Below, piece by piece: positions 1-64,000 of a DNA stretch of 64,000 nt. The number at the start of each line of letters is the position of its first letter. Position 1 is the first letter of the stretch. The stretch lies in the NCBI RefSeq assembly GCF_010993705.1, contig NZ_WOFO01000007.1, positions 124,001 to 188,000 of the forward strand. The letters run 5' to 3'. A program made the translations under genes and the position numbers. Under the pieces are notes generated by a model. That model ran no database searches and was not told the origin of the DNA. It saw only the letters and a program-made list of their open reading frames with translations. The DNA comes from Cyclobacterium sp. SYSU L10401. Its GTDB lineage: Bacteria > Bacteroidota > Bacteroidia > Cytophagales > Cyclobacteriaceae.

Positions 1-557
1 TCTCTATAAGCCTTGGCATCGTCGGTTGCAGATGACATTTCAGCCAGCGCAGTCGCTGTTTTACTGTAAGAATCATTGATATCCACGAGGGATTTTGAAG
101 CCTTCTTTACATTTTCAGCATACTCGTTGGTAGCAACAGTCGCATCTGTCAAAGTACCTAATTTTTCGGTAGTACTTGCCAGGTTCTGCATGCCTTTACC
201 CAGGCTTTCAAGCAGCTCAGGACCTATTTTAGCCTTTTCCAGAAGCTGATCCATTTTTTGGGAAGTCTGGTCAGTACTTACTCTTGCAGTTTTTGCAGGG
301 GCTGCTCCTGTATTGGCTCCACCCAGTTCGGGATATACTTTTGTCCAATCCAATTCCTCATTTTTAGGTTCAAAGGCCGATAAAAAGAAGATGAGTGCCT
401 CGGTAGTCAAACCTACCCCAATCATTAAGGAAGCAAAGGGCCAATCCAAAATCTTAAACATGGCTCCCAGGATAACTACTGCTGCTCCGATGCCATAAAT
501 CTTAGGCATGATTGAACCATAAAACTTATAAGCGAAGGTGTTTTTCTCTGTTGACAT
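1..557 (-). CDS. gldL: Gliding motility / type IX secretion motor protein GldL (3' end outside window)
   Basis: Inner-membrane partner of GldM in the proton-driven motor of the type IX secretion system. The 185 visible residues start at the ATG at 557-555. Two hydrophobic helices lie at about residues 14-33 and 42-61, and a glutamate in the second (TTEALIFF, about residue 53) matches in place the membrane glutamate known to matter in GldL. A helical, Ala/Ser/Lys-rich cytoplasmic region follows. It lies 71 bp downstream of gldK in the same direction, the conserved gldK-gldL-gldM-gldN order; gldM would be expected beyond the window start. The C-terminus is missing only because the window ends. 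Confidence 0.93.
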   Translation of the reverse strand, partial: MSTEKNTFAYKFYGSIMPKIYGIGAAVVILGAMFKILDWPFASLMIGVGLTTEALIFFLSAFEPKNEELDWTKVYPELGGANTGAAPAKTARVSTDQTSQKMDQLLEKAKIGPELLESLGKGMQNLASTTEKLGTLTDATVATNEYAENVKKASKSLVDINDSYSKTATALAEMSSATDDAKAYR

Positions 558-628
558 AATTTTAAAAAAACTTTAAATTTGAATGGAATACTATTTACAA
601 TCGATCGAGTGATATTGATTAGGTGATT

Positions 629-1723
629 TTATCTTCTGCTTCTTTTGTTTGATTTCACTTCCATGCTGCCAGATCGTCCAATATAGGTCATGGCTGTACG
701 GAAGCCAATGTGAGCAGTTTGGACATATTGGTACTCGTAATTCCTGGCACTGGTTTCTAAAAAGTGAGCCACATCCTTCCAGGATCCTCCCCTGACAACT
801 TTTTTGGTCTCAGTGGTATCCTTAAATGTGGGGTTCATGTCCCAGATCAACGCATTGGCTGCTGGATTATAGGCATCTTCCACCCATTCGGAAACGTTTC
901 CTGCCATGTTGTACAGCCCAAAGCCGTTGGGGGCAAAGGCATCAACCGGAGCGGTATAGGCGAATCCGTCATCAATGTAATTACCACGTCCTGGCTTAAA
1001 GTTAGCCATCAGGCATCCCCTCCTATTCTTAAGGTAAGGACCTCCCCAGGGATATTTTGCGATTTCCTTTCCTCCTTTGGCTGCATATTCCCATTCGGCC
1101 TCGAAAGGAAGCCTGAATTTGGGCATATCAAATTCTGATTCGTCATTGGCATTCATGTGGTAGGATTTCCATTCGCAGAATTGCTTGGCCTGGTCCCAGC
1201 TAATTCCAACAACAGGATAATCGTCGAAGGCCGGGTGGTCAAAATAATATTCCATTAAAGGATCTCCATAATGGTGGGTAAAACTGGTAGACCATACCGT
1301 AGTGTCCGGAAGCAACTCTTCCAATACAAACTCAGGTGCTTCTGCCTGGGTGGTAGGTGTCCCCAAGGCCAGATCGCCCATGCGAACGGCATCCAGAAAT
1401 TGCCGGTACTTATTATTAGACACCTCGTATTTATCCATGAAAAACTCAGATATGGTGACCTGCTTATTCATGGATGACATGCTCAAGGCGATGTCTTCAT
1501 CAGACTGTCCGAGCCAGAATGTTCCAGCTTTTACCGGGGCCATTTCAAATGGCAGGGCTTGTTGCCAACCGGAGCGTTTTGGCACGCCCGTTACTTCACC
1601 TCTTCTGTTCAGCTTTTCACTAGAAGTGCCTTTATTTCCAAAAAGGCCACAACCCTGAAGTAGTGTCATTATTACCAACCCCAAAATGAGGGAAAAAAAG
1701 CGCCGATTCATTTTTTTAAACAT
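629..1723 (-). CDS. gldK: Type IX secretion outer-membrane lipoprotein GldK/PorK
   Basis: Lipoprotein of the periplasmic ring of the type IX secretion system, built on a formylglycine-generating-enzyme-like (SUMF1) fold. A signal peptide ends in the lipobox LLQGCG, and SUMF1-type motifs RLPFEAEWEYAAKGG, GNVSEWVEDAY and VVRGGSWKD are visible. The open frame reaches 1756 through a TTG; ATG starts are possible at 1750, 1723 and 1711. I chose 1723 because it gives a compact basic N-region before the hydrophobic stretch, but this is uncertain. gldL follows and porP precedes, giving the porP-K-L order known from Porphyromonas. GldJ has the same fold; the position next to gldL argues for GldK. Confidence 0.9.
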   Translation of the reverse strand: MFKKMNRRFFSLILGLVIMTLLQGCGLFGNKGTSSEKLNRRGEVTGVPKRSGWQQALPFEMAPVKAGTFWLGQSDEDIALSMSSMNKQVTISEFFMDKYEVSNNKYRQFLDAVRMGDLALGTPTTQAEAPEFVLEELLPDTTVWSTSFTHHYGDPLMEYYFDHPAFDDYPVVGISWDQAKQFCEWKSYHMNANDESEFDMPKFRLPFEAEWEYAAKGGKEIAKYPWGGPYLKNRRGCLMANFKPGRGNYIDDGFAYTAPVDAFAPNGFGLYNMAGNVSEWVEDAYNPAANALIWDMNPTFKDTTETKKVVRGGSWKDVAHFLETSARNYEYQYVQTAHIGFRTAMTYIGRSGSMEVKSNKRSRR

Positions 1724-1837
1724 AAATGACATTAAATTAACTACATTCATTTTCAACCATTTAAACGAATAACCAATTCGAAATTTAACAGATTTTATCA
1801 GAAAAACACAAGGAATTTTTCAATAAAGTTTAATTCC

Positions 1838-2812
1838 TTAAAACCTAAATCTCGGCGTTCTCTGAATCACCCTCTCAATTTGTCTGGTTACCTGGGGTAA
1901 ATTATAGGTTAACATGAACTCATGAGATGATGGAGATTTTGCTTCCAGTCCACCCACTACCAAATCAAATGCATAACCCAACCTTAGGGAATTATCTCTT
2001 AACAGACTATAGCCCAGCAACACCGATGCCGATTCCTCTCCTCTGTAAGCCAATCCCAAACTGATTTTATTATTGTACGAGCCTATAACGCTAAAGTCAT
2101 AGGAAAAATTATTTAAGGATACTGATTTTACCAATATACTTGGTTCAACCGTAAATTGCGCAAAAGTGTTTATTCTGTAACCTGCTAAAAGGTAATTGTG
2201 ATTTTCCAGTCTGTTGGCCAAATTCCCGTCTCCAAAATCAAAACCAGGTTCATTCAGATTCCTACTGCTCAAACCCAAATAAAAACTGCCCCGATCATAT
2301 AACAAACCTACCGTAACGTTGGGATTGACCTGGTTTTCGTTTCCTCCGGAAGGAATATTGGGGTCGGGATTAACCGGAAGAAATTCATCATACCTAATGG
2401 TGCTGGAAAAAAAACCGCCGGCAGCACCCATACTCAATACACCTCTGCCCAAGGATAAGTGGTAGGCCAGAGATAAATTCACTTCCTGATTATTAAATGG
2501 CCCGATTTCATCATTGACCGCTACCAGTCCAAAACCTATCGGGATGTTTTTCATTCTACCAGAAGCTGACAGCAATTGCGTAGTGGGGGCCCCGCCTGCT
2601 CCGGTACTTGTGGTATAATCCAGCCATTGGCTTCGGTGCAAAGCAGATATGGAATATCCGGCATCTTTGCCGGCAAAGGCAGGGTTATAAAATAGACCAT
2701 TATACATGTATTGGGTAAGCTGTGCATCTTGCTGGCTGATTGCTGCAGGAATGACCAACAGAAATGCAAGGCAAAAAAACACACAGGTTAACAGGTAGGT
2801 TTTAATGGTCAT
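1838..2812 (-). CDS. porP: PorP/SprF family type IX secretion outer-membrane protein
   Basis: Predicted outer-membrane beta-barrel of the Bacteroidota-specific PorP/SprF family, 324 residues, a normal length. The signal peptide covers about residues 1-26 (cleavage near AIS/QQ), followed directly by the family hallmark around QYMYNGLFYNPAFAG. The rest is alternating beta-strand sequence with a short basic end. In P. gingivalis PorP acts with PorK, and the gene here sits just ahead of gldK with an 81-114 bp gap depending on the gldK start. SprF-type paralogs adapt single large substrates; location favours the core PorP role, though sequence alone does not settle it. Confidence 0.85.
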   Translation of the reverse strand: MTIKTYLLTCVFFCLAFLLVIPAAISQQDAQLTQYMYNGLFYNPAFAGKDAGYSISALHRSQWLDYTTSTGAGGAPTTQLLSASGRMKNIPIGFGLVAVNDEIGPFNNQEVNLSLAYHLSLGRGVLSMGAAGGFFSSTIRYDEFLPVNPDPNIPSGGNENQVNPNVTVGLLYDRGSFYLGLSSRNLNEPGFDFGDGNLANRLENHNYLLAGYRINTFAQFTVEPSILVKSVSLNNFSYDFSVIGSYNNKISLGLAYRGEESASVLLGYSLLRDNSLRLGYAFDLVVGGLEAKSPSSHEFMLTYNLPQVTRQIERVIQRTPRFRF

Positions 2813-2889
2813 GTGTAAAAGACATTTTGCAATTGAAAATCTATTCTACACATTTAAACTGAATTTTCCTGAAAAAAGATTAAAAGAAA

Positions 2890-3663
2890 TCAGATTTTAT
2901 TCGCTTTTTTTATGTAAAGTTCCAATGCCCCTGTCATACTTGGCGCATTTGGAAGGGGAGCCTCTATGTCTAAAATCAATCCCTCTTCCTTTACTGCCTG
3001 TGAGGTAGTCGGACCAAAGGCAGCAATTCTGGTCTTGCCCTGCTCAAAGTCCGGAAAATTACTGAAAAGTGATTTTATGCCTGAAGGACTGTAAAACGCC
3101 AAAATATCATATTTGATGTCCTTCAAATCGGAAAGGTCTGCCGCTACTGTATGATAGATGATGGCCTCTGTAAAAGAAATGTTATTTTCACTCAGATAAG
3201 TTGGAATGTCATCCTTTCTGATATCCGAACAGGGAAATAAATATTTTTCAGATTTATGTTTTTTAAAGAAATCAAAAAGATCTGCTGCCGTGCGATTCCC
3301 AACAAACAACTTCCTTTTCCGGATGACAATATACTTTTGAAGATAATGTGCTGTTTGCTCAGAAATACAAAAGTATTTCATATCTGCCGGCATTTCAATC
3401 TTCAATTCCTGACAGATGCCAAAAAAGTGATCTATTGCATTTCTGCTGGTAAAAATAACAGCCGTGTGTTTTAATATTTCTATTTTCTGCTTTCTGAAAT
3501 CTTTGATGGATACCGGCTCCACCTGAATGAATGGCCTGAAGTCAATTTTAATCTTGTACTTCTCAGCCAATTGAAAATAGGGTGACCGCTCATCAGATGG
3601 TTTTGGCTGAGACACCAAAATGCTTCTAACCCGGTTTAATCTGTCTTTTGTTGATTGCGTCAT
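2890..3663 (-). CDS. hemD: Uroporphyrinogen-III synthase
   Basis: Cytoplasmic enzyme that closes and inverts ring D of hydroxymethylbilane to form uroporphyrinogen III in heme synthesis. The 257-residue product has the bilobed HemD pattern: RSILVSQPKP near the start, AVIFTSRNAIDHFF around residues 68-81, and ILAFYSPSGIKSLFSNF with IAAFGPTTSQAVKEEGL in the second half. Sequence conservation in this family is low, but these segments are characteristic. It lies 16 bp after the DUF4271 gene and 77 bp before porP, so a heme gene is embedded in a secretion operon. Confidence 0.88.
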   Translation of the reverse strand: MTQSTKDRLNRVRSILVSQPKPSDERSPYFQLAEKYKIKIDFRPFIQVEPVSIKDFRKQKIEILKHTAVIFTSRNAIDHFFGICQELKIEMPADMKYFCISEQTAHYLQKYIVIRKRKLFVGNRTAADLFDFFKKHKSEKYLFPCSDIRKDDIPTYLSENNISFTEAIIYHTVAADLSDLKDIKYDILAFYSPSGIKSLFSNFPDFEQGKTRIAAFGPTTSQAVKEEGLILDIEAPLPNAPSMTGALELYIKKANKI

Positions 3664-3679
3664 TTTATTTTTTTTTCCT

Positions 3680-4795
3680 TTACCCTAGGAGAAGTTTACA
3701 AATCACCAAAAAGGGGATCAATTCAGAGGTGCAAAGGTATGAAAATAAATGATAATTATTAAAACCATTTTTTTTGTACAACCAGATAGATAAGCCAATT
3801 ATACCCAGCGTATATACTACCAGAAAAGAAATGAATAGCCCCCAAACATATGTTCCCCCTGAAAACAAATTGTTGGTATACAAAATTACTGTACCTCCAA
3901 TCAGAACCAATAACCCAAAACCGCTTACTTTCAGCAAGTAAAAAAAGTGAGGAAGGGCAATTTTATCCAACTCAAACAGGTAGGTATTGATCCCTAACCA
4001 AATAAATTTTAAAAATGTAATCAGGGTCAGGCAAAGGGTACATGCCAACCAAATGAAAACCATCATTTGAACTTCATTCCCAAAGGATAGTCCAAAAAGA
4101 TCGATTTCGAATAAGTGAATACCAAAAATAATCATCAATGCCATACCCATATTGATCAATATCAGATAAAACAACAGTTCTGCGGAGTAAATCTTGGAAA
4201 AACTTACAGATTCCCACAGGTCCTCAAAAGAAAATATGGCTATTGGATTCCAAAAAAGGCCGAAAATCGATGGAAACAATACCCTGAAAAGAGCCAGAAA
4301 AAATAGAATGGCCAGCACGATGATAAAGAAGAAATCCTTAAATTTATCTCTACTTCTTTTAGTATCAATCGCATCATTTTGAAGTCCTGGTGGACCGGCA
4401 TCTGAATCAAAAAAACCCTTCCTTACCGAAAAATCCCTTGTTGCAATCCCCCTCTTAAAGGCCGATATCTTTAATTCCCCGGATTTTCCAATCCTTGATT
4501 CCAACTCCTGATTAGAAATAAAAAGCAGGGTATCCTCTTCCGCCAGCATCCATAACGCTTCTCCCATAAACAAGGCAGCACCTCCGGGAATCCTGATCCT
4601 CCACTCCGCAGTTGTAAATTTCCGGGTATCCACCCAAACAAATACCGCATCGTTTGGGGTAAACACAGTCCTTTCCTTTGAAAGTTTAATATCAGGATCA
4701 TAATTAAACAAAACCTGGGAGAATGCTTTTTCCGGAAAAGCCAGCATACTTGAGATGCCAATAATCAACAATAAAAACTGATGCTTTCTTTTCAT
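3680..4795 (-). CDS. DUF4271 multi-pass membrane protein
   Basis: Integral inner-membrane protein of unknown function, 371 residues. An N-terminal signal or anchor helix covers about residues 7-26, then about 110 residues of soluble sequence, then several hydrophobic helices from about residue 150 to the end, including FFFIIVLAILFFLALF and LITFLKFIWLGINTYLF. This layout matches the Bacteroidota family DUF4271, which commonly neighbours hemD. The ATG overlaps the stop of the upstream barrel gene by one base (TAATG), indicating translational coupling. No catalytic motif is visible. A link to secretion or envelope assembly is inferred from context only. Confidence 0.8.
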   Translation of the reverse strand: MKRKHQFLLLIIGISSMLAFPEKAFSQVLFNYDPDIKLSKERTVFTPNDAVFVWVDTRKFTTAEWRIRIPGGAALFMGEALWMLAEEDTLLFISNQELESRIGKSGELKISAFKRGIATRDFSVRKGFFDSDAGPPGLQNDAIDTKRSRDKFKDFFFIIVLAILFFLALFRVLFPSIFGLFWNPIAIFSFEDLWESVSFSKIYSAELLFYLILINMGMALMIIFGIHLFEIDLFGLSFGNEVQMMVFIWLACTLCLTLITFLKFIWLGINTYLFELDKIALPHFFYLLKVSGFGLLVLIGGTVILYTNNLFSGGTYVWGLFISFLVVYTLGIIGLSIWLYKKNGFNNYHLFSYLCTSELIPFLVICKLLLG

Positions 4796-6537
4796 TAAAA
4801 ACGTCCCGTAAAACCAAAATGAATCCTCGAATAATTAAAACCAAGTGGCTGGTCGGCGGCCTTACCCAAGGCATAGACAAAATTAAAAATCCCCCCGGCT
4901 GTTTCCAAACTTAATCCCCCGCCAAAAGAAAATGGCCAATCCCTGTCCTGCTGCCTTACCTCATCCTCCACCATACCAAAGTCTGTAAACAAAAGGAAAT
5001 AAGAATAATTTCCGAAATAATACCTGGGCTCCAGGTTCATGTATACATAGCGATTGGAATAAAAAAAGTTTTCATTGAAGCCCCGAATGGATTGTAAGCC
5101 CCCTAAACGGAACAAATCATTCAGCAGGAGATTGGAATTATTTAATTCTCCCGCATGAAGGGATAATCTCGAACTAAAATTCTTCTCCCATTTGAAATAA
5201 TAATCTAGCTTTCCCTGAAAATAATACTGAAGGGAATTTTTTTCTATATCCGCATAAAGCGCTGTTGCGATGCCCGTGTTTTCTTTTATAATTTTATTAC
5301 CTATCCCAAATGTCAGGTTGCTTCTCCACCCCGATTTCGGAACAATCAAATCATCCACATGGGTGTATTGCAAAATCGCTCCATAACTATTGAATCTGAA
5401 ATCCGCCACTTCAGGTAGGTTGGTGGCATCCTTATACCTGCTTACGCTGAGCAGGTCACCGGCCTGCCATTTACTGAAAAAACGAATATGGGTATGGGTC
5501 GCCATTTGGTAACCTACCCTGAAACTAAAGTCTCTATTCAAAAATGTAGTGTCCTCTTTCAACAATGAAAAGGCACCGCTAATATCTAGTCGGGATCCAA
5601 GTATGTAAGGTTCACTGGCTTCCAGGCGAAGATTTTGAGAATATTGCGTTAGCCTCTGCCAATTGAGCAGGTAATCCCTTCCCTTACCCGAAACATTGTA
5701 AAGCTGCAAATCAAACTGCCCTGTGACCAACCACTTGTTGGCTTCAATTTCATTGGGAAGCAACCCGATGACCCCATCAATGGCATTCATTCGTCGGTCA
5801 TTGACCGGCAAATAAACGGTAGCCGCTTCATTTTGAAAAGACAACTCAGGACTACCTGCAAGGCTCACATAGGGCACATTATTGTCTAGTGCGTCCACAA
5901 CCCGGTTTACTTTTTTTTGAGAAAAAGGCTCACCCGGAATAATACTGGTTTTTCTGGCCAAATACAGGGGTTGAGATTTGGAATTCCCTGTTACTTGCAA
6001 GGTATCAAAGGTAATCAGTGGGCCTTTATCCATAAATATCCCTGCTGTCACCTGTTCATTTTCAATGTCTATGCTATCTAATTTAACGGACATAAAGGGG
6101 AAACCATTGTTTTGGCCGGTTTCCAGGATCTCATCCATCAATCGCCGAACTTCACGGAACTGAAATGGACTGCCATCAGGAATGAAGTGCTTATCCTGTA
6201 TGGCATTGGCTATCCAAGCCTCCAGGTTTCCTTGGCTTAATCGCACCCATTTATACTGTCTGCCGGCATCAAGGGACAAGAGTGCTTTTTTGTTAGCGCT
6301 AAACCGGAGTGTGCGCTTCAGGTTTAGGTATCCTTCCGCATGAAGTGAGTCAACCAGATGGGTAGAAAAATGGTGTATTCCCAGGCTATCGGCAAAATTA
6401 ATTTCCCTGGTTCTTTTGACATCCTCCTGTTCGCTGTACAAATCCACAGTCAACACGTAATCCTGATCCTGCCCCATACAGTACCAGGAAATAAAAAAAA
6501 ACTGCAAACAAAAAAGTGCTTGTAGCCCACTTACCAA
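4795..6537 (-). CDS. BamA/TamA-like outer-membrane barrel with short POTRA region
   Basis: About 580 residues resembling the Omp85 superfamily: a POTRA-like N-terminal half (for example ITFDTLQVTGNS and PGEPFSQKKVNRVVDAL) and a 16-strand-type barrel in the C-terminal half, with RLGGLQSIRGFNENFF, which contains the RGF signature, and ending in FGFTGRF. The frame stays open to 6636 without a convincing ATG leader. I chose the TTG at 6537 because a hydrophobic leader follows it, a purine-rich AAGGTAAGGGG lies just upstream, and the start overlaps the previous stop by seven bases. It could assist outer-membrane assembly or transport; substrate unknown. Confidence 0.78.
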   Translation of the reverse strand: MVSGLQALFCLQFFFISWYCMGQDQDYVLTVDLYSEQEDVKRTREINFADSLGIHHFSTHLVDSLHAEGYLNLKRTLRFSANKKALLSLDAGRQYKWVRLSQGNLEAWIANAIQDKHFIPDGSPFQFREVRRLMDEILETGQNNGFPFMSVKLDSIDIENEQVTAGIFMDKGPLITFDTLQVTGNSKSQPLYLARKTSIIPGEPFSQKKVNRVVDALDNNVPYVSLAGSPELSFQNEAATVYLPVNDRRMNAIDGVIGLLPNEIEANKWLVTGQFDLQLYNVSGKGRDYLLNWQRLTQYSQNLRLEASEPYILGSRLDISGAFSLLKEDTTFLNRDFSFRVGYQMATHTHIRFFSKWQAGDLLSVSRYKDATNLPEVADFRFNSYGAILQYTHVDDLIVPKSGWRSNLTFGIGNKIIKENTGIATALYADIEKNSLQYYFQGKLDYYFKWEKNFSSRLSLHAGELNNSNLLLNDLFRLGGLQSIRGFNENFFYSNRYVYMNLEPRYYFGNYSYFLLFTDFGMVEDEVRQQDRDWPFSFGGGLSLETAGGIFNFVYALGKAADQPLGFNYSRIHFGFTGRF

Positions 6538-7451
6538 ACACCCCTTACCTTCATTGGAAAAGTATACACAGACCCCATGGCCGTAATGAACAAAGTTTTT
6601 CTGTCTCCTGCACCAAAACATACATTTGCCGTCCAATTTTCATCTACAGGAATATGCCCGATTTTGTCTCCTTTACTATTGAATATGGTCACCCCATCAC
6701 CTGTCAGGTATACATTTCCCCTGTTATCCAGGGTCATACCATCTGAACCCATTTCTACGAATAAACGCCTGTTGGTCAGGTATCCATCCTCTTCTATATC
6801 GTACACATAGGTTTTATCAGCTCCTATATCAGCTACATACAGTTTTTTTCCATCCGGAGTCCCGACCAATCCATTGGGTTTAACCAGGTTTTCATCTACC
6901 CTGAAAAATTGTAGGCCGTCTTTACTCAGATAATACAAATGCTCTCCATCTTGCTGCATTTCAGGCTCTCTTTCCCAATAATCTCGTTTATACAAAGGGT
7001 CAGTCAGGTAAATCCCTCCCTTGGGATTGATCCACAAATCATTAGGTCCGTTAAGCTTTTCTCCTTTGAAATTCTCAATCAGTACCTCTGGATTACCTTC
7101 TTTGTCAAAAGACCACAATTCGTTTTCCATGTCTGCACAGGCGATCAAATCACCCTCCAGGTTAAAATAAAGGCCATTTGATCTTCCGGATTGCTCAGAA
7201 AAAACAGAAATCTCCCCGTTAGAAAATTTCCACTTATAGATTTTATTATTGGGTTGATCGGTAAAAAAGACGTTCCCCTCCCTGTCAACTGCCGGGCCTT
7301 CTGTAAAGCTATATCCTTCTCCTACCTTTTTCAAGCTGGCATTTTTGGGCACCAAACTTTTTTTAATATCCATTTGTGCCAAAGAAACCTGAGACATCAA
7401 CAAAAAGACCATTATAAGTAGCGGTACTGTTTTGGGCATTATCATTTTCAT
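6531..7451 (-). CDS. SMP-30/gluconolactonase-like beta-propeller, exported
   Basis: Predicted periplasmic lactonase-like hydrolase of the SMP-30/gluconolaconase/LRE family, 306 residues. A signal peptide (PLLIMVFLLMSQVSLAQ) precedes motifs typical of the six-bladed fold: GYSFTEGPAVDREGNVFFTD, GRSNGLYF, GPNDLWINPKGGIYLTDP, KPNGLVGTPDGKKLYVAD and GSDGMTLDNRGNVYLTG. The glutamate in EGPA and the Asn/Asp in PNDL and GSDG are the usual metal ligands. The frame extends to 7475 by a TTG, but the ATG at 7451 gives a normal leader. It heads the minus-strand run and overlaps the next gene; a sugar lactone substrate is inference. Confidence 0.83.
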   Translation of the reverse strand: MKMIMPKTVPLLIMVFLLMSQVSLAQMDIKKSLVPKNASLKKVGEGYSFTEGPAVDREGNVFFTDQPNNKIYKWKFSNGEISVFSEQSGRSNGLYFNLEGDLIACADMENELWSFDKEGNPEVLIENFKGEKLNGPNDLWINPKGGIYLTDPLYKRDYWEREPEMQQDGEHLYYLSKDGLQFFRVDENLVKPNGLVGTPDGKKLYVADIGADKTYVYDIEEDGYLTNRRLFVEMGSDGMTLDNRGNVYLTGDGVTIFNSKGDKIGHIPVDENWTANVCFGAGDRKTLFITAMGSVYTFPMKVRGVW

Positions 7452-7533
7452 TGAATTTTGGAAATGGTAGATCAATTTGATTCAAAATTAACTCAATTAT
7501 CGCCAAATCCTAAAACCTCTCTCCAATTATCTT

Positions 7534-7541
7534 TAGCTTTG
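7534..7541 (+). promoter_or_regulatory. Bacteroidota-type -7 promoter element for hemW
   Basis: TAGCTTTG fits the Bacteroidota -7 consensus TAnnTTTG and lies about 100 bp upstream of hemW in the divergent gap. No clear -33 TTG was found at the usual distance, so this is tentative. Confidence 0.4.
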
Positions 7542-7642
7542 CATGGGAAGATGAAAGAAAATCAAGCATGTAAAACCAACAGCTTTCTCCGCTTTCCATC
7601 CCGACGGCTATTTCCCGGGATTCCATCTATCAATTAATCACC

Positions 7643-8767
7643 ATGGCAGGTATATACATCCATATTCCTTTTTGTTTGCAGGCCTGTCATTATTGTGATT
7701 TTCATTTCAGTACCAACAGAAAGCATGCACCAGAAATGGTCAGCATGATCTGCCGGGAACTGAAACTCAGAAAGGATTATTTGCCGGAAGGAGAGGCCAT
7801 TCACACCCTCTATTTCGGAGGAGGTACCCCCTCTCTTCTGACAGCAGACCAAATCCGGGAAATACATGATGCCATCCATACCCATTTTGATTGCCAGCTG
7901 CTGGAAACCACTTTAGAGGCCAATCCGGATGACCTGGAAGCTAAAAAATTAGATGCATGGCTCGCCCTTGGGATCGACCGGCTAAGTATTGGTATACAGA
8001 GTTTTGATGATGATGTTTTAAAATTCTACAACCGGTCGCATAACGCCAGGGAATCGCTGCTGGCTATTGATAAAGCCAGAAAGGCCGGGTTCAAATCCCT
8101 GTCGATGGATTTAATCTATGGATTCCCCTATAAGGATCACAGCATTTGGCAAGCAGACCTCGCACAAACCCTGGCATTGACTCCGGACCATATCAGCTCT
8201 TATTGCCTCACCATAGAGCCAAAGACAGCACTTGGGGTTTGGGAGAAAAAGGGGAAATTTCAAGCGGCCTCGGAAGATTTTCAGGCCGAGCAATTTGAAA
8301 TCCTACAACAAAGCCTGGAAAAAGCAGGCTACCTACAATATGAAATCTCTAATTTTGCGAGAGACAAGGCCTTTTCCCTGCACAACAGCAATTATTGGAA
8401 GGGTGTGCCCTATTTGGGCATAGGCCCGGGAGCTCATTCATTTGACGGAGCGCACAGAGGATCTAATATAGCTCATAATACCCGCTATATCCGCTTGCTG
8501 GAAGAAAACAAACCGGCCTTTCGGCAGGAAACACTATCCGCTACTGAGCAAATCAATGAGTACCTGCTCACCTCATTGCGGACAATCTGGGGAATTGATC
8601 CAGCTTTCCTGTTGGAAAAATTTGGTTGGGACCTGCTAAAGGAAAAGAAAAAAGCCCTTTCTGACATGCAGCAGCAGGGTTTGATCCAAATGGAGTACCA
8701 GTCCATCAGCCTTAGCAATAAAGGAAAACTCTTGGCAGATTACCTGGCTGCAAAGTTATTTATCTAA
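7643..8767 (+). CDS. hemW: Radical SAM heme chaperone HemW
   Basis: Coproporphyrinogen-oxidase-like radical SAM protein that binds heme and is thought to insert it into target proteins; often misannotated as HemN. The iron-sulfur cluster motif CxxxCxxC is at Cys11, Cys15, Cys18 (HIPFCLQACHYCDF), followed by the glycine-rich TLYFGGGTPSLL, LEANPDDL, and RLSIGIQSFDDDVL. The C-terminal HemN_C domain includes YLGIGPGAHSFDG. The 374-residue length is typical. The CxxxCxxC motif followed by His-Tyr-Cys-Asp, not the extra cysteine of true HemN, supports HemW. The DUF721 gene follows after 22 bp. Confidence 0.92.
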   Translation: MAGIYIHIPFCLQACHYCDFHFSTNRKHAPEMVSMICRELKLRKDYLPEGEAIHTLYFGGGTPSLLTADQIREIHDAIHTHFDCQLLETTLEANPDDLEAKKLDAWLALGIDRLSIGIQSFDDDVLKFYNRSHNARESLLAIDKARKAGFKSLSMDLIYGFPYKDHSIWQADLAQTLALTPDHISSYCLTIEPKTALGVWEKKGKFQAASEDFQAEQFEILQQSLEKAGYLQYEISNFARDKAFSLHNSNYWKGVPYLGIGPGAHSFDGAHRGSNIAHNTRYIRLLEENKPAFRQETLSATEQINEYLLTSLRTIWGIDPAFLLEKFGWDLLKEKKKALSDMQQQGLIQMEYQSISLSNKGKLLADYLAAKLFI

Positions 8768-8789
8768 AGAATCAACTTATCTTTATGGC

Positions 8790-9104
8790 ATGAAGAATTA
8801 TCCAAAAGGCAACCAGAGAACCAGTAATACCTCCCCACTAAAAGAGGTTTTTGAGGAGCTTTTGGAAGCCTACAAGCTGAAGGATAAATATTCAGAAAAA
8901 ACCGTCATACAAGAGTGGGGATTGCTCATGGGGAAAACAGTGGCCTCCCGGACCCAAAGTCTTTCCATCAGAAAGAAAATCCTCTATGTCAAAATAAGTT
9001 CAGGACCCCTTAAAAAGGAAATGGCCATGAACAAATCCAAAATCCTCCTACTTATTGAGGAGAAATACGGAAAAGCTGTCGTGGAGGATTTGGTCTTGCT
9101 ATAA
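8790..9104 (+). CDS. DUF721 (DciA-like) small protein
   Basis: Small 104-residue cytoplasmic protein of the DUF721 family. The segment VIQEWGLLMGKTVASRTQSLSIRKKILYVKISSGPLKKEM carries the conserved pattern of a tryptophan-containing helix, then a KH-like strand-helix ending in a pair of lysines. Family members related to DciA load the replicative helicase in many bacteria, but short Bacteroidota members have not all been tested, so a replication role is inference. It is probably cotranscribed with hemW and is followed by a hairpin that may be the terminator. Confidence 0.82.
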   Translation: MKNYPKGNQRTSNTSPLKEVFEELLEAYKLKDKYSEKTVIQEWGLLMGKTVASRTQSLSIRKKILYVKISSGPLKKEMAMNKSKILLLIEEKYGKAVVEDLVLL

Positions 9105-9110
9105 AGAAAA

Positions 9111-9153
9111 GGAGCGGAATAATTTTTTCTTATCCCGCCCCGATTCACTTTTT
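9111..9153 (+). terminator. Possible terminator of hemW-DUF721
   Basis: GGAGCGGAATAA pairs with TTATCCCGCCCC (10 of 12 positions) across a 7-base loop, and a run of six T follows a few bases later. It starts just after the DUF721 stop codon. Confidence 0.45.
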
Positions 9154-9311
9154 TCTTTCCGTTGTTAACAACCTCTCTCCGCTGAAACACTCCTCCAGGC
9201 AAGCAAAATATCACTTAATCAGTGGCCAAGACATCAAATATTCATAGCTGATTTAGGAAAGTGTTCGCTTCCTTCCAGGATGAAAAACTCAAGGCTGCGC
9301 CGGGGTTGAGA

Positions 9312-10763
9312 TTAGTAATTTACCCAAACCCCATCCACCTTTCGGAGTATGGCCATTGGGTTTCCTTCTTTTAAAGCTTCTGGTAACAGGCTATCCGGCA
9401 TGTCCTGATAGGCTACTGGCCTGGCAAAACGTTTGATGGCGTAGGATCCCACAGAAGTGCTCCTGCTATCGGTGGTGGCAGGAAACGGCCCTCCATGCTG
9501 CATGGCATGCCCAACCTCTACTCCGGTGGGTACACCTTTAAACAAAAGTCTGCCACACTTTTCTTCTATCAGGTGTAGCAGGTCACCGCTGCTTTGCAGC
9601 TCCTCCTCCTCAGCCCAGATGGTACAGGTGAGCTGCCCTTTCAATTTTTCTGCCAAAGCATGCAGTTGATCCCGGTCCTCGTAAACTACCATGATGCCAA
9701 ATGGACCAAAGACTTCTTCCTGGAAAGCCTCATCAGCCAGCCAATCTGAGGCCTTGATTTTGGCCAGGGCTACGTTTCCGGTGAGTACATCTGTTTCTTC
9801 CGAATGCAATAACCATTTCAATTTTTTTGATTGGGTCAAAGTCTCCAGTGCCTGGTAATAGGTATGACAGATTCCCTCATGGAGCATGGGAGCTCCGGCC
9901 ACTTCCTTCAATTGGTCAACAACTGCAGCAGCAAAAGTTTCTTCCTGTGACCGGGGAACAAAAATAAGTCCGGGATTGGTGCAAAATTGCCCAACGCCCA
10001 AACTCAGGGAGGAGGCGTAAGCCGCCGCTGCAGCATCCATCCGATCAGCCAGGTAACCTTCCATTACAAATATGGGATTGACACTTCCCATCTCAGCAAA
10101 AACAGGGATTGGATTTTCTCTGGCATTGCAGGCATCAAAAAGTGCCTTCCCCCCTCTGTAGGACCCGGTAAAAGCCACCGCCTTCGCTAAAGGATGGGCA
10201 ACCAGTTCCTGCCCTGTATCAATGCCGCCCTCTATATGGTGAAAGGTTCCTTTTGGCAATCCGCTGATCCGGACAGCATTTTTTATCGACTCGGCCACCA
10301 TACGGGAAGTTTCCGGATGAGCAGGATGAGCCTTGTATAGAACAGGGCATCCTGCTGCCAGGGCAGAGACCGTATCTCCTCCTGCAGTAGAAAAAGCCAA
10401 CGGAAAATTGCTTGCCCCAAATACCACCACGGGTCCCAGGGCTTTTAGCATTCTCCTGATGTCGGGCTTGGGTGCCGGTTTTCTATCAGGATCAGGGTGA
10501 TCAATGGTGGCTTCCACCCAACTTCCTTCGGCCACCAAGGCTGAAAAAAGCCTGATCTGCCCCAGTGTCCTGCCCAGTTCGCCGGTAATCCTCCCTTCAG
10601 GAAGGTGGGACTCCCGGGCGGCTGTGGGTATCAAATCATCCCTGATCGCATCTATTTGTTTAGCCATTTCCTCAAGGAAACCGGCTATTTTGTCCTTATC
10701 TAATGTTTTTAAAATCAAGAATGCCTTTTGGGCATCCTGAAAATTGATTGCTATCTGACTCAT
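9312..10763 (-). CDS. NAD(P)-dependent aldehyde dehydrogenase, 2,5-dioxovalerate type
   Basis: Member of the aldehyde dehydrogenase superfamily closest in pattern to alpha-ketoglutarate semialdehyde (2,5-dioxovalerate) dehydrogenases, which end the non-phosphorylative routes for pentoses, glucarate or hydroxyproline. The 483-residue product shows GPVVVFGASNFPLAFSTAGG, the cofactor-side VAFTGSYRGGKALFD, the general-base glutamate at 224 (FAEMGSVNP) and the catalytic cysteine at 261 (GVGQFCTNPG). Family members are often about 500-525 residues, so this one is slightly short at the N-terminus. It stands alone on the minus strand with no pathway neighbour, so the substrate is inferred from family only. 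Confidence 0.88.
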   Translation of the reverse strand: MSQIAINFQDAQKAFLILKTLDKDKIAGFLEEMAKQIDAIRDDLIPTAARESHLPEGRITGELGRTLGQIRLFSALVAEGSWVEATIDHPDPDRKPAPKPDIRRMLKALGPVVVFGASNFPLAFSTAGGDTVSALAAGCPVLYKAHPAHPETSRMVAESIKNAVRISGLPKGTFHHIEGGIDTGQELVAHPLAKAVAFTGSYRGGKALFDACNARENPIPVFAEMGSVNPIFVMEGYLADRMDAAAAAYASSLSLGVGQFCTNPGLIFVPRSQEETFAAAVVDQLKEVAGAPMLHEGICHTYYQALETLTQSKKLKWLLHSEETDVLTGNVALAKIKASDWLADEAFQEEVFGPFGIMVVYEDRDQLHALAEKLKGQLTCTIWAEEEELQSSGDLLHLIEEKCGRLLFKGVPTGVEVGHAMQHGGPFPATTDSRSTSVGSYAIKRFARPVAYQDMPDSLLPEALKEGNPMAILRKVDGVWVNY

Positions 10764-10988
10764 GTTTTGTGGGGGTTTATTTTTAAAAAAAAGGATTTGT
10801 CATTTGGTCAAAAATCATCCTTTAATTGATTGGTCAAGTTAAATGATATTCGCCGTAGTCGCAAAAAATTATACCAGATTACCTGATTTCTTGCCGGCCA
10901 TCAGCCATATACCTTAAAAATTCAAGGCTTCTTTTTTATATTTAAATCGTTTATTGCAACTGCGTATGTTTTTAAAATTACCTTTTCC

Positions 10989-11498
10989 ATGCATTCCCTG
11001 AAATCATCTTGGCCAGAGATCCGTATCCTGAACCATTTTGAGCCAGGAGATATTGGTGGGATCATCGAACTCCACGGTAGGTTGTACCACGAAGATTACC
11101 GATTTGGATTAGGGTTTGAAAAATATGTGGCCCGTACCTTTGCTGATTTTGTATGCCATTTTCAGGAAGGAAAGGACCAAATCTGGATAGCCAAGGCGGG
11201 TGGCCAGATCAAAGGTTGCATTGCCCTGATAGACAGGGGTGAGAAAAGGGCCCAACTGCGGTATTTTATCACTACTCCGGACTACAGGGGCAGAGGCTTG
11301 GGTAAATTGCTTTTCGATCTTTTCATGCAACACATCGAAGAACATGAATACCAAACCATCTACCTTTGGACCACCGAAAACCTAAAGGCTGCCGCCAACA
11401 TTTATTTAAATGTAGGGTTTCGCCTTGCCGAACAAAGGGAGTCGGACACTTTTGGCATTACTTTATTGGAGCAAAAATATGTGTGGAAAAAATACTGA
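10989..11498 (+). CDS. GNAT family N-acetyltransferase
   Basis: Acetyl-CoA-dependent N-acetyltransferase fold, 169 residues. The acetyl-CoA binding loop is visible as DYRGRGLGKLLFDLF at about residues 97-111, after the strand QLRYFITTP, and the C-terminal strand-helix contains IYLWTTENLKAAANIYLNVGF, a common GNAT segment. The protein is cytoplasmic, with no signal or fused domain in this copy; related proteins sometimes carry an N-terminal MarR domain. The substrate cannot be told from the sequence. It is monocistronic, divergent from the aldehyde dehydrogenase, with a 225-bp gap holding promoters I could not pin down. Confidence 0.85.
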   Translation: MHSLKSSWPEIRILNHFEPGDIGGIIELHGRLYHEDYRFGLGFEKYVARTFADFVCHFQEGKDQIWIAKAGGQIKGCIALIDRGEKRAQLRYFITTPDYRGRGLGKLLFDLFMQHIEEHEYQTIYLWTTENLKAAANIYLNVGFRLAEQRESDTFGITLLEQKYVWKKY

Positions 11499-11581
11499 CA
11501 AAATAGGATACATTCCAGAAAAACACAGGACGAAATTGCCTATCGGCATTTTTCCCGAAGCCAAAAAGAATTGTCTTTGAC

Positions 11582-11622
11582 GGCTAAGGACCACCTTACA
11601 AGTGAAAGGGTGAACCTTAGCC
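11582..11622. other. Two-part hairpin in a 582-bp non-coding stretch
   Basis: The outer arms GGCTAAGG and CCTTAGCC pair perfectly, and CACCTT can pair with AAGGGTG inside. No T-run follows, so it is not a standard terminator. The gap from 11499 to 12080 otherwise holds AT-rich sequence leading into the decayed SusC/SusD locus; I see no intact gene in it. Confidence 0.4.
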
Positions 11623-11823
11623 AAGGCATCCGAAAAATCATATATTACTGATAAAATATTAGTTGTTAAGCTGTTTTTTTAACAAACTATTATTCTTTAA
11701 TTAACTTTTCTAAGGAATTTTATACCAGACATGTGAAATAAGATTAGCTTTTTATAAATTTTTACCAAATTATTTTTTTGGCTTGCCATTTTTATTTATA
11801 ATTAGCTATCGTTAAAAAATGTT

Positions 11824-11862
11824 AAAAGTAAACGAACGATTTTAAAAGGTAAATGGCGATTT
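11824..11862 (+). repeat. Tandem 20-bp direct repeat upstream of the decayed Sus locus
   Basis: Two related copies start at 11824 (AAAAGTAAACGAACGATTT) and 11844 (AAAAGGTAAATGGCGATTT), spaced 20 bp, about two helix turns. They sit about 150 bp before the first remnant start codon and could be the binding site of the regulator of the lost locus. Confidence 0.35.
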
Positions 11863-12007
11863 CAAACGGTATTTTCAGTTTAATTATTTGGACTTGTGCA
11901 ATCGATTCCGCAAATGGTTCAAAATAAAACAAAAACCAGGTTATTTCTCTGAAAAACAACAACCATTCATTCATGATTTAACAAAAACCTAAAACCCAAA
12001 AAAACCT

Positions 12008-12037
12008 ATGAAACATCTTGCAAAAGTCCGTATCTAA
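12008..12037 (+). pseudogene. Possible remnant of a SusC gene start
   Basis: An ATG followed by eight codons (MKHLAKVRI) then TAA. It is placed where a SusC gene should begin, just ahead of the SusD remnant, after an AT-rich leader typical of such loci. The rest of the receptor is absent. The call rests on position and the leader, not on homology, so it is weak. Confidence 0.25.
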
Positions 12038-12080
12038 CTTTGATAGTTACCTATCCAATTAATTAAACCCAAATTTATTA

Positions 12081-12827
12081 TGAAAAGAAAGTTACCTTTT
12101 TGCTTACCAATATGACGACAATGGCAACCTGACCTGTCAGGACACCATCCGTTGCTGGTATGGGTATCCCCGGTACAAGTTCTACTCCGTCAATCAGGAA
12201 GCCCGTCCTGATCGCCAGGATGGTGGAAAAATGGACATGTACATCATGCGCATCGCTGAAGCCTACCTGGTAAGGGCTGAAGCCCGGTTCTGGCAGGATA
12301 ATCTTGCCGGTGCAGCGGAAGACATCAATACCATCCGCCAAAGAGCCAATGCCATCCACAAGTATACCATTGCGGACATGCAAACAGAAGGTATCGGAGC
12401 AGTGCTGGATGAACGAAACAGGGAATTATTTGGTGAGGAATACCGGCACGATGAACTGGTTAGGATTTCAGTAATTCTGGCCAAAACCGGAAAAATGGCC
12501 TATAATGGAAAAACCTATTCCATTACCGGAAATGATATCGAAGCCTCACTTTCTGCTAATAGCTTTTATTACGACCGAATGATGGAAAAAAACAATTCCT
12601 TCCGGGATGAAGTGCCCTGGGCGACCTACAACACCACCCGGTACACCATGGACCCACACCACATTTTCTGGCCTGTTTACCAGCCTTACCTGGTGGGAAA
12701 TGTGGAAGCTGTCCTTAACCAGACGACCGGTTACAATGGTGCTGAGGACAACATTGAGCCGTTGAATCATGTAGTGCAAGCTGCAGGTGCACCCAATGAG
12801 GACCCCATGCGGGCCATCGGAGAGTAA
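12081..12827 (+). pseudogene. SusD/RagB-family lipoprotein remnant (internal deletion)
   Basis: A start with ten codons (MKRKLPFCLP) runs into a stop after one more codon, while the other frame reads the C-terminal part of a SusD/RagB protein from about 12114 to the stop at 12825-12827. Typical SusD features are RIAEAYLVRAEARFWQDN, AAEDINTIRQRANA, LDERNRELFGEEYRHDELVR and the closing HHIFWPVYQPYL. Only about 237 of an expected 550-600 residues remain, and the signal peptide and N-terminal TPR half are missing. It would have bound glycans at the cell surface with its SusC partner. A terminator and an intact enzyme set follow. Confidence 0.85.
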
Positions 12828-12845
12828 TGCCGATTATATAAAAAG

Positions 12846-12881
12846 TTCACCCGAAGGCAGGTGCAGTCGGGTGAATTTTTT
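12846..12881 (+). terminator. Rho-independent terminator after the SusD remnant
   Basis: TTCACCCGA and TCGGGTGAA form a perfect 9-bp stem with a 12-base loop, followed by six T. It separates the remnant from the next operon. Confidence 0.85.
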
Positions 12882-12925
12882 AATTTACACGGAATATTTA
12901 ATTATAAACTCAAATACAGCATATT

Positions 12926-14269
12926 ATGAATAATGATTCATCCAGAAGATCATTCATTAAAAAGTCAGCCATTGCAGGTTCAGCAGCCATTGTAGCTCCT
13001 ACCATCGTTTCCTCCAGCGTTTTTGGTGCCAATGACCGCATCAATGCGGCAGTACTGGGCGTTAATGGGCGGGGTAAAAACCATATTCAAAGCCTGATGA
13101 ACCAGGAAAATGTTCAGGTGACCACCTTGTGTGATCCGGATATGAACCTGCTGAGAGAGAGGCAAAAAAGTTTTAAGGAAACCTATAATAAGGAGGTAAA
13201 ACTGGAACAAGATCTCCGCAGGGTCATGGACGATCCGGATATTGACGTGGTCAGTATTGCATCGCCAAACCACTGGCATGCCCTGACCACTATCTGGGCC
13301 TGCCAGGCGGGCAAAGATGTGTATGTAGAAAAGCCAGGCTCCCATAACATCTGGGAAGGCCGTAAAATGGTGGAGGCTGCCCACAAATACGATCGCATTG
13401 TGCAACATGGCGTTCAATTACGCAGTTCCCCTGCCATACAGGAAGCCATACAGTTGATGCGGGATGGATACATCGGAAATGTATACATGGCCCGCGGCAT
13501 TGTTTTCAGATGGAGACCGAGTATAGGCGATCAGGGATTTGCACCTGTGCCGGAGGGGATAGATTATGACTTATGGACCGGGCCTGCACCTAAGCGACCA
13601 TTTTCCCGAAACCTGGTACACTACAACTGGCATTGGCACTGGGACTATGGCAACGGCGACGTAGGTAACCAGGGTATCCACGAAACAGACCTTTGCATGT
13701 GGGGATTAGATGTAGGACTCCCTACCAAAATCACCTCCATGGGTGGCAAATTCCTCTGGAACGATGCCAAAGAGGTACCAGAAGTATTGACTTCTGTCTA
13801 CAACTACCCGGAAGAAAATAAAATCATCCAGTTTGAAGTACGCCCCTGGTGTACCAATGAAGAAGGTGGAGCCACCGTGGGTAATATCTTCTATGGGGAT
13901 AAAGGATACATTGTCGTGGATGGATATGATAAGTACAAGTCATTCTTAGGACAAGACCGGAAACCCGGAAAATCAGGAGATGATGGAGGAGAATCCGGAA
14001 CGGGCATGGACAGAGGTGCCGGAGGTACCGATGGCCATTTTGCCAATTTCATCGAGGCTGTCAGAAAACACGATAAAACCATACTCAATGGCCCTGTAGA
14101 AACAGCACATCTCTCTTCTGGCCTGGCCCATTTGGGAAATATAGCCTACAAACTGGAGCGGGTCCTTACTTTCAATCCGCAGTCTGAAACCTTTGTTAAT
14201 GATGCTGAGGCTGATGAAATGCTTACCCGCAATTACAGAAAAGGTTTTGAAGTGCCTGAAAGGGTTTGA
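12926..14269 (+). CDS. Exported Gfo/Idh/MocA family oxidoreductase
   Basis: NAD(P)-dependent sugar or sugar-acid oxidoreductase, 447 residues, with a twin-arginine leader (SSRRSFIKKSAIAGSAA) that would send the folded enzyme to the periplasm. The Rossmann motif is AAVLGVNGRGKNH at about residues 41-53, followed by VVSIASPNHWHALTTIWA and the catalytic-region lysine in VYVEKPGSHNIWEGR. The C-terminal domain contains GNQGIHETDLCMWGLD. It heads a three-gene run with a DUF6807 protein and an exported TIM-barrel isomerase. In Bacteroides, related enzymes oxidise glycosides at C3 before cleavage by partner proteins; whether that happens here is inference. Confidence 0.88.
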   Translation: MNNDSSRRSFIKKSAIAGSAAIVAPTIVSSSVFGANDRINAAVLGVNGRGKNHIQSLMNQENVQVTTLCDPDMNLLRERQKSFKETYNKEVKLEQDLRRVMDDPDIDVVSIASPNHWHALTTIWACQAGKDVYVEKPGSHNIWEGRKMVEAAHKYDRIVQHGVQLRSSPAIQEAIQLMRDGYIGNVYMARGIVFRWRPSIGDQGFAPVPEGIDYDLWTGPAPKRPFSRNLVHYNWHWHWDYGNGDVGNQGIHETDLCMWGLDVGLPTKITSMGGKFLWNDAKEVPEVLTSVYNYPEENKIIQFEVRPWCTNEEGGATVGNIFYGDKGYIVVDGYDKYKSFLGQDRKPGKSGDDGGESGTGMDRGAGGTDGHFANFIEAVRKHDKTILNGPVETAHLSSGLAHLGNIAYKLERVLTFNPQSETFVNDAEADEMLTRNYRKGFEVPERV

Positions 14270-14313
14270 TAAACAAGGGTAATTAATGGTGAGTAAATGA
14301 CACCAATAAATCC

Positions 14314-14340
14314 ACCTGCCAGGTCTCAACCCTGGCAGGT
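14314..14340 (+). other. Intergenic hairpin between the oxidoreductase and DUF6807 genes
   Basis: ACCTGCCAGG and CCTGGCAGGT form a perfect 10-bp stem with a 7-base loop, followed by only three T. It may be a weak terminator or an mRNA-stabilising or attenuating structure. Confidence 0.55.
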
Positions 14341-14394
14341 TTAATCATCAGTTCCGAATTCAACGTTTAATCAGAGGTTTAAAACACATCACAG

Positions 14395-15438
14395 ATGAAG
14401 TATAGCGCAATCATATTGATCATGATCATAAGTAGCAGCAGCTTGCTTTTTGCTCAGAAAAAGAGCAAAGAAAAGATCGAAATACAGGTAAATGAAGCCC
14501 AAAATAAAGTGGATGTCATGGTAGGCGGAAAAGTTTTTACCTCCTATATCTACCCCGACAATATCATGAAACCCGTATTGTGGCCGGTCATGTCTCCGGC
14601 AGGAAACATGGTTACCCGTAGCTACCCGTTAATTAATAAAGAAGGAGACCGTACCGATCACCCCCATCATGTAGGTATCTGGCTCAATTACGGAGACGTA
14701 AACGGGCTGGACTTTTGGAACAATTCCGAGGCCATTCCTGCGGAAAGAAAAGATCGCTACGGCACCATCTATCACCAATCCATAGAAAAAGTAAAAAGTG
14801 GCAAGGGCAAAGGCTTATTGGAAACCACCTCCAGTTGGAAGTCTCCCGACAATGTGACCCTGCTGGAGGAGGAAACAAGCTTTGATTTCAAGGCCATGAC
14901 AGGCATGCGCATCATCGACCGGACAACGGAATTGACAGCGGTAGTGGATGAAGTGAAATTTACAGACAATAAGGAAGGAATGTTTGCCATCAGGGTGAGT
15001 CGGGAAATGGAGTTACCCACCGACAAGCCCACCGAACTGATGGATTCACAAGGTATAAAAACCAGGGTTGAAAAAATGGACAACACCTACGTGAAAGGGG
15101 ATTACAGGAGCTCTGAAGGCATAGAAGGAGGAGATGTATGGGGAACCAGAGGCCGATGGATGAAACTTTCAAGTGAGATCAAAGGGGAACAGGTTTCCCT
15201 GGTTATCATTGATCACCCTGACAATCCCGGCTATCCCACGTATTGGCATGCAAGGGATTACGGGCTTTTTGCTGCCAACACCCTGGGACAGAAGGCCTTG
15301 TCAGATGGTGAAAATGAGCTGAATTACAGCCTGGAAAATGGCGAAACGGCCACCTTCAAATACCGGTTTGTAGTAGCTTCGGAAGATCTTTCCGATGCCG
15401 CCATCAATGAGCTGGCGGATGAGTATGCCAAACAATAA
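14395..15438 (+). CDS. Exported DUF6807 (PmoA-like) protein
   Basis: 347-residue protein with a signal peptide (about residues 1-20, ending LLFAQ) and a beta-rich body of the family formerly called methane oxygenase PmoA-like, now DUF6807. Conserved-looking stretches include DRTDHPHHVGIWLNYGDVNG, with paired histidines, and YPTYWHARDYGLFAANTLGQ. Despite the old name there is no reason to think of methane oxidation. Family members recur beside Gfo/Idh/MocA enzymes and sugar isomerases in Bacteroidota and Planctomycetota, as here, so a periplasmic carbohydrate role is likely but unproven. The spacing to the next gene is 28 bp. Confidence 0.82.
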   Translation: MKYSAIILIMIISSSSLLFAQKKSKEKIEIQVNEAQNKVDVMVGGKVFTSYIYPDNIMKPVLWPVMSPAGNMVTRSYPLINKEGDRTDHPHHVGIWLNYGDVNGLDFWNNSEAIPAERKDRYGTIYHQSIEKVKSGKGKGLLETTSSWKSPDNVTLLEEETSFDFKAMTGMRIIDRTTELTAVVDEVKFTDNKEGMFAIRVSREMELPTDKPTELMDSQGIKTRVEKMDNTYVKGDYRSSEGIEGGDVWGTRGRWMKLSSEIKGEQVSLVIIDHPDNPGYPTYWHARDYGLFAANTLGQKALSDGENELNYSLENGETATFKYRFVVASEDLSDAAINELADEYAKQ

Positions 15439-15466
15439 AACAACACCTTTATAACTCATTAAGATC

Positions 15467-16345
15467 ATGGATAACCACCAATCAAGAAGAGGTTTTCTTC
15501 AAAAAAGCATGGCTGCAGGAGTAGGACTAGCCTTATGGAACCCGTCCTTTTCCCCGGCTTTTTCTCAAAATTCCGACATGCAGCTTGGTCTGGTCACCTA
15601 TCAGTGGGGGAAAGACTGGGAATTGCCAGAACTAATCGCCAATTGTGAAGAAAGCGGCTTATTGGGGGTAGAGTTGCGTACCGAGCATGCCCATGGTGTC
15701 GAAACCAACCTTTCTGCAAGGCAGCGCAGGGAGGTTAAAAAGCGATTTGCCGATAGCCCGGTTACCTGCCTTGGATATGGATCCAATTTTGCCTATCACT
15801 ATACCGATCAGGCAGAAGTCCGGGAAAATATTGAAGGGACCAAACAATACCTGCAACTATGTAAAGACATTGGTGCCACCGGCATTAAAGTCAAACCCAA
15901 TGGCCTTCCCGAAGAAGTTTCAAAAGAAAAAACCATTGCGCAAATCGCCGCTTCTTTCAATGAAGTCGGTCGGTATGCCAGTGATCTGGGGCAGCTGGTC
16001 AGGGTAGAAGTACATGGCAAGCTTACCCAGCAATTGCCAAATATGAAAGCCATCTTTGATCAGGTCACAGAGGAAAGCGTAAAGATTTGCTGGAACTGCA
16101 ATGACCAGGATTTACTACCTCCGGGACTGGAAGCAAACTTCAACTCCGTCAAAAAATGGTTTGGAGACACGGTTCATATTCGCGAGCTCAATGAGGGCGA
16201 TTATCCTTACCAGAAGTTGATGAATTTATTTACGCAAATGAATTATAAAGGCTGGATTTTACTGGAAGCCAGGACTACTCCTGAAGACCGGATAGCCGCC
16301 ATGAAGGAACAATTACGTTTATTCAACGCCATGACCAAAGAATAA
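15467..16345 (+). CDS. Exported sugar phosphate isomerase/epimerase-like TIM barrel
   Basis: Xylose-isomerase-like TIM barrel, 292 residues, with a twin-arginine leader (SRRGFLQKSMAAGVG). The barrel contains LGLVTYQWGKDWELPEL, LLGVELRTEHAHG, TGIKVKPNG, RVEVHGKLTQQLPNMK, KICWNCNDQD, VHIRELNEGDYPY and the closing WILLEARTTPED; the E, H, N/D and E positions at strand ends suit a divalent metal site. Family members act as epimerases, isomerases or, in the 3-ketoglycoside pathway of Bacteroides, as lyases. Tat export together with the upstream oxidoreductase suggests they act in sequence in the periplasm. Confidence 0.85.
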   Translation: MDNHQSRRGFLQKSMAAGVGLALWNPSFSPAFSQNSDMQLGLVTYQWGKDWELPELIANCEESGLLGVELRTEHAHGVETNLSARQRREVKKRFADSPVTCLGYGSNFAYHYTDQAEVRENIEGTKQYLQLCKDIGATGIKVKPNGLPEEVSKEKTIAQIAASFNEVGRYASDLGQLVRVEVHGKLTQQLPNMKAIFDQVTEESVKICWNCNDQDLLPPGLEANFNSVKKWFGDTVHIRELNEGDYPYQKLMNLFTQMNYKGWILLEARTTPEDRIAAMKEQLRLFNAMTKE

Positions 16346-16380
16346 TTTGAGGTACCAATTGCCGCAACAAAGCAAATAAA

Positions 16381-16413
16381 AACCACCGGAAATTACCCTC
16401 CGGTGGTTTTTTT
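16381..16413. terminator. Bidirectional rho-independent terminator
   Basis: AACCACCGGA and TCCGGTGGTT form a perfect 10-bp stem with an 8-base loop; T-runs flank it in both reading directions. It ends the plus-strand sugar operon and could also stop the converging dipeptidase transcript. Confidence 0.88.
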
Positions 16414-16481
16414 GATTTAAATCAGGTTTCGGTTTATTATACAAAACCGGAAAAACCATCAGAAATTCGGCAGCATACTAT

Positions 16482-17738
16482 TCAGGAAGAAGCATTCGCA
16501 AATTCCTCCACTTCCTTCCAGACCCTGAAAACATTTTTGTAGCAAACCTTTTCAATATCCTCCTTACTGTAACCTCTTTTCAAAAGCTCTGCAATCAAAT
16601 TGGGATACATGGAAACGTCCTTCAGTCCTGTGGGGAGGGTATCTCCTACTCCGTCAAAATCAGAACCAAAACCCAGGTGATCGATGCCAACCAACCCAAC
16701 AATATGGTCAAAATGATCGGCCACTTTTTGAACTGAGGGGAATGGATTATTTTCTGCCACATAGGCGGAAATATATTCGGTGGCCTCGGGATCATTTCTA
16801 CTGAGTTCGTTTTCTGCCAACCAGTTAATGATATGTTCCCTTACCGCATCATTTCCTTCCCGAAAATCCTGATCCACAAAACTACCCCCAAAATTGATCA
16901 TGATGACCCCCTCATTTTCCGCAAGTTTTTGAATCATCTCATCTCCCATATTTCTTTCAAACCCTGGTGTAAAGTGCCTTGCTGAAGAATGAGAGGCAAT
17001 CACCGGCACCTGACTAACTTCCATCACATCGTAAAAAGTGTCATCAGATACATGAGAAATATCCACCATGATTCCTATCCGGTTCATTTCCTTCACTACT
17101 TCCACCCCAAACTCACTCAAGCCCCCATGGGTATAGGTGGTATCATAGGAGGAGTCGCCAATCAGGTTATCCTTTCCATGGGTTAAGGTAATGTAACGGA
17201 TGCCCCTTTCGTGAAAATACCGGATGTTGTCCAGGTTATCTTCAATGGGAGCACCATTTTCCATGCCCATGGGCAGAGAAATTTTACCAGCTTCAAAATT
17301 TTTCCGGATTTCATCCGGCCCATAGGCCAGGGCAAACTTATCCGGCCAGGTAGTTGTCAGCCGCTCAGTCATTAAAATCAGGGAGTCTGCCAGGGCTTTG
17401 GCGCCTCCCATTTCCTGATAACGGGAAGGGATATAGATAGACATGAATGGTGCGTCCAGCCCCCCTTCTTTGGATCTGGGGAAATCAAAATTCCCTCCTT
17501 CTGTCCTTTCCGCTACGTTTAATATCTCTCGCTGCAAGGTAAATCCCCCCACTTTCATTCGATAAGGCAAATCCACATGGCCATCTACCATTATGGTATT
17601 TTGTGCCAGGTCATTTGCAATTTTCATTATTTCTTCTTCGGAAAGCTGGGAATAATCCGTTGATTCTTCAGTATCAGTTCCACAGGAAATAGTCAAAATA
17701 GCAAAACATAGTGCTAAAATAAACTTAAAGTGCTTCAT
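16482..17738 (-). CDS. Membrane dipeptidase (peptidase M19), lipoprotein
   Basis: Zinc dipeptidase of the renal-dipeptidase family, 418 residues, with a lipoprotein leader ending in LTISCG. Metal ligands are visible: His54 and Asp56 in MVDGHVDLPYRM, the glutamate in GMENGAP, and histidines in VDISHVSDDTF and VIASHSSARHFTPG. The C-terminal segment GFGSDFDGVGDTLPTGLKD is also typical. It probably cleaves dipeptides, perhaps with D-residues, in the periplasm. Length is normal. It is monocistronic and converges on the sugar operon. Confidence 0.92.
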   Translation of the reverse strand: MKHFKFILALCFAILTISCGTDTEESTDYSQLSEEEIMKIANDLAQNTIMVDGHVDLPYRMKVGGFTLQREILNVAERTEGGNFDFPRSKEGGLDAPFMSIYIPSRYQEMGGAKALADSLILMTERLTTTWPDKFALAYGPDEIRKNFEAGKISLPMGMENGAPIEDNLDNIRYFHERGIRYITLTHGKDNLIGDSSYDTTYTHGGLSEFGVEVVKEMNRIGIMVDISHVSDDTFYDVMEVSQVPVIASHSSARHFTPGFERNMGDEMIQKLAENEGVIMINFGGSFVDQDFREGNDAVREHIINWLAENELSRNDPEATEYISAYVAENNPFPSVQKVADHFDHIVGLVGIDHLGFGSDFDGVGDTLPTGLKDVSMYPNLIAELLKRGYSKEDIEKVCYKNVFRVWKEVEEFANASS

Positions 17739-17903
17739 TTTCTGTAATTTTTGTTGTTAGTAGTTGTCTGTTTCACAAATCGAGAGCCAAATATACTGAT
17801 CTTTCGGCTCATAACTACCCTGTAAAAACTTCATTTTATGACGAAAATTAAGTATTCCACAAAAAAATTAGCGAAATTTGATACTCAACCAAAAACGACA
17901 ACC

Positions 17904-18803
17904 ATGAAGTTTTCAAGAAAACCCTCATTAGTAACAATATGGTCCCTATCCCTCATGCTATTTGTTTTTTGGGGCTGTGGGCCAGCCAATACCAACAATG
18001 AAGTAGAGGAAGAAGAAGAAGAAGAAATTATCAGCAGTGATCCCTCCCTGGAACTGCTTTGGGAAAGTGCTGCTGACCTGACCACAAATGAATCTGTCCA
18101 CTATGAAGAAAGCAATGGTATGCTATACGTGGCCAATATTGAAGGTGGTCCTGACGAGAAGGACGGCGTGGGCTCTATCTCCAAACTCAATACGGATGGT
18201 GAAATTCTGGAGAGAGACTGGGTAAGCGGTTTAAATGCACCAAAAGGCATGGCAGTCAAAGGTGATTACCTGTATGTCACTGATATCGATCGTTTGCTTG
18301 AAATAGAATTGGCTACCGGAGAAATTAACCAAACCTACGAAATAGAAGGGGCCGTTTTTCTGAACGATGCTGCTACTGATGGTGAAAAGGTTTATTTTTC
18401 TGACATGAGAACCCACAAGATTCACTACCTGGAAGATGGAACCATTCATACATTGGCTGAAGATCAAAATAATATCAATGGCCTGCAGGTAGGAAATGGT
18501 AAAACCCTATATGGCCTGGATGCTGAAGGATTAAAACAATACGACGCTGAAGGTGGTTTTCAAATCATCAATTCAGAAGTAACGGGTGGTGACGGACTAA
18601 TCGTTTTGGATGAAAATACGTTTATCGCCAGCAGGTGGGCCGGGGAGATTTTCCTCATTCAGGATGGAACCGCCACCAAAATACTTGACACCACGGAAGA
18701 AGAGTCAAACACTGCCGACATCGGATATATTCCCGGAGAAAACATCGTATTGGTACCAACCTTCTTTAAGGACAAAGTTGCCGCATATAAATTAACCTAT
18801 TGA
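17904..18803 (+). CDS. SMP-30-like beta-propeller lipoprotein
   Basis: About 299 residues: a lipoprotein leader (LSLMLFVFWGCGP), a short acidic linker with a run of seven glutamates encoded by GAA/GAG repeats, then six-bladed propeller sequence such as LNAPKGMAVKGDYLYVTDID, FLNDAATDGEKVYFSDM and INGLQVGNGKTLYGLD. This pattern resembles SMP-30/gluconolactonase relatives. The frame is open to 17838, but the ATG at 17904 gives a proper leader. It is monocistronic and divergent from the dipeptidase. No substrate can be named; some relatives are purely structural propellers. Confidence 0.75.
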   Translation: MKFSRKPSLVTIWSLSLMLFVFWGCGPANTNNEVEEEEEEEIISSDPSLELLWESAADLTTNESVHYEESNGMLYVANIEGGPDEKDGVGSISKLNTDGEILERDWVSGLNAPKGMAVKGDYLYVTDIDRLLEIELATGEINQTYEIEGAVFLNDAATDGEKVYFSDMRTHKIHYLEDGTIHTLAEDQNNINGLQVGNGKTLYGLDAEGLKQYDAEGGFQIINSEVTGGDGLIVLDENTFIASRWAGEIFLIQDGTATKILDTTEEESNTADIGYIPGENIVLVPTFFKDKVAAYKLTY

Positions 18804-18997
18804 GAAGATAGTAGAATTTAATTATAATATTGAATGAATATTCCAATGCATTCGTTATAGAAGGACAGAATGTTAGGTGCCTTGTTAAAAATTAATTATT
18901 TTAAAATTTAACAGCATTGTAGTTAATTTGCAGACAGATGCAAATGTTTGGCCTTACAAAACAAACAGATTGGCATCACAAAGCGAAAGCATAGTTT

Positions 18998-19999
18998 ATG
19001 AACAAGTCAGAAAATATCAATTACGAATTGGAAAAGAATGCTGAAGTCATCGGTCAAATAGATGACTTTGTGACGGAAACCGTAGGAACGACCCTGATGG
19101 ACCCTGATGATTGCTGGCAGCCGACAGATTTCCTACCAGACATGACTGAACCAGATGCTTTGGATCAGGTCCGACTGTTAAGGGAACGGGCAGCAGGTAT
19201 TCCTGACACCATCATCACTTCACTGGTTGGTAACATGATTACGGAAGAGGCATTGCCCAGTTATCAAACTTATTTCAATATGTTGGCTGGGGTAAATGAA
19301 GAAGGGTCATTGACCAGTGAAAAGGGTTGGGTAAAGTGGACCAAGGCCTGGACAGCAGAAGAAAACCGCCATGGAGACTTGTTAAACAAATACCTTTACC
19401 TATCCGGAAGGGCAGACATGAGAAAGGTAGAGCAAACCATACATCGGCTGATTTATAATGGGTTTGATCCCCGGTCCGAAAAGGACCCGTATCAGGCCAT
19501 TATCTACACTTCTTTTCAGGAAAGGGCAACAAAGATTTCACATGTAAACACTGGAAAGCTGGCAGATAAGGCAGGAGACACTGTCTTAGGCAAAATATGC
19601 AAGCAAATCGCTGGTGATGAAGCCCGACATGAAAAAGCATATAAAAGCTTCATGTCTGAAATTTTTAAGATAGATCCAAGCGGGGCCATGCTGGCATTTG
19701 AGAAAATGATGCGGAAACAAATTGTCATGCCTGCAGTTTTAATGGGAGAAGGAAGTAAAAACCCTACCCTATTTGATCAGTTTTCGGCCATTACTCAAAA
19801 AGTCGGTATCTATACCGGTTGGGATTATGCCCGTATCATTGATCATTTGGTAAAGCTCTGGGAAGTAGAAACAGCCACCGGTCTGAATGATATGGCAGCT
19901 AAGGCCCAGGAATACCTGGCTGGCTTATCTGCCCGATATTCCCGTCTTGCAGATCGGATGAAAACACCTGATGAAATCAGTTTGGCCTGGTTAAAATAA
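18998..19999 (+). CDS. Acyl-[acyl-carrier-protein] desaturase
   Basis: Soluble di-iron desaturase that puts a double bond into acyl-ACP chains, 333 residues. The two iron-binding helices show EENRH at residues 121-125 and DEARH at 207-211, with further glutamates in MITEEALPSYQ (83-84) and SFQERATKISH. This is the plant-type stearoyl-ACP desaturase family, found in several Bacteroidota and Actinobacteria. It would need ferredoxin and oxygen, which suits an aerobe. It is monocistronic and closed by a strong terminator. A role in membrane fluidity is inferred from family. Confidence 0.92.
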   Translation: MNKSENINYELEKNAEVIGQIDDFVTETVGTTLMDPDDCWQPTDFLPDMTEPDALDQVRLLRERAAGIPDTIITSLVGNMITEEALPSYQTYFNMLAGVNEEGSLTSEKGWVKWTKAWTAEENRHGDLLNKYLYLSGRADMRKVEQTIHRLIYNGFDPRSEKDPYQAIIYTSFQERATKISHVNTGKLADKAGDTVLGKICKQIAGDEARHEKAYKSFMSEIFKIDPSGAMLAFEKMMRKQIVMPAVLMGEGSKNPTLFDQFSAITQKVGIYTGWDYARIIDHLVKLWEVETATGLNDMAAKAQEYLAGLSARYSRLADRMKTPDEISLAWLK

Positions 20000-20110
20000 A
20001 AAGGGCTAAAAAATAGTAATAAAATTGCCCTTTAAGAACTTAGCAAAATAAAAGCTTAAAAAGTTGCTTAATCACCCATAACAAAGGTAGGTGATGCACG
20101 AACTAAAAAA

Positions 20111-20138
20111 AATACCCCGTTCGGGGTATTTTTTTTAC
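20111..20138. terminator. Bidirectional rho-independent terminator
   Basis: AATACCCCG and CGGGGTATT form a perfect stem with a two-base loop, flanked by A- and T-runs. It lies between the desaturase gene and the converging recQ. Confidence 0.88.
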
Positions 20139-20200
20139 ATTTTTTACTAAGAAATTGATTGTTAGCGCTTTAAAAGAAAGGCCTTCCCCTATCATCAAAG

Positions 20201-20446
20201 CTAATCTGATCCTACACGGTAATTCATGGCCAATCTGAGTTGAAAATAGCTGTACTTTTCTCCAAAATGTTCTTTTAAGGGTTTAAGCTTTTCTACTTGC
20301 AGCATTTCTCCGGCTGTTTTAATTTCCTGAATAACTTTTTCAGTTAGCAGGGCAGTTGTTTTAATTTTACCGGCAGCTACCAAATCAGTAATATGCCCTT
20401 CTACCGTACTGATAGCCAGGTTCCTTTGCTGAGCTATTTGTGGGAT
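20201..20446 (-). pseudogene. Detached C-terminal helix-turn-helix domain of RecQ
   Basis: Directly after the recQ stop and in the same frame, 81 codons encode IPQIAQQRNLAISTVEGHI, a helix-turn-helix, then DLVAAGKIKTTALL and KYSYFQLRLAMNYRVGSD. This matches the final domain of Bacteroidota RecQ proteins of about 700-730 residues; 627 plus one stop codon plus 81 gives 709. An ATG at 20383 lies inside the domain, so independent translation would give only a fragment. The simplest reading is a nonsense change in recQ; readthrough or a base-call error cannot be excluded. Confidence 0.8.
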
Positions 20447-22330
20447 TTACAGCCCCTCTTTAAATAAGCCCAGGGTTTCGTTGACAGATGAAGAAATACC
20501 TTTGTTTATTTTCTTTAACCTGCTCCCCGGAGACTTACTTTCCTTAACAATCTCGTTTTCTCTAAGGTGCTTGCGAATAAGCCCCATAAACGCATCGCCA
20601 TATTTTTCCAGCTTTTGTTGCCCCACCCCACTTATTCTGATCAATTCATTTTCAGAATCGGGATAATACCTGGCCATTTCCACCAGCGTAGCATCTGAAA
20701 AAATAATATAAGGAGGAACATTTTGCTCGCTGGCAAGGTTCGATCTGAGTGACTTCAATTGCACCAGTAAGGCTTCATCCTTTTTAGTCTCCTGAACGCC
20801 CTGAAAGAAATCATCCTCGTCCATGGCTAGAAAAAATTTTTCTTTCTTTTTTAGCTTATCCCAGGCTTGGGGCGAAAGACTTAATACAGGTCTCAGGGGA
20901 TCCTCCTGAGTCAGATAGCCCTCCTTTATCAATTGATGTCCAAGCAACTTCCAAAAATCGGGAGATTTGTCTTTGCCAATGCCATAAACAGAAAGCCGCT
21001 TTTGCTTCTCTGTTACTTTGGCGGCCTGCGAACCCCTCAACACCATGATTACCTGGCCCAAACCAAACTTCTGTTCTAACCGAACTACTGCAGAAAGCAG
21101 CATTTGCGCATAGGTGGTCACATCCATTTTATTCCCTTGCTGAAAGCAAATGTCACAATTGCCGCAGTCTTCAGGGTATTCTTCCCCAAAATATTGAAGC
21201 AAAAATTTTCTGCGACACCTTTTGGTCTGACAGAAACGGACCATGGTATCCAATTTGGATTTCATATTTCTCACATAGTCCGGATTATCAGAGTTAGCTA
21301 TCATTCTTCCTAGGGTAATGCTGTCCCCATAGCTATAGAAAAGCAAAGCTTCACCAGGCAGTCCATCCCTTCCAGCACGCCCTGTTTCCTGATAGTAACT
21401 TTCTATATTTTGTGGCATATTGGTATGCACCACAAAGCGGACATTGGACTTGTCTATCCCCATACCAAAGGCAATGGTGGCGACAATAATCTTCACTTCA
21501 TCCCGGATAAATTTCTCCTGATTGACCTGCCTGGTTTCCTTTTCCAAACCTGCATGATAAGGAAGTGCTGAGAAACCATTGGCATTGAGCTTGTCCGCTG
21601 TTTCCTCCACCGATTTCCGGGATAAACAATAAACAATGCCAGAGTCGTTGGGATGTATGCGGAGAAAATCCAGGAGTTTGGAGAATGCGTCTGACCTCAG
21701 GGAAACCCTGTAGGTAATGTTTGGCCTGTCAAAGGATGAAATGAACCACTGGGGCTGCTTCAGACACAACCTCTCTGCCATGTCTTTCCTGGTATCCTTA
21801 TCTGCAGTGGCTGTTAAAGCTAAAAAAGTGGCTGCCGGAAATGATTTCCTGAGCTGCCCGAGCCGAAGGTATTCCGGCCTGAAGTCATGCCCCCATTGTG
21901 ACACACAATGAGCTTCATCTACGGCTACCAGAGACAATTCGATTTTTTTCAGCATATCTACTAAAGGATAGGATCCCCCGTAAAGCTTCTCCGGAGCCAC
22001 ATATAAGAGTTTTACCTGCCCATTAAAAACTTGTTCAGAAATAAATCTTTGCTCACTGATATCTTGTGTAGAATTCAAAAAAGCCGCAGGGATTCCCAAC
22101 TGATTCATTGCATCAACCTGATCCTTCATCAATGCAATCAACGGAGAAAGAACCAGGGTAAGCCCGGGTAAAATCATGGCCGGAACCTGATAACAAACGG
22201 ACTTTCCTGCCCCCGTTGGCATCAGGGCGATACAATCTTTTTTATCCAGCACACTAGAAATAATGGCCTCCTGATTGCCTCTGAAGGAATGATAACCATA
22301 AAAATTTTTTAATACTTCCAGTGGTTTCAT
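20447..22330 (-). CDS. recQ: ATP-dependent DNA helicase RecQ, truncated by an in-frame TAA
   Basis: 3'-5' DNA helicase of recombination and fork repair, 627 residues as read. Walker A GAGKS is at 40-44, DEAH at 138-141, and the superfamily-2 motif QETGRAGRDG is present. A four-cysteine zinc site spans CQTKRC...CGNCDIC, followed by the RQC winged helix and an HRDC domain (ISGVGQQKLEKYGDAFMGLI). The frame ends at LFKEGL-TAA, yet the next codons continue the usual C-terminal domain. The helicase core is complete, so the product may still work but would lack its last domain. Confidence 0.9.
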   Translation of the reverse strand: MKPLEVLKNFYGYHSFRGNQEAIISSVLDKKDCIALMPTGAGKSVCYQVPAMILPGLTLVLSPLIALMKDQVDAMNQLGIPAAFLNSTQDISEQRFISEQVFNGQVKLLYVAPEKLYGGSYPLVDMLKKIELSLVAVDEAHCVSQWGHDFRPEYLRLGQLRKSFPAATFLALTATADKDTRKDMAERLCLKQPQWFISSFDRPNITYRVSLRSDAFSKLLDFLRIHPNDSGIVYCLSRKSVEETADKLNANGFSALPYHAGLEKETRQVNQEKFIRDEVKIIVATIAFGMGIDKSNVRFVVHTNMPQNIESYYQETGRAGRDGLPGEALLFYSYGDSITLGRMIANSDNPDYVRNMKSKLDTMVRFCQTKRCRRKFLLQYFGEEYPEDCGNCDICFQQGNKMDVTTYAQMLLSAVVRLEQKFGLGQVIMVLRGSQAAKVTEKQKRLSVYGIGKDKSPDFWKLLGHQLIKEGYLTQEDPLRPVLSLSPQAWDKLKKKEKFFLAMDEDDFFQGVQETKKDEALLVQLKSLRSNLASEQNVPPYIIFSDATLVEMARYYPDSENELIRISGVGQQKLEKYGDAFMGLIRKHLRENEIVKESKSPGSRLKKINKGISSSVNETLGLFKEGL

Positions 22331-22422
22331 GAATGCCTACTTGAATTTGAAAAATAGAAATGTCAATCAATTTACCACAAATTCAAAAAAAAATCAAGCT
22401 CCGCTGTTACCGCAAATTTAAA

Positions 22423-23886
22423 TTACTTTTTAAGGACTTTAATGATTTCCCTTTCTTTGCCCCATCCTATATGAAAAAAATACAAACCTGTAGACAGGGA
22501 ACTGATATTGTCTGACAACTCCCGGTTCAGGCTTTCCAAATTCCTGTTTTTAAGCGAAATCATCTCCCCGACGGGACCAAAAATGGTCAGGTCAATCTGT
22601 TCTCCCTTGTACTTTTCCTGATTTAATAAAGACAGTTTTGCATCTCCACCCCTGCTGGGATTGGGATAGATTCTCCATGTCGAACTTTCCGATCCGGTAC
22701 CCGGGATATCCAGTGCCAACAATTCCCCAATATACTCCGGTTCTCCGCTTTGGCCTACCTGCAGCAGCCGGTAATAAATCCTGGATTCAAAAAGGGGCAA
22801 ATTGGCATCCCAAAATTCATAGTCACTGATTTCAGTGGTACTGCCTACACCCGTTACCTTATCGACAGGCTTAAAAAAGTCAGGATTACCTACAGCTCTT
22901 TCAATAATAAAATGTCGGAAATCTTCTTCACTTCCTGTACTCCAGCTTAACTTCACCTTTCTGCTGCTTGCATAAAACTCAACTTGCTGCCCCAGTAATT
23001 CTACAGGAAGTATACTACAGTCAAAAAATTTTCCCTCATCAATTTCCTGAGTTTTCCCTCCTTCGGTAGGAAGAGGAAACTCCCCACACACAAAAATTTT
23101 GGAATTTTCTTCGGCAATTATCTTCGCATTACCTTCTACAAGTATATCCCTTTCGACGTACACTTCACTTGTACCCCCAAAAGATATTTTGGTATCTCCC
23201 CGAATATCTATGTCAGTGTCGATGTATACCTGCGAATTTCCAAAAGTATTGAATTGATGCAACCTTCCCCCTGTAACCAATAAGCTTTCGGTGCGAAAAA
23301 AACCAGCTGCATTGATGACAGAGGAATTTCCCGAATATTCAGTTGGCCCTTCACTGGTGATCGCTCCTCCATCCAATACCTCCAGTACAGCCCTGTTTTC
23401 AATTACAATGGATCCCACGGCAATCATTCCCGATTGATCCCCTCCCAAATTAAGTACTGTTTGATTGTTTGTCCCTCCCTGGGAAATGGTTAATGCTTTA
23501 TCAATATTTATCTCGGAATTCTCCTCCAATTGGAACAAGATGTTTCTTTGACCTTCAATGCTCACATTGCCAGTAAAGGTAACTTCAGCACCTCCCCCAA
23601 GGCTAAGAGAGGCAAAGGTGCCACCGAATTCTACGTCACCCGTGACTTCCAGGTCATGATTGATAATTACCTGCACCTGGCACCCTGTAGCAGCAAAGGG
23701 CGGGAAATCCCCATTATCAGTACAACCGCTTGGTTCGTCCAGGGTCGTTTTACTCCAACAATCCCCATCCTCCCAGTTTCCGGAACAGTCTAAAGCAGGG
23801 GTATATTCATATACCTGAGCAATAGCGTTGTTCAGGGGTAAAACAAGGCATAAAAACACCAACAAAGCTGAAATAGAAGCTGGCAT
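22423..23886 (-). CDS. Secreted repeat protein with probable type IX sorting tail
   Basis: 487 residues, signal peptide ending NNAIAQ, then NWEDGDCWSKTTLDEPSGC and a long beta-helix-like region of short repeats built on nouns such as G-G-x-I-x-V (for example DVEFGGTFASLSLGGGAEV). Near residue 310 a fibronectin-like region (VKLSWSTGSEEDFRHFIIER) follows, and the end (WRIYPNPSRGGDA ... SLSTGLYFFHI ... IKVLKK) has the pattern of a type IX secretion C-terminal domain. The ATG at 23886 is preferred over an upstream TTG at 23919. It is likely anchored at or released from the cell surface. A paralog lies upstream in the same direction. Confidence 0.8.
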   Translation of the reverse strand: MPASISALLVFLCLVLPLNNAIAQVYEYTPALDCSGNWEDGDCWSKTTLDEPSGCTDNGDFPPFAATGCQVQVIINHDLEVTGDVEFGGTFASLSLGGGAEVTFTGNVSIEGQRNILFQLEENSEINIDKALTISQGGTNNQTVLNLGGDQSGMIAVGSIVIENRAVLEVLDGGAITSEGPTEYSGNSSVINAAGFFRTESLLVTGGRLHQFNTFGNSQVYIDTDIDIRGDTKISFGGTSEVYVERDILVEGNAKIIAEENSKIFVCGEFPLPTEGGKTQEIDEGKFFDCSILPVELLGQQVEFYASSRKVKLSWSTGSEEDFRHFIIERAVGNPDFFKPVDKVTGVGSTTEISDYEFWDANLPLFESRIYYRLLQVGQSGEPEYIGELLALDIPGTGSESSTWRIYPNPSRGGDAKLSLLNQEKYKGEQIDLTIFGPVGEMISLKNRNLESLNRELSDNISSLSTGLYFFHIGWGKEREIIKVLKK

Positions 23887-24131
23887 GAACAGAAATGAAG
23901 CGGGTAGTTTTAAATACAATTTTTTGCATTACGTACACCACGAAAGTAAGGGATATTCCCAGCTTTTGCAACCTATTCAAGATATTAAATGCATTTTTAC
24001 TAAATTAAATTACGTTTTTATAACTACAAAATATCATCAAGGTATATTTTGACCGGATACATATCATTAAACGTAAAAAAAAAATCCTGAAATTGCCTGT
24101 AAATCAATGCTTTTGCAAAAAACGGGGAAAC

Positions 24132-25847
24132 CTATAATCTTACAACTTTAATGCGATAAACCTCTTCTTCAAAGACCAATTCTACCACACAGACTCCCTT
24201 TACTGCTTCCTGTATCCTGGTTTGTAACCATTGGTCCAGCTCCATACCCAGCTCTCCCTGGAATACAGCTTCACTTGAGGCTTGCAAAAATCGGGCGCGT
24301 ACCGGTCCGGAAGCTGATCCGCTCACCGGTTTTACTTTCAGGGTAGATCCATCAGAGGGGTTGGGGTAAGCCATCCACTCCATTTTTTTGGTAATCACTT
24401 CTGCTATTCTGGCTCCCACCACCTCACTTACTGAGGAATTTCCGTTAAAATCTACCTGCTTGATCCGGTAGTAAACCATCCCGGAAAATCCAATTTGCTG
24501 ATTATCCTGAAATGAATAACGGGTCTCCACATTGCTCCAGCCTGCTGCCGTAACTTCTCCTATTTTCTCAAAGGCATCAATTCCCCCATAGGATCTTTCA
24601 ATTTCATAATGGCTATTTGCCTCTTCTTTAGATATTTTCCAATCCAATCTGATAATTTCATCACCTACCAAGGAAACCTCAAAAGTTTTCCAGACTACCG
24701 GTAAAGCAAAGCAGCCCTGCCCATAAAAAGCGTTATTTTTTAAGTTAACATGATAGGTATTTTCCTTGGTAGAATTGGGGTAATCACAGATATTAAGCGA
24801 TGCGTTGTTTTTGCCATTGATACTTGCCCCATTAGATGCCATGATTTTTCCTCCTACAGCTATTTCAGTATTATTGGAAAGATCAATGGTGCCATTGGTC
24901 ATGGTTACATCTTTTTGAACAATGCCATTGGCAAAATTTCTGAGCTCAAGCTTAGCCCCTCCACTCATGGATAAGTTTTCCTCAAAAGCAAAACCGGAAT
25001 TGTTCACAGCAGAAATGCCACCGCCATTTGACAGGGTCACATCTCCGGAAAACAATCCTGAGGAGGTGTTTTTAAAGTTGATCTGCCCACTTTGACCTGT
25101 AGAGGTGGTACCTGTCACCTGTATTCGGCTCTGCCCGAGCATATTTAACGTTCCATTATTGATCAATAAATCTCCATTAACATCAAACTTCCCCGCATTG
25201 GATGAAGCATTGATAGTACCTCCTGAGGAAAATGTAAGGTCTTGGGTTTCGAAATCTCCATTGAGATTCAATTTGGCTTTATCCTTAATGATAGTTGTCT
25301 CTTTCACCACTAATGCTCCTCCTTCAGCTACGGTGATGGTAGGTTGGTTATCACCTACGATCAACTCATCTACGATCAGTCTGGCATTATTGGGAACGAT
25401 GATTTCAACTCCCCGGTTGATATTTATTTTTCCTCTAACGATCAACTCTGCTCCATCTGCCAATTCAATCCTCGGAGTAGATCCACCACCATCGATGGTC
25501 AGGTCCCCCAAAAACAACAGGCTTCCCCCTGACCCGATTCCTATCCCTGAGAATACCCCGCTACCAAATCCGGAAACATTTCCATCATAAACCACATCAT
25601 GATTGATAAAGACTTCCACAGGACATCCCGAGTTCTTGGAAATCGGAGGTTGACCCAGACTTATATCTTGATTGGGCCGACAGTCATTGGTACTGGTCCA
25701 GGTTTGGATATCATTCCAGTTTCCATGAGCAACACTGTTAAAATTTTGACCGGCGATAAAATGAATATTGAGTATAAAAATCAATAAAAATAGCGTTGAA
25801 AACCGCTTAAGTGAAGATGAGAGCAAAGAATTAAATTTGGCTGACAT
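24132..25847 (-). CDS. Secreted repeat protein, paralog, with probable type IX sorting tail
   Basis: 571 residues with the same plan as its neighbour: signal peptide (residues about 18-33), an N-terminal motif NWNDIQTWTSTNDCRPNQ with a later SGCPVEVFINHDVVYDG, a long beta-helix-like repeat region rich in Asn, Gly and Ser (residues 75-360), a fibronectin-like part (IRLDWKISKEEANSHYEIER), then WMAYPNPSDGSTLKVKP and a short C-terminal strand set ending IKVVRL. The tail resembles type IX sorting domains but is less canonical. Both N-terminal segments match a motif seen in G8-like or beta-helix surface proteins. Adhesin is a guess; no enzyme motif is seen. Confidence 0.75.
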   Translation of the reverse strand: MSAKFNSLLSSSLKRFSTLFLLIFILNIHFIAGQNFNSVAHGNWNDIQTWTSTNDCRPNQDISLGQPPISKNSGCPVEVFINHDVVYDGNVSGFGSGVFSGIGIGSGGSLLFLGDLTIDGGGSTPRIELADGAELIVRGKININRGVEIIVPNNARLIVDELIVGDNQPTITVAEGGALVVKETTIIKDKAKLNLNGDFETQDLTFSSGGTINASSNAGKFDVNGDLLINNGTLNMLGQSRIQVTGTTSTGQSGQINFKNTSSGLFSGDVTLSNGGGISAVNNSGFAFEENLSMSGGAKLELRNFANGIVQKDVTMTNGTIDLSNNTEIAVGGKIMASNGASINGKNNASLNICDYPNSTKENTYHVNLKNNAFYGQGCFALPVVWKTFEVSLVGDEIIRLDWKISKEEANSHYEIERSYGGIDAFEKIGEVTAAGWSNVETRYSFQDNQQIGFSGMVYYRIKQVDFNGNSSVSEVVGARIAEVITKKMEWMAYPNPSDGSTLKVKPVSGSASGPVRARFLQASSEAVFQGELGMELDQWLQTRIQEAVKGVCVVELVFEEEVYRIKVVRL

Positions 25848-26009
25848 AGCTGTTTTTTTAAGTTAACAGCATAAAATTATTCAGTTATCTGTAGCCTGAG
25901 GAAAATAATCGTTCAACTCATTAAAAGATAAGGCAGGTAGCGTGAAATAGAAGATGAAAAAATTCTTAAACCGATAATTTTGTATTTCGAATTTAATTTT
26001 TTGTTTTTT

Positions 26010-26036
26010 ATAAAAAAAGCCCGAAAAATCGGGCTT
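26010..26036 (-). terminator. Terminator downstream of rho
   Basis: Read on the minus strand, AAGCCCGA and TCGGGCTT form a perfect 8-bp stem with a four-base loop, followed by a run of T. It lies about 30 bp after the rho stop codon. Confidence 0.85.
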
Positions 26037-26066
26037 CTTATCGCAACTTAACCAGGAATCAAATTA

Positions 26067-27863
26067 TCAGCCATTCATGCTGATCAAAAATTCTGCATTA
26101 TCTCTGGTTCCTTTCATTCTTTGCAGCAAAAACTCCATGGCCTCTTGAGAGGTCATGTCTGACATGATTTTTCTTAAAATCCAAATCCTTTGCATCTCCT
26201 CCTTGTCCATGAGCAGATCCTCTCTTCGGGTACCTGAGCCCGGAACATCAATGGCGGGGTAAATTCTTCTGTTAGATAGTTTTCTATCCAGCGAAAGCTC
26301 CATGTTCCCAGTTCCCTTGAATTCTTCAAATATAACTTCATCCATTTTAGAACCGGTTTCCACGAGAGCAGTAGCAATGATGGTAAGTGAACCTCCATTT
26401 TCCACATTACGGGCTGCGCCGAAGAAACGCTTGGGTTTGTGGAGGGCATTGGCATCTACTCCTCCGGACAATATTTTTCCTGATGAGGGTACCACCGTAT
26501 TGTGAGCTCTTGCCAATCGCGTTATGGAATCGAGCAAAATGACCACATCATGACCACATTCCACCATCCTTTTGGCTTTTTCCAAAACCAAAGCGGCTAC
26601 TTTGACATGCCTTTCGGCTTGCTCATCAAAAGTAGAAGATATCACCTCTGCCTTAACAGACCGGGCCATATCAGTTACCTCTTCTGGCCGCTCATCAATT
26701 AAAAGGATCATCAGGTGTACCTCCGGGTGATTTTCAGCGATGGCATTGGCTATTTTCTGTAATAACACGGTTTTACCCGTTTTGGGCTGAGCTACGATCA
26801 TACCCCTTTGACCTTTTCCTATGGGTGCAAAAAGATCAACTATTCTGGTGGAATAATTGTCTGGTTTGGTGGTAAGGCTTAGTCTTTCTTCAGGAAATAG
26901 GGGGGTAAGGTACTCAAAAGGAATCCTGTCCCTGATTTCATCTGTTGTCTTGCCATTGACGGTCCCTACTTTCAGCAGGGCAAAATACTTTTCTCCCTCT
27001 TTGGGTGGCCGGATCTGCCCTTGAATATTATCTCCGGTTTTAAGACCAAAAAGTTTGATTTGAGAGGGGGAAACATAAATATCATCTGGAGAAGCCAGGT
27101 AATTGTAGTCCAGCGACCTCAAAAATCCATAGCCATCCGACATGATTTCCAGCACTCCCGAATTTTCAATAATGCCGTCAAAATCCTTAATGGTAACAGA
27201 GGGTTTTCTTTTTGGGCTATAATGCGGCTCCTGATTGGGCTGCTCATCTGACTCCCTTGTATTCCTTTTCTTAGAAAAATCAGACTCATTGGAAGGGGAA
27301 GTTTGCTCTTCATTTCCTGATTTGATTTCATCCAAATCAACTACTGCCCTTCGCCTTGGCCTGAAACTTCTTCCTTTTTCATCCTCCGTCTTGGCAGATG
27401 ACTTGTTTCCATTTTCCTCTGCCTTTCTGTTATCCTCTGGCTTCTTATTCTCTTCCGGTTTTTTATTGACCGGCTTATTTTTGGACTTCTTTTCTTGGTT
27501 TTCGTTCTTCCTGGGCTGGGGTTTGGAAGGCTTTTCACTGGTTTTTTCTTCCTTGTCCGGATTCTTTCTGGAATCTTCTTTAGGAAGTTCCGTCACATTC
27601 TGCCGTCTGAACTTCGGCTTTTCCTCCATAGAAGCAGCATTTTCTGTTTTTTCTCCGAGGGGCTCCTCTTCCACTACTTCCGTTTCTACTTTGGAAGGCT
27701 TCTTCTTGGGAAGGGATTTTTCCGGAGTGATGGCCTGTTGGTCCAAAATGGCATAAACCAAATCCTCTTTCTTTAAAGATTTAAAATTTTTAACCCCCAA
27801 CTCCTCGGCTATTTCTTTTAGTTCAGACAATAGCCTGATTCTTAATTCTTCTATGTTATACAT
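26067..27863 (-). CDS. rho: Transcription termination factor Rho with long charged insert
   Basis: Hexameric RNA-dependent ATPase that ends transcription. The 598 residues comprise a Rho_N helical domain (about 3-42), a highly charged low-complexity insert (about 45-215, rich in Lys, Glu, Pro, Asn), the RNA-binding cold-shock-like domain ([13 protein letters not shown]), and the ATPase with Walker A QPKTGKT near residue 357 and the Walker [18 protein letters not shown]. The insert makes it much longer than the roughly 420 residues of E. coli Rho; such inserts are known in Bacteroidota. It is followed by its own hairpin terminator and is monocistronic. Confidence 0.95.
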
Positions 27864-28138
27864 AAAAAACGTGTGAATGTAATTCTAGACTGTGTAAATG
27901 ATGAAATGGTATGTATCTTGATTGGTATAAAAAGGTATACAGACAATACTAAAATCCCCAGGATGGCGATCTTCTGCTTCTTTGATATTACAATATTACA
28001 TCAAACGCTAATAATACGCAAATTTTTATGAAATTGTTATTTAAATAAAGAAATTCAGCCATCTTAACTTAGCTACTGTTTTATTTGGAATGCAAAATTG
28101 ATTCTCCTTAATTTACCATTGTTTCTATCTAAAATTGT

Positions 28139-29233
28139 ATGACATCTAACAGGCTTCACCCCATACAGTTAACTGCTTATACCTTTCTTTCCATTACCCT
28201 TTTCCTGTGGCTGATGCATGTCGGGGCCTTCATTCTGGTGCCCCTGGTCTGGGGAGTTTTCTTCGCTTTTGCCCTTTACCCTCTCAGCAATTGGCTGGAA
28301 AACAAAAGATTTCCCAGATACCTGGCCATTGCCATCAGCCTTATTCTGGTTAGTATCATAGGGTCTGCGATTTTTTATGTCCTGATCAACCAAATGATTC
28401 TTTTGATTGCAGATATTCCGGAGATCGGCACGAAGTTGAATGAAAAGTGGATGGATTTACAGCAACAAATCGAAAACAACCTGGGTACGGCTGCTGTTTA
28501 TGACGGAAAAAACCTGCCCTCCCTGAATTGGCTTCCTTTTGAAAATCTAAATGATACCCTTTTCAGCACCGGAAAATCCCTGACCCTGATCGGTATCATA
28601 CCTCTTTATGTATTCCTCCTGTTGTACTACAAGGATTTTTTTGTTGAATTTCTACTGAAAGCCTCCTCCAGGCGAAATGAAGCTATCCTTGCATGGGTAT
28701 CCGATTCCGGAAAAGTCATCCATGCCTACCTGATCGGCATGGTAAAAGTCACCCTGCTGGTCGCCTTCCTGGCAGGTATTTATTTCCAGATCATTGGAAT
28801 TAAATATTACCTGCTTTTTGCTTTATTTATTGCCATCATGAACCTTATACCCTACATAGGTGTAATCGTCAGTTCCATATTGGTAATCTTCTATGTTTTC
28901 CTTACCTCTGATTCACTCCTGCTACCTATTGTCACCTTAGTGATTCTTTGGGGCATACAATTGCTGGAAAATAACCTGATAACTCCCTTGATTGTCGGTT
29001 CAAAAGTCAAGGTAAATGTATTGGCAGTCGTATTGGCTATTCTAATAGGAGGAGGCATATGGGGTATTTCAGGGATGATTCTTTTTATTCCTTTGGTAGG
29101 CATACTGAAAATTACTTTTGACCGCATACCAGCCTTGCAACCTTACGGATACTTGCTTGGTGATAAATTCCCTGTAATAGAAAAAAACGAGAACTTTATC
29201 CGCCTGCTATATAAAAAATGGTCAGGAAAATAA
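28139..29233 (+). CDS. AI-2E family transporter (UPF0118 permease)
   Basis: Integral membrane protein, 364 residues, with about seven to eight hydrophobic helices and the family layout: two N-terminal helices (FLSITLFLWLMHVGAFILVP), a soluble middle segment around residues 95-140, then helices including LIPYIGVIVSSILVIFYVF and the motif LLENNLITPLIVGSKV. Members named after autoinducer-2 exporters transport varied solutes, and several are sodium/proton or small-metabolite exporters, so the substrate is unknown. The stop codon lies four bases from the 3' end of the tRNA on the opposite strand. Confidence 0.88.
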   Translation: MTSNRLHPIQLTAYTFLSITLFLWLMHVGAFILVPLVWGVFFAFALYPLSNWLENKRFPRYLAIAISLILVSIIGSAIFYVLINQMILLIADIPEIGTKLNEKWMDLQQQIENNLGTAAVYDGKNLPSLNWLPFENLNDTLFSTGKSLTLIGIIPLYVFLLLYYKDFFVEFLLKASSRRNEAILAWVSDSGKVIHAYLIGMVKVTLLVAFLAGIYFQIIGIKYYLLFALFIAIMNLIPYIGVIVSSILVIFYVFLTSDSLLLPIVTLVILWGIQLLENNLITPLIVGSKVKVNVLAVVLAILIGGGIWGISGMILFIPLVGILKITFDRIPALQPYGYLLGDKFPVIEKNENFIRLLYKKWSGK

Positions 29234-29237
29234 AATG

Positions 29238-29319
29238 TGCGCACGAAAGGATTCGAACCTTCACACCCGAAGGCGCTGCCACCTGAAGACAGTGCGTCTA
29301 CCAATTTCGCCACGTGCGC
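29238..29319 (-). tRNA. tRNA-Leu (CAG)
   Basis: The acceptor stem is GCGCACG paired with CGTGCGC and discriminator A. The D-arm region GCGAAATTGGTAGACGC is typical of leucine tRNAs. The anticodon stem CTGTC/GGCAG encloses TTCAGGT, giving anticodon CAG. A variable arm GCGCCTTCGGGTGT and the T-arm GGTTCGAATCC follow. CCA is not encoded. Length is 82 nt. Confidence 0.95.
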
Positions 29320-29608
29320 ATTTGAATGCAAAAATGAAAAATAAAATCTTTCCCAGCAAAGAAAATCACATTTATTAGCTTTTTGCAACGGTTATTATTT
29401 TTATGCGAGTAATCTTTGTCAAGCAACACTTTCATTCACAAGTCATTGAAGAAAATGGTAAGCATCCAATTATTTTGCTGATGGGTATTCCTTTAAAAAA
29501 AGTAAACATCTGTATACATGCTTTCAGAAATACCCCTTCCCTGATCCATTCAGCCGTTTTACCAGGGGATATTACCGGATTTACCTGGTATTTCCTACGG
29601 CACGACCC

Positions 29609-30571
29609 TTACCTCTCGAATGGCAAGTTGTCAAAAAATAATTTTTCAACCTTAAAAACGGTACCATGCCGGCTATCTCTGGGAAAACTGATCCGGTCAG
29701 AAATGTCGGTCCAGTTTTGGAGATCGGAAGACATAACCGCACCCATTTTTTTTTCTATGTATTTATCAAAATATACCACCCAGTAGTCTCCTACTTTAGA
29801 AACGGTAGGTCCCTCTGCCCAATAATTGCCTGTGATGGGTGACCCTGCAGCAGCATACGGACCCTCCGGTTTTTGAGCCCTGGCAATTCTTATATTTTTA
29901 CGTGGTGGTTCCCTGGTCTCATCTTTTACAAAAAGCAGGTATTCATCTCCAATTTTTTGAATGGTCCCATCAATTACATTAAAACCCGGCTCGTAGAATA
30001 ATTTGGTATCCGAAAACTCCTTAAAATCTTTGGTGGTGACATAATATTGGCGGTGGTTATATCCATCTTCTTCCTGAGACTGGGTTTCCGGATAAAGCCC
30101 CCTGATGGTCGAAGACCAATAAATGATGAACCTATCTTCCTCCTTATCATAAAACACTTCAGGTGCCCAGGTATTTCGGGCAGCAGGCTCATGTTCCATC
30201 ACAGGCAGGTATTCCTGCTCGGACCAATTCACCAGGTCATCAGAGTAGGCATATCCCAAACCCTTCTCATTCCAACTTACCGTCCAAACCATATGAAAAC
30301 GACCATTTTTGTCCCGAATGATACAGGGGTCGCGCATGAGTTTATCACTTCCAGCAGTAGGTGTTAGCACCGACACCCCCTGCTCTAATTGCTTGAATTG
30401 GTAGCCGTCTAAGGAGTAAGCCAGGTGAAGCCCATCCTCCCCATTTCCAGTGAAATAGGAAAAAAGATATACCTCCTCCTTTGCCTGGTACGCAGTGGAA
30501 GAGCAGCCCAAAAAAGCCACCAAAGGCCCCAGCATCAACAGCCATTTTAAGACGCTTCGTTCATCTACCAT
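29609..30571 (-). CDS. GH43-like glycoside hydrolase, lipoprotein
   Basis: Five-bladed beta-propeller hydrolase resembling family GH43 and its neighbours, about 320 residues from the ATG at 30571 (lipoprotein leader ending AFLGCSS); the frame opens further to 30679. Recognisable positions are MRDPCIIRDKNGRFHMVWT, with the Asp of the conserved DP, WAPEVFYDKEEDRFIIYWSS, VIDGTIQKIGDEYLLFVKDE and NYWAEGPTVSKVGDYWVVYF, where EGP supplies the likely acid. It probably removes arabinose, xylose or galactose units in the periplasm or at the surface. It is divergent from the SusC/SusD operon and may serve the same polysaccharide. Confidence 0.82.
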   Translation of the reverse strand: MVDERSVLKWLLMLGPLVAFLGCSSTAYQAKEEVYLFSYFTGNGEDGLHLAYSLDGYQFKQLEQGVSVLTPTAGSDKLMRDPCIIRDKNGRFHMVWTVSWNEKGLGYAYSDDLVNWSEQEYLPVMEHEPAARNTWAPEVFYDKEEDRFIIYWSSTIRGLYPETQSQEEDGYNHRQYYVTTKDFKEFSDTKLFYEPGFNVIDGTIQKIGDEYLLFVKDETREPPRKNIRIARAQKPEGPYAAAGSPITGNYWAEGPTVSKVGDYWVVYFDKYIEKKMGAVMSSDLQNWTDISDRISFPRDSRHGTVFKVEKLFFDNLPFER

Positions 30572-30896
30572 TATATATTGTTGAATTAATTGTGGGAAAG
30601 CAAGGATCAAATATAACAAATAATCAACCCCCATTGGGCAAATACAACCAAATTCATACCCCATACCTGCAATCTCCACTCACAGGTTAAAACTTTTTGT
30701 CAATCAGGTAATTTTTCCTTTTATAAAATTTCCACCTCCAAAAGTAGCCTAAAACAACCTTAAATACGGATAACCAGCATAGTACAGGATAGAATATTCT
30801 AAAAAAAATATGTATTTGATGTTTAATTTTATTATAAATAGCCAATTTATAGTAAAATTTATTTAATTAATTAATTAATCAATAAACCTCAGCACT
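30572..30896. promoter_or_regulatory. 325-bp divergent control region between GH43-like and SusC genes
   Basis: AT-rich, no open frame of note. Just before the SusC start it has four tandem TTAA-type units (TTAATTAATTAATTAATC). Such leaders are common before Sus operons. I could not assign a specific operator or a clear -33/-7 pair. Confidence 0.4.
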
Positions 30897-33800
30897 ATGG
30901 AAAAAGTTTTCCTCAAAAAAATCAAATACAGTATGGCTGTATTTGTCCTGTCCCTGCTCTTAATCAGCGGACAAACGATGGCCCAGGGAGACAGAACGGT
31001 CTCTGGAGTAGTCAAATCACAAGAAGATCAGGAATTGATACCCGGGGTATCTGTATTGGTCAAAGGCACCACCAGGGGCACAGTTACCGATATTGACGGT
31101 GAGTTTAACATTGAAGTATCTACTGGAGAAGTTTTGGTTGCCAGTTTTATAGGCTATGAATCAAAGGAAGTTACCATCCAGGAAGGCATGAACAATGTGG
31201 ACATCTTGCTCAACTCCTCCTTCTCTGATCTAACCGAGGTAGTGGTGGTAGGATATGGTACCCAGAAAAAGTCAGACCTTACCGGATCTGTAGGATCTGT
31301 CAGTAGTGAAGCCCTGCAGGAAAGGCCTTCTGCTTCATTGAATCAGGCCCTTTCGGGAAGGATTCAGGGAGTAAATGTGTCCGTCAACTCAGGTCGACCC
31401 GGAGGAAGGGCCAATATCAGAATCAGGGGAAACACTTCGGTAAGTATCGCCAATGATCCGCTATATGTCATCGATGGAGTGATCATCCATGCAGCAGGTC
31501 TGGCCAATGGAAGCACTCCCATAGACTACATCAACCCCAACGACATTGCCTCAGTGGAGGTATTAAAAGATGCCTCCGCCACAGCTATTTATGGTGCCAG
31601 GGGAGCAAATGGAGTAATTTTGGTTACCACAAAAAGAGGTAACAGCTCGGGAGGAATGATTACCTTTGATACCGATGTCAGTGTAGGTGTCCTGCCCAAA
31701 AAGATCCCACTCTTGAATTCAGAAGAGTTTTTGATGGTAGAAGATATTGCCTACCAAAATGCTCAAAAATACGATCCAAATGGATGGGAAAACGGTATTT
31801 ACCGTGACCCTCAATTAAAAAGAACCAACCCGCTGTTATTTGATGCCAATGGGAATCCCCTGCATGATACGGATTGGCAGGACGAGTCATTCCGTCAGGC
31901 AGTCACCCAAAATTATCAATTGGGTTTAACCGGGGGAAATGAAAAGGATACCTATGGCATTTATGTAAACCACAGAAATGAAGAAGGTTTGATGAGGGGC
32001 TCCTACCTGAAAAGATATGCGGGAAGATTTGTTTTCGACAGCCAGATCAAGGATTGGCTCAAAGTAGGAGGCACCTTAAGTTACACAGACCAAAAGGAAA
32101 GCCAGGTGGACCCGCTGGGTGCAGGAGGTATCATTGCCATGAGGCAGGTACTGGAAGCCCTTCCTATCATTCCGGTGAAATACGATGACGGCAGCTGGGC
32201 AGGCAACGAAGATTATCCAGGTATGGAAGGTGGCAACAACCCCCTTCATGTGGTCGAAGACCGGGTCTACATGGTCAATACCCAAACCATGCTAGGGAAT
32301 TTATACGCCAACTTCAGCCTGGCTGAAGGCCTTGAGTTGCGCTCCGTCCTGGCCACCAATGTCATCAACCAGCGAGTGGATTATTATGGCGGTCGGATGT
32401 TAAATTATATTGCCCGAAATCAGGGTGGAGATGCCTCCGTCATGAACGACCGGCTAAACTCCTGGCAGTTTGAAAATTATTTGACCTACAATAAAAACAT
32501 AGACGAAAACCAATCCATCAATGCCCTTCTGGGATTGTCCTGGCAGCATGTGGACAGGTTTAATAGTACTGCAAGGTCCCAGAATTTTCAGGATGATTAT
32601 TTCAAATTCAACAACCTGGGTGCAGGTTCCAATGTATTTCAGACACTTTCAGGCACATCTGCTTATGGTTTGAATTCTTATTTCGGAAGATTCAATTATA
32701 ACCTGAAGGAAAAATACCTGTTGACATTTACCGGTAGAATTGACGGTTCCTCCAAATTTGGGGAAGCCAACAGATATGCTGTCTTCCCTTCAGCTGCCTT
32801 GGCATGGAGGGTTTCCGAGGAGGACTTTCTAAAGGACAGCCGTACCCTATCCAATTTGAAATTGAGGGCCAGTTATGGTGTTACAGGAAATTCTGAAATA
32901 GCTGCTTATCAGGCATTGGCCGGCATGGGAAATTATACCGTGATATTCAACAACTCAAGATCCATAGGATTGGGTATCAACAGGCTGGCCAATCCTGACC
33001 TGAGATGGGAAAAAACCTATCAAACGGATGTAGGGTTAGAATTGGGTCTTTTCAATAACCGGTTGACATTTGAATTGGATCTATACAGAAAACTGACAGA
33101 AGACATGTTGCTCAATGCTCCCGTACCTTCCAGTAGCGGCTACACTCAGGTGACCCGAAACATAGGAAGCATGGAAAACAAGGGGGTTGAGTTTGCTTTG
33201 AATTCAGTAAACATGGTCAATAAGGACTTCAAATGGGATACCCACTTCAACATATCCATCAACCGAAACAAGGTACTGGAACTGACTGGCGGAGCAGATA
33301 TTTTTTCCGGATCCACCATTATCAGGGAAGGGGAGCCGGTAAGTTCTTTCTTTGGGTTTGTCCACCAGGGTACCTGGGATACGGATGAGGCCGACCAGGC
33401 CGCCCAATACCTCAAACTACCCGGAGACATCAAATATGAGGACGTAAACGGTGATGGCGCTATCAATGACAACGACCGGGTCATCATTGGTCAGGGAATT
33501 CCCAAAGGATTTGGAACTTTGATGAATACTTTTCAATACAAAAACTTTGAGCTGATGGTGGACCTGCAATTCATGTATGGCAACAATGTATTGTGGAGAA
33601 GCAAGCATTCTGCAGAAGACCGACAGGGTATTGCCAATAGCTTCCGCACCGTGCTAAATGCCTGGACGCCGGACAACCAAAATACCAATATTGCAGAACT
33701 GCGGCCACTGACCGCTGGCTACAATACATTTAATGATTCAGACAGGGCCCAGGAAGGTTCCTTTTTGAGAGGCCGAAACCTGTTATTTGCTTATACCTTT

Positions 33801-33998
33801 GAGCCGGACCTGATCCAAAGGATCAAGCTTAACCGACTGAGGGCATTTGTTTCAGTACAGAACTTCTTCCTGAACACCAAATTCCAGGGATACGATCCTG
33901 AAGTTTCCACTTCCGGTTCTCCATTTGATCAGGGAGTAGATTTATATGCTTACCCCAAACCCAGGGTATTTATGCTAGGAGTAAACATTGCCCTATAA
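30897..33998 (+). CDS. SusC/RagA family TonB-linked outer-membrane receptor
   Basis: 1033-residue TonB-dependent glycan importer. A signal peptide (about 1-29, ending TMAQ) precedes a carboxypeptidase-like regulatory domain (SGVVKSQEDQELIPGVSVLV, about 34-110), a TonB box region near VVVVGYGTQKKSDLTGSV, a plug domain (SLNQALSGRIQGVNVS, DPLYVIDGVI, SVEVLKDASATAIYGARGANG) and a 22-strand-type barrel to the end (KPRVFMLGVNIAL). The length is typical. It is followed after about 20 bp by its SusD partner, with which it forms the lid-and-barrel uptake complex. The GH43-like gene and downstream isomerases suggest a plant- or algal-type sugar substrate, but which is unknown. Confidence 0.95.
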   Translation: MEKVFLKKIKYSMAVFVLSLLLISGQTMAQGDRTVSGVVKSQEDQELIPGVSVLVKGTTRGTVTDIDGEFNIEVSTGEVLVASFIGYESKEVTIQEGMNNVDILLNSSFSDLTEVVVVGYGTQKKSDLTGSVGSVSSEALQERPSASLNQALSGRIQGVNVSVNSGRPGGRANIRIRGNTSVSIANDPLYVIDGVIIHAAGLANGSTPIDYINPNDIASVEVLKDASATAIYGARGANGVILVTTKRGNSSGGMITFDTDVSVGVLPKKIPLLNSEEFLMVEDIAYQNAQKYDPNGWENGIYRDPQLKRTNPLLFDANGNPLHDTDWQDESFRQAVTQNYQLGLTGGNEKDTYGIYVNHRNEEGLMRGSYLKRYAGRFVFDSQIKDWLKVGGTLSYTDQKESQVDPLGAGGIIAMRQVLEALPIIPVKYDDGSWAGNEDYPGMEGGNNPLHVVEDRVYMVNTQTMLGNLYANFSLAEGLELRSVLATNVINQRVDYYGGRMLNYIARNQGGDASVMNDRLNSWQFENYLTYNKNIDENQSINALLGLSWQHVDRFNSTARSQNFQDDYFKFNNLGAGSNVFQTLSGTSAYGLNSYFGRFNYNLKEKYLLTFTGRIDGSSKFGEANRYAVFPSAALAWRVSEEDFLKDSRTLSNLKLRASYGVTGNSEIAAYQALAGMGNYTVIFNNSRSIGLGINRLANPDLRWEKTYQTDVGLELGLFNNRLTFELDLYRKLTEDMLLNAPVPSSSGYTQVTRNIGSMENKGVEFALNSVNMVNKDFKWDTHFNISINRNKVLELTGGADIFSGSTIIREGEPVSSFFGFVHQGTWDTDEADQAAQYLKLPGDIKYEDVNGDGAINDNDRVIIGQGIPKGFGTLMNTFQYKNFELMVDLQFMYGNNVLWRSKHSAEDRQGIANSFRTVLNAWTPDNQNTNIAELRPLTAGYNTFNDSDRAQEGSFLRGRNLLFAYTFEPDLIQRIKLNRLRAFVSVQNFFLNTKFQGYDPEVSTSGSPFDQGVDLYAYPKPRVFMLGVNIAL

Positions 33999-34017
33999 TC
34001 AGTAAATCTTGAAAAAA

Positions 34018-35532
34018 ATGAACAACATGAAGAAACATATCATAAAATTTAGCCGTGTGTTGGTCATCGGATTACTGATGACCTCTGCCTGGGGATGTAA
34101 CGAGTTCCTGGAAGAAACTGATAAATCCAACTTTACCCTGGAAAACTATTTCACCAAACCTGAACACGCCAGCAGTGTGGTGAATTCAATTTACCAAAGT
34201 CTGCAACCAGTCATGTCTAGTGGCTTTGGTGGAGGCCCCTGGATGATGTTGGAGTTTGCCACCGGCCTGGCCAATACCGAATTGGGACAGGCACAGAACA
34301 GTCTTTTTGTCAGAAGCCTGATCAATAATTCAGATAATGGATATGGACAGACCTACTGGACCAGTTCCTATCGGGGTATTGCCAATGCCAACCTGGCCAT
34401 TGAAAAAATACCTGAAATAGAGATGGACAACGATGAGCAAAGCCGCCTTTTGGGGGAAGCCCGCTTTTTCAGGGCCTATTATTACTTCAATCTGATAAGA
34501 ATATTTGGAAATATTCCGTTGATCACCGCTTCTATAGATTTGACAAGCCCGGAATTGTATCCGGAGCCTGCTAGTTTAGAAGCGGTTTACAATCAGATTG
34601 TAGCAGACCTGGAAGTTGCGGAAAATTCCGGGCTTCCATGGAGAGATGCCAGCGGCAGGGTTTCCATGGGTGCCGTTAAATCACTCATGTCTTCTGTCTA
34701 CCTGACCATGGCAGGCTATCCCCTGCAGGGAGGCAGCCAGTATTACCAGCTTGCAGCCGAAAAGGCAAATGATGTCATCCAGTCAGGCGTTTTTGATTTA
34801 TTTGATTCCTACGACAAACTCCATTCTGTGGAAGACAAGAACCTGGGAGAACACATTTTCATGGCCCAGTATGCCGCCTTTACCGTTCCTTCCTCCTGGC
34901 AGGTCTCCATCATTCCCTACAACAGGGGAATCTCTGCCTATAGTGCAGAGACCGGCGGAATATTCGCTAACGAGGAGTTTGTGGAGTCTTTTGAAACAGG
35001 AGACAAAAGGGCAGAAGAAAAGGAGTTTTTCTACACAGAATACAGTTTGGAATCTGATAGAAACACCATCATGGAATTGGGAGACTATTACATTTGGAAA
35101 CACTTTGACGAAGAGGCCCAACTCAGAACTACCAGCAGTGGGATGAACTGGCCCATTTATCGGTATGCAGAAATACTTCTCATTTATGCAGAGGCGATGA
35201 ATGAAGTCAACGGCCCGACAGAGGAAGCCTATGAGGCAGTAAATCTGATCCGGAGAAGGGCCAACCTACCCGACCTGGAAAACCTAGATCAGCAGGAATT
35301 CAGAGAAGCCGTATGGAGAGAAAAATGGGTTGAACTGTGCTTTGAAAACAAAACATGGTATGACATGGTGCGGTTAAGAAAGGCATTCAATGTCAATACC
35401 CTGGAGTTTGAAGATTATGTTGGCCATGAATTTTCTTATGGTCCGACACTAAAAGAGCGGGAGCTGCTTTTCCCCATTCCTACTGCAGAAATCAGAAACA
35501 ATGATAAATTAACTCAGAATTCTGGTTACTGA
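34018..35532 (+). CDS. SusD/RagB family nutrient-binding lipoprotein
   Basis: Surface glycan-binding lid of the SusC/SusD complex, about 504 residues. The lipoprotein leader ends LMTSAWGCN; helical TPR-like segments include LLGEARFFRAYYYFNLIRIF and the C-terminal SusD motif YAEILLIYAEAMNEVNG with VNLIRRRANLPDL, WREKWVELCFENKTWYDMVR and LLFPIPTAEIRNN. The frame opens at a TTG at 34009; ATG codons at 34018 and 34027 are both plausible starts. Unlike the remnant at 12.1 kb this copy is complete. A strong terminator follows, so the downstream ThuA gene is likely a separate unit. Confidence 0.94.
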   Translation: MNNMKKHIIKFSRVLVIGLLMTSAWGCNEFLEETDKSNFTLENYFTKPEHASSVVNSIYQSLQPVMSSGFGGGPWMMLEFATGLANTELGQAQNSLFVRSLINNSDNGYGQTYWTSSYRGIANANLAIEKIPEIEMDNDEQSRLLGEARFFRAYYYFNLIRIFGNIPLITASIDLTSPELYPEPASLEAVYNQIVADLEVAENSGLPWRDASGRVSMGAVKSLMSSVYLTMAGYPLQGGSQYYQLAAEKANDVIQSGVFDLFDSYDKLHSVEDKNLGEHIFMAQYAAFTVPSSWQVSIIPYNRGISAYSAETGGIFANEEFVESFETGDKRAEEKEFFYTEYSLESDRNTIMELGDYYIWKHFDEEAQLRTTSSGMNWPIYRYAEILLIYAEAMNEVNGPTEEAYEAVNLIRRRANLPDLENLDQQEFREAVWREKWVELCFENKTWYDMVRLRKAFNVNTLEFEDYVGHEFSYGPTLKERELLFPIPTAEIRNNDKLTQNSGY

Positions 35533-35560
35533 TAGGAAGCCAATTCCAAAACCAGGCAAT

Positions 35561-35610
35561 AAGGGGCTGACCGGGATAAATGATCCCGGTTTGCCCCTTT
35601 TATCCTTTTT
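35561..35610 (+). terminator. Terminator after SusC/SusD
   Basis: Nested stem: AAGGGGC with GCCCCTT outside, CCGGGAT with ATCCCGG inside, separated by a three-base internal loop, followed by T-rich sequence. Confidence 0.8.
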
Positions 35611-35689
35611 TTGTATCATCGGTACCCATTCCTTAAGGATAGTTCAAAACAATTTGCTTAAATTAAATCCGTATTAACGCACGCACCTT

Positions 35690-36730
35690 ATGAAAACACC
35701 TTATCTAAGTTCCAAATGCAGACATTTACCCACCCTGCTGTTTATTTTCATTTTTTCCTTGTCCCATACATTATGTATGGCCCAGGAGGAAAAATTAATG
35801 CTGCATTTTGAAGGGGAAAATGGCCCTGGCAAAGGAAAAAAAATAGTGCTGATCAGTGGAGATGATGAGTACAGGTCCGAGGAGGGCCTACCCATGCTAG
35901 CCAAAATTTTATCCACCCATCATGGATTTTCTACCACCGTACTTTTTCCCATTAATCCGGAAAACAACCAGGTAATTCCCAACCACAATAGCAATATTCC
36001 AGGTATGGAAGCACTTGAAGATGCCGATCTGGCCATCATTCTACTTCGATTCAGGGAACTACCGGATGCGCAAATGAAGTATTTTGACGCTTTCCTCAGG
36101 GCGGGAAAGCCATTGATAGCCCTGCGTACCTCTACTCATGCATTCAATTACAGCAAGGAAAGCATAAGCGCTTATGCCAAATACCATTGGCAAAGTAAGG
36201 TACCTGGCTGGGAAAAAGGATTTGGAGGGAAAATACTGGGAGAGACCTGGGTGGCACACCATGGACACCATGCCAAAGAAGGCACCCGGGGCATGATGGA
36301 CGGACTACAGGTAGCCAACAAAAACCCTATTTTGAATGGTGTCACTGACATTTGGGCTGCTTCTGATGTATACACCGTTACCCAGCTCGGAGAAGATGCC
36401 ACCGTATTGATTCATGGTGCCTCCACCTCAGGGATGAATCCGGAAGCGCCGATCAATTGGGAGAAATCCCTGATGCCGGTAGCCTGGACAAAATCCTATA
36501 CCCTGGAAGGAGGAAAAAAAGGAAGGGTCTTTGCGAGCACAATGGGGGCTTCTGTAGATTTGATGAGCGAGGACTTGCGCCGGTTGATCATCAATGCCAG
36601 CTATTGGGGACTGGACATGGAGCCCATGATACCGGAAAAGGCAGTTGTTGACATAGTCGGTAACTATGAGCCTACCATGTTTGGCTTTGATAATTTCCGA
36701 GAAGGCATGAAAGTGACAGACTTCGAATAA
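35690..36730 (+). CDS. Exported ThuA domain protein
   Basis: 346 residues with a signal peptide ending near TLCMAQ and a ThuA-like, glutamine-amidotransferase-fold domain: KIVLISGDDEYRSEEGLPML, ADLAIILLRFRELPD, LIALRTSTHAFNY and ETWVAHHGHH. ThuA in Sinorhizobium converts trehalose-type sugars to keto forms or handles 3-ketodisaccharides, and Bacteroidota paralogs are common in carbohydrate loci; the role of exported ones is unsettled. It is followed by two TIM-barrel genes with short gaps of 45-50 bp, making a likely five- to seven-gene operon. Confidence 0.83.
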   Translation: MKTPYLSSKCRHLPTLLFIFIFSLSHTLCMAQEEKLMLHFEGENGPGKGKKIVLISGDDEYRSEEGLPMLAKILSTHHGFSTTVLFPINPENNQVIPNHNSNIPGMEALEDADLAIILLRFRELPDAQMKYFDAFLRAGKPLIALRTSTHAFNYSKESISAYAKYHWQSKVPGWEKGFGGKILGETWVAHHGHHAKEGTRGMMDGLQVANKNPILNGVTDIWAASDVYTVTQLGEDATVLIHGASTSGMNPEAPINWEKSLMPVAWTKSYTLEGGKKGRVFASTMGASVDLMSEDLRRLIINASYWGLDMEPMIPEKAVVDIVGNYEPTMFGFDNFREGMKVTDFE

Positions 36731-36775
36731 TTACCCGGATTTGACAATCAGTTAAAACCCACAATAAATAAAAAA

Positions 36776-37627
36776 ATGAATAAAATCGGATTTAATGTCC
36801 TGGCATGGTCTGCCGTAGTTTCGGACGATTTGAAACCCATAATTGAACGTTTGAAAACCATAGGATATGACGGGGTAGAGTTTTTTGTAGGTTCTCCTGA
36901 GGAGAAAGCTTACAAGCAGATTGGAGAATTTACCGCCAAAACCGGACTGGAAACTACTACTGTTTTTGTTTTGGGGCCTGATGAAAACCCGATTGACCCA
37001 GATCCCAAAATCAGGGCAAAGGCTTTGGATAAAATCAAGTGGACCATTGACCGCTCCCATGATTTGGGGGCCAAAGTAATCTGTGGACCTTTCCACTCGG
37101 CCTTTTCCACTTTTGCCCAAAGATCCCCGACGGAGGATGAGTACAACTGGAGTGCAGAAGTTTTACACCAGGCAGGGGATCATGCCCGGCAAGCCGGTAT
37201 TACCCTCACGCCCGAAGCACTGAACCGATTCGAGTGCTACCTCTGCAATACCATGGATCAACTTATACACCTGGTCAAAAAAGTATCTCACCCAAATGTC
37301 CGGGCGATGTTTGATACCCACCATGCCAATATTGAAGAAAAAAAGCTGGGAGATGCCCTGAGAAAAGTAGCCCCTTACCTGGGCCATGTGCATATCAGCG
37401 AAAATGACAGGGGTACACCTGGCTCCGGCCACGTCCCCTGGGATGACAGTTTTTCCGCTCTGGCTGAAATTGGATTTGAGGGATGGCTGACCATAGAGGG
37501 GTTCACCCGAAATGATCCCGATTTTGCCAATTCCATTGGGGTTTGGAGGGAATTTTCCCAACCCTGGGAAATGGCTGAAAATGGCTACAAATTCATAAAA
37601 GAAATGGGAGCAGAGCACGGATTATAA
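36776..37627 (+). CDS. Ketose 3-epimerase-like sugar isomerase (tagatose/psicose type)
   Basis: Cytoplasmic TIM barrel, 283 residues. The four metal-binding residues of the D-tagatose/D-psicose 3-epimerase family line up as Glu147 (TPEALNRFECY), Asp180 (AMFDTHH), His206 (GHVHISENDRG) and Glu241 (WLTIEGF), each about five residues earlier than in the reference enzyme. The helix IGYDGVEFFVG and the substrate-loop GTPGSGHVPWDD also fit. It probably epimerises a keto-sugar at C3, possibly the sugar imported by SusC/SusD. The exact sugar is not predictable. The next gene encodes a second, more distant TIM barrel. Confidence 0.85.
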   Translation: MNKIGFNVLAWSAVVSDDLKPIIERLKTIGYDGVEFFVGSPEEKAYKQIGEFTAKTGLETTTVFVLGPDENPIDPDPKIRAKALDKIKWTIDRSHDLGAKVICGPFHSAFSTFAQRSPTEDEYNWSAEVLHQAGDHARQAGITLTPEALNRFECYLCNTMDQLIHLVKKVSHPNVRAMFDTHHANIEEKKLGDALRKVAPYLGHVHISENDRGTPGSGHVPWDDSFSALAEIGFEGWLTIEGFTRNDPDFANSIGVWREFSQPWEMAENGYKFIKEMGAEHGL

Positions 37628-37676
37628 CCCATTCTTTTTCAACTTCACAATCATTACAAAAAACAAACAATATTCC

Positions 37677-38501
37677 ATGACTAATTTACCCTTTCGCTTT
37701 GGTGCAGAAGTTTACACCTGGTTCATGAGCAACAATGGAGAAACCTATAAAGGCCAACTGGGCCACATGATAGAGGTGATCTCAAAAGCAGGATTCAAAG
37801 GCATACAACCCATCTTTACCTGGATGGGTCCACTCGCAGATGCCGACCTCCTGGAGAAAAAACTTAAAGATGAAAACATTGAACTGGCAGCTGTTGCCCT
37901 GGCCCTGGACTGGAACGGCAGCAGGGAAACAGAGGAGGAAAAAAAGATTGCCGATGAAGCCATTAAATTATTGAAAAGATTTCCAGGTTCAGTATTGTGC
38001 ACGGTACAGATCCCTACCGGCAGGCATGACATAGTACAAAGGAGAAAAAACCTCATTGACATTGTCAATACCGTATCTTCCAGGGCAAGCGATGAGGGTG
38101 TGATAAGTAGCTTTCACCCCAATTCACCACATAGTTCTATCACCAGGACGGCTGAAGATTACCAGGTAATCCTGGAAGGACTGGATCCTAAAGTAACCGG
38201 ATGGTGTCCGGATGTAGGACATATCATCAATGGAGGAATGGACCCGCTGGAAAAAATGAAAGCCTACCGCTCTTTAATCAATCACGTTCATTACAAGGAT
38301 TGGGACGGAAATCCGGAATTTACGCTTATGGGTAACGGTAAAGTAGATTTCAACAGCATCACGCAATGGCTGAAAGACGAGAAGTTTAATGGCTGGATCA
38401 TTTGCGAAGATGAAGGCCAGGAAGCCCTGGAGGATCCGGATTTTGTCACCCTCCATGATGGCAAATGGGTATACGAATCACTCATCCCAAAACTTAAATA
38501 A
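37677..38501 (+). CDS. Sugar phosphate isomerase/epimerase family TIM barrel
   Basis: 274 residues of the xylose-isomerase-like barrel superfamily, without a signal peptide. Metal-site candidates are in SFHPNSPHSS (about 142-151), TGWCPDVGHIINGGMDP (Asp and His), NHVHYKDWDG (His) and WIICEDEGQE (Glu). The GAEVYTWFMSNNG start and FKGIQPIFTWMG resemble inosose dehydratase/isomerase (IolE, IolI) relatives. It may handle the product of the upstream epimerase. The gene sits 49 bp after its neighbour and 3 bp before the hydrolase gene, so it is almost surely in the same operon. Confidence 0.82.
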   Translation: MTNLPFRFGAEVYTWFMSNNGETYKGQLGHMIEVISKAGFKGIQPIFTWMGPLADADLLEKKLKDENIELAAVALALDWNGSRETEEEKKIADEAIKLLKRFPGSVLCTVQIPTGRHDIVQRRKNLIDIVNTVSSRASDEGVISSFHPNSPHSSITRTAEDYQVILEGLDPKVTGWCPDVGHIINGGMDPLEKMKAYRSLINHVHYKDWDGNPEFTLMGNGKVDFNSITQWLKDEKFNGWIICEDEGQEALEDPDFVTLHDGKWVYESLIPKLK

Positions 38502-38504
38502 GCC

Positions 38505-39308
38505 ATGCCAACCATACAAAACAATGGAATAAATATTTATTTTGAAGAAAAAGGTGAGGGAGAACCCTTATTACTCATCATGGGCATTACCGCTCCAGGA
38601 TCAGTGTGGGAAAAACATGTAGCCCACTGGCAAAAATCCTTCCGGTGTATACTGGTAGATAACAGGGGAGTGGGCTTATCAGACAAACCCCCAGGTCCTT
38701 ATAGTTCTGCCCAAATGGCAGATGATTGTGCCGGTTTACTCAAGCATTTAGGCATCAAACAGGCCAGGGTGGCAGGTGTCTCCATGGGTAGTATCATTGC
38801 ACAACAACTGGCCATTCGTCATCCTGAAATGGTGAGGTCCATGGTGCTTATGTGTCCATGGGCCAGGTGTGACCATACCGCAAAGGATATTTTCAGACAT
38901 ATGGTGGATTGTAAAGCCAGATTGAGACCTGAAGAATTTTCCGTTTATATTCAACTACTGATCTTTTCCAAGAGCTCCTTTGACGATCAGGAAACCTATA
39001 GCGGTATGTTGGAAGACAGGAAAAATGCAGCTGATGATCCCAACCCTCAACCCTTGATTGGCCTTGAAGGTCAGGCTGAGGCTTGCATTCACCATGATGT
39101 TTTAAATCAACTTCCCACTATACAGCATCCTGTACTAGTAACTGGTGGAGAAAAAGATGCATTTACTCCCCTTTGGATGACCAAAGAGGTGGCTGCAGCC
39201 ATTCCCAATGCCCAGCTGCATACCTACCCCAACAGTGGTCATGCTTTTCATTGGGAAAACCTGGAGGATTTTAACCAAAGGGTCCATCAGTGGTTGATGG
39301 AAAACTAA
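38505..39308 (+). CDS. Alpha/beta hydrolase
   Basis: 267-residue cytoplasmic alpha/beta hydrolase. The oxyanion region is LLLIMGITAPGSVW, followed by CILVDNRGVGLSDKPPG, the nucleophile elbow GVSMGS with Ser93, the acid in VTGGEKDAFTP and the histidine in NSGHAFHWEN. These make a complete Ser-Asp-His triad. Relatives include 3-oxoadipate enol-lactonase-like and other esterases; the substrate could be an acylated or lactone sugar, given the neighbours. The start codon lies 3 bp past the isomerase stop, suggesting tight coupling. Confidence 0.86.
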   Translation: MPTIQNNGINIYFEEKGEGEPLLLIMGITAPGSVWEKHVAHWQKSFRCILVDNRGVGLSDKPPGPYSSAQMADDCAGLLKHLGIKQARVAGVSMGSIIAQQLAIRHPEMVRSMVLMCPWARCDHTAKDIFRHMVDCKARLRPEEFSVYIQLLIFSKSSFDDQETYSGMLEDRKNAADDPNPQPLIGLEGQAEACIHHDVLNQLPTIQHPVLVTGGEKDAFTPLWMTKEVAAAIPNAQLHTYPNSGHAFHWENLEDFNQRVHQWLMEN

Positions 39309-39415
39309 TATCAGGAGCTTTAAAATAAAACCAGCTCCGAATTGATCATTTCCCCCTATCCTAAAAACAGGACAGTGCAGGACACTTTTCTTTCTCAATG
39401 CCCTAACTTTAAGGT

Positions 39416-40546
39416 ATGAATGTATCTTTTATAGTATTAGTGTTATTGAGCCCGCTCAGCAGGGAGCCCCAACCTGTTGTATTCGAAAAGCAGTTGATTG
39501 CTATGGAAAGTGCCGAGTCGGTGGGGGTTTTGGATGTAAATGGAGATGGTACCCCAGATCTTGTATCCGGCAGCTACTGGTACCAGGGACCTGAATTTAC
39601 CAAAAGATACCTTATCGGGCAAGTCAAAAGAGTGAGTGAATATTTTGATGACTTTTCTACCATTCCACTGGATGTGAATGGAGATGGTAACATGGATTAT
39701 GTGACGGGAGGATGGTTTGGTAAAACCCTTTTTTGGGTAGAAAACCCGGGAAATAATGGAGAATGGCAGCCCCACGAAATAGCCAATACCGGTAATGTAG
39801 AAACTACCAGGGCCTGGGATGTGAATGGAGATGGACACCTGGATATTGTTCCCAACACCCCTAACCAAGCCCTGGCCTACTATAGTTTAAAAAGGGATGA
39901 TAATGGTAAAGGGACCGGGGCATTTGAAAAATTCCCTGTGACTGAAAAACATGGACATGGGCTGGGTTTCGGCGACATCAATGGTGATGGCAGGGGAGAT
40001 TTCATCATTCCTGAAGGCTGGTTGGAAGCCCCTGAAGACCTGGAAAATGGCAGCTGGAAGCTTCATGAAGCTTTTCAACTGGAAGGGGCCAGTGTACCCA
40101 TCCTGGTAGTAGATGTAAACAAAGATGGATTGAATGACTTGATTGTAGGCCAGGGGCATGACTATGGCCTGCATTGGTACGAGCAAAAACGACAAGGGGA
40201 TAACATTTCTTTTACCCAACACCCCATTGACCCCTATCAGTCCCAGTACCATACCATGGAATGGGCAGATATAGACAATGATGGAGAAATGGAATTGATT
40301 ACCGGCAAAAGGTATAGGGCCCATAATGGGAATGATCCCGGAGCAAATGACCACCTTGGATTGTATTATTTCAAATGGAATGGGGAATCATTTACCAAGA
40401 ACATCATCAGCTACGGTCCTTTTGGAGAAGGCAAAGGGGCGGGCTTGTTTTTTTCCGTTGAAGATCTAAACGCAGACGGGATGCTGGATATCGTGGTGGC
40501 TGGAAAAGACGGCCTGGTGGTCTTTCACAATAAAGGAAGCAAATGA
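39416..40546 (+). CDS. Exported FG-GAP/VCBS repeat protein
   Basis: 376 residues with a short signal-like N-terminus and a seven-bladed propeller of FG-GAP/VCBS repeats. Seven calcium-loop motifs are visible: DVNGDGTPDLV, DVNGDGNMDYV, DVNGDGHLDIV, DINGDGRGDFI, DVNKDGLNDLI, DIDNDGEMELI and DLNADGMLDIV. Such proteins bind carbohydrates or other proteins outside the cell; some Bacteroidota members are fused to lyases, but no catalytic domain is seen here. It is 107 bp after the hydrolase and may be the end of that operon. A weak hairpin (AAAACCT/AGGTTTT at 40546-40575) follows the stop codon. Confidence 0.83.
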   Translation: MNVSFIVLVLLSPLSREPQPVVFEKQLIAMESAESVGVLDVNGDGTPDLVSGSYWYQGPEFTKRYLIGQVKRVSEYFDDFSTIPLDVNGDGNMDYVTGGWFGKTLFWVENPGNNGEWQPHEIANTGNVETTRAWDVNGDGHLDIVPNTPNQALAYYSLKRDDNGKGTGAFEKFPVTEKHGHGLGFGDINGDGRGDFIIPEGWLEAPEDLENGSWKLHEAFQLEGASVPILVVDVNKDGLNDLIVGQGHDYGLHWYEQKRQGDNISFTQHPIDPYQSQYHTMEWADIDNDGEMELITGKRYRAHNGNDPGANDHLGLYYFKWNGESFTKNIISYGPFGEGKGAGLFFSVEDLNADGMLDIVVAGKDGLVVFHNKGSK

Positions 40547-40701
40547 AAACCTTCAGGTAATCATGGCTAGGTTTTTCCTACAGGCTTTTACATACTTTGA
40601 TCTAGCTTTTGTCAGCAGCAAAGGTAACCAAAATTTAACTTTAAGCTTACCTGGTAAATAACCGCAAGGCTTAACTTGAGCCATCAAAAAATAGCGCAAA
40701 C

Positions 40702-42279
40702 ATGAAAAAAATAATCATTATTTGCTGGGCCCTATGTGCCAGCATCAGTCTACATGCCCAAAACGAAGTGAAAGGGTATGTTTTTGAAGACCTCAATGAA
40801 AACGGAAAAAAAGAACGAAGGGAAAAAGGACTGCCTGAAGTTGCTGTCAGCAATGGTGTGGATGTCGTTTTAACAGATGAAAAAGGAGCATATTCCCTAC
40901 CCATTGGTGAGGATAATATCATTTTTGTCATCAAGCCGGGAGGGTATGCAGTGCCAGTTGGAGATGATAATTTGCCTCATTATTACTACAATCACAAACC
41001 GAAGGGCTCCCCCCAACTCCAATACAAAGGGGTCGACCCAACCGGTCCCCTACCCAAATCGGTAGATTTTGCCTTATATCCCAAAGAAGAAGCGGAAGCA
41101 TTCACAGCCATGATCTTTGGTGACCCTCAACCCTATACGGAAAAAGAGTTGGAATTATTTGCCAAAGGAGTGGTAGAAAAAGCAAAAAATGAAGAAAACA
41201 TCAGCTTTGGTATCTCCCTGGGTGACCTGGCAGGTGATGACCTTGATCTACATCCCAAGTATGTAACTGTCATGCAGCAAACTTCCTGGCCCTGGTACAA
41301 TGTACTGGGCAACCATGACATGAATTACGATGCCAAAACAGATGCCCATTCGGATGAATCATTTGAAAGGACTTTTGGTCCTTCCGCTTATGCTTTTAAT
41401 TATGGGGAAGCACATTTCATCGTCCTGGAAGATATCCTCTACCCTGATCCCAGGGATGGTCAGGGCTACTGGGGAGGTTTCAGAGAGGACCAACTGGATT
41501 TCGTAGAAAATAATTTAAAGTACGTGGATAAGGACAGACTGGTCGTATTGTCTTTCCATATTCCCCTTTGGCATGAAAATGAAAATTCCTTCCGGGACAG
41601 TGACAGAAAGCGACTGTTTGACCTGCTAAAGGACTACCCAAACAGACTGGCCATTTCGGCCCACACCCATTTGCAAAGACACAATTTCTATACGGCCGAA
41701 GATGGATGGGAGGGAGCATCCCGCTTCCATGAATACAATGCCGGAACCACCTCAGGAGACTGGTACTCGGGACAGCTAAATGAAGAAGGCATACCCATAT
41801 CCACCATGAGAGACGGTACCCCCAAAGGATATGCCCTCTTGCGGGTTGAAGGCAATCAATACAAGATAGATTACCAGGTTATTGGTAAACCCCTGGATCA
41901 CCAAATCAAAATCTTTAATCCCAAAGTCGTAGCCAATAACAGGGGGAGTTCTTCCGGAATATTTGCCAATTTTTACATGGGAGACAAAGAAGATCTTGTG
42001 GAATATAAAATCGATAACGGCGAATGGAAACCCATGAACTGGACCGCTGCACCTGACCCCTCTTTCCTGGCAGATGTCATGGAGTGGGATTTCATGGAGA
42101 AATTGTCTCCGGGAAGAAGACCCTCAAACCCCGTAAATTCAACGCACCTCTGGAGAGGAAGTATCCCCACCAATCTGCCAATAGGTAAGCATAGGATAAC
42201 CGTCCGTGCCAAAGATATGTTTGGCCGTACTTTTACCGAGACCAGCGAATATACCATTGCTGAACCCGTCCCCTATTGA
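40702..42279 (+). CDS. Exported calcineurin-like metallophosphoesterase
   Basis: 525 residues: signal peptide (about 1-20), an Ig-like N-terminal domain (VKGYVFEDLNENGKKERREK), the metallophosphoesterase core and a beta-rich C-terminal domain. Core motifs are MIFGDPQPY (Asp141), ISLGDLAGDD (Asp175), VLGNHDMN (Asn204, His205), VVLSFHIPLW and ISAHTHLQRH. A three-domain arrangement like this is common in Bacteroidota calcineurin-like phosphoesterases. It would act on a phosphoester in the periplasm. The gap from the FG-GAP gene is 155 bp, and the gene is closed by a strong hairpin terminator. Confidence 0.87.
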   Translation: MKKIIIICWALCASISLHAQNEVKGYVFEDLNENGKKERREKGLPEVAVSNGVDVVLTDEKGAYSLPIGEDNIIFVIKPGGYAVPVGDDNLPHYYYNHKPKGSPQLQYKGVDPTGPLPKSVDFALYPKEEAEAFTAMIFGDPQPYTEKELELFAKGVVEKAKNEENISFGISLGDLAGDDLDLHPKYVTVMQQTSWPWYNVLGNHDMNYDAKTDAHSDESFERTFGPSAYAFNYGEAHFIVLEDILYPDPRDGQGYWGGFREDQLDFVENNLKYVDKDRLVVLSFHIPLWHENENSFRDSDRKRLFDLLKDYPNRLAISAHTHLQRHNFYTAEDGWEGASRFHEYNAGTTSGDWYSGQLNEEGIPISTMRDGTPKGYALLRVEGNQYKIDYQVIGKPLDHQIKIFNPKVVANNRGSSSGIFANFYMGDKEDLVEYKIDNGEWKPMNWTAAPDPSFLADVMEWDFMEKLSPGRRPSNPVNSTHLWRGSIPTNLPIGKHRITVRAKDMFGRTFTETSEYTIAEPVPY

Positions 42280-42295
42280 AACCACCCACCTGGAA

Positions 42296-42334
42296 AAGCG
42301 GCTACTCCCCTTGTTGGGGTAGCCGCTTTTTTTT
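42296..42334 (+). terminator. Strong terminator after the metallophosphoesterase
   Basis: AGCGGCTAC followed by CCCC pairs with GGGG and GTAGCCGCT, with a one-base bulge, then eight T. Confidence 0.85.
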
Positions 42335-42396
42335 CGGATTGAATAATTGCCTGAAACCTACCTTGGATCCCGGTAAGTCGGCCTCTGGATGCCATG

Positions 42397-43557
42397 TCAT
42401 TTGATGCCATACCCGGCCAACTCTTCGTCAATCAGTTGGTTCCATCGTTCCTGAGCCCTTGCATTCAATCCATGGGCGGTCTCCCGATCGTACTGTTCCT
42501 GCATTTTGTTCATTTCCCGGTAGGCCTCCAGGTAATGAAAGGATACTTTTCTATCATAATTATGAGGCTGAAGATCCATGTTCGACACCTTTTCCTTTAA
42601 CCGTTCCATGATAATCCTGGCGATATCAAAATGTCTTTGTTCGTGGTTGAGACCGTAACTGTTGTTGGTGCCCTTTACCCAGGAGGAACTTTTCAACATA
42701 TAGGTCTTGAAAACCAGGTCAACAATTACCTCCCCTTCTTCAATCCAACTGTTGCCTTCATACGAAATACTTGCAAAAATAGAAGCCGCATAATTGTTGA
42801 ACCTTGGCCTGCCGGTAAAGTCCTCCCAGGTAAGCGGTCTTTTGGGGTTATAGAAAACAGTGTCATCCTGGTTATCCTCCCGGTAATCCCTGATCTTAAT
42901 GGTTACATCACTGGCCAGCTTGATGTCCTCAGTCGCCTCCCTTTCCATCCAATCATTGAAATAATTCAACGAATTGTTGATTGATTTTCGCAAAACAGGC
43001 TCAATTACAGAAAACTGCCTCACCCCTCTTTTGTAGCTGACCCCACCCTGAAAATCCAGTAAATGAACCAATTCATCTTCCCTTTCCAGTTCAAATGAAA
43101 AGTCCAGGTATACTTCACCCTCCACCAAACCACTTTTGGAATCCGTCAATACCTCAATTATTTTCATGTCCCTGATTCGGATCACGACGGGCCTGAGGCT
43201 CTGGTCTCTGGGCAAAGCTCCGAAGACATACTTCTCAACTGCCGAAATTGCGCCTCCTTCCAGGTCCACTGTTTCCAATTGGCTTCCGCTACTGATGTTT
43301 CGCACTAAAAATGCCACCGGAGATCGGTCTGTTCTATCGTCAATTACCCCCTTGATATGGAATTCCTTTGGTACAAATAGCTGGGAAAATACCCGGAGGG
43401 AAATCGGGTCAATACTTTGCGGCAAAGGGGAAGCAAAGACCGGATTCAAAACCAAAAGGAAGCAAGCGACAAGCATGAAAAAAGGATTCCTTTTCCTGTG
43501 AAATTGTTGCACTATTAAATCCCTGGTTTCCATAGTAAACTGATCCTCATTTGCCAT
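42397..43557 (-). CDS. DUF922-like protein with HExxH-type motif
   Basis: About 386 residues with an N-terminal hydrophobic leader (FFMLVACFLLVLN). The N-terminal two thirds (residues 40-210) are unlike any family I recognise. The C-terminal part resembles DUF922: RPLTWEDFTGRP, AASIFASISYEG, then SSWVKGTNNSYGLNHEQRHFD, where HEQRH is a zinc-type HExxH motif, followed by a helix with IIMERLKEKV. It may be a zinc peptidase of the envelope. The frame opens at a TTG at 43575; ATG codons are at 43557 and 43533 and I use the first. Its neighbours give no function. Confidence 0.65.
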   Translation of the reverse strand: MANEDQFTMETRDLIVQQFHRKRNPFFMLVACFLLVLNPVFASPLPQSIDPISLRVFSQLFVPKEFHIKGVIDDRTDRSPVAFLVRNISSGSQLETVDLEGGAISAVEKYVFGALPRDQSLRPVVIRIRDMKIIEVLTDSKSGLVEGEVYLDFSFELEREDELVHLLDFQGGVSYKRGVRQFSVIEPVLRKSINNSLNYFNDWMEREATEDIKLASDVTIKIRDYREDNQDDTVFYNPKRPLTWEDFTGRPRFNNYAASIFASISYEGNSWIEEGEVIVDLVFKTYMLKSSSWVKGTNNSYGLNHEQRHFDIARIIMERLKEKVSNMDLQPHNYDRKVSFHYLEAYREMNKMQEQYDRETAHGLNARAQERWNQLIDEELAGYGIK

Positions 43558-43591
43558 AACGGCATTTTTGATCAACTGGTTCTGAACAAGG

Positions 43592-44703
43592 TCAGGGCAT
43601 TTTTATGCCAGTAGCCTGTGCTACAACTTTCAGGTCCCTGACTACCTCCATTTGAAGCGGGATTCCATACCTCATTCTCTCCTGGTAGGCCCGCCACTCC
43701 GGATCTCCGGGGATGAGTACTTCTGACTCTCCCGGAAGTGGAACGGCCGCCCTAAGGGTGCGGATCCACGCATCCATCTGTTCTTTAAACTCCTGCAGCT
43801 CCCTGAATCCATCTACATCCCAGGCAGAAAAAAAATGTCCAATACCTTTTCCCACTTGTTTATCCGACCTGCAGTGTCGATGGCAAAAGGAATGGCAAAG
43901 GGACCCCAATTGGCCCCACTTAAAACGGCGCTTAAAATATCAACCATACCGGCCAGGCAATAGCCCTTATGCCCTGAACCATCCTTGTTGCTTCCCAAAG
44001 GCAATAAAGCTCCCCCATTCATCATCCTTTCAGGGTCTTCGGTGCCTTGGCCATTTTCATCCAGACACCAGCCTAAGGGTACTTTTTTACCAGCTCGTTT
44101 GGCAATTTCCACCTTTCCATAGGCCACCGTACTGCTGGCAAAGTCCATCAGTACCACCGGTTCGCTACCGGTTGGAAATGCCATGGCCACCGGATTGGTA
44201 CCGAGCATTTTCTCCTTTCCATTAAAGGCAGCCACCCCCTTACTGGTATTGGTCATCGACATGCCTATAAAATCGTGTTTTACCGCCATCAGGGGATAAT
44301 ACCCTGCGGCTCCAAAATGATTGGTATGACAAACAGCTACGGATCCGGAACCATAATCCCGGGCTTTTTCAATGGCTATCTGCATGCATTTTGGCCCGAT
44401 AACCAGGCCTAAGCCATTGTCTCCATCTACCGTTACCACCGCATGTTTTTCCCGTATCCGCTTCAGTTTGGGCCTGGGATTGATTTTCCCTGCCTGCAGC
44501 AATCCCACGTATGTTTTTAGCCTGGCGACTCCATGCGAATCGATCCCATGTTCATCACTATAGGCCAACACATCAGTAGCCAGCAGGGCATCTTCCTCAG
44601 GAATATCAAAATACATGAATACCCCGACCATAAACTCTCTTAAGGCTTGTGCTTCAAATAATACGCTTTTGTCCCCCATTGACGATCCCATAAAACAAAA
44701 CAT
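43592..44703 (-). pseudogene. Ldh-family (malate/L-lactate/ureidoglycolate) dehydrogenase, frameshifted
   Basis: NAD(P)-dependent 2-hydroxyacid dehydrogenase of the type-2 malate/L-lactate family. The upstream frame (from 44703, ATG; other starts at 44691 and 44679) holds YSDEHGIDSHGVARLKTYV, HTNHFGAAGYYPLMAV and GSNKDGSGHKGYCLAG. After GRINK it leaves the family frame and stops. The other frame continues with VGKGIGHFFSAWDVDGFREL to the stop at 43592. Adding one A to the AAA at about 43859 restores a 370-residue product of normal length. It is either inactive, or the lesion is a base-call error. Confidence 0.85.
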
Positions 44704-44771
44704 CCAGCAAACCCTTTAAAAGTAAGCTGGATGCGGTGAAAATAAATTACAAACTACTGCAACCCGGCTTA

Positions 44772-45404
44772 TCAGGGTAGTGGCTTGATCATGATATCCT
44801 TGTAATAAATGACGCTTTTCGGGTCATGTGCCTGTATGGCGATGGTCCCGCTACTCAACTTTTTGGGGCTATCTCCAATCGCTTCCCTATCCTGAGACTC
44901 GGTAAACTCATTGACCACTTCACCATTCACCTTAATGGTTACATTTTCTCCATTAACAATGATGTGTTTGGTGTACCACTCTTCGTCTGAAACGAAGGTA
45001 TCCCTCACGTCTTTAAAACTGTATACACTACCGGTTTTTCTCCAGTCCCCATGACTTTGGTTCACCTGGATTTCATATCCTTTTTCCGGCCAGCCGTCTT
45101 CCTGGAATTCAGTATGGATAAAGACACCCGAATTGGCACTGGGCATGGTTTTGATTTGCATTTTCAGTTCAAAGTTCTTGAAATCATGATTCTGCACCTT
45201 ACCTGTATAAAACATATGGGCTCTGGGGCCATCAATTTTAATGACACCATCGGCAATGGTAAAAGAGTCCGGATTCTCACTAATGGTCCAGCCTTTGAAG
45301 GATTTACCATTGAATAACTTGATCCAACCGTCTTTATCTGCTTTCTGAGCAGAAACCGAGAAAGATACAAAGGCACATAAAGCTACTATTATGATTTTTT
45401 TCAT
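44772..45404 (-). CDS. Exported DUF1080 (3-keto-disaccharide hydrolase/lyase-type) protein
   Basis: 210 residues, signal peptide ending VSFSVSAQ, then a concanavalin-like jelly roll typical of DUF1080: WIKLFNGKSFKGWTISENP, FELKMQIKTMPSANSGVFIH, GYEIQVNQSHG and the C-terminal TIAIQAHDPKSVIYYKDI. This family, now called 3-keto-disaccharide hydrolase, acts in the C3-oxidation route of glycoside breakdown with Gfo/Idh/MocA oxidoreductases and TIM-barrel lyases. Such partners occur at 12.9-16.3 kb. Here it is a single gene, the start being the ATG at 45404 next to an upstream TTG. Confidence 0.85.
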   Translation of the reverse strand: MKKIIIVALCAFVSFSVSAQKADKDGWIKLFNGKSFKGWTISENPDSFTIADGVIKIDGPRAHMFYTGKVQNHDFKNFELKMQIKTMPSANSGVFIHTEFQEDGWPEKGYEIQVNQSHGDWRKTGSVYSFKDVRDTFVSDEEWYTKHIIVNGENVTIKVNGEVVNEFTESQDREAIGDSPKKLSSGTIAIQAHDPKSVIYYKDIMIKPLP

Positions 45405-45702
45405 CAAATTATTTTTGGTTAATTATTGCTTGGCTGAAATTAATACAATTAAAGGGATAATTCAAAAAAGAAAATAGAATCCATTTTCGGATTTTATTTT
45501 ACTCAAAAAAACCCAAATATTATGGCTATTTAATTGTAAATATAAAAATTATTTCTGCTTTGCCCGGTAATTTTAAGGCAGTTTAAAATTTAAATCTTCT
45601 TCCTGCCCATATCTCTGGATTCAAATCGCACAAATAAAAAATAATAGATTTTTGATTTAAGAATTGTCACTGTATTTTAGGGAAATTTTTAACAGAATTG
45701 TT

Positions 45703-46086
45703 ATGAGCCAGGAAGAAAAAACCAGTTATTCCAAGGAGGAACTTCAGGAATTTGAAGTGCTAATCAATGAAAAACTTGCCGTAGCCAAAGAGGAGCTTTT
45801 GCAACTTAAAAGGTCACTTAGCAAACAAAATGACAGTGGGACAGACAACACCGCATCTACTTCCAAAATTCTGGAAGATGGAGCCGATACCCTGGAGCGG
45901 GAAAACCTAAGCCAACTGGCTGCACGGCAACAAAAGTTTATCATCAACCTTGAAAATGCGTTGAGAAGAATCAAGAACGGCACCTATGGCGTCTGTGTGG
46001 ATACAGGCAAGCTGATCAGTAAAGAAAGACTACGTGCGGTGCCTCATACCATGCACAGCATCGAAGCCAAAATGGCCAAAAAATAA
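45703..46086 (+). CDS. TraR/DksA family regulator lacking most zinc cysteines
   Basis: 127-residue protein with a long coiled-coil N-terminal region (KEELQEFEVLINEKLAVAKE) and a C-terminal segment AALRRIKNGTYGVCVDTGKL-like ending in AVPHTMHSIEAKMAKK. In DksA this end is a CxxC...CxxC zinc finger; here only one cysteine is left (YGVC), as in several Bacteroidota members. It may still bind RNA polymerase through its coiled coil. The start is the ATG at 45703; upstream, the frame reaches 45664. It is followed after two bases by scpB on the same strand, so they are likely cotranscribed. Confidence 0.85.
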   Translation: MSQEEKTSYSKEELQEFEVLINEKLAVAKEELLQLKRSLSKQNDSGTDNTASTSKILEDGADTLERENLSQLAARQQKFIINLENALRRIKNGTYGVCVDTGKLISKERLRAVPHTMHSIEAKMAKK

Positions 46087-46088
46087 AC

Positions 46089-46649
46089 TTGGATTTTTTA
46101 CACCGACATATTGAAGCTTTGGTATTTTGCTCCACTGAGCCCCTGGGTCTGGCGGAGATACAAAAATGCCTGAATGAAATGTTTGAATCTGAGGTGCCGC
46201 TGGAGCATCTGGAAAAGGCAGTCGCTGAGTTGCAACAGAAATTCCAGGCAGATGAACATGCCTTCAGCCTGGAAGAAATAGCCGGAGGTTACCAGTTTTT
46301 AACCAAACCCGCCTACCAAAGCAGCATTTCCATCCTCCAAAAGCACCAATCACAGAAAAGATTATCTACAGCACAGCTTGAAACCTTGTCTATCATTGCC
46401 TACAAACAACCGGTAACAAAATCTGAAATTGAACAAATCAGGGGGGTGAATTGCGACTATTCGGTGCAGAAACTGTTGGAAAAATCCCTGGTTGCCATCA
46501 AAGGTAAATCTGAGGGGATCGGCAGGCCCATGCTGTATGGGACGAGTCCCAAATTCATGGAATACTTTGGCATCAATGATTTGAGTGAATTACCTCAACC
46601 CAAAGATTTTAAAACAGAAGAAAATGAGATCGGCAATCAAAATGATTGA
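46089..46649 (+). CDS. scpB: Segregation and condensation protein B
   Basis: ScpB subunit that joins ScpA and SMC in chromosome condensation, 186 residues. It has two winged helices, with the typical start LHRHIEALVFCSTEPLGLAEI, the segment LSTAQLETLSIIAYKQPVTKSEIEQIRGVNCDYSVQ and GRPMLYGTSPKFMEYFGI near the end. Start is a TTG at 46089, two bases after the dksA-like stop; no ATG occurs until well inside the first helix, so TTG is likely used. A promoter-like TAATTTTG lies downstream for the next gene. Confidence 0.92.
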   Translation: MDFLHRHIEALVFCSTEPLGLAEIQKCLNEMFESEVPLEHLEKAVAELQQKFQADEHAFSLEEIAGGYQFLTKPAYQSSISILQKHQSQKRLSTAQLETLSIIAYKQPVTKSEIEQIRGVNCDYSVQKLLEKSLVAIKGKSEGIGRPMLYGTSPKFMEYFGINDLSELPQPKDFKTEENEIGNQND

Positions 46650-46662
46650 ATTTAAACCGATT

Positions 46663-46696
46663 TTTGCAATTATCCCGGATAAATAGACTAATTTTG
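46663..46696 (+). promoter_or_regulatory. Bacteroidota-type promoter for the pseudouridine synthase gene
   Basis: TTTG at 46663-46666 and TAATTTTG at 46689-46696 match the -33 and -7 consensus of this phylum, with 22 bp between them. The expected transcript starts near 46703, about 75 bp before the chosen ATG. Confidence 0.6.
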
Positions 46697-46778
46697 CAGC
46701 CGCATTGAACGAAGGCAATTCCTTCATTTCAAGGTTTTTACCTACAATTTGAAAATACAGCAGAGATGCTGCAAACTT

Positions 46779-47828
46779 ATGAGAAAATTCAACAAAAAAG
46801 AGGGTGATTTCTCCAGAAAATCATCCCGTACCTCCACCGGTAGCAAAGGCCGTTTATTGAAAGACAAAACCAAAGAAGTAGAAAGGCATACCCCCGCTGA
46901 AAAAAGCGAATACAAAGGCAGGGGAAAAAATGAGAAGCCTACCTATGGTAGCTTTCAAGAAAGAGACCCTAAAAAGAAGCCTTTTAAGAAGCCCTTCTCG
47001 CCTATTTCCAAAGCAAGAAAAAACAAAAGCAAATCCGAAACCCAGCCGGAGTACGATCTAAAAACCATCCAAAAGCAAGCTCGGCGGGATGCCGATGAAA
47101 TCCGTCTCAATAAATACATTGCCAATTCAGGGATCTGTTCCAGAAGAGAAGCGGACAGCCTGATTGAAAAGGGAGAAATTACCGTGAATGGTAAGGTGGT
47201 TACCGAATTGGGCTTTAAAGTGCTCCGCAAAGACCGCGTATTGTATAAAGGAAAGGCCATCCGACCAGAAAAACCGGTTTATTTGCTTTTAAACAAGCCC
47301 AAGGACTTTATCACCACAACTGATGACCCTTTGGAACGAAAGACCGTTATGCACCTGGTAGATGGTGCCTGTGAGGAACGTTTGTTTCCGGTAGGCAGGC
47401 TGGACCGGAACACCACCGGTTTATTGTTGTTTACCAATGACGGGGAGTTATCGGCCAAACTTACCCACCCTTCCTATGAGGTGAAAAAAATTTACCAGGT
47501 GACCCTGGATAAACCCTTGGCTAAAAACGATCTGGAGGCTATAGTAGCGGGGGTGACCTTAGAGGATGGCTTGACAATGGTGGATGACCTGCAGGTACTT
47601 TCCCTGGACAAAACCATTTTAGGACTGGAAATTCATTCCGGAAAAAACCGGATTGTGCGTCGGATTTTTGCTCATTTTGGCTATGAAGTGACCGCACTGG
47701 ACCGGGTGATGTTTGCCGGATTGAGTAAGAAAGATATCGCTCGGGGCAAATACAGATTCCTGAATGAAAAGGAAGTCATAAACCTTAAGTTTATGAATAA
47801 ATCCAGAAACAAAAAGCGGCTTAAATAA
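46779..47828 (+). CDS. rRNA pseudouridine synthase, RsuA/RluB family
   Basis: 349 residues from the ATG at 46779; the frame opens at 46749. An N-terminal basic, low-complexity tail (residues 1-105, rich in Lys, Arg, Ser) is followed by an S4 RNA-binding domain (RLNKYIANSGICSRREADSLI) and the catalytic domain with FPVGRLDRNTTGLLLFTNDG, where the Asp attacks uridine C6, then LEIHSGKNRIVRRIFAHFGY. It converts uridine to pseudouridine in 16S or 23S rRNA. The basic tail probably adds RNA contacts and is seen in other Bacteroidota. It is read from its own promoter and ends in a hairpin. Confidence 0.9.
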   Translation: MRKFNKKEGDFSRKSSRTSTGSKGRLLKDKTKEVERHTPAEKSEYKGRGKNEKPTYGSFQERDPKKKPFKKPFSPISKARKNKSKSETQPEYDLKTIQKQARRDADEIRLNKYIANSGICSRREADSLIEKGEITVNGKVVTELGFKVLRKDRVLYKGKAIRPEKPVYLLLNKPKDFITTTDDPLERKTVMHLVDGACEERLFPVGRLDRNTTGLLLFTNDGELSAKLTHPSYEVKKIYQVTLDKPLAKNDLEAIVAGVTLEDGLTMVDDLQVLSLDKTILGLEIHSGKNRIVRRIFAHFGYEVTALDRVMFAGLSKKDIARGKYRFLNEKEVINLKFMNKSRNKKRLK

Positions 47829-47845
47829 GCTGCTTTTTGTTTTTA
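47811..47845 (+). terminator. Terminator overlapping the stop of the pseudouridine synthase gene
   Basis: AAAAAGC-G-GCTTA pairs with TAAGC-T-GCTTTTT (one G-T pair), followed by T-rich sequence; the stem includes the TAA stop at 47826-47828. Confidence 0.65.
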
Positions 47846-47887
47846 GCAGGGATTTGGTTATCTTATTATCAAATTAATCCCGAACAC

Positions 47888-48169
47888 ATGAAAGCCCTTT
47901 GGAAAGATAAGATTCTGGCACAGTCCGACGAGACTAAATTTATAGAAAACAACCACTATTTTCCTCATGATTCCTTGAACAGGGAGTTTTTTGAAATATC
48001 CAATACCACCTCTGATTGTCCGTGGAAGGGCAGGGCCAGTTATTACCATGTCAGGATCGGTGAAGATACCAACCGAGATGCTGCCTGGTTTTATCCCAAC
48101 CCTAAGGAAGCTGCAAAAGATATCAAGGACCATGTAGCTTTCTGGAAGGGCATTAAAGTAGAGGAATAG
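47888..48169 (+). CDS. DUF427 small protein
   Basis: 93-residue cytoplasmic protein of the DUF427 family. The patterns KALWKDKILAQSDETKFIENN, YFPHDSLN, SDCPWKGRASYY with the conserved CPWKG, and AAWFYPNPKEAA all fit. The family folds as a small beta-barrel; its function is not established. The frame opens at 47837 by a non-ATG codon, but the ATG at 47888 marks the family start. The stop lies 6 bp before the oxidoreductase gene, so the two are likely coexpressed. Confidence 0.85.
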   Translation: MKALWKDKILAQSDETKFIENNHYFPHDSLNREFFEISNTTSDCPWKGRASYYHVRIGEDTNRDAAWFYPNPKEAAKDIKDHVAFWKGIKVEE

Positions 48170-48175
48170 ATACCC

Positions 48176-49570
48176 ATGAAAAAATACCATGCCATAGTAA
48201 TCGGAGCCGGCCAATCGGGGATGCCCCTGGCAAAAAAAATAAGTGCCAAAGGTCTTTCTGTGGCATTGATTGAAAAAAGAGCCCTGGGAGGTACTTGCAT
48301 CAATGATGGTTGCTCTCCCACCAAAACCATGGCGGCCTCTGCCAGAGTGGCCCATCTGGTAGGCAGGGCAGGAGACTTTGGAATAAATGTCCGGGATTTC
48401 AGTGTAGACCAAAAAGCGATCCGGAAAAGGAAAGATTATATCGTAGAGTTGTTTCGTGGTGGGGCAACCAAGGGTTTAAAAAAAGCCGAAAACCTGGACA
48501 TCATCATGGGTGAGGCAGTATTTCGTACTGAAAAAACAGTTTTGGTCAAAAGACCAGAGCAGGACGACCTGGTCCTGGAAGCTGAAAAATTTTTCATCAA
48601 TACCGGATCTGCCCCATTTATTCCACCAATTGAGGGCTTAGAGGATTCCCCTTTCCTGGACAGTACCAGTATCATGGAATTGGAGGAAACCCCGGAACAC
48701 CTGATTGTGCTGGGAGGAGGTTACATCGGCCTGGAGTTTGGGCAGATGTTTAAAAGATTCGGTAGCAAGGTCACCATCCTGGACATGGCCTCCCGGCTGG
48801 TGCCCAAAGAAGATGAGGATGTTTGCAAGGAAATTTCCACCATCTTCGCAGAAGAAAAAATTGACAGCCTGGTCAATATTAAAGCAGAAAAAGTAAGCTA
48901 TCAAAACAAGCAATTCACCCTACATTACAAGGGTGCAAAAGGCCCTGGCAGGGTTAGCGGTTCTCACCTTCTGGTAGCTACTGGCAGAAAACCCAGTAGT
49001 GAGCACATCGGTCTTGATTCTCTGGGAGTTAAGCTGAGCAGCAAGGGGCATATTGTCGTTGACGAAAATTTTGAAACCAATGTACCCGGTATCTATGCCC
49101 TGGGTGATGTAGCTGGAAGCCCCCCGTTTACCCATATGGCCTATCATGATGCCCATATAGCCTTTAACCGCATTTTTGAGGGAAATAAATCGCTATCGGC
49201 AAAAGACCGGTTGGTGCCTTATTGTGTTTTTATTGATCCACAACTTGCGCGGATAGGATGGAATGAGCAACAAGCAAAAGAAAAGGGGATTTCCTATACC
49301 ACCGGGAAATTCTGGATGAAGCATGCAGGAAGGGCATTGGAAACCGATGAAACCAAGGGCTTTTTTAAGGTGCTGGTAGACCCTGAAAGCAAACAAATAT
49401 TAGGTGCTACCATTCTCAGCCTGGATGGTGGAGAAATCATGGCCGTCTTACAAATGGCCATGGTAGGGGGAGTCCCCTATGACCAGATCCAACACCTGCC
49501 CATCGCCCACCCTACCCTGGCCGAGAGCCTGAACAACCTGATGGGGCAGGTCAAGCGTACCAATAAATAG
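48176..49570 (+). CDS. FAD-dependent pyridine nucleotide-disulfide oxidoreductase
   Basis: Class-I flavin disulfide reductase similar to mercuric reductase or dihydrolipoyl dehydrogenase, 464 residues. It has GAGQSGMPLAKKISAKG for FAD, the redox-active CINDGCSPTK with Cys41 and Cys46, the NAD(P) fold LGGGYIGLEFGQMFKRFG, YALGDVAGSPPFTHMAY and the C-terminal HLPIAHPTLAESL with the His-Glu base. The four-residue spacing of the cysteines fits. The substrate is not predictable; it lacks the extra metal-binding cysteines of MerA. The next gene encodes a YciI-type protein. Confidence 0.88.
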   Translation: MKKYHAIVIGAGQSGMPLAKKISAKGLSVALIEKRALGGTCINDGCSPTKTMAASARVAHLVGRAGDFGINVRDFSVDQKAIRKRKDYIVELFRGGATKGLKKAENLDIIMGEAVFRTEKTVLVKRPEQDDLVLEAEKFFINTGSAPFIPPIEGLEDSPFLDSTSIMELEETPEHLIVLGGGYIGLEFGQMFKRFGSKVTILDMASRLVPKEDEDVCKEISTIFAEEKIDSLVNIKAEKVSYQNKQFTLHYKGAKGPGRVSGSHLLVATGRKPSSEHIGLDSLGVKLSSKGHIVVDENFETNVPGIYALGDVAGSPPFTHMAYHDAHIAFNRIFEGNKSLSAKDRLVPYCVFIDPQLARIGWNEQQAKEKGISYTTGKFWMKHAGRALETDETKGFFKVLVDPESKQILGATILSLDGGEIMAVLQMAMVGGVPYDQIQHLPIAHPTLAESLNNLMGQVKRTNK

Positions 49571-49585
49571 CGTTTCTACAAGCAA

Positions 49586-50044
49586 ATGAAGTTCTTCTTT
49601 ATCCTTTCCTTCCTTACAGGAATTGGTTTTATCTCTTTCGCCCAGGGTACCAATCCTCAATACAACGCAGCACTGGCAGACAGCCTTGGTGCAGATGCCT
49701 ACGGTATGAAAAGTTACGTCCTGGCCATCCTTGAGAGCGGAAACACAGCCCCTGATGATAAAGCCAAGGTCAGCGAGGCTTTTTCAGGCCATATGGCCAA
49801 CATTCGCCGCCTGGTAGAAGAAGGGAAATTATTGATCGCCGGTCCGCTGGGGGAAAATGAGAACCGGTATAGGGGGATCTTTATCTTTGACGTAACCTCG
49901 GTGGAGGAGGCCAGGGAATTGGTTAGCAGCGACCCTGCTATTCAGGCCGGATATTTAGCTGTCAAACTGTACCCCTGGTATGGCTCTGCGGCCCTGCCCA
50001 TGTACCTGGAAGCGGCCGATAAAATCTGGAAGGAAAATCCCTGA
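49586..50044 (+). CDS. Exported YciI-like protein
   Basis: 152 residues: signal peptide (FFILSFLTGIGFISFAQ), then a ferredoxin-like fold of the YciI family, with HMANIRRLVEEGKLLIAGPL and a central YRGIFIFDVTSVEEARELVSSDPAI. The conserved His and Asp of the YciI active-site-like pocket are visible in these stretches. YciI relatives include dehydrochlorinases and 5-chloro-muconolactone enzymes, but most are unassigned. It is 15 bp after the oxidoreductase and likely cotranscribed with it. The signal peptide is unusual for this family but common in Bacteroidota. Confidence 0.8.
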   Translation: MKFFFILSFLTGIGFISFAQGTNPQYNAALADSLGADAYGMKSYVLAILESGNTAPDDKAKVSEAFSGHMANIRRLVEEGKLLIAGPLGENENRYRGIFIFDVTSVEEARELVSSDPAIQAGYLAVKLYPWYGSAALPMYLEAADKIWKENP

Positions 50045-50176
50045 GCATTTTAATTCCTCATTTGCTTTTTTGGGAGTATTGGGTGAAGCAGACCTGGCTC
50101 ATTTTCACAAGGCAGAGGTTAAATGGCTTAAAATGTCGATATTTTTTAGTAACTTAACTATCTAATTCTTTTTGCC

Positions 50177-51442
50177 ATGAAACTTTCACTACCTACAATC
50201 AATATTGCCGGATTGGCAAAAGCCCCTGTTCTTATATTTCTGCTATTTCTAAAGTACAGGCTTTACGTATTGTTGCTGGGAATTTTTATTATACTGTCCG
50301 GAGCCTGTAATCAAAACCCCAAATCTGTTCCGGGCCTCGCAAGGATATCCGTGGATCTTTCGGAAGCGCGTACCGGAAAATTATCGGAGTTTTTCGAACC
50401 TCATATAGAGTACATCTGGCTGGAGGATGGTTCGGAGGAGGCCCAGCTCAATGCTGGATTGCAAAAAGTCCTTTTTCATGAAGGCAGGATATATACCTTG
50501 GATATATTTGGCTGCAAGTGTATTCATATTTTTGATAAATCAGGTAAGTACTTGTCAAAGATCGATGCCTATGGAGAGGGGCCAGGCCAATACCTGGACT
50601 TTGATGATCTCGCAGTTGTAGACGAGGAACTGGTCCTCCTCGGAGTATTCCCACGTAAGATCATGTGGTTTAGCCTGGAGGGTGACTATCTCCGGGAGTT
50701 AACTTTTCGTGAACAGCTGGGACCGGGTGTATTTTCAGAATTTGACCAGCGATTTTACCTGTATACGGAAACCAGAGATCCGGAAGATTATTTTGTCAAA
50801 AGCTTCAATAAATCATTTCAGGACACCATCAAGCATTTCCCCTACCATCCGGAAAAGCTGTATGGACATCATTCTGGAAGAAATTATTTTCAAAAAAGTC
50901 AGAAAAACCTCTACTACGGAATGACCTTTCTGGATACCATCTATCAGGTCGAAAAGCGAAATTTTGTTCCAAAACTCGTCTTTGATTTTGGAAAATATGC
51001 ACAAGACCCTGAAGAACTGAAAAGAATAGACCACCCTGTTGAAAAAATAAACTTTCTCAATAACTCCGCAAAACTATATTTCACAGGCCAATACCTCGTT
51101 TCAGAAAAACAGCTTTATACTTATTTGAAATATGAAAAAAAAGTATATAACCTATTCTTTGATCGGGATAAGCAACAAACACTTCTGCTACAGGACAGAA
51201 TTCTGGACGATATTGACGGAGGATTCGATCCCTTTATGTTCATCTATAGTTTTGGGCCGGGAAAGGTAGGGGTAAAAGTGCCAGGCAGGGATCTCTATGA
51301 AGTACTTATGGAGAAAAAAGCCAATATGGGAAAGGCTGAATTCGAAAGCTGGGTAACAAACCAGGGGAAGAATTTCGCAGAAACGGCCATGGCTGCCAGG
51401 GATTCCGAAAACCCGGTGTTGATTGTGTACAGATTGAAGTAG
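50177..51442 (+). CDS. Six-bladed beta-propeller lipoprotein (DUF4221-related type)
   Basis: 421 residues with a long hydrophobic N-terminus ending in the lipobox LSGACN. The body fits the Bacteroidota six-bladed propeller family: YTLDIFGCKCIHIFDKSGKY, GEGPGQYLDFDDLAVV and later LYGHHSGRNYF. Two hydrophobic segments in the first 45 residues may mean a downstream start. Blades carry typical Gly-Glu-Gly-Pro-Gly turns. The function is unknown, probably a periplasmic or surface binding protein. It begins the accessory region; the DUF4221 paralogs at 54.4-64 kb have the same general fold but a shorter frame. Confidence 0.78.
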   Translation: MKLSLPTINIAGLAKAPVLIFLLFLKYRLYVLLLGIFIILSGACNQNPKSVPGLARISVDLSEARTGKLSEFFEPHIEYIWLEDGSEEAQLNAGLQKVLFHEGRIYTLDIFGCKCIHIFDKSGKYLSKIDAYGEGPGQYLDFDDLAVVDEELVLLGVFPRKIMWFSLEGDYLRELTFREQLGPGVFSEFDQRFYLYTETRDPEDYFVKSFNKSFQDTIKHFPYHPEKLYGHHSGRNYFQKSQKNLYYGMTFLDTIYQVEKRNFVPKLVFDFGKYAQDPEELKRIDHPVEKINFLNNSAKLYFTGQYLVSEKQLYTYLKYEKKVYNLFFDRDKQQTLLLQDRILDDIDGGFDPFMFIYSFGPGKVGVKVPGRDLYEVLMEKKANMGKAEFESWVTNQGKNFAETAMAARDSENPVLIVYRLK

Positions 51443-51571
51443 CACCGTACAGAACCTACAAATTAGGAATCAACTCATCTGGCTGCATTTACGATATATA
51501 AAGGACAGAATATTACAAGACAGACAACTGATGAATCCCTCAGAGACGGATTGATCTTTTTGCGTGATTAG

Positions 51572-52861
51572 CTAGACAATTGTATGAATCCCATATAAAG
51601 GAATATTGATTAACCAGTCATCCTCCCTGTAATTTGATAAAGAGGTGCGAATATTGGTGACCGTTTTATATTTTTCTACAAATACCTTCAAACTTTTTGC
51701 TTTCAAATTTTCTTCCGCTTTCACTTCAATTGGAATGATCTGTCCCTTAAGTTGGATGATGAAGTCGAGCTCGGCGGTGGCACTGTCGGCTGACCAATAA
51801 GCTGGTTCTAATCCCAACGCCACCAATTGTTGTAAAACAAATTGTTCGGAAATGGCTCCCTTAAACTCCTCAAAAAATTGATTACCTTCCAAAATTGTTT
51901 TGGCATCCAAGTCAACCATAGCCCCCAAAAGGCCTATATCTAATAGAAAAAGCTTAAAAGCTCCAAAGTCTTGATACGCCTTCAACGGAATTCCTGCTTT
52001 TGAAACCCGATTGACTTGATGAATTAGGCCGCAATCTTTTAACCATGCCAATGCCATCTCGAAATCTTTGGCCCTAGCTCCCTTTTTGACCTGACCGTAG
52101 ATAAATTTTTTATTCTCTTTGCTGAGTTGAGAAGGAATGGCATTCCAAACCATCCGTATCCTTGGCACAATATCAAATGGGGCATGTTTCGAAAAATCTT
52201 GTTGATAGGCCTCCATGATTCTAGTTTGTACAGATCTAACAAGCACTAGGTCTTTTGTATCAATAAAGGTCTGAACAGCCTCAGGCATTCCGCCTATGAA
52301 AAAATAGTGTTTGAGCAGATTCTTTAGCTTTTGTGCAAAAGGCTTGACCATGTCCCACTGCTGTGTATGAAGTAGCTGATTCAAGGATTCCTCCCCTAGA
52401 GCATCCATAAATTCTTCGAAATCCAGCGGATAGAGATCCATGAATGCTACCTTTCCAACAGGGAAAGAGGTTTCCCGATGCAGTGCCACTCCCAATAATG
52501 AACCTGCTGCTATCACATGGTAAGAAGGGGCATTTTCTTGAAAATATTTCAAGGATGTTAACGCACCTTTGGATTCCTGAATCTCATCTAAAATCAACAA
52601 GGTATTTTCAGCGTCTATTTTAATTCCTGTTTCAATCTGAAGGGCCGTGAGCAAGCGGTCCGTATCAAAGTCTTGTTCGAAAACCTGCCTCATTGTCTGA
52701 TTACTTTCAAAATTCACATAGGCAACCTGCCCGTAGTGCTCTGTACCAAAAGCTTTCATCAACCAGGTTTTACCAACCTGTCGCGCTCCTCTAATAATTA
52801 ATGGTTTTCTTTTGGGGGAATTCTTCCAAGAGATAAGGGATTGAAATAATTTTCTTTTCAT
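51572..52861 (-). CDS. AAA ATPase with DUF4143 nuclease-like domain (first of three)
   Basis: 429 residues. The AAA domain has Walker A GARQVGKT at 25-32 and Walker B TLLILDEIQES near 90; a central winged-helix region follows, and the C-terminal DUF4143 domain has the PD-(D/E)xK-like trio in AELDFII and IPIEVKAEE. Such proteins are widespread in Bacteroidota and Archaea, and their job is unknown. The gene stands alone. Just upstream are an inverted repeat and a second degenerate copy 32 bp farther (see 52885-52943), so autoregulation or self-recognition is possible. Related to those at 53.1 and 57.6 kb but not close. Confidence 0.87.
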   Translation of the reverse strand: MKRKLFQSLISWKNSPKRKPLIIRGARQVGKTWLMKAFGTEHYGQVAYVNFESNQTMRQVFEQDFDTDRLLTALQIETGIKIDAENTLLILDEIQESKGALTSLKYFQENAPSYHVIAAGSLLGVALHRETSFPVGKVAFMDLYPLDFEEFMDALGEESLNQLLHTQQWDMVKPFAQKLKNLLKHYFFIGGMPEAVQTFIDTKDLVLVRSVQTRIMEAYQQDFSKHAPFDIVPRIRMVWNAIPSQLSKENKKFIYGQVKKGARAKDFEMALAWLKDCGLIHQVNRVSKAGIPLKAYQDFGAFKLFLLDIGLLGAMVDLDAKTILEGNQFFEEFKGAISEQFVLQQLVALGLEPAYWSADSATAELDFIIQLKGQIIPIEVKAEENLKAKSLKVFVEKYKTVTNIRTSLSNYREDDWLINIPLYGIHTIV

Positions 52862-52884
52862 GTTGAGATGGTTGAAATTCTAAA

Positions 52885-52943
52885 TTACATTTTTTCAAAG
52901 GAAAAAATGTAAAAAAGCACACCTTTTCAAAGGAAACATTGTA
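52885..52943. repeat. Palindrome with a second copy at 32 bp, upstream of the first DUF4143 ATPase
   Basis: TTACATTTTTTC and GAAAAAATGTAA are perfect 12-bp arms with a four-base centre (52885-52912). A degenerate copy with the same TTTTCAAAGGAAA core starts at 52924, exactly 32 bp after the first core at 52892. The ATPase start codon is 24 bp downstream on the minus strand. Confidence 0.75.
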
Positions 52944-53054
52944 CCGTCCCACATTTTATTAAACTAACCCCCTATCTCCTTTGTCCGAAGACGCATTACC
53001 TTTCAGTTACGGGAAATTCCGAAAAGGATAATAACTGGCCATTAGCCGGAACAG

Positions 53055-54182
53055 CTAATTTTCATCTGCTCCAACAAATTTCCTAAAGTTCTCCTTAGTA
53101 ACGAACTCCACGGCGGCGGCGTAGGTATTTACAAAAATGGCCGGAATATTCACCTTAGCTTTGGGATTCCATTTGAATTCAAAAGCTGTGATTTTCCCAT
53201 CCGACTCCTCCACATAGTCAATTTCCTGTTGGTGCCTAGTCCGCCAAAAATAAGTATTGCAGTACCTTTTGTAATAATGGTTTCGCTTTAGCCTCTCAGA
53301 CATTAGGAAATTTTCCCATAAAATGCCTATATCATTTCGCAATCCAACTGGATTAAAATTTTGTATGATTGCGTTGCGTATGCCATTGTCGTAGAAATAA
53401 ACCTTCCGGTTCGTTTTGATCTCGTTGCGCAGGTTACGGCTAAATGAAGTAATCGGAAAAACAATATAGGACAGTTCAAGTAAATGGATATAGCTTGAAA
53501 CGGTGTTCTTGTCCACCCCTGTTAGCTGAGCCAGTTCATTGTAGCTTACTTCGCTACCGACCTGAAAGGCCAACGCCTGCAATATTTTTTCCAGTACTTC
53601 GGGCTTCTTGATATTGCCCAAAGAGAGAATATCTTTAAATAAATAACTCTGAGTAATCTCATTTAGGATTTCCCTTTCCTCACCTCTGTTATTAAGGACA
53701 TCCGGATAATATCCGTATATCAATCGATTTTCCAAATCTCTCAGGGCATCTAAATATCCGACCGATTTCTCATATTCCCCGTAGGAAATTGGATACAGAA
53801 AATATTCGAATTTTCGTCCAGTAAGTGGTTCGTTGGTGTAATTCCGAAGCTCAAAAGCCGATGAACCGCTCACAATCAACTGAACGTTTTTGAATTGGTC
53901 GTGGATGATTTTAGCGGTAATTCCAATATTTTCTATCCGTTGTGCCTCGTCTATAAAGACGATCCTTGAGTCACCTAGTATGCTTTCAATCTCTTTGGTA
54001 TTCGGATTGGTCAGCCTTTGCCTAACCAATGGGTCATCCCCATCCAAAAAAAGAAACTCCCTGCCCTGTAAAACAGCCCGGATAAGCGTGGTTTTCCCGA
54101 CCTGTCTTGCACCGATTAATAGGATGGTTTTCCCCTTGAACAGCTTTTCAGTTAGCTGACCTTTAAGGCTTCTCTCAATCAT
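53055..54182 (-). CDS. AAA ATPase with DUF4143 nuclease-like domain (second of three)
   Basis: 375 residues, Walker A GARQVGKT at 24-31, Walker B SRIVFIDEAQRIEN near 73, a winged-helix segment QLTGVDKNTVSSYIHLLEL, and a C-terminal DUF4143 part with QEIDYVEESDGKITAFEFKW carrying the Asp, Glu and Lys of a PD-(D/E)xK-like site. The protein may clamp or cut DNA, but no activity is established for this family. It is followed 193 bp later by the first ATPase in the same direction, and preceded by two tandem palindromes at 54195-54256. Distinct from its neighbours in sequence, so not a fresh duplication. Confidence 0.87.
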   Translation of the reverse strand: MIERSLKGQLTEKLFKGKTILLIGARQVGKTTLIRAVLQGREFLFLDGDDPLVRQRLTNPNTKEIESILGDSRIVFIDEAQRIENIGITAKIIHDQFKNVQLIVSGSSAFELRNYTNEPLTGRKFEYFLYPISYGEYEKSVGYLDALRDLENRLIYGYYPDVLNNRGEEREILNEITQSYLFKDILSLGNIKKPEVLEKILQALAFQVGSEVSYNELAQLTGVDKNTVSSYIHLLELSYIVFPITSFSRNLRNEIKTNRKVYFYDNGIRNAIIQNFNPVGLRNDIGILWENFLMSERLKRNHYYKRYCNTYFWRTRHQQEIDYVEESDGKITAFEFKWNPKAKVNIPAIFVNTYAAAVEFVTKENFRKFVGADEN

Positions 54183-54194
54183 AGAAATTTATGT

Positions 54195-54256
54195 ATTCAC
54201 CAAATTTACGGCTTTTTGGTGAATTAATTCACTAAAAATACAGCTTTTTGGTGAAT
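54195..54256. repeat. Two tandem 30-bp palindromes with 32-bp period upstream of the second DUF4143 ATPase
   Basis: Copy one (54195-54224) has arms ATTCACCAAA and TTTGGTGAAT; copy two (54227-54256) repeats it with ATTCACTAAA and TTTGGTGAAT. The spacing is 32 bp. The start codon lies 13 bp away on the minus strand. The unit differs in sequence from the palindromes at 52.9 and 58.8 kb. Confidence 0.8.
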
Positions 54257-54405
54257 AGAGAAATTAGCTAATCGAATTAGTTAACTTCTTCACCCTTTAT
54301 CAAACACCTCCTCGATGTCGAAACCTGTATTGCTTCAACCATAATAAACCGGGCGAAAACCGTCGCCTTCGATAACTCGTCGACCAGTCAACCTATCAAC
54401 CAAAA

Positions 54406-55560
54406 TCATAAATCTATACTAAGCCGCAAAAACCCCATTTCATCCTCCATATTCTCAAAAATCCAGATGGCACCGTCCTTTACAAAGTAGGTTTGGGGAA
54501 TAGCGGTTAACTGGGGAACGATGGACTCCGTTATCATCTCCAGGTTTTTATCAAACACTGTCAGGTAAATCGTGCAACTTATAGTGGACATATACGTCCA
54601 CCTTCCATCAACAACCCTCTCAATTTCCGCTTGGTAAGAAAATCGGTAATATCGATCGTTCCATTTATCCCAAATTAACCGCTCAAATTCAACCTCTTGC
54701 AATCCTTTGGCATATATACGATCTATGGCTTCTTCATTTTCTACCTGTTTGGGATAGTAAGGAGACTTTTGATTTGGTGTTAATTTGCTTTCAAAACTTT
54801 TCAATACCAAACTGTCATCATCCGGATTGATTACATATATCTCATTAAATACGTTATTACTCAATATAATTTTTCCATCTCCCTTCTCCAGAAATATCTG
54901 AGATCCAAAAAATCCGGTTGAAGCACCTCCCTCGACTTTGCCACTCTAAACTCTTTCAATTTATCAAAAGCCGGAAGATCCAACTCAGTTAGTTGATAAT
55001 TAAACATATCCATCTTCATCAGGTTCACGAACCCTCCTGTACTATTCGTCTTAAAGCCAAAAAAAAAGTCTATAATTACTTGGGATAACGGATCGAAGTC
55101 GAAAAAAATCTCCGCCTTCCAATACCGCTAATTCATCCAAAGCCTGCTGCAATTTCACTTCCTCTAATTTCTCTACTTCCAAATTAAAAATCGCTGCATG
55201 CTTTAGCGAACCTGCTACTAAAACGCTGTCTCCTTCCAAAAGAAAAAATGGGTGAAAAAAAGGTCCGGTACCTTGGGGCCCTTCCCTTTCAAAGGGAATT
55301 TTCTCAACGAACTTTAATTCATCCAGATCTATTTTTTCCAAGGCATGGTCTGTCGGGTTGTAATTATATAGAAATCGTCCGTCTGCTGACAATTCAGCGT
55401 AGTTCAGATTTGCCCCGAGATAAAGAATTTCATCTCCAGGATCGACCAGTACGGTATCCAACGAAAAAGTAAGTTGCCATTGTTGCCCGATATTTCCTTT
55501 TTCGGGACTTCCGCAGCCGACGATTAAAAGAAGGACGATAAAAAACCCGAATTTGCTCAT
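54406..55560 (-). pseudogene. DUF4221 propeller lipoprotein, two frameshifts
   Basis: The lipoprotein leader (LLLIVGCGSPE) and first part run from the ATG at 55560 to GGDFF, where an extra T in the seven-T run at about 55103-55109 shifts the frame. A middle piece continues (FDFDPLSQVIID, FNYQLTELDLPAFDKLKEFR), and a missing A near 54940 shifts it back to the final part with EGGASTGFFGSQIFLEKG, ending FENMEDEMGFLRLSIDL. Repaired, it is 384 residues, exactly the length of the paralog at 61874-63028. So a full-length gene is present, interrupted twice. It is flanked by the ATPase gene and the DUF2384 antitoxin. Confidence 0.85.
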
Positions 55561-55647
55561 GGTCAATAGCTAAGCGTGGAATTTAGGAACATTTTCTCGT
55601 TTTTATAGAATTTTTTCTTAACTTTCTACTTCTGATAAACCGTTTTT

Positions 55648-56061
55648 ATGAAAAGTGAGGTGATTAAAAAATCACATTTAGATCCCATCAGTAATTTTGA
55701 ATTGGTGGTCCAGGCACAAAAAGGAGTCGACGCTGAAATGGCCTTCGAGATATCAGCATCACTTTTAATGCCGGAGGAAGACCTTTCTCTTATCCTGCAC
55801 TTGTCAACAAAGACCTTGAAAAATTACCAAAAGGCCGAAAAAACCCTTAACCCAATAGCCAGTGAACAGGTGTTAAAGTTAAATGAACTCCGTAAAAAAG
55901 GGGAACAGGTTTTTGGCTCAGTTGAAGCTTTCAATAGCTGGCTAAAAAAGCCAGCAATAGGATTGGATGAGGCAATACCCTATCATTTTTTAAAGACCAG
56001 TGGAGGAATAGATTTGGTGATAGAAGAATTGGATACGATTGCTTACGGAGATTTTTCATGA
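55648..56061 (+). CDS. DUF2384 (Xre/MbcA/ParS-type) antitoxin
   Basis: 137 residues matching antitoxins of RES-domain toxins. The N-terminal helical domain includes EISASLLMPEEDLSLILHLSTKTLKNYQ, a helix-turn-helix, and the DUF2384 toxin-binding part follows: EVFGSVEAFNSWLKKPAIGL in pattern (read as GEQVFGSVEAFNSWLKKP), then IDLVIEELDTIAYGDFS, a typical terminal motif. It should bind the operator and the toxin. The RES toxin normally begins at the antitoxin stop; here a GC-rich 140-bp insert separates them. The antitoxin itself looks intact. Confidence 0.87.
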   Translation: MKSEVIKKSHLDPISNFELVVQAQKGVDAEMAFEISASLLMPEEDLSLILHLSTKTLKNYQKAEKTLNPIASEQVLKLNELRKKGEQVFGSVEAFNSWLKKPAIGLDEAIPYHFLKTSGGIDLVIEELDTIAYGDFS

Positions 56062-56183
56062 AATCGAGCACGAAGCAAGCGATACATGGGGGAATGATTA
56101 TCATTCGCGAGATTCCCCGTCCGACTGGCCTCCTCCGGGCGGGCATCCCGACCTTTGGTGCGGGGCAAGTTATGGCCGCTTAA
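56058..56183 (+). other. GC-rich insert with a 41-codon frame between antitoxin and toxin
   Basis: An ATG overlaps the antitoxin stop (ATGA) and opens 41 codons ending at 56183. The stretch around 56104-56180 is about 70 percent G+C by eye, against roughly 40-45 percent around it. It can fold with GGGGAAT against ATTCCCC and CCCCG against CGGGG. I do not recognise the peptide (start MKSSTKQAIHGG). It may be an inserted structured repeat or a small gene. Confidence 0.4.
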
Positions 56184-56204
56184 AGACAACTATTAACATA
56201 TGAA

Positions 56205-56680
56205 ATGCAGGTATTCCGTATTTGTTTGGAAAAATATGCCCATGACCTCATTGCTTCAGGTAAGCCCAATAGATGGAATGTTTCGGGAAATTTTGTGATT
56301 TACACCTCATCCACCAGGGCATTGGCTTGTCTTGAAAATGTGGTGCACAGAAGCAGTGAGGGACGTAACAATCTTTTTAGGGTAATGGAAATCCAGATTG
56401 ATGATGAAATCGGCATCACAAAAATCCCACTTGATTCCTTGCCGGAGAATTGGTACAAAAAAGCATCCTATCCCTTGTGCCAGAAAATAGGCAGTGATTG
56501 GTATAGAGAAGGAAAACACCTGTTTTGGAGGTTCCATCATCCATTATACCCAAGGAAAAAGTTTACATTAGCAATACCCGTCATACAGATTTTTTAATCA
56601 AAAAAATTCGATTGATGTCTACAGAGGAATTTGTTTTTAGTCCCAGGATCAAATCAGAAAATCCGGATATATTGGATTGA
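56205..56680 (+). pseudogene. RES-domain toxin, single frameshift
   Basis: NAD-degrading or NAD-modifying toxin of the RES family, partner of DUF2384 antitoxins. The first part reads VFRICLEKYAHDLIASGKP, RWNVSGNFVIYTSSTRALAC and WYREGKHLF; it then goes wrong at CTGTTTTGG (about 56522-56529). The next frame continues LEVPSSIIPKEKVYISNTRH, TDFLIKKIRLMSTEEFVFSP and ends at the stop 56678-56680. Adding one base restores 158 residues, a family length. As it stands the product lacks its C-terminal third. The R, Y, E/S positions of the active site are in the intact first part. Confidence 0.85.
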
Positions 56681-56683
56681 TGA

Positions 56684-56828
56684 TCCCGCTTTTCGGCATT
56701 TGCAATTCCGAACCCAGATAAACAGGGTTTGCAACCCTGCTTTCGAATCTAATCGTAATTAAAGGTACTATTGAACCGACCTATCCATCAAAGTAATCCT
56801 AAGAAAATTTTGAATCAAGTATATTTGT
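56684..56828. repeat. REP/BIME-like paired-hairpin repeat, copy 1
   Basis: About 145 bp, roughly 90 percent identical to 58900-59045. It contains GGCATT-TGC-AATTCC (imperfect) and CAGGGTT-TGC-AACCCTG (perfect) hairpins with the same loop TGC, a conserved segment (TTGAACCGACCTATC), and ends in TATATTTG, a -7 promoter-like element. It begins right after the RES stop. Confidence 0.85.
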
Positions 56829-56865
56829 GTTTTTGGCCTTATATTTACGACAATTAAAGAATGTC

Positions 56866-57078
56866 ATGATGGAACTTAAGTTTCAGTCCAAAGAAGAAAG
56901 CAACCGGGAGCAGCGGGAAGCATTTCTACGGCTGGCACCGAAAGACCGGTTCTACGCCTTCCTGGACCTTTGCGAAAACCTGAAAAAATTTCCAGTAAGA
57001 TCAACCAATAAATCTCCTTCAGACAGTTTTATAATTGAAATTAAAACCCATGACAAAAATCTGGAAAGAGAACATTGA
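56866..57078 (+). CDS. Small protein preceding a nucleotidyltransferase
   Basis: About 70 residues starting at the ATG at 56866 (a second ATG follows at once); the frame opens at 56827. It is charged and helical, with FQSKEESNREQREAFLRLAP and KDRFYAFLDLCENLKKFP. I do not recognise a named family, but such small proteins are often found just before nucleotidyltransferases in Bacteroidota. Its last 29 bases overlap the next gene, a sign of translational coupling, so it is a candidate toxin, antitoxin or partner. The repeat copy just upstream carries a promoter-like TATATTTG. Confidence 0.6.
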   Translation: MMELKFQSKEESNREQREAFLRLAPKDRFYAFLDLCENLKKFPVRSTNKSPSDSFIIEIKTHDKNLEREH

Positions 57079-57529
57079 TGCATTTTTAAAGGAAGCATCC
57101 AAAGAAGGGGTAAAGATGTTACTGGTAGGTGGCGGGGCGGTCAATTTCCACGGGTACCAAAGACACTCCGCAGATGTGGATTTCTGGATAGATACGTCTG
57201 AAGAAAATTTTTCGAAGCTACTCCAAGTATTTCGACGGATGGGGTATGAGATCGATAGCTTTCCTGAAAAAGTTAAAAATAAGGAACAAAATATATCTGT
57301 GAAATTCTCACCTGCAGATTTAAACTTAGAATTGATTACAAATTTTCAAATTGGAAAAAGCTTTGATGAGGCCTTTTCCGAAAGTGAAAAGGTTGAAGTT
57401 AGCAAATTTGGAGTACTCAAATGGAATGTCCTCAACTTATTTGACTTGCTGGAAAGCAAAAGACGAGCAGCGAGACCTAAAGATTTGTTGGATATTTTAG
57501 AATTGAAATCAATTCATAAGTTGGAATAA
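57050..57529 (+). CDS. Nucleotidyltransferase-fold protein (AbiEii/MNT-like)
   Basis: 159 residues from the ATG at 57050 (the frame opens at a TTG at 57035). The catalytic motif is GGGAVNFHGYQRHSADVDFW: a glycine-rich strand then two aspartates in the DxD pattern, as in nucleotidyltransferases of the AbiEii, MntA and HepT-associated groups. A later carboxylate is in SPADLNLELIT, and the C-terminal part contains LLDILELKSIHKL. These groups act as toxins or as antitoxins that modify a partner. It overlaps the preceding small gene and lies back-to-back with ATPase three. Confidence 0.78.
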   Translation: MTKIWKENIDAFLKEASKEGVKMLLVGGGAVNFHGYQRHSADVDFWIDTSEENFSKLLQVFRRMGYEIDSFPEKVKNKEQNISVKFSPADLNLELITNFQIGKSFDEAFSESEKVEVSKFGVLKWNVLNLFDLLESKRRAARPKDLLDILELKSIHKLE

Positions 57530-57550
57530 ATTTAATTTTAATGGGAGCTT

Positions 57551-58723
57551 TTAGTTTTTCTCTGCTCCACTATTTTTTTTAAGAGCTTCACAAAACTCCT
57601 TCAAAGAATAATTTCTCAGACCCTCTTTCAGCGGATAACCCTCATTAACCCGGGAGATAACCGCCCCCTTAGCGGCTTTTGTATCCTCCATACTAATCAA
57701 AAAGCCTTTGCTGATCTTAGGTGAAAGGGTGTTTTTGATCTCAATGGCCCATTCCACTTTTCCGGATTTAACCAGTAATAGATCACACTCCGCTCCCTGA
57801 TGGGTTCGGTAGAAGTAAAATTGGTAATCCAGTCCAAGCACATTAATTACCTGCTCTATGACGAATGTTTCCCATGAAGCTCCTATTAATAATTGATTGA
57901 TCAACTCATCATATGATTTTACGCCTACCGACGAATGCAACAGTCCTGTGTCCCGGATATATACCTTGGGGGATTTGACTAAGCGTTTTTTAACATTTCG
58001 GTGATAGGGCTGAAGGATTCGGACCATAAATGACCCTTCCAGGAATTCCAGATAGCGGGTTACTGTAGGCCGGGTAATCCCCAGTGCTCTGGCAAAATTA
58101 TCTCCATTCCACAAACTCCCCTGCACATGTGCCAACATCATCCAAAACCGTTCAACCAGCTTTGGATCCGTATTCAGCCCCAATAGGCCGAGGTCTCTTT
58201 CGATATAGGTTTTGATGAAATTTTCCCGCCACAAATTACTTATCCGCTCAGTGGATGCCAGGAATGACAGGGGATAACCTCCCCGCATCCAAAGACGCTC
58301 CATTTCCTCAATTAATATTTCTTTCAGCGTAAAAGGAGTGAGCTCGATATATCCTATCCTCCCCGCCAAGGAATCAGCACTACTCCGAATAAGGTCGGGT
58401 GATGCTGAGCCCAAGAGGATAAACCTTCCCGGCCTTCTGTCTTCATCAATGGAACTGCGAAGTTCTGCGAACAGCTCAGGCATTAGTTGAATTTCATCGA
58501 GGATAACGGTATTACCTTGATAATTCATTAGAAACAATTCCACATCACTTAGTTTGGCCCTGTCGCTCGCTTTCTCAAGATCCAGGTAAATTTTATTTTT
58601 TGCCCATGAAAGACTTTTAACCAACGTAGTCTTGCCCACCTGCCGGGGACCAACTATCCCGACTGCCGGAAATATTTCCATATATTCCTCAAACAGCGAC
58701 TGTATAACCCTTTGCTTTACCAT
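57551..58723 (-). CDS. AAA ATPase with DUF4143 nuclease-like domain (third of three)
   Basis: 390 residues with Walker A GPRQVGKT at 25-32, Walker B VILDEIQLMPEL near 75, a sensor-like LGSASPD, a winged-helix segment ALGITRPTVTRYLEFLEG and a DUF4143 end with AECDLLLVKSGKVEWAIEIK, supplying the Asp, Glu and Lys of a PD-(D/E)xK-like site. It converges on the nucleotidyltransferase gene (22 bp apart), so the two stops are close. A 47-bp perfect palindrome lies 56 bp upstream of the start. Together with both repeat copies it makes a compact block of about 2.4 kb. Confidence 0.87.
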   Translation of the reverse strand: MVKQRVIQSLFEEYMEIFPAVGIVGPRQVGKTTLVKSLSWAKNKIYLDLEKASDRAKLSDVELFLMNYQGNTVILDEIQLMPELFAELRSSIDEDRRPGRFILLGSASPDLIRSSADSLAGRIGYIELTPFTLKEILIEEMERLWMRGGYPLSFLASTERISNLWRENFIKTYIERDLGLLGLNTDPKLVERFWMMLAHVQGSLWNGDNFARALGITRPTVTRYLEFLEGSFMVRILQPYHRNVKKRLVKSPKVYIRDTGLLHSSVGVKSYDELINQLLIGASWETFVIEQVINVLGLDYQFYFYRTHQGAECDLLLVKSGKVEWAIEIKNTLSPKISKGFLISMEDTKAAKGAVISRVNEGYPLKEGLRNYSLKEFCEALKKNSGAEKN

Positions 58724-58778
58724 GGATTCATTTGTGTTCCATGTAAATATAGGTTGAAATAAAGACTTTAAAAAAATA

Positions 58779-58825
58779 TTTTACCATGAAAATCGAAAAT
58801 ATAATTTTCGATTTTCATGGTAAAA
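58779..58825. repeat. 47-bp perfect palindrome upstream of the third DUF4143 ATPase
   Basis: Arms of 22 bp with a 3-base centre (ATA), beginning TTTTACCATGAAAATCG at 58779 and matched exactly by its complement at 58804-58825. It lies 56 bp upstream of the start codon. It has no T-tail on either strand beyond A/T sequence, and its length and perfection are unlike a normal terminator. Confidence 0.88.
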
Positions 58826-58899
58826 ATAAATTACTTTTTATATGTCCGTATAAAAATCATCGAGAATAGGGATACTGCCACAGTCGAATACACCCGCTG

Positions 58900-59045
58900 T
58901 CCCGCTGTTAGGCATTTGCAATGCCGAACCCAGATAAACAGAGTTTGCAACCCTGCTGTCGTATTTAATCGTAATTAAAGGCGCTATTGAACCGACCTAT
59001 CGATCAAAGTAATCCTAAGAGAAATTTTAAATCAAGTATATTTGT
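58900..59045. repeat. REP/BIME-like paired-hairpin repeat, copy 2
   Basis: Second copy of the 145-bp element, with GGCATT-TGC-AATGCC now perfect and CAGAGTT-TGC-AACCCTG imperfect, complementary to the state in copy 1. It ends in TATATTTG, with no plus-strand gene beyond it. The 444-bp gap 58724-59167 also holds the 47-bp palindrome; the rest (59046-59167) shows nothing I can name. Confidence 0.85.
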
Positions 59046-59167
59046 CTAATATGACCTCCTATGCCTTATACGACTCCCTGTTACTTGAATCACATAGGTG
59101 CCTACTTAATGTCCGGTTAAAAAAGTTCATTCTCAGGATGGTGGTGAAATCGGAAAATCAGCAACCA

Positions 59168-59770
59168 TCATTCCTTCCGCTGTATCACGTAATTCTTAAT
59201 GGGACTGTGCATGCTGACCTCCTGCAATTTGCCATTCTCGTATTGGTAGTTGTTTTCGTTGCCTTCCACATAGGTATCGTAGGCCCCGTTTCCTTTAGCG
59301 GTAATGCTGGCAAACTGGCCGTGGTTTTCAGTAATCATCCTTTTTTTACCTTTCGGTTCCTCAAAAAACAAACGTACCGCACTGTAGTCGATTTTTTCAC
59401 TGACCTGATCATTAAATTCATACTTATAGGAATTGGCCCGGATCTCATAGACCCCATCTTCCAGCCAAATCCTGGACAGAAAATCTCCCCGATTGGTCTT
59501 TTTTTCTACGGATGATTCGATAAACTGCCCCTGATGGTATTTTACTTTGGTGGTATAATCCAGGTTGATCCGCCCAAAAAACCAGAAGCTCACCTCACTT
59601 CTCAGCAAAAAATACGTGGTATCGGCTTTGGTTTCTTTGGTGGCTACCATATCCCCAATGTTGATGCCCAGGATGGTAACCTCATATTCATGCCTTTCCT
59701 GGGCTTGGAGCAGCATGGGTGAATAGAGTAAAATCAACACAATAGCACTTGTAAGCGTATTTTTTAACAT
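59168..59770 (-). CDS. Exported DUF6134-like protein
   Basis: 200 residues with a signal peptide ending MLLQAQ, followed by a beta-rich body: YEVTILGINIGDMVATKE, YFLLRSEVSFWFFGRINLDY, TKVKYHQGQFIESSVEKK and a C-terminal SMHSPIKNYVIQRKE. This agrees with DUF6134, a small Bacteroidota family related in shape to DUF3108 proteins and probably periplasmic or lipid-binding. The function is unknown. It is alone on the minus strand, between repeat copy 2 and VapC. The frame 59042-59515 on the opposite strand is a shadow of it. Confidence 0.75.
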   Translation of the reverse strand: MLKNTLTSAIVLILLYSPMLLQAQERHEYEVTILGINIGDMVATKETKADTTYFLLRSEVSFWFFGRINLDYTTKVKYHQGQFIESSVEKKTNRGDFLSRIWLEDGVYEIRANSYKYEFNDQVSEKIDYSAVRLFFEEPKGKKRMITENHGQFASITAKGNGAYDTYVEGNENNYQYENGKLQEVSMHSPIKNYVIQRKE

Positions 59771-60013
59771 TTATTTATCAATTTGAAGGCTAATCTTACT
59801 AATAGCAAACTTCAGTCCGATTTAAAAAAGAAGAGACATAAATATAAACTTACCAAAAAAACCTCAAAGGTTGATGATTGCGGATTTGGGATTGGAACGT
59901 AGCGCATGTACATGTAAGATTGATCCACCAACCTGGTCCACAAAACACTAATTAGACATAGAAATTTACCCTTTCGAAATAATGGTAAGATTACCGTAAT
60001 ACCGGTAGTAATT

Positions 60014-60409
60014 CTACGTAAAAAGCTTGATTGGAAAATGCCTTGAGATATGGTCAAAGTCTCTATCTGCATGATAGAAAGTAACATCAAATACCAATGC
60101 GTAGGATGCAATTAGGCAGTCCATGCTTTTGCGGACGGTGACACCCTTTTTTCTTAAGTTAAAGTATAATTTAGCAGCATTTACGGCCATCATTTTAGGG
60201 TCAGCTTCTAAAAACCGGATGCTCATCAATTGTTCTGAGAGCATTTCAAATGTTGCAAGATCCTTTACTCCCTGTAGAATTTCCTGAAGTATCGGAGGGC
60301 AAATACAAACCTCATTGCTGAGAATATGTTTCCGGACTATCCGAACCAGTTTTTCATCCTCTCCCCTGAAAAATTCTATCCAGATGCTGGTGTCAATCAA
60401 AAGAACCAT
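60014..60409 (-). CDS. vapC: VapC-type PIN-domain toxin
   Basis: PIN-domain ribonuclease toxin, 131 residues. The four acidic positions are visible: Asp6 in LLIDTSIWIEFF, Glu43 in PPILQEILQG, the Asp in KSMDCLIASYAL (about 98) and the Asp in YHADRDFDHIS (about 115-118). These form the metal site that cuts tRNA or mRNA. The start codon is 3 bp after the vapB stop. Length and arrangement are normal, so the module looks functional. Confidence 0.92.
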   Translation of the reverse strand: MVLLIDTSIWIEFFRGEDEKLVRIVRKHILSNEVCICPPILQEILQGVKDLATFEMLSEQLMSIRFLEADPKMMAVNAAKLYFNLRKKGVTVRKSMDCLIASYALVFDVTFYHADRDFDHISRHFPIKLFT

Positions 60410-60412
60410 TTT

Positions 60413-60604
60413 TTAATCCGTTCTCATTCGTTCCAAATCTTCCACCCAATCAATTTTACCGGCCATACCTGCCAGTTCCTCCCGTTTCAATTTTTGAAGA
60501 AAATCTTTTAGTGCTGCATGAACGATTTCTCTTTTGGTTTTCAAGGAGGTTTTGTTCAGGATTTCATCCATCAACTTATCATCGATCTCGATATTGGTTC
60601 TCAT
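60413..60604 (-). CDS. vapB: VapB-type antitoxin
   Basis: 63-residue antitoxin with a ribbon-helix-helix start (MRTNIEIDDKLMDEIL) as in the DUF2191/VapB group and a C-terminal helix (LAGMAGKIDWVEDLERMRTD) that should block VapC, with a tryptophan in the usual toxin-contact region. It stands first in the vapBC operon, immediately before the toxin. It should bind its own promoter; an AT-rich inverted repeat lies ahead of it. Confidence 0.9.
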   Translation of the reverse strand: MRTNIEIDDKLMDEILNKTSLKTKREIVHAALKDFLQKLKREELAGMAGKIDWVEDLERMRTD

Positions 60605-60613
60605 CCTATTTTA

Positions 60614-60631
60614 ATTATACACCAATATAAT
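60614..60631. promoter_or_regulatory. Possible vapBC operator
   Basis: ATTATA-CACCAA-TATAAT, a 6-bp inverted repeat around a 6-base centre, about 10 bp upstream of the vapB start. The short arms and AT content make this tentative. Confidence 0.4.
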
Positions 60632-60665
60632 AAGTTTTTTACACATTCCTATCCTTTTCCTGAAA

Positions 60666-61811
60666 TTACAAATCAACCCTAAGACGCACAAACCCCATCT
60701 CATCCTCCAGATTGACGAAGACCCAAAGCATCCCATCTTTAATAAAATGCCGTAAAGGTTTCTCGGTTAAAAAGGGAAGCTCGGCCTCCTGGATCAGGTT
60801 CAACTCCTCATCGTACAAAGCCAGGTAAACATTAGCTCCGGCAGGCAGGGGAAAAAGTCCTTCCGTTATTTCGCTTTCATAATAATTCTCGTAAAATAAC
60901 CGCCAATACCGTTTGTTCTGCCCATCGTAAACAGGCAATAAGTAATGCGGTCCTTCCATCAATTGCTGAAAGTACCTGGAAAACTCACCTGCAGCAGCAA
61001 AATCACGCCCCTTTGCCGTATTCTCCGACTCCATCCACTCACTATTGGAGGGAACAGCCTTTATGGTATCGGCTTTCGGGTTGTAATGGTAAAATTCACT
61101 TCCGGTCTCCGCCCCAAACAATACCCCACTGTCTACTATTTCCAAGTAAATCTCGGCTTCATGATAGGCGTAGTTCTCCCCATCATTTAAAGAAGCGGTA
61201 TAATTCCCTAACTTATCCAATAAGGGTAAGGAATAGCGGTGGATTTGATGTTGATCCAGATCCAACCTGACAAACGATGCCAGCTCGTTTCGAAAAGCTT
61301 TTGCAAGGCCATATGCTTCCCCTTCACCGGAAGGATCCACCTGAACCCCTATAAGGGATTCCCTATCGCTAAGAACATCCCCGGAAAACTCCTTCGGATC
61401 CAGCTTCCAGGAACGGTCAAGTTTGCCACCTTGGTCAAAAACCATTGCCCCATTCCATGTGCTGAAGAAAATAGCTCCTCTCTTCCATCCCCTGAGGGAA
61501 TGGATACCCCTTAGTCCGTCGGGACCTTCTTTTTCAAAGGGAATTTTTCGGTCCAGAACCAGGCAATCCAGGTCGATTTTTTCGAGTTGGTGTTGCTCCA
61601 GGTCAAAATTGTACAGGTACCGGTGATCCTCGCTCAGACCGGAAAGCTCAAGCCCCCACTTGAGAAACAACAGTTCCTCTCCCGGATCAATCTGTACGGT
61701 ATCCACGCTGATTGTGAGTTCCTGAATCTCCTTTTCCGCCGGAGAACCGCAAGACGTCAGCATAAAAATCAAACCAAATACAAAGCATAAAATGTCAAGC
61801 GGATTTTTCAT
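60666..61811 (-). CDS. DUF4221 propeller lipoprotein (paralog)
   Basis: 381 residues with a lipobox leader (FGLIFMLTSCGSP), then ISVDTVQIDPGEELLFLKWG, HRYLYNFDLEQHQLEKIDLD, IPFEKEGPDGLRG and a C-terminal LWVFVNLEDEMGFVRLRVDL. These are the DUF4221 landmarks: an N-terminal DTVxxDxxxEILFL and the closing ENxEDEMGFxRL. It probably forms a beta-propeller in the periplasm or at the surface; no catalytic residue is evident. It lies 62 bp downstream of the next paralog in the same direction, so the two are probably cotranscribed. Confidence 0.83.
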   Translation of the reverse strand: MKNPLDILCFVFGLIFMLTSCGSPAEKEIQELTISVDTVQIDPGEELLFLKWGLELSGLSEDHRYLYNFDLEQHQLEKIDLDCLVLDRKIPFEKEGPDGLRGIHSLRGWKRGAIFFSTWNGAMVFDQGGKLDRSWKLDPKEFSGDVLSDRESLIGVQVDPSGEGEAYGLAKAFRNELASFVRLDLDQHQIHRYSLPLLDKLGNYTASLNDGENYAYHEAEIYLEIVDSGVLFGAETGSEFYHYNPKADTIKAVPSNSEWMESENTAKGRDFAAAGEFSRYFQQLMEGPHYLLPVYDGQNKRYWRLFYENYYESEITEGLFPLPAGANVYLALYDEELNLIQEAELPFLTEKPLRHFIKDGMLWVFVNLEDEMGFVRLRVDL

Positions 61812-61873
61812 TTGAACCTAAATTGAACAAGGTGGATATAAGATGTGAAAATAGGTAAACCACACATCTGAAT

Positions 61874-63028
61874 TCACAAATTAAAACTTAGCCTTACAAA
61901 GCCCATCTCATCTTCCATATTCTCAAAAATCCAGATTTTTCCGTCTTTGGCAAAATATTTTCCAGGAACCTTCTTGAGGTCGGTAACCAAAGATTCTCCT
62001 ATCAGGGCCAAGTTCTTGTCATAAACTGAAAGATACACCCTTGCCCTATCCGGACTCAGATCCTGCATGGGTTTTTGGGAATTCGGATTATATTCGCCCA
62101 TAGAGGAAAACCGGTAGAAAAACCCTTTTTCAGCATCCCAAAAAGGGGCTCCATAGGAAATTTCTTCATTGATGGACCGGTAAACAGCATTCATTTCTTT
62201 CTCTGAACTAACTTCATTGCGGTACACCCCAGACTTTTCAGCCGGCATGATCCGGCTTTCGTATGTATAATGCAGCAAAGTATCTGTTGCCTGATCCAAC
62301 ACATAAAGCTCATTGCTTACACCTGAACCCAAAATGACTTTACCTCCTTCCAGCACAAGGTAGGAACCAGGGTAAACAGAACTTTTGGATGGACCATCGG
62401 TAAAAGTCACCTTAAATGGGCGGACCCGTTCCATAATCACAGTAGGTATCCGTTTGATTTCTTTGTTAATGCCATCAATGATGGCCAGTTCATATTCATC
62501 CGTATCGAAGAGGGTGGCCATCCCATAAAAAACCAGGGAATCATCAGCAAAACCTTTGATCCGGTCCAACTGCTCATTTCCTGAAAAATGTCCCGAAGGC
62601 TCACCCAATTTGTTTAGCGGAAGGTCCATCACCTTTTTTCCCTTCCAGGTAAATATACCCCCCACTCCTGTATAACTTCCAAAATAAAGGCTGTCTGTGT
62701 TTACCGGAAAGATGGTAAAAACTCTTTCGCCAATGCCATTGGGTCCCTGTTTTTCAAAGGGAATTTTCTCTATCAATCGAAGCTCGTCCAGATCAATCTT
62801 TTCAAGGGTGTAGTCAAAATGATTGAAATTATACAAGTATCGGTGATCCGGAGAAAGAAAGGATTGAGAGAGCCATCCATTCAAAAAAAGGATCTCATCT
62901 TTGGAATCCACCATTACCGTATCCATAGAAAACGACATGCTATTTCTATTTGCAAGCTTGGATTGCTGTTCAGGACTTCCGCATGAAACCAATAAAATTA
63001 TGGAGAAAAGGAAAATAAAATCTTTCAT
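61874..63028 (-). CDS. DUF4221 propeller lipoprotein (paralog)
   Basis: 384 residues with leader ending LLVSCGSPE and the same landmarks: FSMDTVMVDSKDEILFLNGW, PDHRYLYNFNHFDYTLEKID, KIPFEKQGPNGIGERVF and the C-terminal IWIFENMEDEMGFVRLSFNL. It is the same length as the repaired broken copy at 54.4 kb and shares the most landmarks with it. The set is not adjacent in one block, since the RES, ATPase and VapBC genes lie between, which suggests an older duplication and later insertion. The role is unknown; upstream lies the XRE regulator on the same strand. Confidence 0.83.
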   Translation of the reverse strand: MKDFIFLFSIILLVSCGSPEQQSKLANRNSMSFSMDTVMVDSKDEILFLNGWLSQSFLSPDHRYLYNFNHFDYTLEKIDLDELRLIEKIPFEKQGPNGIGERVFTIFPVNTDSLYFGSYTGVGGIFTWKGKKVMDLPLNKLGEPSGHFSGNEQLDRIKGFADDSLVFYGMATLFDTDEYELAIIDGINKEIKRIPTVIMERVRPFKVTFTDGPSKSSVYPGSYLVLEGGKVILGSGVSNELYVLDQATDTLLHYTYESRIMPAEKSGVYRNEVSSEKEMNAVYRSINEEISYGAPFWDAEKGFFYRFSSMGEYNPNSQKPMQDLSPDRARVYLSVYDKNLALIGESLVTDLKKVPGKYFAKDGKIWIFENMEDEMGFVRLSFNL

Positions 63029-63146
63029 CTCTTAAATAGTTAATTTTAAATAATTTGAGGTGTTGATTTAAAATGAAAAAAACATAATTGGAAATTGAGG
63101 ATTTAGGATTATTGGAGACAGTTTTTTGGGCTGATTACATATGTAC

Positions 63147-63746
63147 CTATTTGATTATGTTTAATTTAGGGAAGTATTTCACCTTCTTCTCATTTTCAAT
63201 TTTAACCGTATTAATTAAAATTAAAACGAAATTGTATAAATATAAAAATCCCAGTACAGCAAATTTAACTAATGGGTTTCCCAGTACGGCTGGAGATATA
63301 TCCCCAGCTTGACTAAGTCGATAATACATACTACCAATGAAATAGATGTAAGTTAATATCACTATAATGGTCCAGGATATCTGAAAATTCAGAATTTCCT
63401 TACTTATGTAATTTATATCCTTTATTTTTCCCTTTCTGGAAATCCATAATATTAATGGAATTAATATTCCTAAAAGAGGGAATAGAACAAACCCTAGCGA
63501 AGAAAGATTTAAAGCCATAAGAAAACCTTTGTCTTCAGTAATAGTCCAATCAATTATCTCATCCGGACTTGAATCCAAGGCACTAGCCAATCGTCTAAGC
63601 GTGTCTCCACGTGGTTCTGTTTCACCATTCTCAATTCGCTGGATGGTTCGGATGCCTAATCCTGAGTTTTCTGCTAATAGTTCTTGAGAAAGTCCCCTGC
63701 GATTACGTAATTCCCTTACCCTTGTTGCCAGAATTAAATTTTTCAT
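63147..63746 (-). CDS. XRE helix-turn-helix protein with membrane tail
   Basis: 199 residues: an XRE-type DNA-binding domain (RVRELRNRRGLSQELLAENS, then RTIQRIENGETEPRGDTLRR) in residues 8-65, and three to four hydrophobic helices after residue 78 (SLGFVLFPLLGILIPLILWI) in a DUF4870-like part. A membrane-tethered regulator that senses the envelope is one reading. A 14-bp perfect palindrome (AAAAGTATACTTTT) lies 27 bp upstream of the start and may be its operator. It precedes the DUF4221 pair on the same strand at a distance of 118 bp. Confidence 0.85.
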   Translation of the reverse strand: MKNLILATRVRELRNRRGLSQELLAENSGLGIRTIQRIENGETEPRGDTLRRLASALDSSPDEIIDWTITEDKGFLMALNLSSLGFVLFPLLGILIPLILWISRKGKIKDINYISKEILNFQISWTIIVILTYIYFIGSMYYRLSQAGDISPAVLGNPLVKFAVLGFLYLYNFVLILINTVKIENEKKVKYFPKLNIIK

Positions 63747-63772
63747 CTTTTCTATACTTTTAATTATCGAGC

Positions 63773-63786
63773 AAAAGTATACTTTT
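63773..63786. promoter_or_regulatory. Possible XRE operator palindrome
   Basis: AAAAGTATACTTTT is a perfect 14-bp palindrome 27 bp upstream of the XRE start codon; a further half-site TATACTTTT occurs at about 63753-63761. Autoregulation would fit the family. Confidence 0.5.
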
Positions 63787-63905
63787 CCAATTCACGTGAT
63801 TACGCCCCTATAGCGTCATATTTACGCCATTTGTGTTTAATGCGTCAAAGCGATGCCATTTATGGCCATCTTAGTTTTATGATTCAAGATTGGATAGATC
63901 CGAAA

Positions 63906-64000
63906 TCATAATTCAAAATTCAAGCGCACAAACCCCAGCTCATTCTCCAGATTGACAAACAGCCAAAGCATGCCGTCCTTGACAAAATGGAATCCGGGTG
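63906..64000 (-). CDS. DUF4221 paralog, C-terminal end only (5' end outside window)
   Basis: The last 31 codons of a fourth DUF4221 gene, reading FVKDGMLWLFVNLENELGF and ending FVRLNFEL with TGA at 63908-63906. It has the closing motif of the family (here ENELGFVRL). The rest lies beyond the window, so its integrity cannot be judged. Confidence 0.85.
   Translation of the reverse strand, partial: PGFHFVKDGMLWLFVNLENELGFVRLNFEL

Follow-up and report, generated by a model that had tools for sequence, protein, structure and literature searches.

Upstream repeat sites of DUF4143 AAA ATPase genes follow the protein lineage and point to a probable self-regulating one-gene unit

PDC-S01, a single-gene phage-defence candidate of PADLOC in which an ATPase is fused to a PD-(D/E)xK domain, is ranked fourth in abundance among the defences of all prokaryotes (29,494 detections in Bacteria, 9,986 in Archaea) in a study according to which most such candidates still awaited experimental validation in 2026 (PMC12988326). 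The main text of that report contains none of the strings 'promoter', 'operator' and 'palindrom', and none of the matches listed in our literature search (titles and beginnings of abstracts, with subscription papers and preprints outside its scope) describes an operator or DNA target for DUF4143 or PDC-S01; the available portion of PMC6393860 has no relevance to DUF4143 upstream sites. What is new relative to PDC-S01 as described in the available text is a cognate site upstream of the gene. A comparable arrangement is that of RptR, a defence-locus regulator that binds repeats with palindromic cores overlapping the promoter of its own operon (PMC12255303). As far as the accessible text describes it, RptR is a small repressor encoded separately and its repeats are 9 bp long, whereas in the family considered here the ATPase itself is likely to be the binder, repeat units lie 22–23 or 32–33 bp apart, and site and protein diverge together.

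Initiator genes that lie beside their own repeats, with autoregulation and linked specificity of protein and site, are familiar from plasmid Rep/iteron and archaeal Orc1/Cdc6–ORB systems, and Orc proteins combine AAA+ with a winged helix. DUF4143 genes likewise lie beside their own repeats and share the AAA+ and winged-helix architecture of Orc, but differ in having a predicted nuclease end and many copies per genome. Type II toxin-antitoxin operons, also accessory genes, control their own expression through palindromic operators; DUF4143 would unite a putative effector and its regulator in one protein. The archaeal ATPases SSO1545 and PAB2304 can be aligned with DUF4143 proteins over the AAA domain and the following winged helix as one unit; IniR acts on iniBAC and has no nuclease among its three listed domains.

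The window, a stretch of 64,000 nucleotides from Cyclobacterium sp. SYSU L10401, contains three genes for AAA_14–DUF4143 ATPases on the minus strand, gene 1 (51572..52861, 429 aa), gene 2 (53055..54182, 375 aa) and gene 3 (57551..58723, 390 aa), which match the PDC-S01 models PDLC04786, PDLC04789 and PDLC04790, respectively. Their AAA_14 and DUF4143 matches lie far over the Pfam cut-offs, confirming the family named in the preliminary description of this DNA. The 5.9-Mb genome contains two further DUF4143 genes, L003 and L005, and all five proteins match PDC-S01 models (best E each ≤2.5e-59) with the same ATPase–PD-(D/E)xK fusion. NCBIfam matched none of the five, PHROGs gave weak clamp-loader matches to two of them and nothing else, and no relative was found in the viral contigs scanned with gene 3. 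Within the window, the three ORFs share no small partner, and no antitoxin was found that would make any of them part of a two-gene operon; each ORF has its own site. The structure model of the gene 1 protein has a pLDDT of 90.8. Structural neighbours of these ATPases include DNA-binding AAA+ proteins, Orc1/Cdc6 and ORC among them, and the acidic-lysine motif of PD-(D/E)xK nucleases (E364, D366, E379, K381) is invariant across 49 sequences. Predicted structures and invariant residues support the winged helix and a putative PD-(D/E)xK-like end, as had been proposed for these proteins.

All three upstream sites are on the minus strand. Gene 1 is preceded by two 30-bp copies (52882..52943) that are 80% alike and 32 bp apart from start to start, the first containing a perfect palindrome of 28 bp (52885-52912) that lies 23 bp ahead of the ATG; this is the only tandem pair of the motif in the genome. 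The site of gene 2 (54195..54256), 12 bp before the ATG, consists of two 30-bp units, each palindromic, set 32 bp apart (54195-54224 and 54227-54256, 87% alike), is conspicuous as a direct repeat and not through its palindrome score, and has no further copies in 5.9 Mb within 3 mismatches. Gene 3 has a perfect palindrome with 22-bp arms and a 3-bp spacer (58779..58825) 55 bp before its ATG, a single locus in the genome. The preliminary description had assigned each gene its own upstream palindrome: the sites exist, but two of the three are tandem palindromic pairs. Nine palindromes in the whole window score at least 11, with that of gene 3 at the top (22) and that of gene 1 among three tied at 12, and eight dinucleotide shuffles of the window yielded 0 or 1 each, with a maximum score of 11. 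Several of the other high-scoring window palindromes resemble terminator hairpins by eye. The upstream repeat test was significant for all three genes and its narrower version (−90 to +10) for two, gene 3 being missed because its palindrome lies partly outside that range. Elsewhere in the genome, L003 has a palindrome with 19-bp arms whose final three bases are the ATG, and L005 has TTTGACTC-N14-GAGTCAAA upstream, which scores 8, no better than shuffles.

Across the family, the stretch from −90 to +10 holds a statistically significant palindrome or direct repeat in 141 of the 267 DUF4143 genes and in 12 of the 240 neighbouring ORFs (Fisher p = 2e-35; 258 control ORFs minus 18 DUF4143 relatives, with c93 and c158, which seem to share an array, kept in). 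The same test was positive for 8 of 129 ORFs of at least 250 aa with clear upstream DNA, and drawing one gene per 50%-identity cluster left a mean of 36.8 of 74 DUF4143 genes with a site (p = 8e-17). The gene filter left out 24 of 221 loci, including true DUF4143 genes with sites (L021, L027, L033 and L056). The preliminary description had made its proposal depend on palindromes upstream of most homologs; this holds narrowly when direct repeats are counted with palindromes, which by themselves are present in 86 of the 141, and 126 of the 267 genes have neither in this strict test. The architectures resemble operators: direct repeats without a palindrome form one class of site, and many other members have a single palindrome. 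Of 66 direct arrays, 60 have a period of 22, 23, 32 or 33 bp, that is, two or three helical turns. Cores of the 141 sites occur 292 times at −130 to +10 (query copies counted), compared with 27 occurrences elsewhere in the 665 kb. In the sister family DUF234, upstream palindromes were seen in 5 of 10 scored genes, so an upstream-site rule may be wider than DUF4143.

The repeat sites upstream of these genes track their own protein lineage. Among 201 genes, mean site similarity climbed from 8.0–8.2 at 20–40% protein identity to 13.6 at 60–70% and 16.2 at 70–80%; similarity of the DNA at −300 to −200 stayed flat at 7.2–7.4 across protein identities. Homologs of 60–80% identity in different genomes reached a mean of 17.2 (58 pairs), and 36 of 117 strong site matches lie outside the closest 10% by protein. 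The predicted covariation of site and protein was therefore found across homologs. It is not by itself proof of binding, because DNA linked to a gene diverges together with it in any case. The winged helix contributes to site similarity over and above the other domains (partial r 0.16–0.19 at 40–80% identity, p = 0.003), and the AAA part accounts for it about equally (partial r 0.13–0.16); with pairs down to 30% identity the effects are 0.057 and 0.145, respectively.

For motif searches we used an order-2 background and repeat-derived seeds; an EM search with a simple background had arrived at an AT-rich optimum and was discarded. A PWM trained on 20 genes of the gene 1 clade from Bacteroidota hosts, at a threshold passed by 5 of 238 controls (c93 and c158 removed), matched 22 of 51 same-clade genes from other or unnamed hosts, missing 29, against 11 of 194 other DUF4143 genes, and 30 of 32 matches share one orientation. 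The fixed word AAAAARTGT occurs in 26 of 63 clade genes, compared with 4 of the 258 controls and 3 of the 104 genes from other clades, and in this test is absent in several phyla. Among many relatives the site goes with the gene and not with the host, a pattern suggestive of a switch that each protein reads and controls for itself.

We therefore propose, with a probability of roughly two in three, a one-gene unit in which an ATPase–winged helix–nuclease would bind the operator of its own gene and thereby control itself; autoregulation is the ordinary function that fits the sites, and binding and repression are both inferred. Such a unit would comprise the AAA+ ATPase with its winged helix and PD-(D/E)xK nuclease end together with the cognate upstream site, made of at least two half-sites or whole palindromes 22–23 or 32–33 bp apart, or of one long palindrome, and placed at or adjoining the promoter. 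An oligomer of the encoded protein would most likely contact the site via the winged helix and repress its own transcription, keeping nuclease levels low until infection or a similar event alters the state of the ATPase or draws the protein off by titration; the resulting derepression would presumably serve defence.

Promoter-like boxes were counted separately for Bacteroidota and other hosts, by labels taken from record names. In or just after direct arrays, TAnnTTTG was found in 15 of 38 Bacteroidota cases (expected 2.8) and a TATAAT-like box in 19 of 39 from other hosts (expected 5.7). Inside Bacteroidota palindromes, TATAAT-like boxes occurred in 24 of 70 (expected 9.4) and TAnnTTTG in just 6 of 70 (expected 2.5); no excess of −10 boxes was seen in palindromes from other hosts (5 of 24, expected 4.4). 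A sigma-70-type promoter scan of the region was at chance level.

Rep proteins and Orc1/Cdc6 load on their own arrays, and the DUF4143 sites could similarly be iterons or the assembly platform of an initiator- or switch-like module whose ATPase complex senses invaders or acts on DNA by remodelling or cutting it. We regard this as unlikely. Some members have three to five direct repeats with a 22–23 bp period next to the gene, seven paralogs in the G270 genome have 23-bp arrays, and both the Orc-like structural neighbours and the retained nuclease residues agree with such a module. However, up to 39 DUF4143 copies per genome would be odd for an origin module, and single palindromes in many members and an L003 site extending into the start codon do not suit a platform. 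Plasmid records matched in 473 of 72,556 cases, but the smallest among the 30 matches listed is a 12.4-kb record with tetQ-rteC gene order, which is why we take it as a piece of a larger element.

Terminal repeats, a host factor and an RNA hairpin each fit worse than a self-binding operator. Site and gene are shared as one block: the outer edge of the gene 3 palindrome coincides within 1 bp with the 5' edge of the block common to its homologs L009, L017 and L023, and the block shared with L009 runs from the palindrome edge to 7 bp past the stop codon, with unrelated flanks. Together with the high copy numbers and with match counts that range from 0 to 6 between genomes of the genus, this would suit a palindrome that ends a one-gene mobile element moved by the ATPase-nuclease, which we nevertheless consider very unlikely. 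Cores are confined upstream and no matching downstream repeat was found to form terminal inverted repeats, other pairs such as L001/L016 and L002/L017 have wider flanks in common, and Pfam found no transposase domain in the proteins of genes 1, 2 and 3.

That a host regulator binds the sites instead of the encoded protein has a precedent in RptR, a separate repressor controlling another defence island (PMC12255303), but is highly improbable here: a common genome contributes nothing to site similarity and the protein sequence does. Below 40% identity, pairs from the same genome average 7.97 (79 pairs) against 7.95 (9,696) for different genomes; 9 of 99 same-genome pairs reach a site similarity of at least 11, three of them below 40% identity. 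The gene 1 clade motif moreover recurs across hosts named as different phyla, many of them MAGs, some of whose names may be wrong. A 5'-leader hairpin or attenuator acting in RNA is barely credible, since, although the gene 3 palindrome with its following T-rich tract scored as terminator-like and the 86 palindromes end at a median of 11 bp ahead of the start codon, the direct repeats of many members can form no hairpin, mismatched arm positions show no clear preference for G-T over A-C (19 vs 12, p = 0.28), the T tract is not retained in L009, L017 and L023 (by eye), and Rfam matched one tRNA in the window and nothing else.

Beyond autoregulation, a speculative and rather doubtful extension is that these are self-addressed ATPase-nucleases, in which protein seated on a private array acts as a sensor, its occupancy holding the nuclease inactive until a shift in balance sets it free. 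Invading DNA or a lost array would cause such a shift and release the nuclease; if so, the array would be a diversifying self-identity tag, allowing dozens of copies per genome without cross-talk. For the family at large, the widespread cognate site is a ready-made candidate ligand with which to assay binding, ATPase and nuclease activity. It also offers a means of turning expression on or off in tests of defence, and the numerous protein–site pairs could be mined for a recognition code. The cognate sites thus provide a direct handle on a defence-candidate family that was still called mostly unvalidated in 2026.

The three DUF4143 ATPase genes of the window lie on the minus strand and encode proteins of 429 aa (gene 1, 51572-52861), 375 aa (gene 2, 53055-54182) and 390 aa (gene 3, 57551-58723), each matching AAA_14 and DUF4143. 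In PADLOC, these three and two further DUF4143 copies of the same genome are assigned to PDC-S01. When all five proteins were aligned, the Walker residues proved invariant, as did an E-x-D ... E-x-K set close to the C-terminus. The other four are only 18-22% identical to gene 1, so the genes did not arise by recent triplication. Among named relatives, the nearest to gene 1 comes from Belliella (66% identity), on which basis the genome is taken as Bacteroidota.

The sites directly upstream of these genes are unlike each other in sequence, as the preliminary description had held. Its further claim of one palindrome per gene fits gene 3, which has a single perfect palindrome with 22-bp arms, but genes 1 and 2 carry pairs of 30-bp units. 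At gene 1, two 30-bp copies are 32 bp apart, the first containing a perfect 28-bp palindrome, and at gene 2 two palindromic 30-bp units are spaced 32 bp. A pattern search of the 5.9-Mb genome found the gene 2 unit as that pair alone. The gene 1 motif is paired solely at gene 1, with nine scattered single matches elsewhere versus four for a reversed control pattern, and outside its palindrome the gene 3 arm has just one match, with 3 mismatches.

To assess prevalence, homologs were collected from 12 genomes of the genus, 247 genomes of the phylum (130 with the family), an 80-locus set retrieved with the five aligned proteins as query (chiefly the gene 1 clade, with record names spanning many phyla) and 30 further genomes reached via that set. 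The phylum loci comprised 30 plus a further 80 taken in order of score from the matches listed, passing over short frames, one stop-containing frame, matches close to contig ends and a small number of other rows. The resulting 201 and 82 genes represent 267 distinct proteins. Each start codon was assigned by a fixed rule, taking the candidate whose distance upstream of the Walker motif came closest to 72 nt. Repeats, both palindromic and direct, were compared with those in 300 dinucleotide shuffles of each region (p ≤ 0.01); controls were 240 neighbouring ORFs from the loci of the source genome, the genus, the phylum search and the 80-locus set.

A significant site in the -90..+10 region was present in 141 of 267 DUF4143 genes versus 12/240 neighbouring ORFs, or 8/129 under a stricter control (ORFs of 250 aa or more with clear upstream DNA). 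Sites of either kind are thus present in a narrow majority of homologs, with a direct repeat in 66 genes and a palindrome proper, the feature named in the preliminary description, in 86/267. Drawing one gene per 50%-identity cluster gave, on average, 36.8/74 with a site. By source, sites were found in 2/3 window genes, 8/17 from the genus, 66/104 from the phylum sample, 39/77 from the 80-locus set and 26/66 from other genomes. The upstream site is real and general across DUF4143 genes. Individual genomes hold up to 39 DUF4143 matches (39 in 3.9 Mb, 31 in 3.0 Mb, 28 in 7.6 Mb and 26 in 2.8 Mb for G271, G280, G277 and G270).

The sister family DUF234 (PF03008) yielded 12 loci in 198 phylum genomes, 10 of them scorable; five (L323, L324, L330, L332 and L333) have a significant palindrome directly upstream (p = 2e-4 vs 12/240 controls), so the layout may extend to a wider ATPase group. 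Separately, a minus-strand gene at locus L118 (1428-2901, reverse-strand coordinates), which we take to resemble an AlbA_2/Schlafen-type ATPase, has its own 23-bp upstream repeats.

Periods of 22-23 or 32-33 bp occur in 60/66 direct arrays. Such spacing equals two or three turns of the helix, which is what several protein subunits lined up on one DNA face would predict. At L196, a 23-bp unit occurs about five times. G270, which includes locus L109 (record title Propionibacteriaceae), has seven paralogs (L242, L271, L283, L284, L286, L289 and L290) with 23-bp arrays that differ by eye, the pair L289-L290 nonetheless reaching a site similarity of 13. Palindromes have a median span of 39 bp and end a median of 11 bp before the start codon.

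The covariation of site and protein anticipated in the preliminary description was evident. Across 201 genes, site similarity does not change with protein identity until 40% and then climbs to 9.0 at 40-50%, 9.8 at 50-60%, 13.6 at 60-70% and 16.2 at 70-80%, whereas DNA at -300..-200 keeps to 7.2-7.4 as far as 80% identity and increases only beyond that. Of 117 genes with a strong site match, 81 have that match within the nearest 10% of proteins. Once all loci had been assigned to genomes, same-genome and different-genome pairs had similar means below 40% identity (7.97, n = 79, 3 reaching 11, vs 7.95, n = 9,696) and at 50-60% (10.2, n = 9, vs 10.5, n = 316); at 60-80%, 58 different-genome pairs averaged 17.2 and there were zero same-genome pairs. 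Protein identity therefore sets site similarity, and a shared genome adds nothing.

A PWM was built exclusively from 20 Bacteroidota-host genes of the gene 1 clade. At a threshold passed by 5/238 controls by construction, it matched 22/51 gene-1-clade genes of other or unnamed hosts (by record title Clostridia and relatives, Spirochaetales, Elusimicrobiaceae, Fibrimonas, Alphaproteobacteria and others) versus 11/194 other-clade genes (Fisher p for the PWM results, 1e-14 and 6e-10). Matches lie on the same strand in 30/32 cases, and 7/11 match pairs are spaced 32-33 bp, with 2 more at 64 or 66. Such recurrence across hosts is hard to reconcile with recognition by a host factor. Partial Mantel r above 40% identity was 0.16-0.19 for the winged helix, 0.13-0.16 for the AAA part and 0.03-0.05 for the nuclease; from 30% identity, the winged helix drops to 0.057 and the AAA part holds 0.145. 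These values are suggestive, but no proof, as to which domain would form the contact surface.

Promoter boxes were counted with hosts labelled by record title. The Bacteroidota -7 box consensus TAnnTTTG lies in or ≤25 bp after 15/38 Bacteroidota direct arrays (expected 2.8) and within just 6/70 Bacteroidota palindromes (expected 2.5). TATAAT-like hexamers occur within 24/70 Bacteroidota palindromes (expected 9.4) and 5/24 palindromes of other hosts (expected 4.4), and in or after 15/38 Bacteroidota arrays (expected 8.3) and 19/39 arrays of other hosts (expected 5.7). By these motif counts, direct arrays show a clear predicted overlap with the promoter and palindromes a partial one. Conserved RNA pairing showed no sign in the palindrome arms, since G-T mispairs were not preferred over A-C (19 vs 12, p = 0.28).

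The site moves together with the gene. Blocks shared by gene 3 with L009, L017 and L023 of the same genus start at one base, ≤1 bp from the outer edge of the palindrome. The L009 block stops 7 bp past the stop codon with both flanks unrelated, the L017 block has a common 3' flank, and other compared pairs share wider flanks. Terminal inverted repeats are ruled out, because cores of the 141 sites occur 292 times in upstream regions (query copies included) versus 27 times elsewhere in 665 kb.

Several observations concern the surroundings. A 143-bp direct repeat (56689-56828 and 58905-59047, 91% alike) lies around gene 3 and a nucleotidyltransferase gene (57035-57529); full copies occur at those two places alone, its first 51-58 bp at 15 other genome places, and similar repeats adjoin L017 and L023. 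Between genes 2 and 3 lies a RES-Xre type toxin-antitoxin pair (55648-56597; Pfam RES, Xre/MbcA/ParS), and a PIN-domain gene follows at 60014-60409 (Pfam). By eye, ORFs 54406-54864 and 55051-55566 resemble fragments of a broken paralog of 60666-61811 and 61874-63028, with common ends. In a Bacteroides finegoldii record, the DUF4143 gene of L312 (8109-9239) adjoins an RteC-domain gene in tetQ-rte gene order; from this gene order, elements of that kind seem to carry members of the family.

PDC-S01 is reported to rank fourth in frequency among defences of all prokaryotes, in a class whose candidates mostly await validation (PMC12988326), and to outnumber every other individual locus in a rumen set (PMC13356809). 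Expression of the Thermus AAA_14-DUF4143 gene TT_P0211 is reported to rise 6.6-fold in the presence of both plasmid and Argonaute (PMC4406477), and RptR is known to repress a defence island via promoter repeats (PMC12255303). Judged by title and the opening of the abstract, none of the papers listed by our literature searches described a cognate site for the DUF4143 family. The plain reading is a self-contained ATPase-nuclease unit that would bind a private candidate operator and thereby regulate itself; on a bolder reading, the array itself would gate the nuclease.
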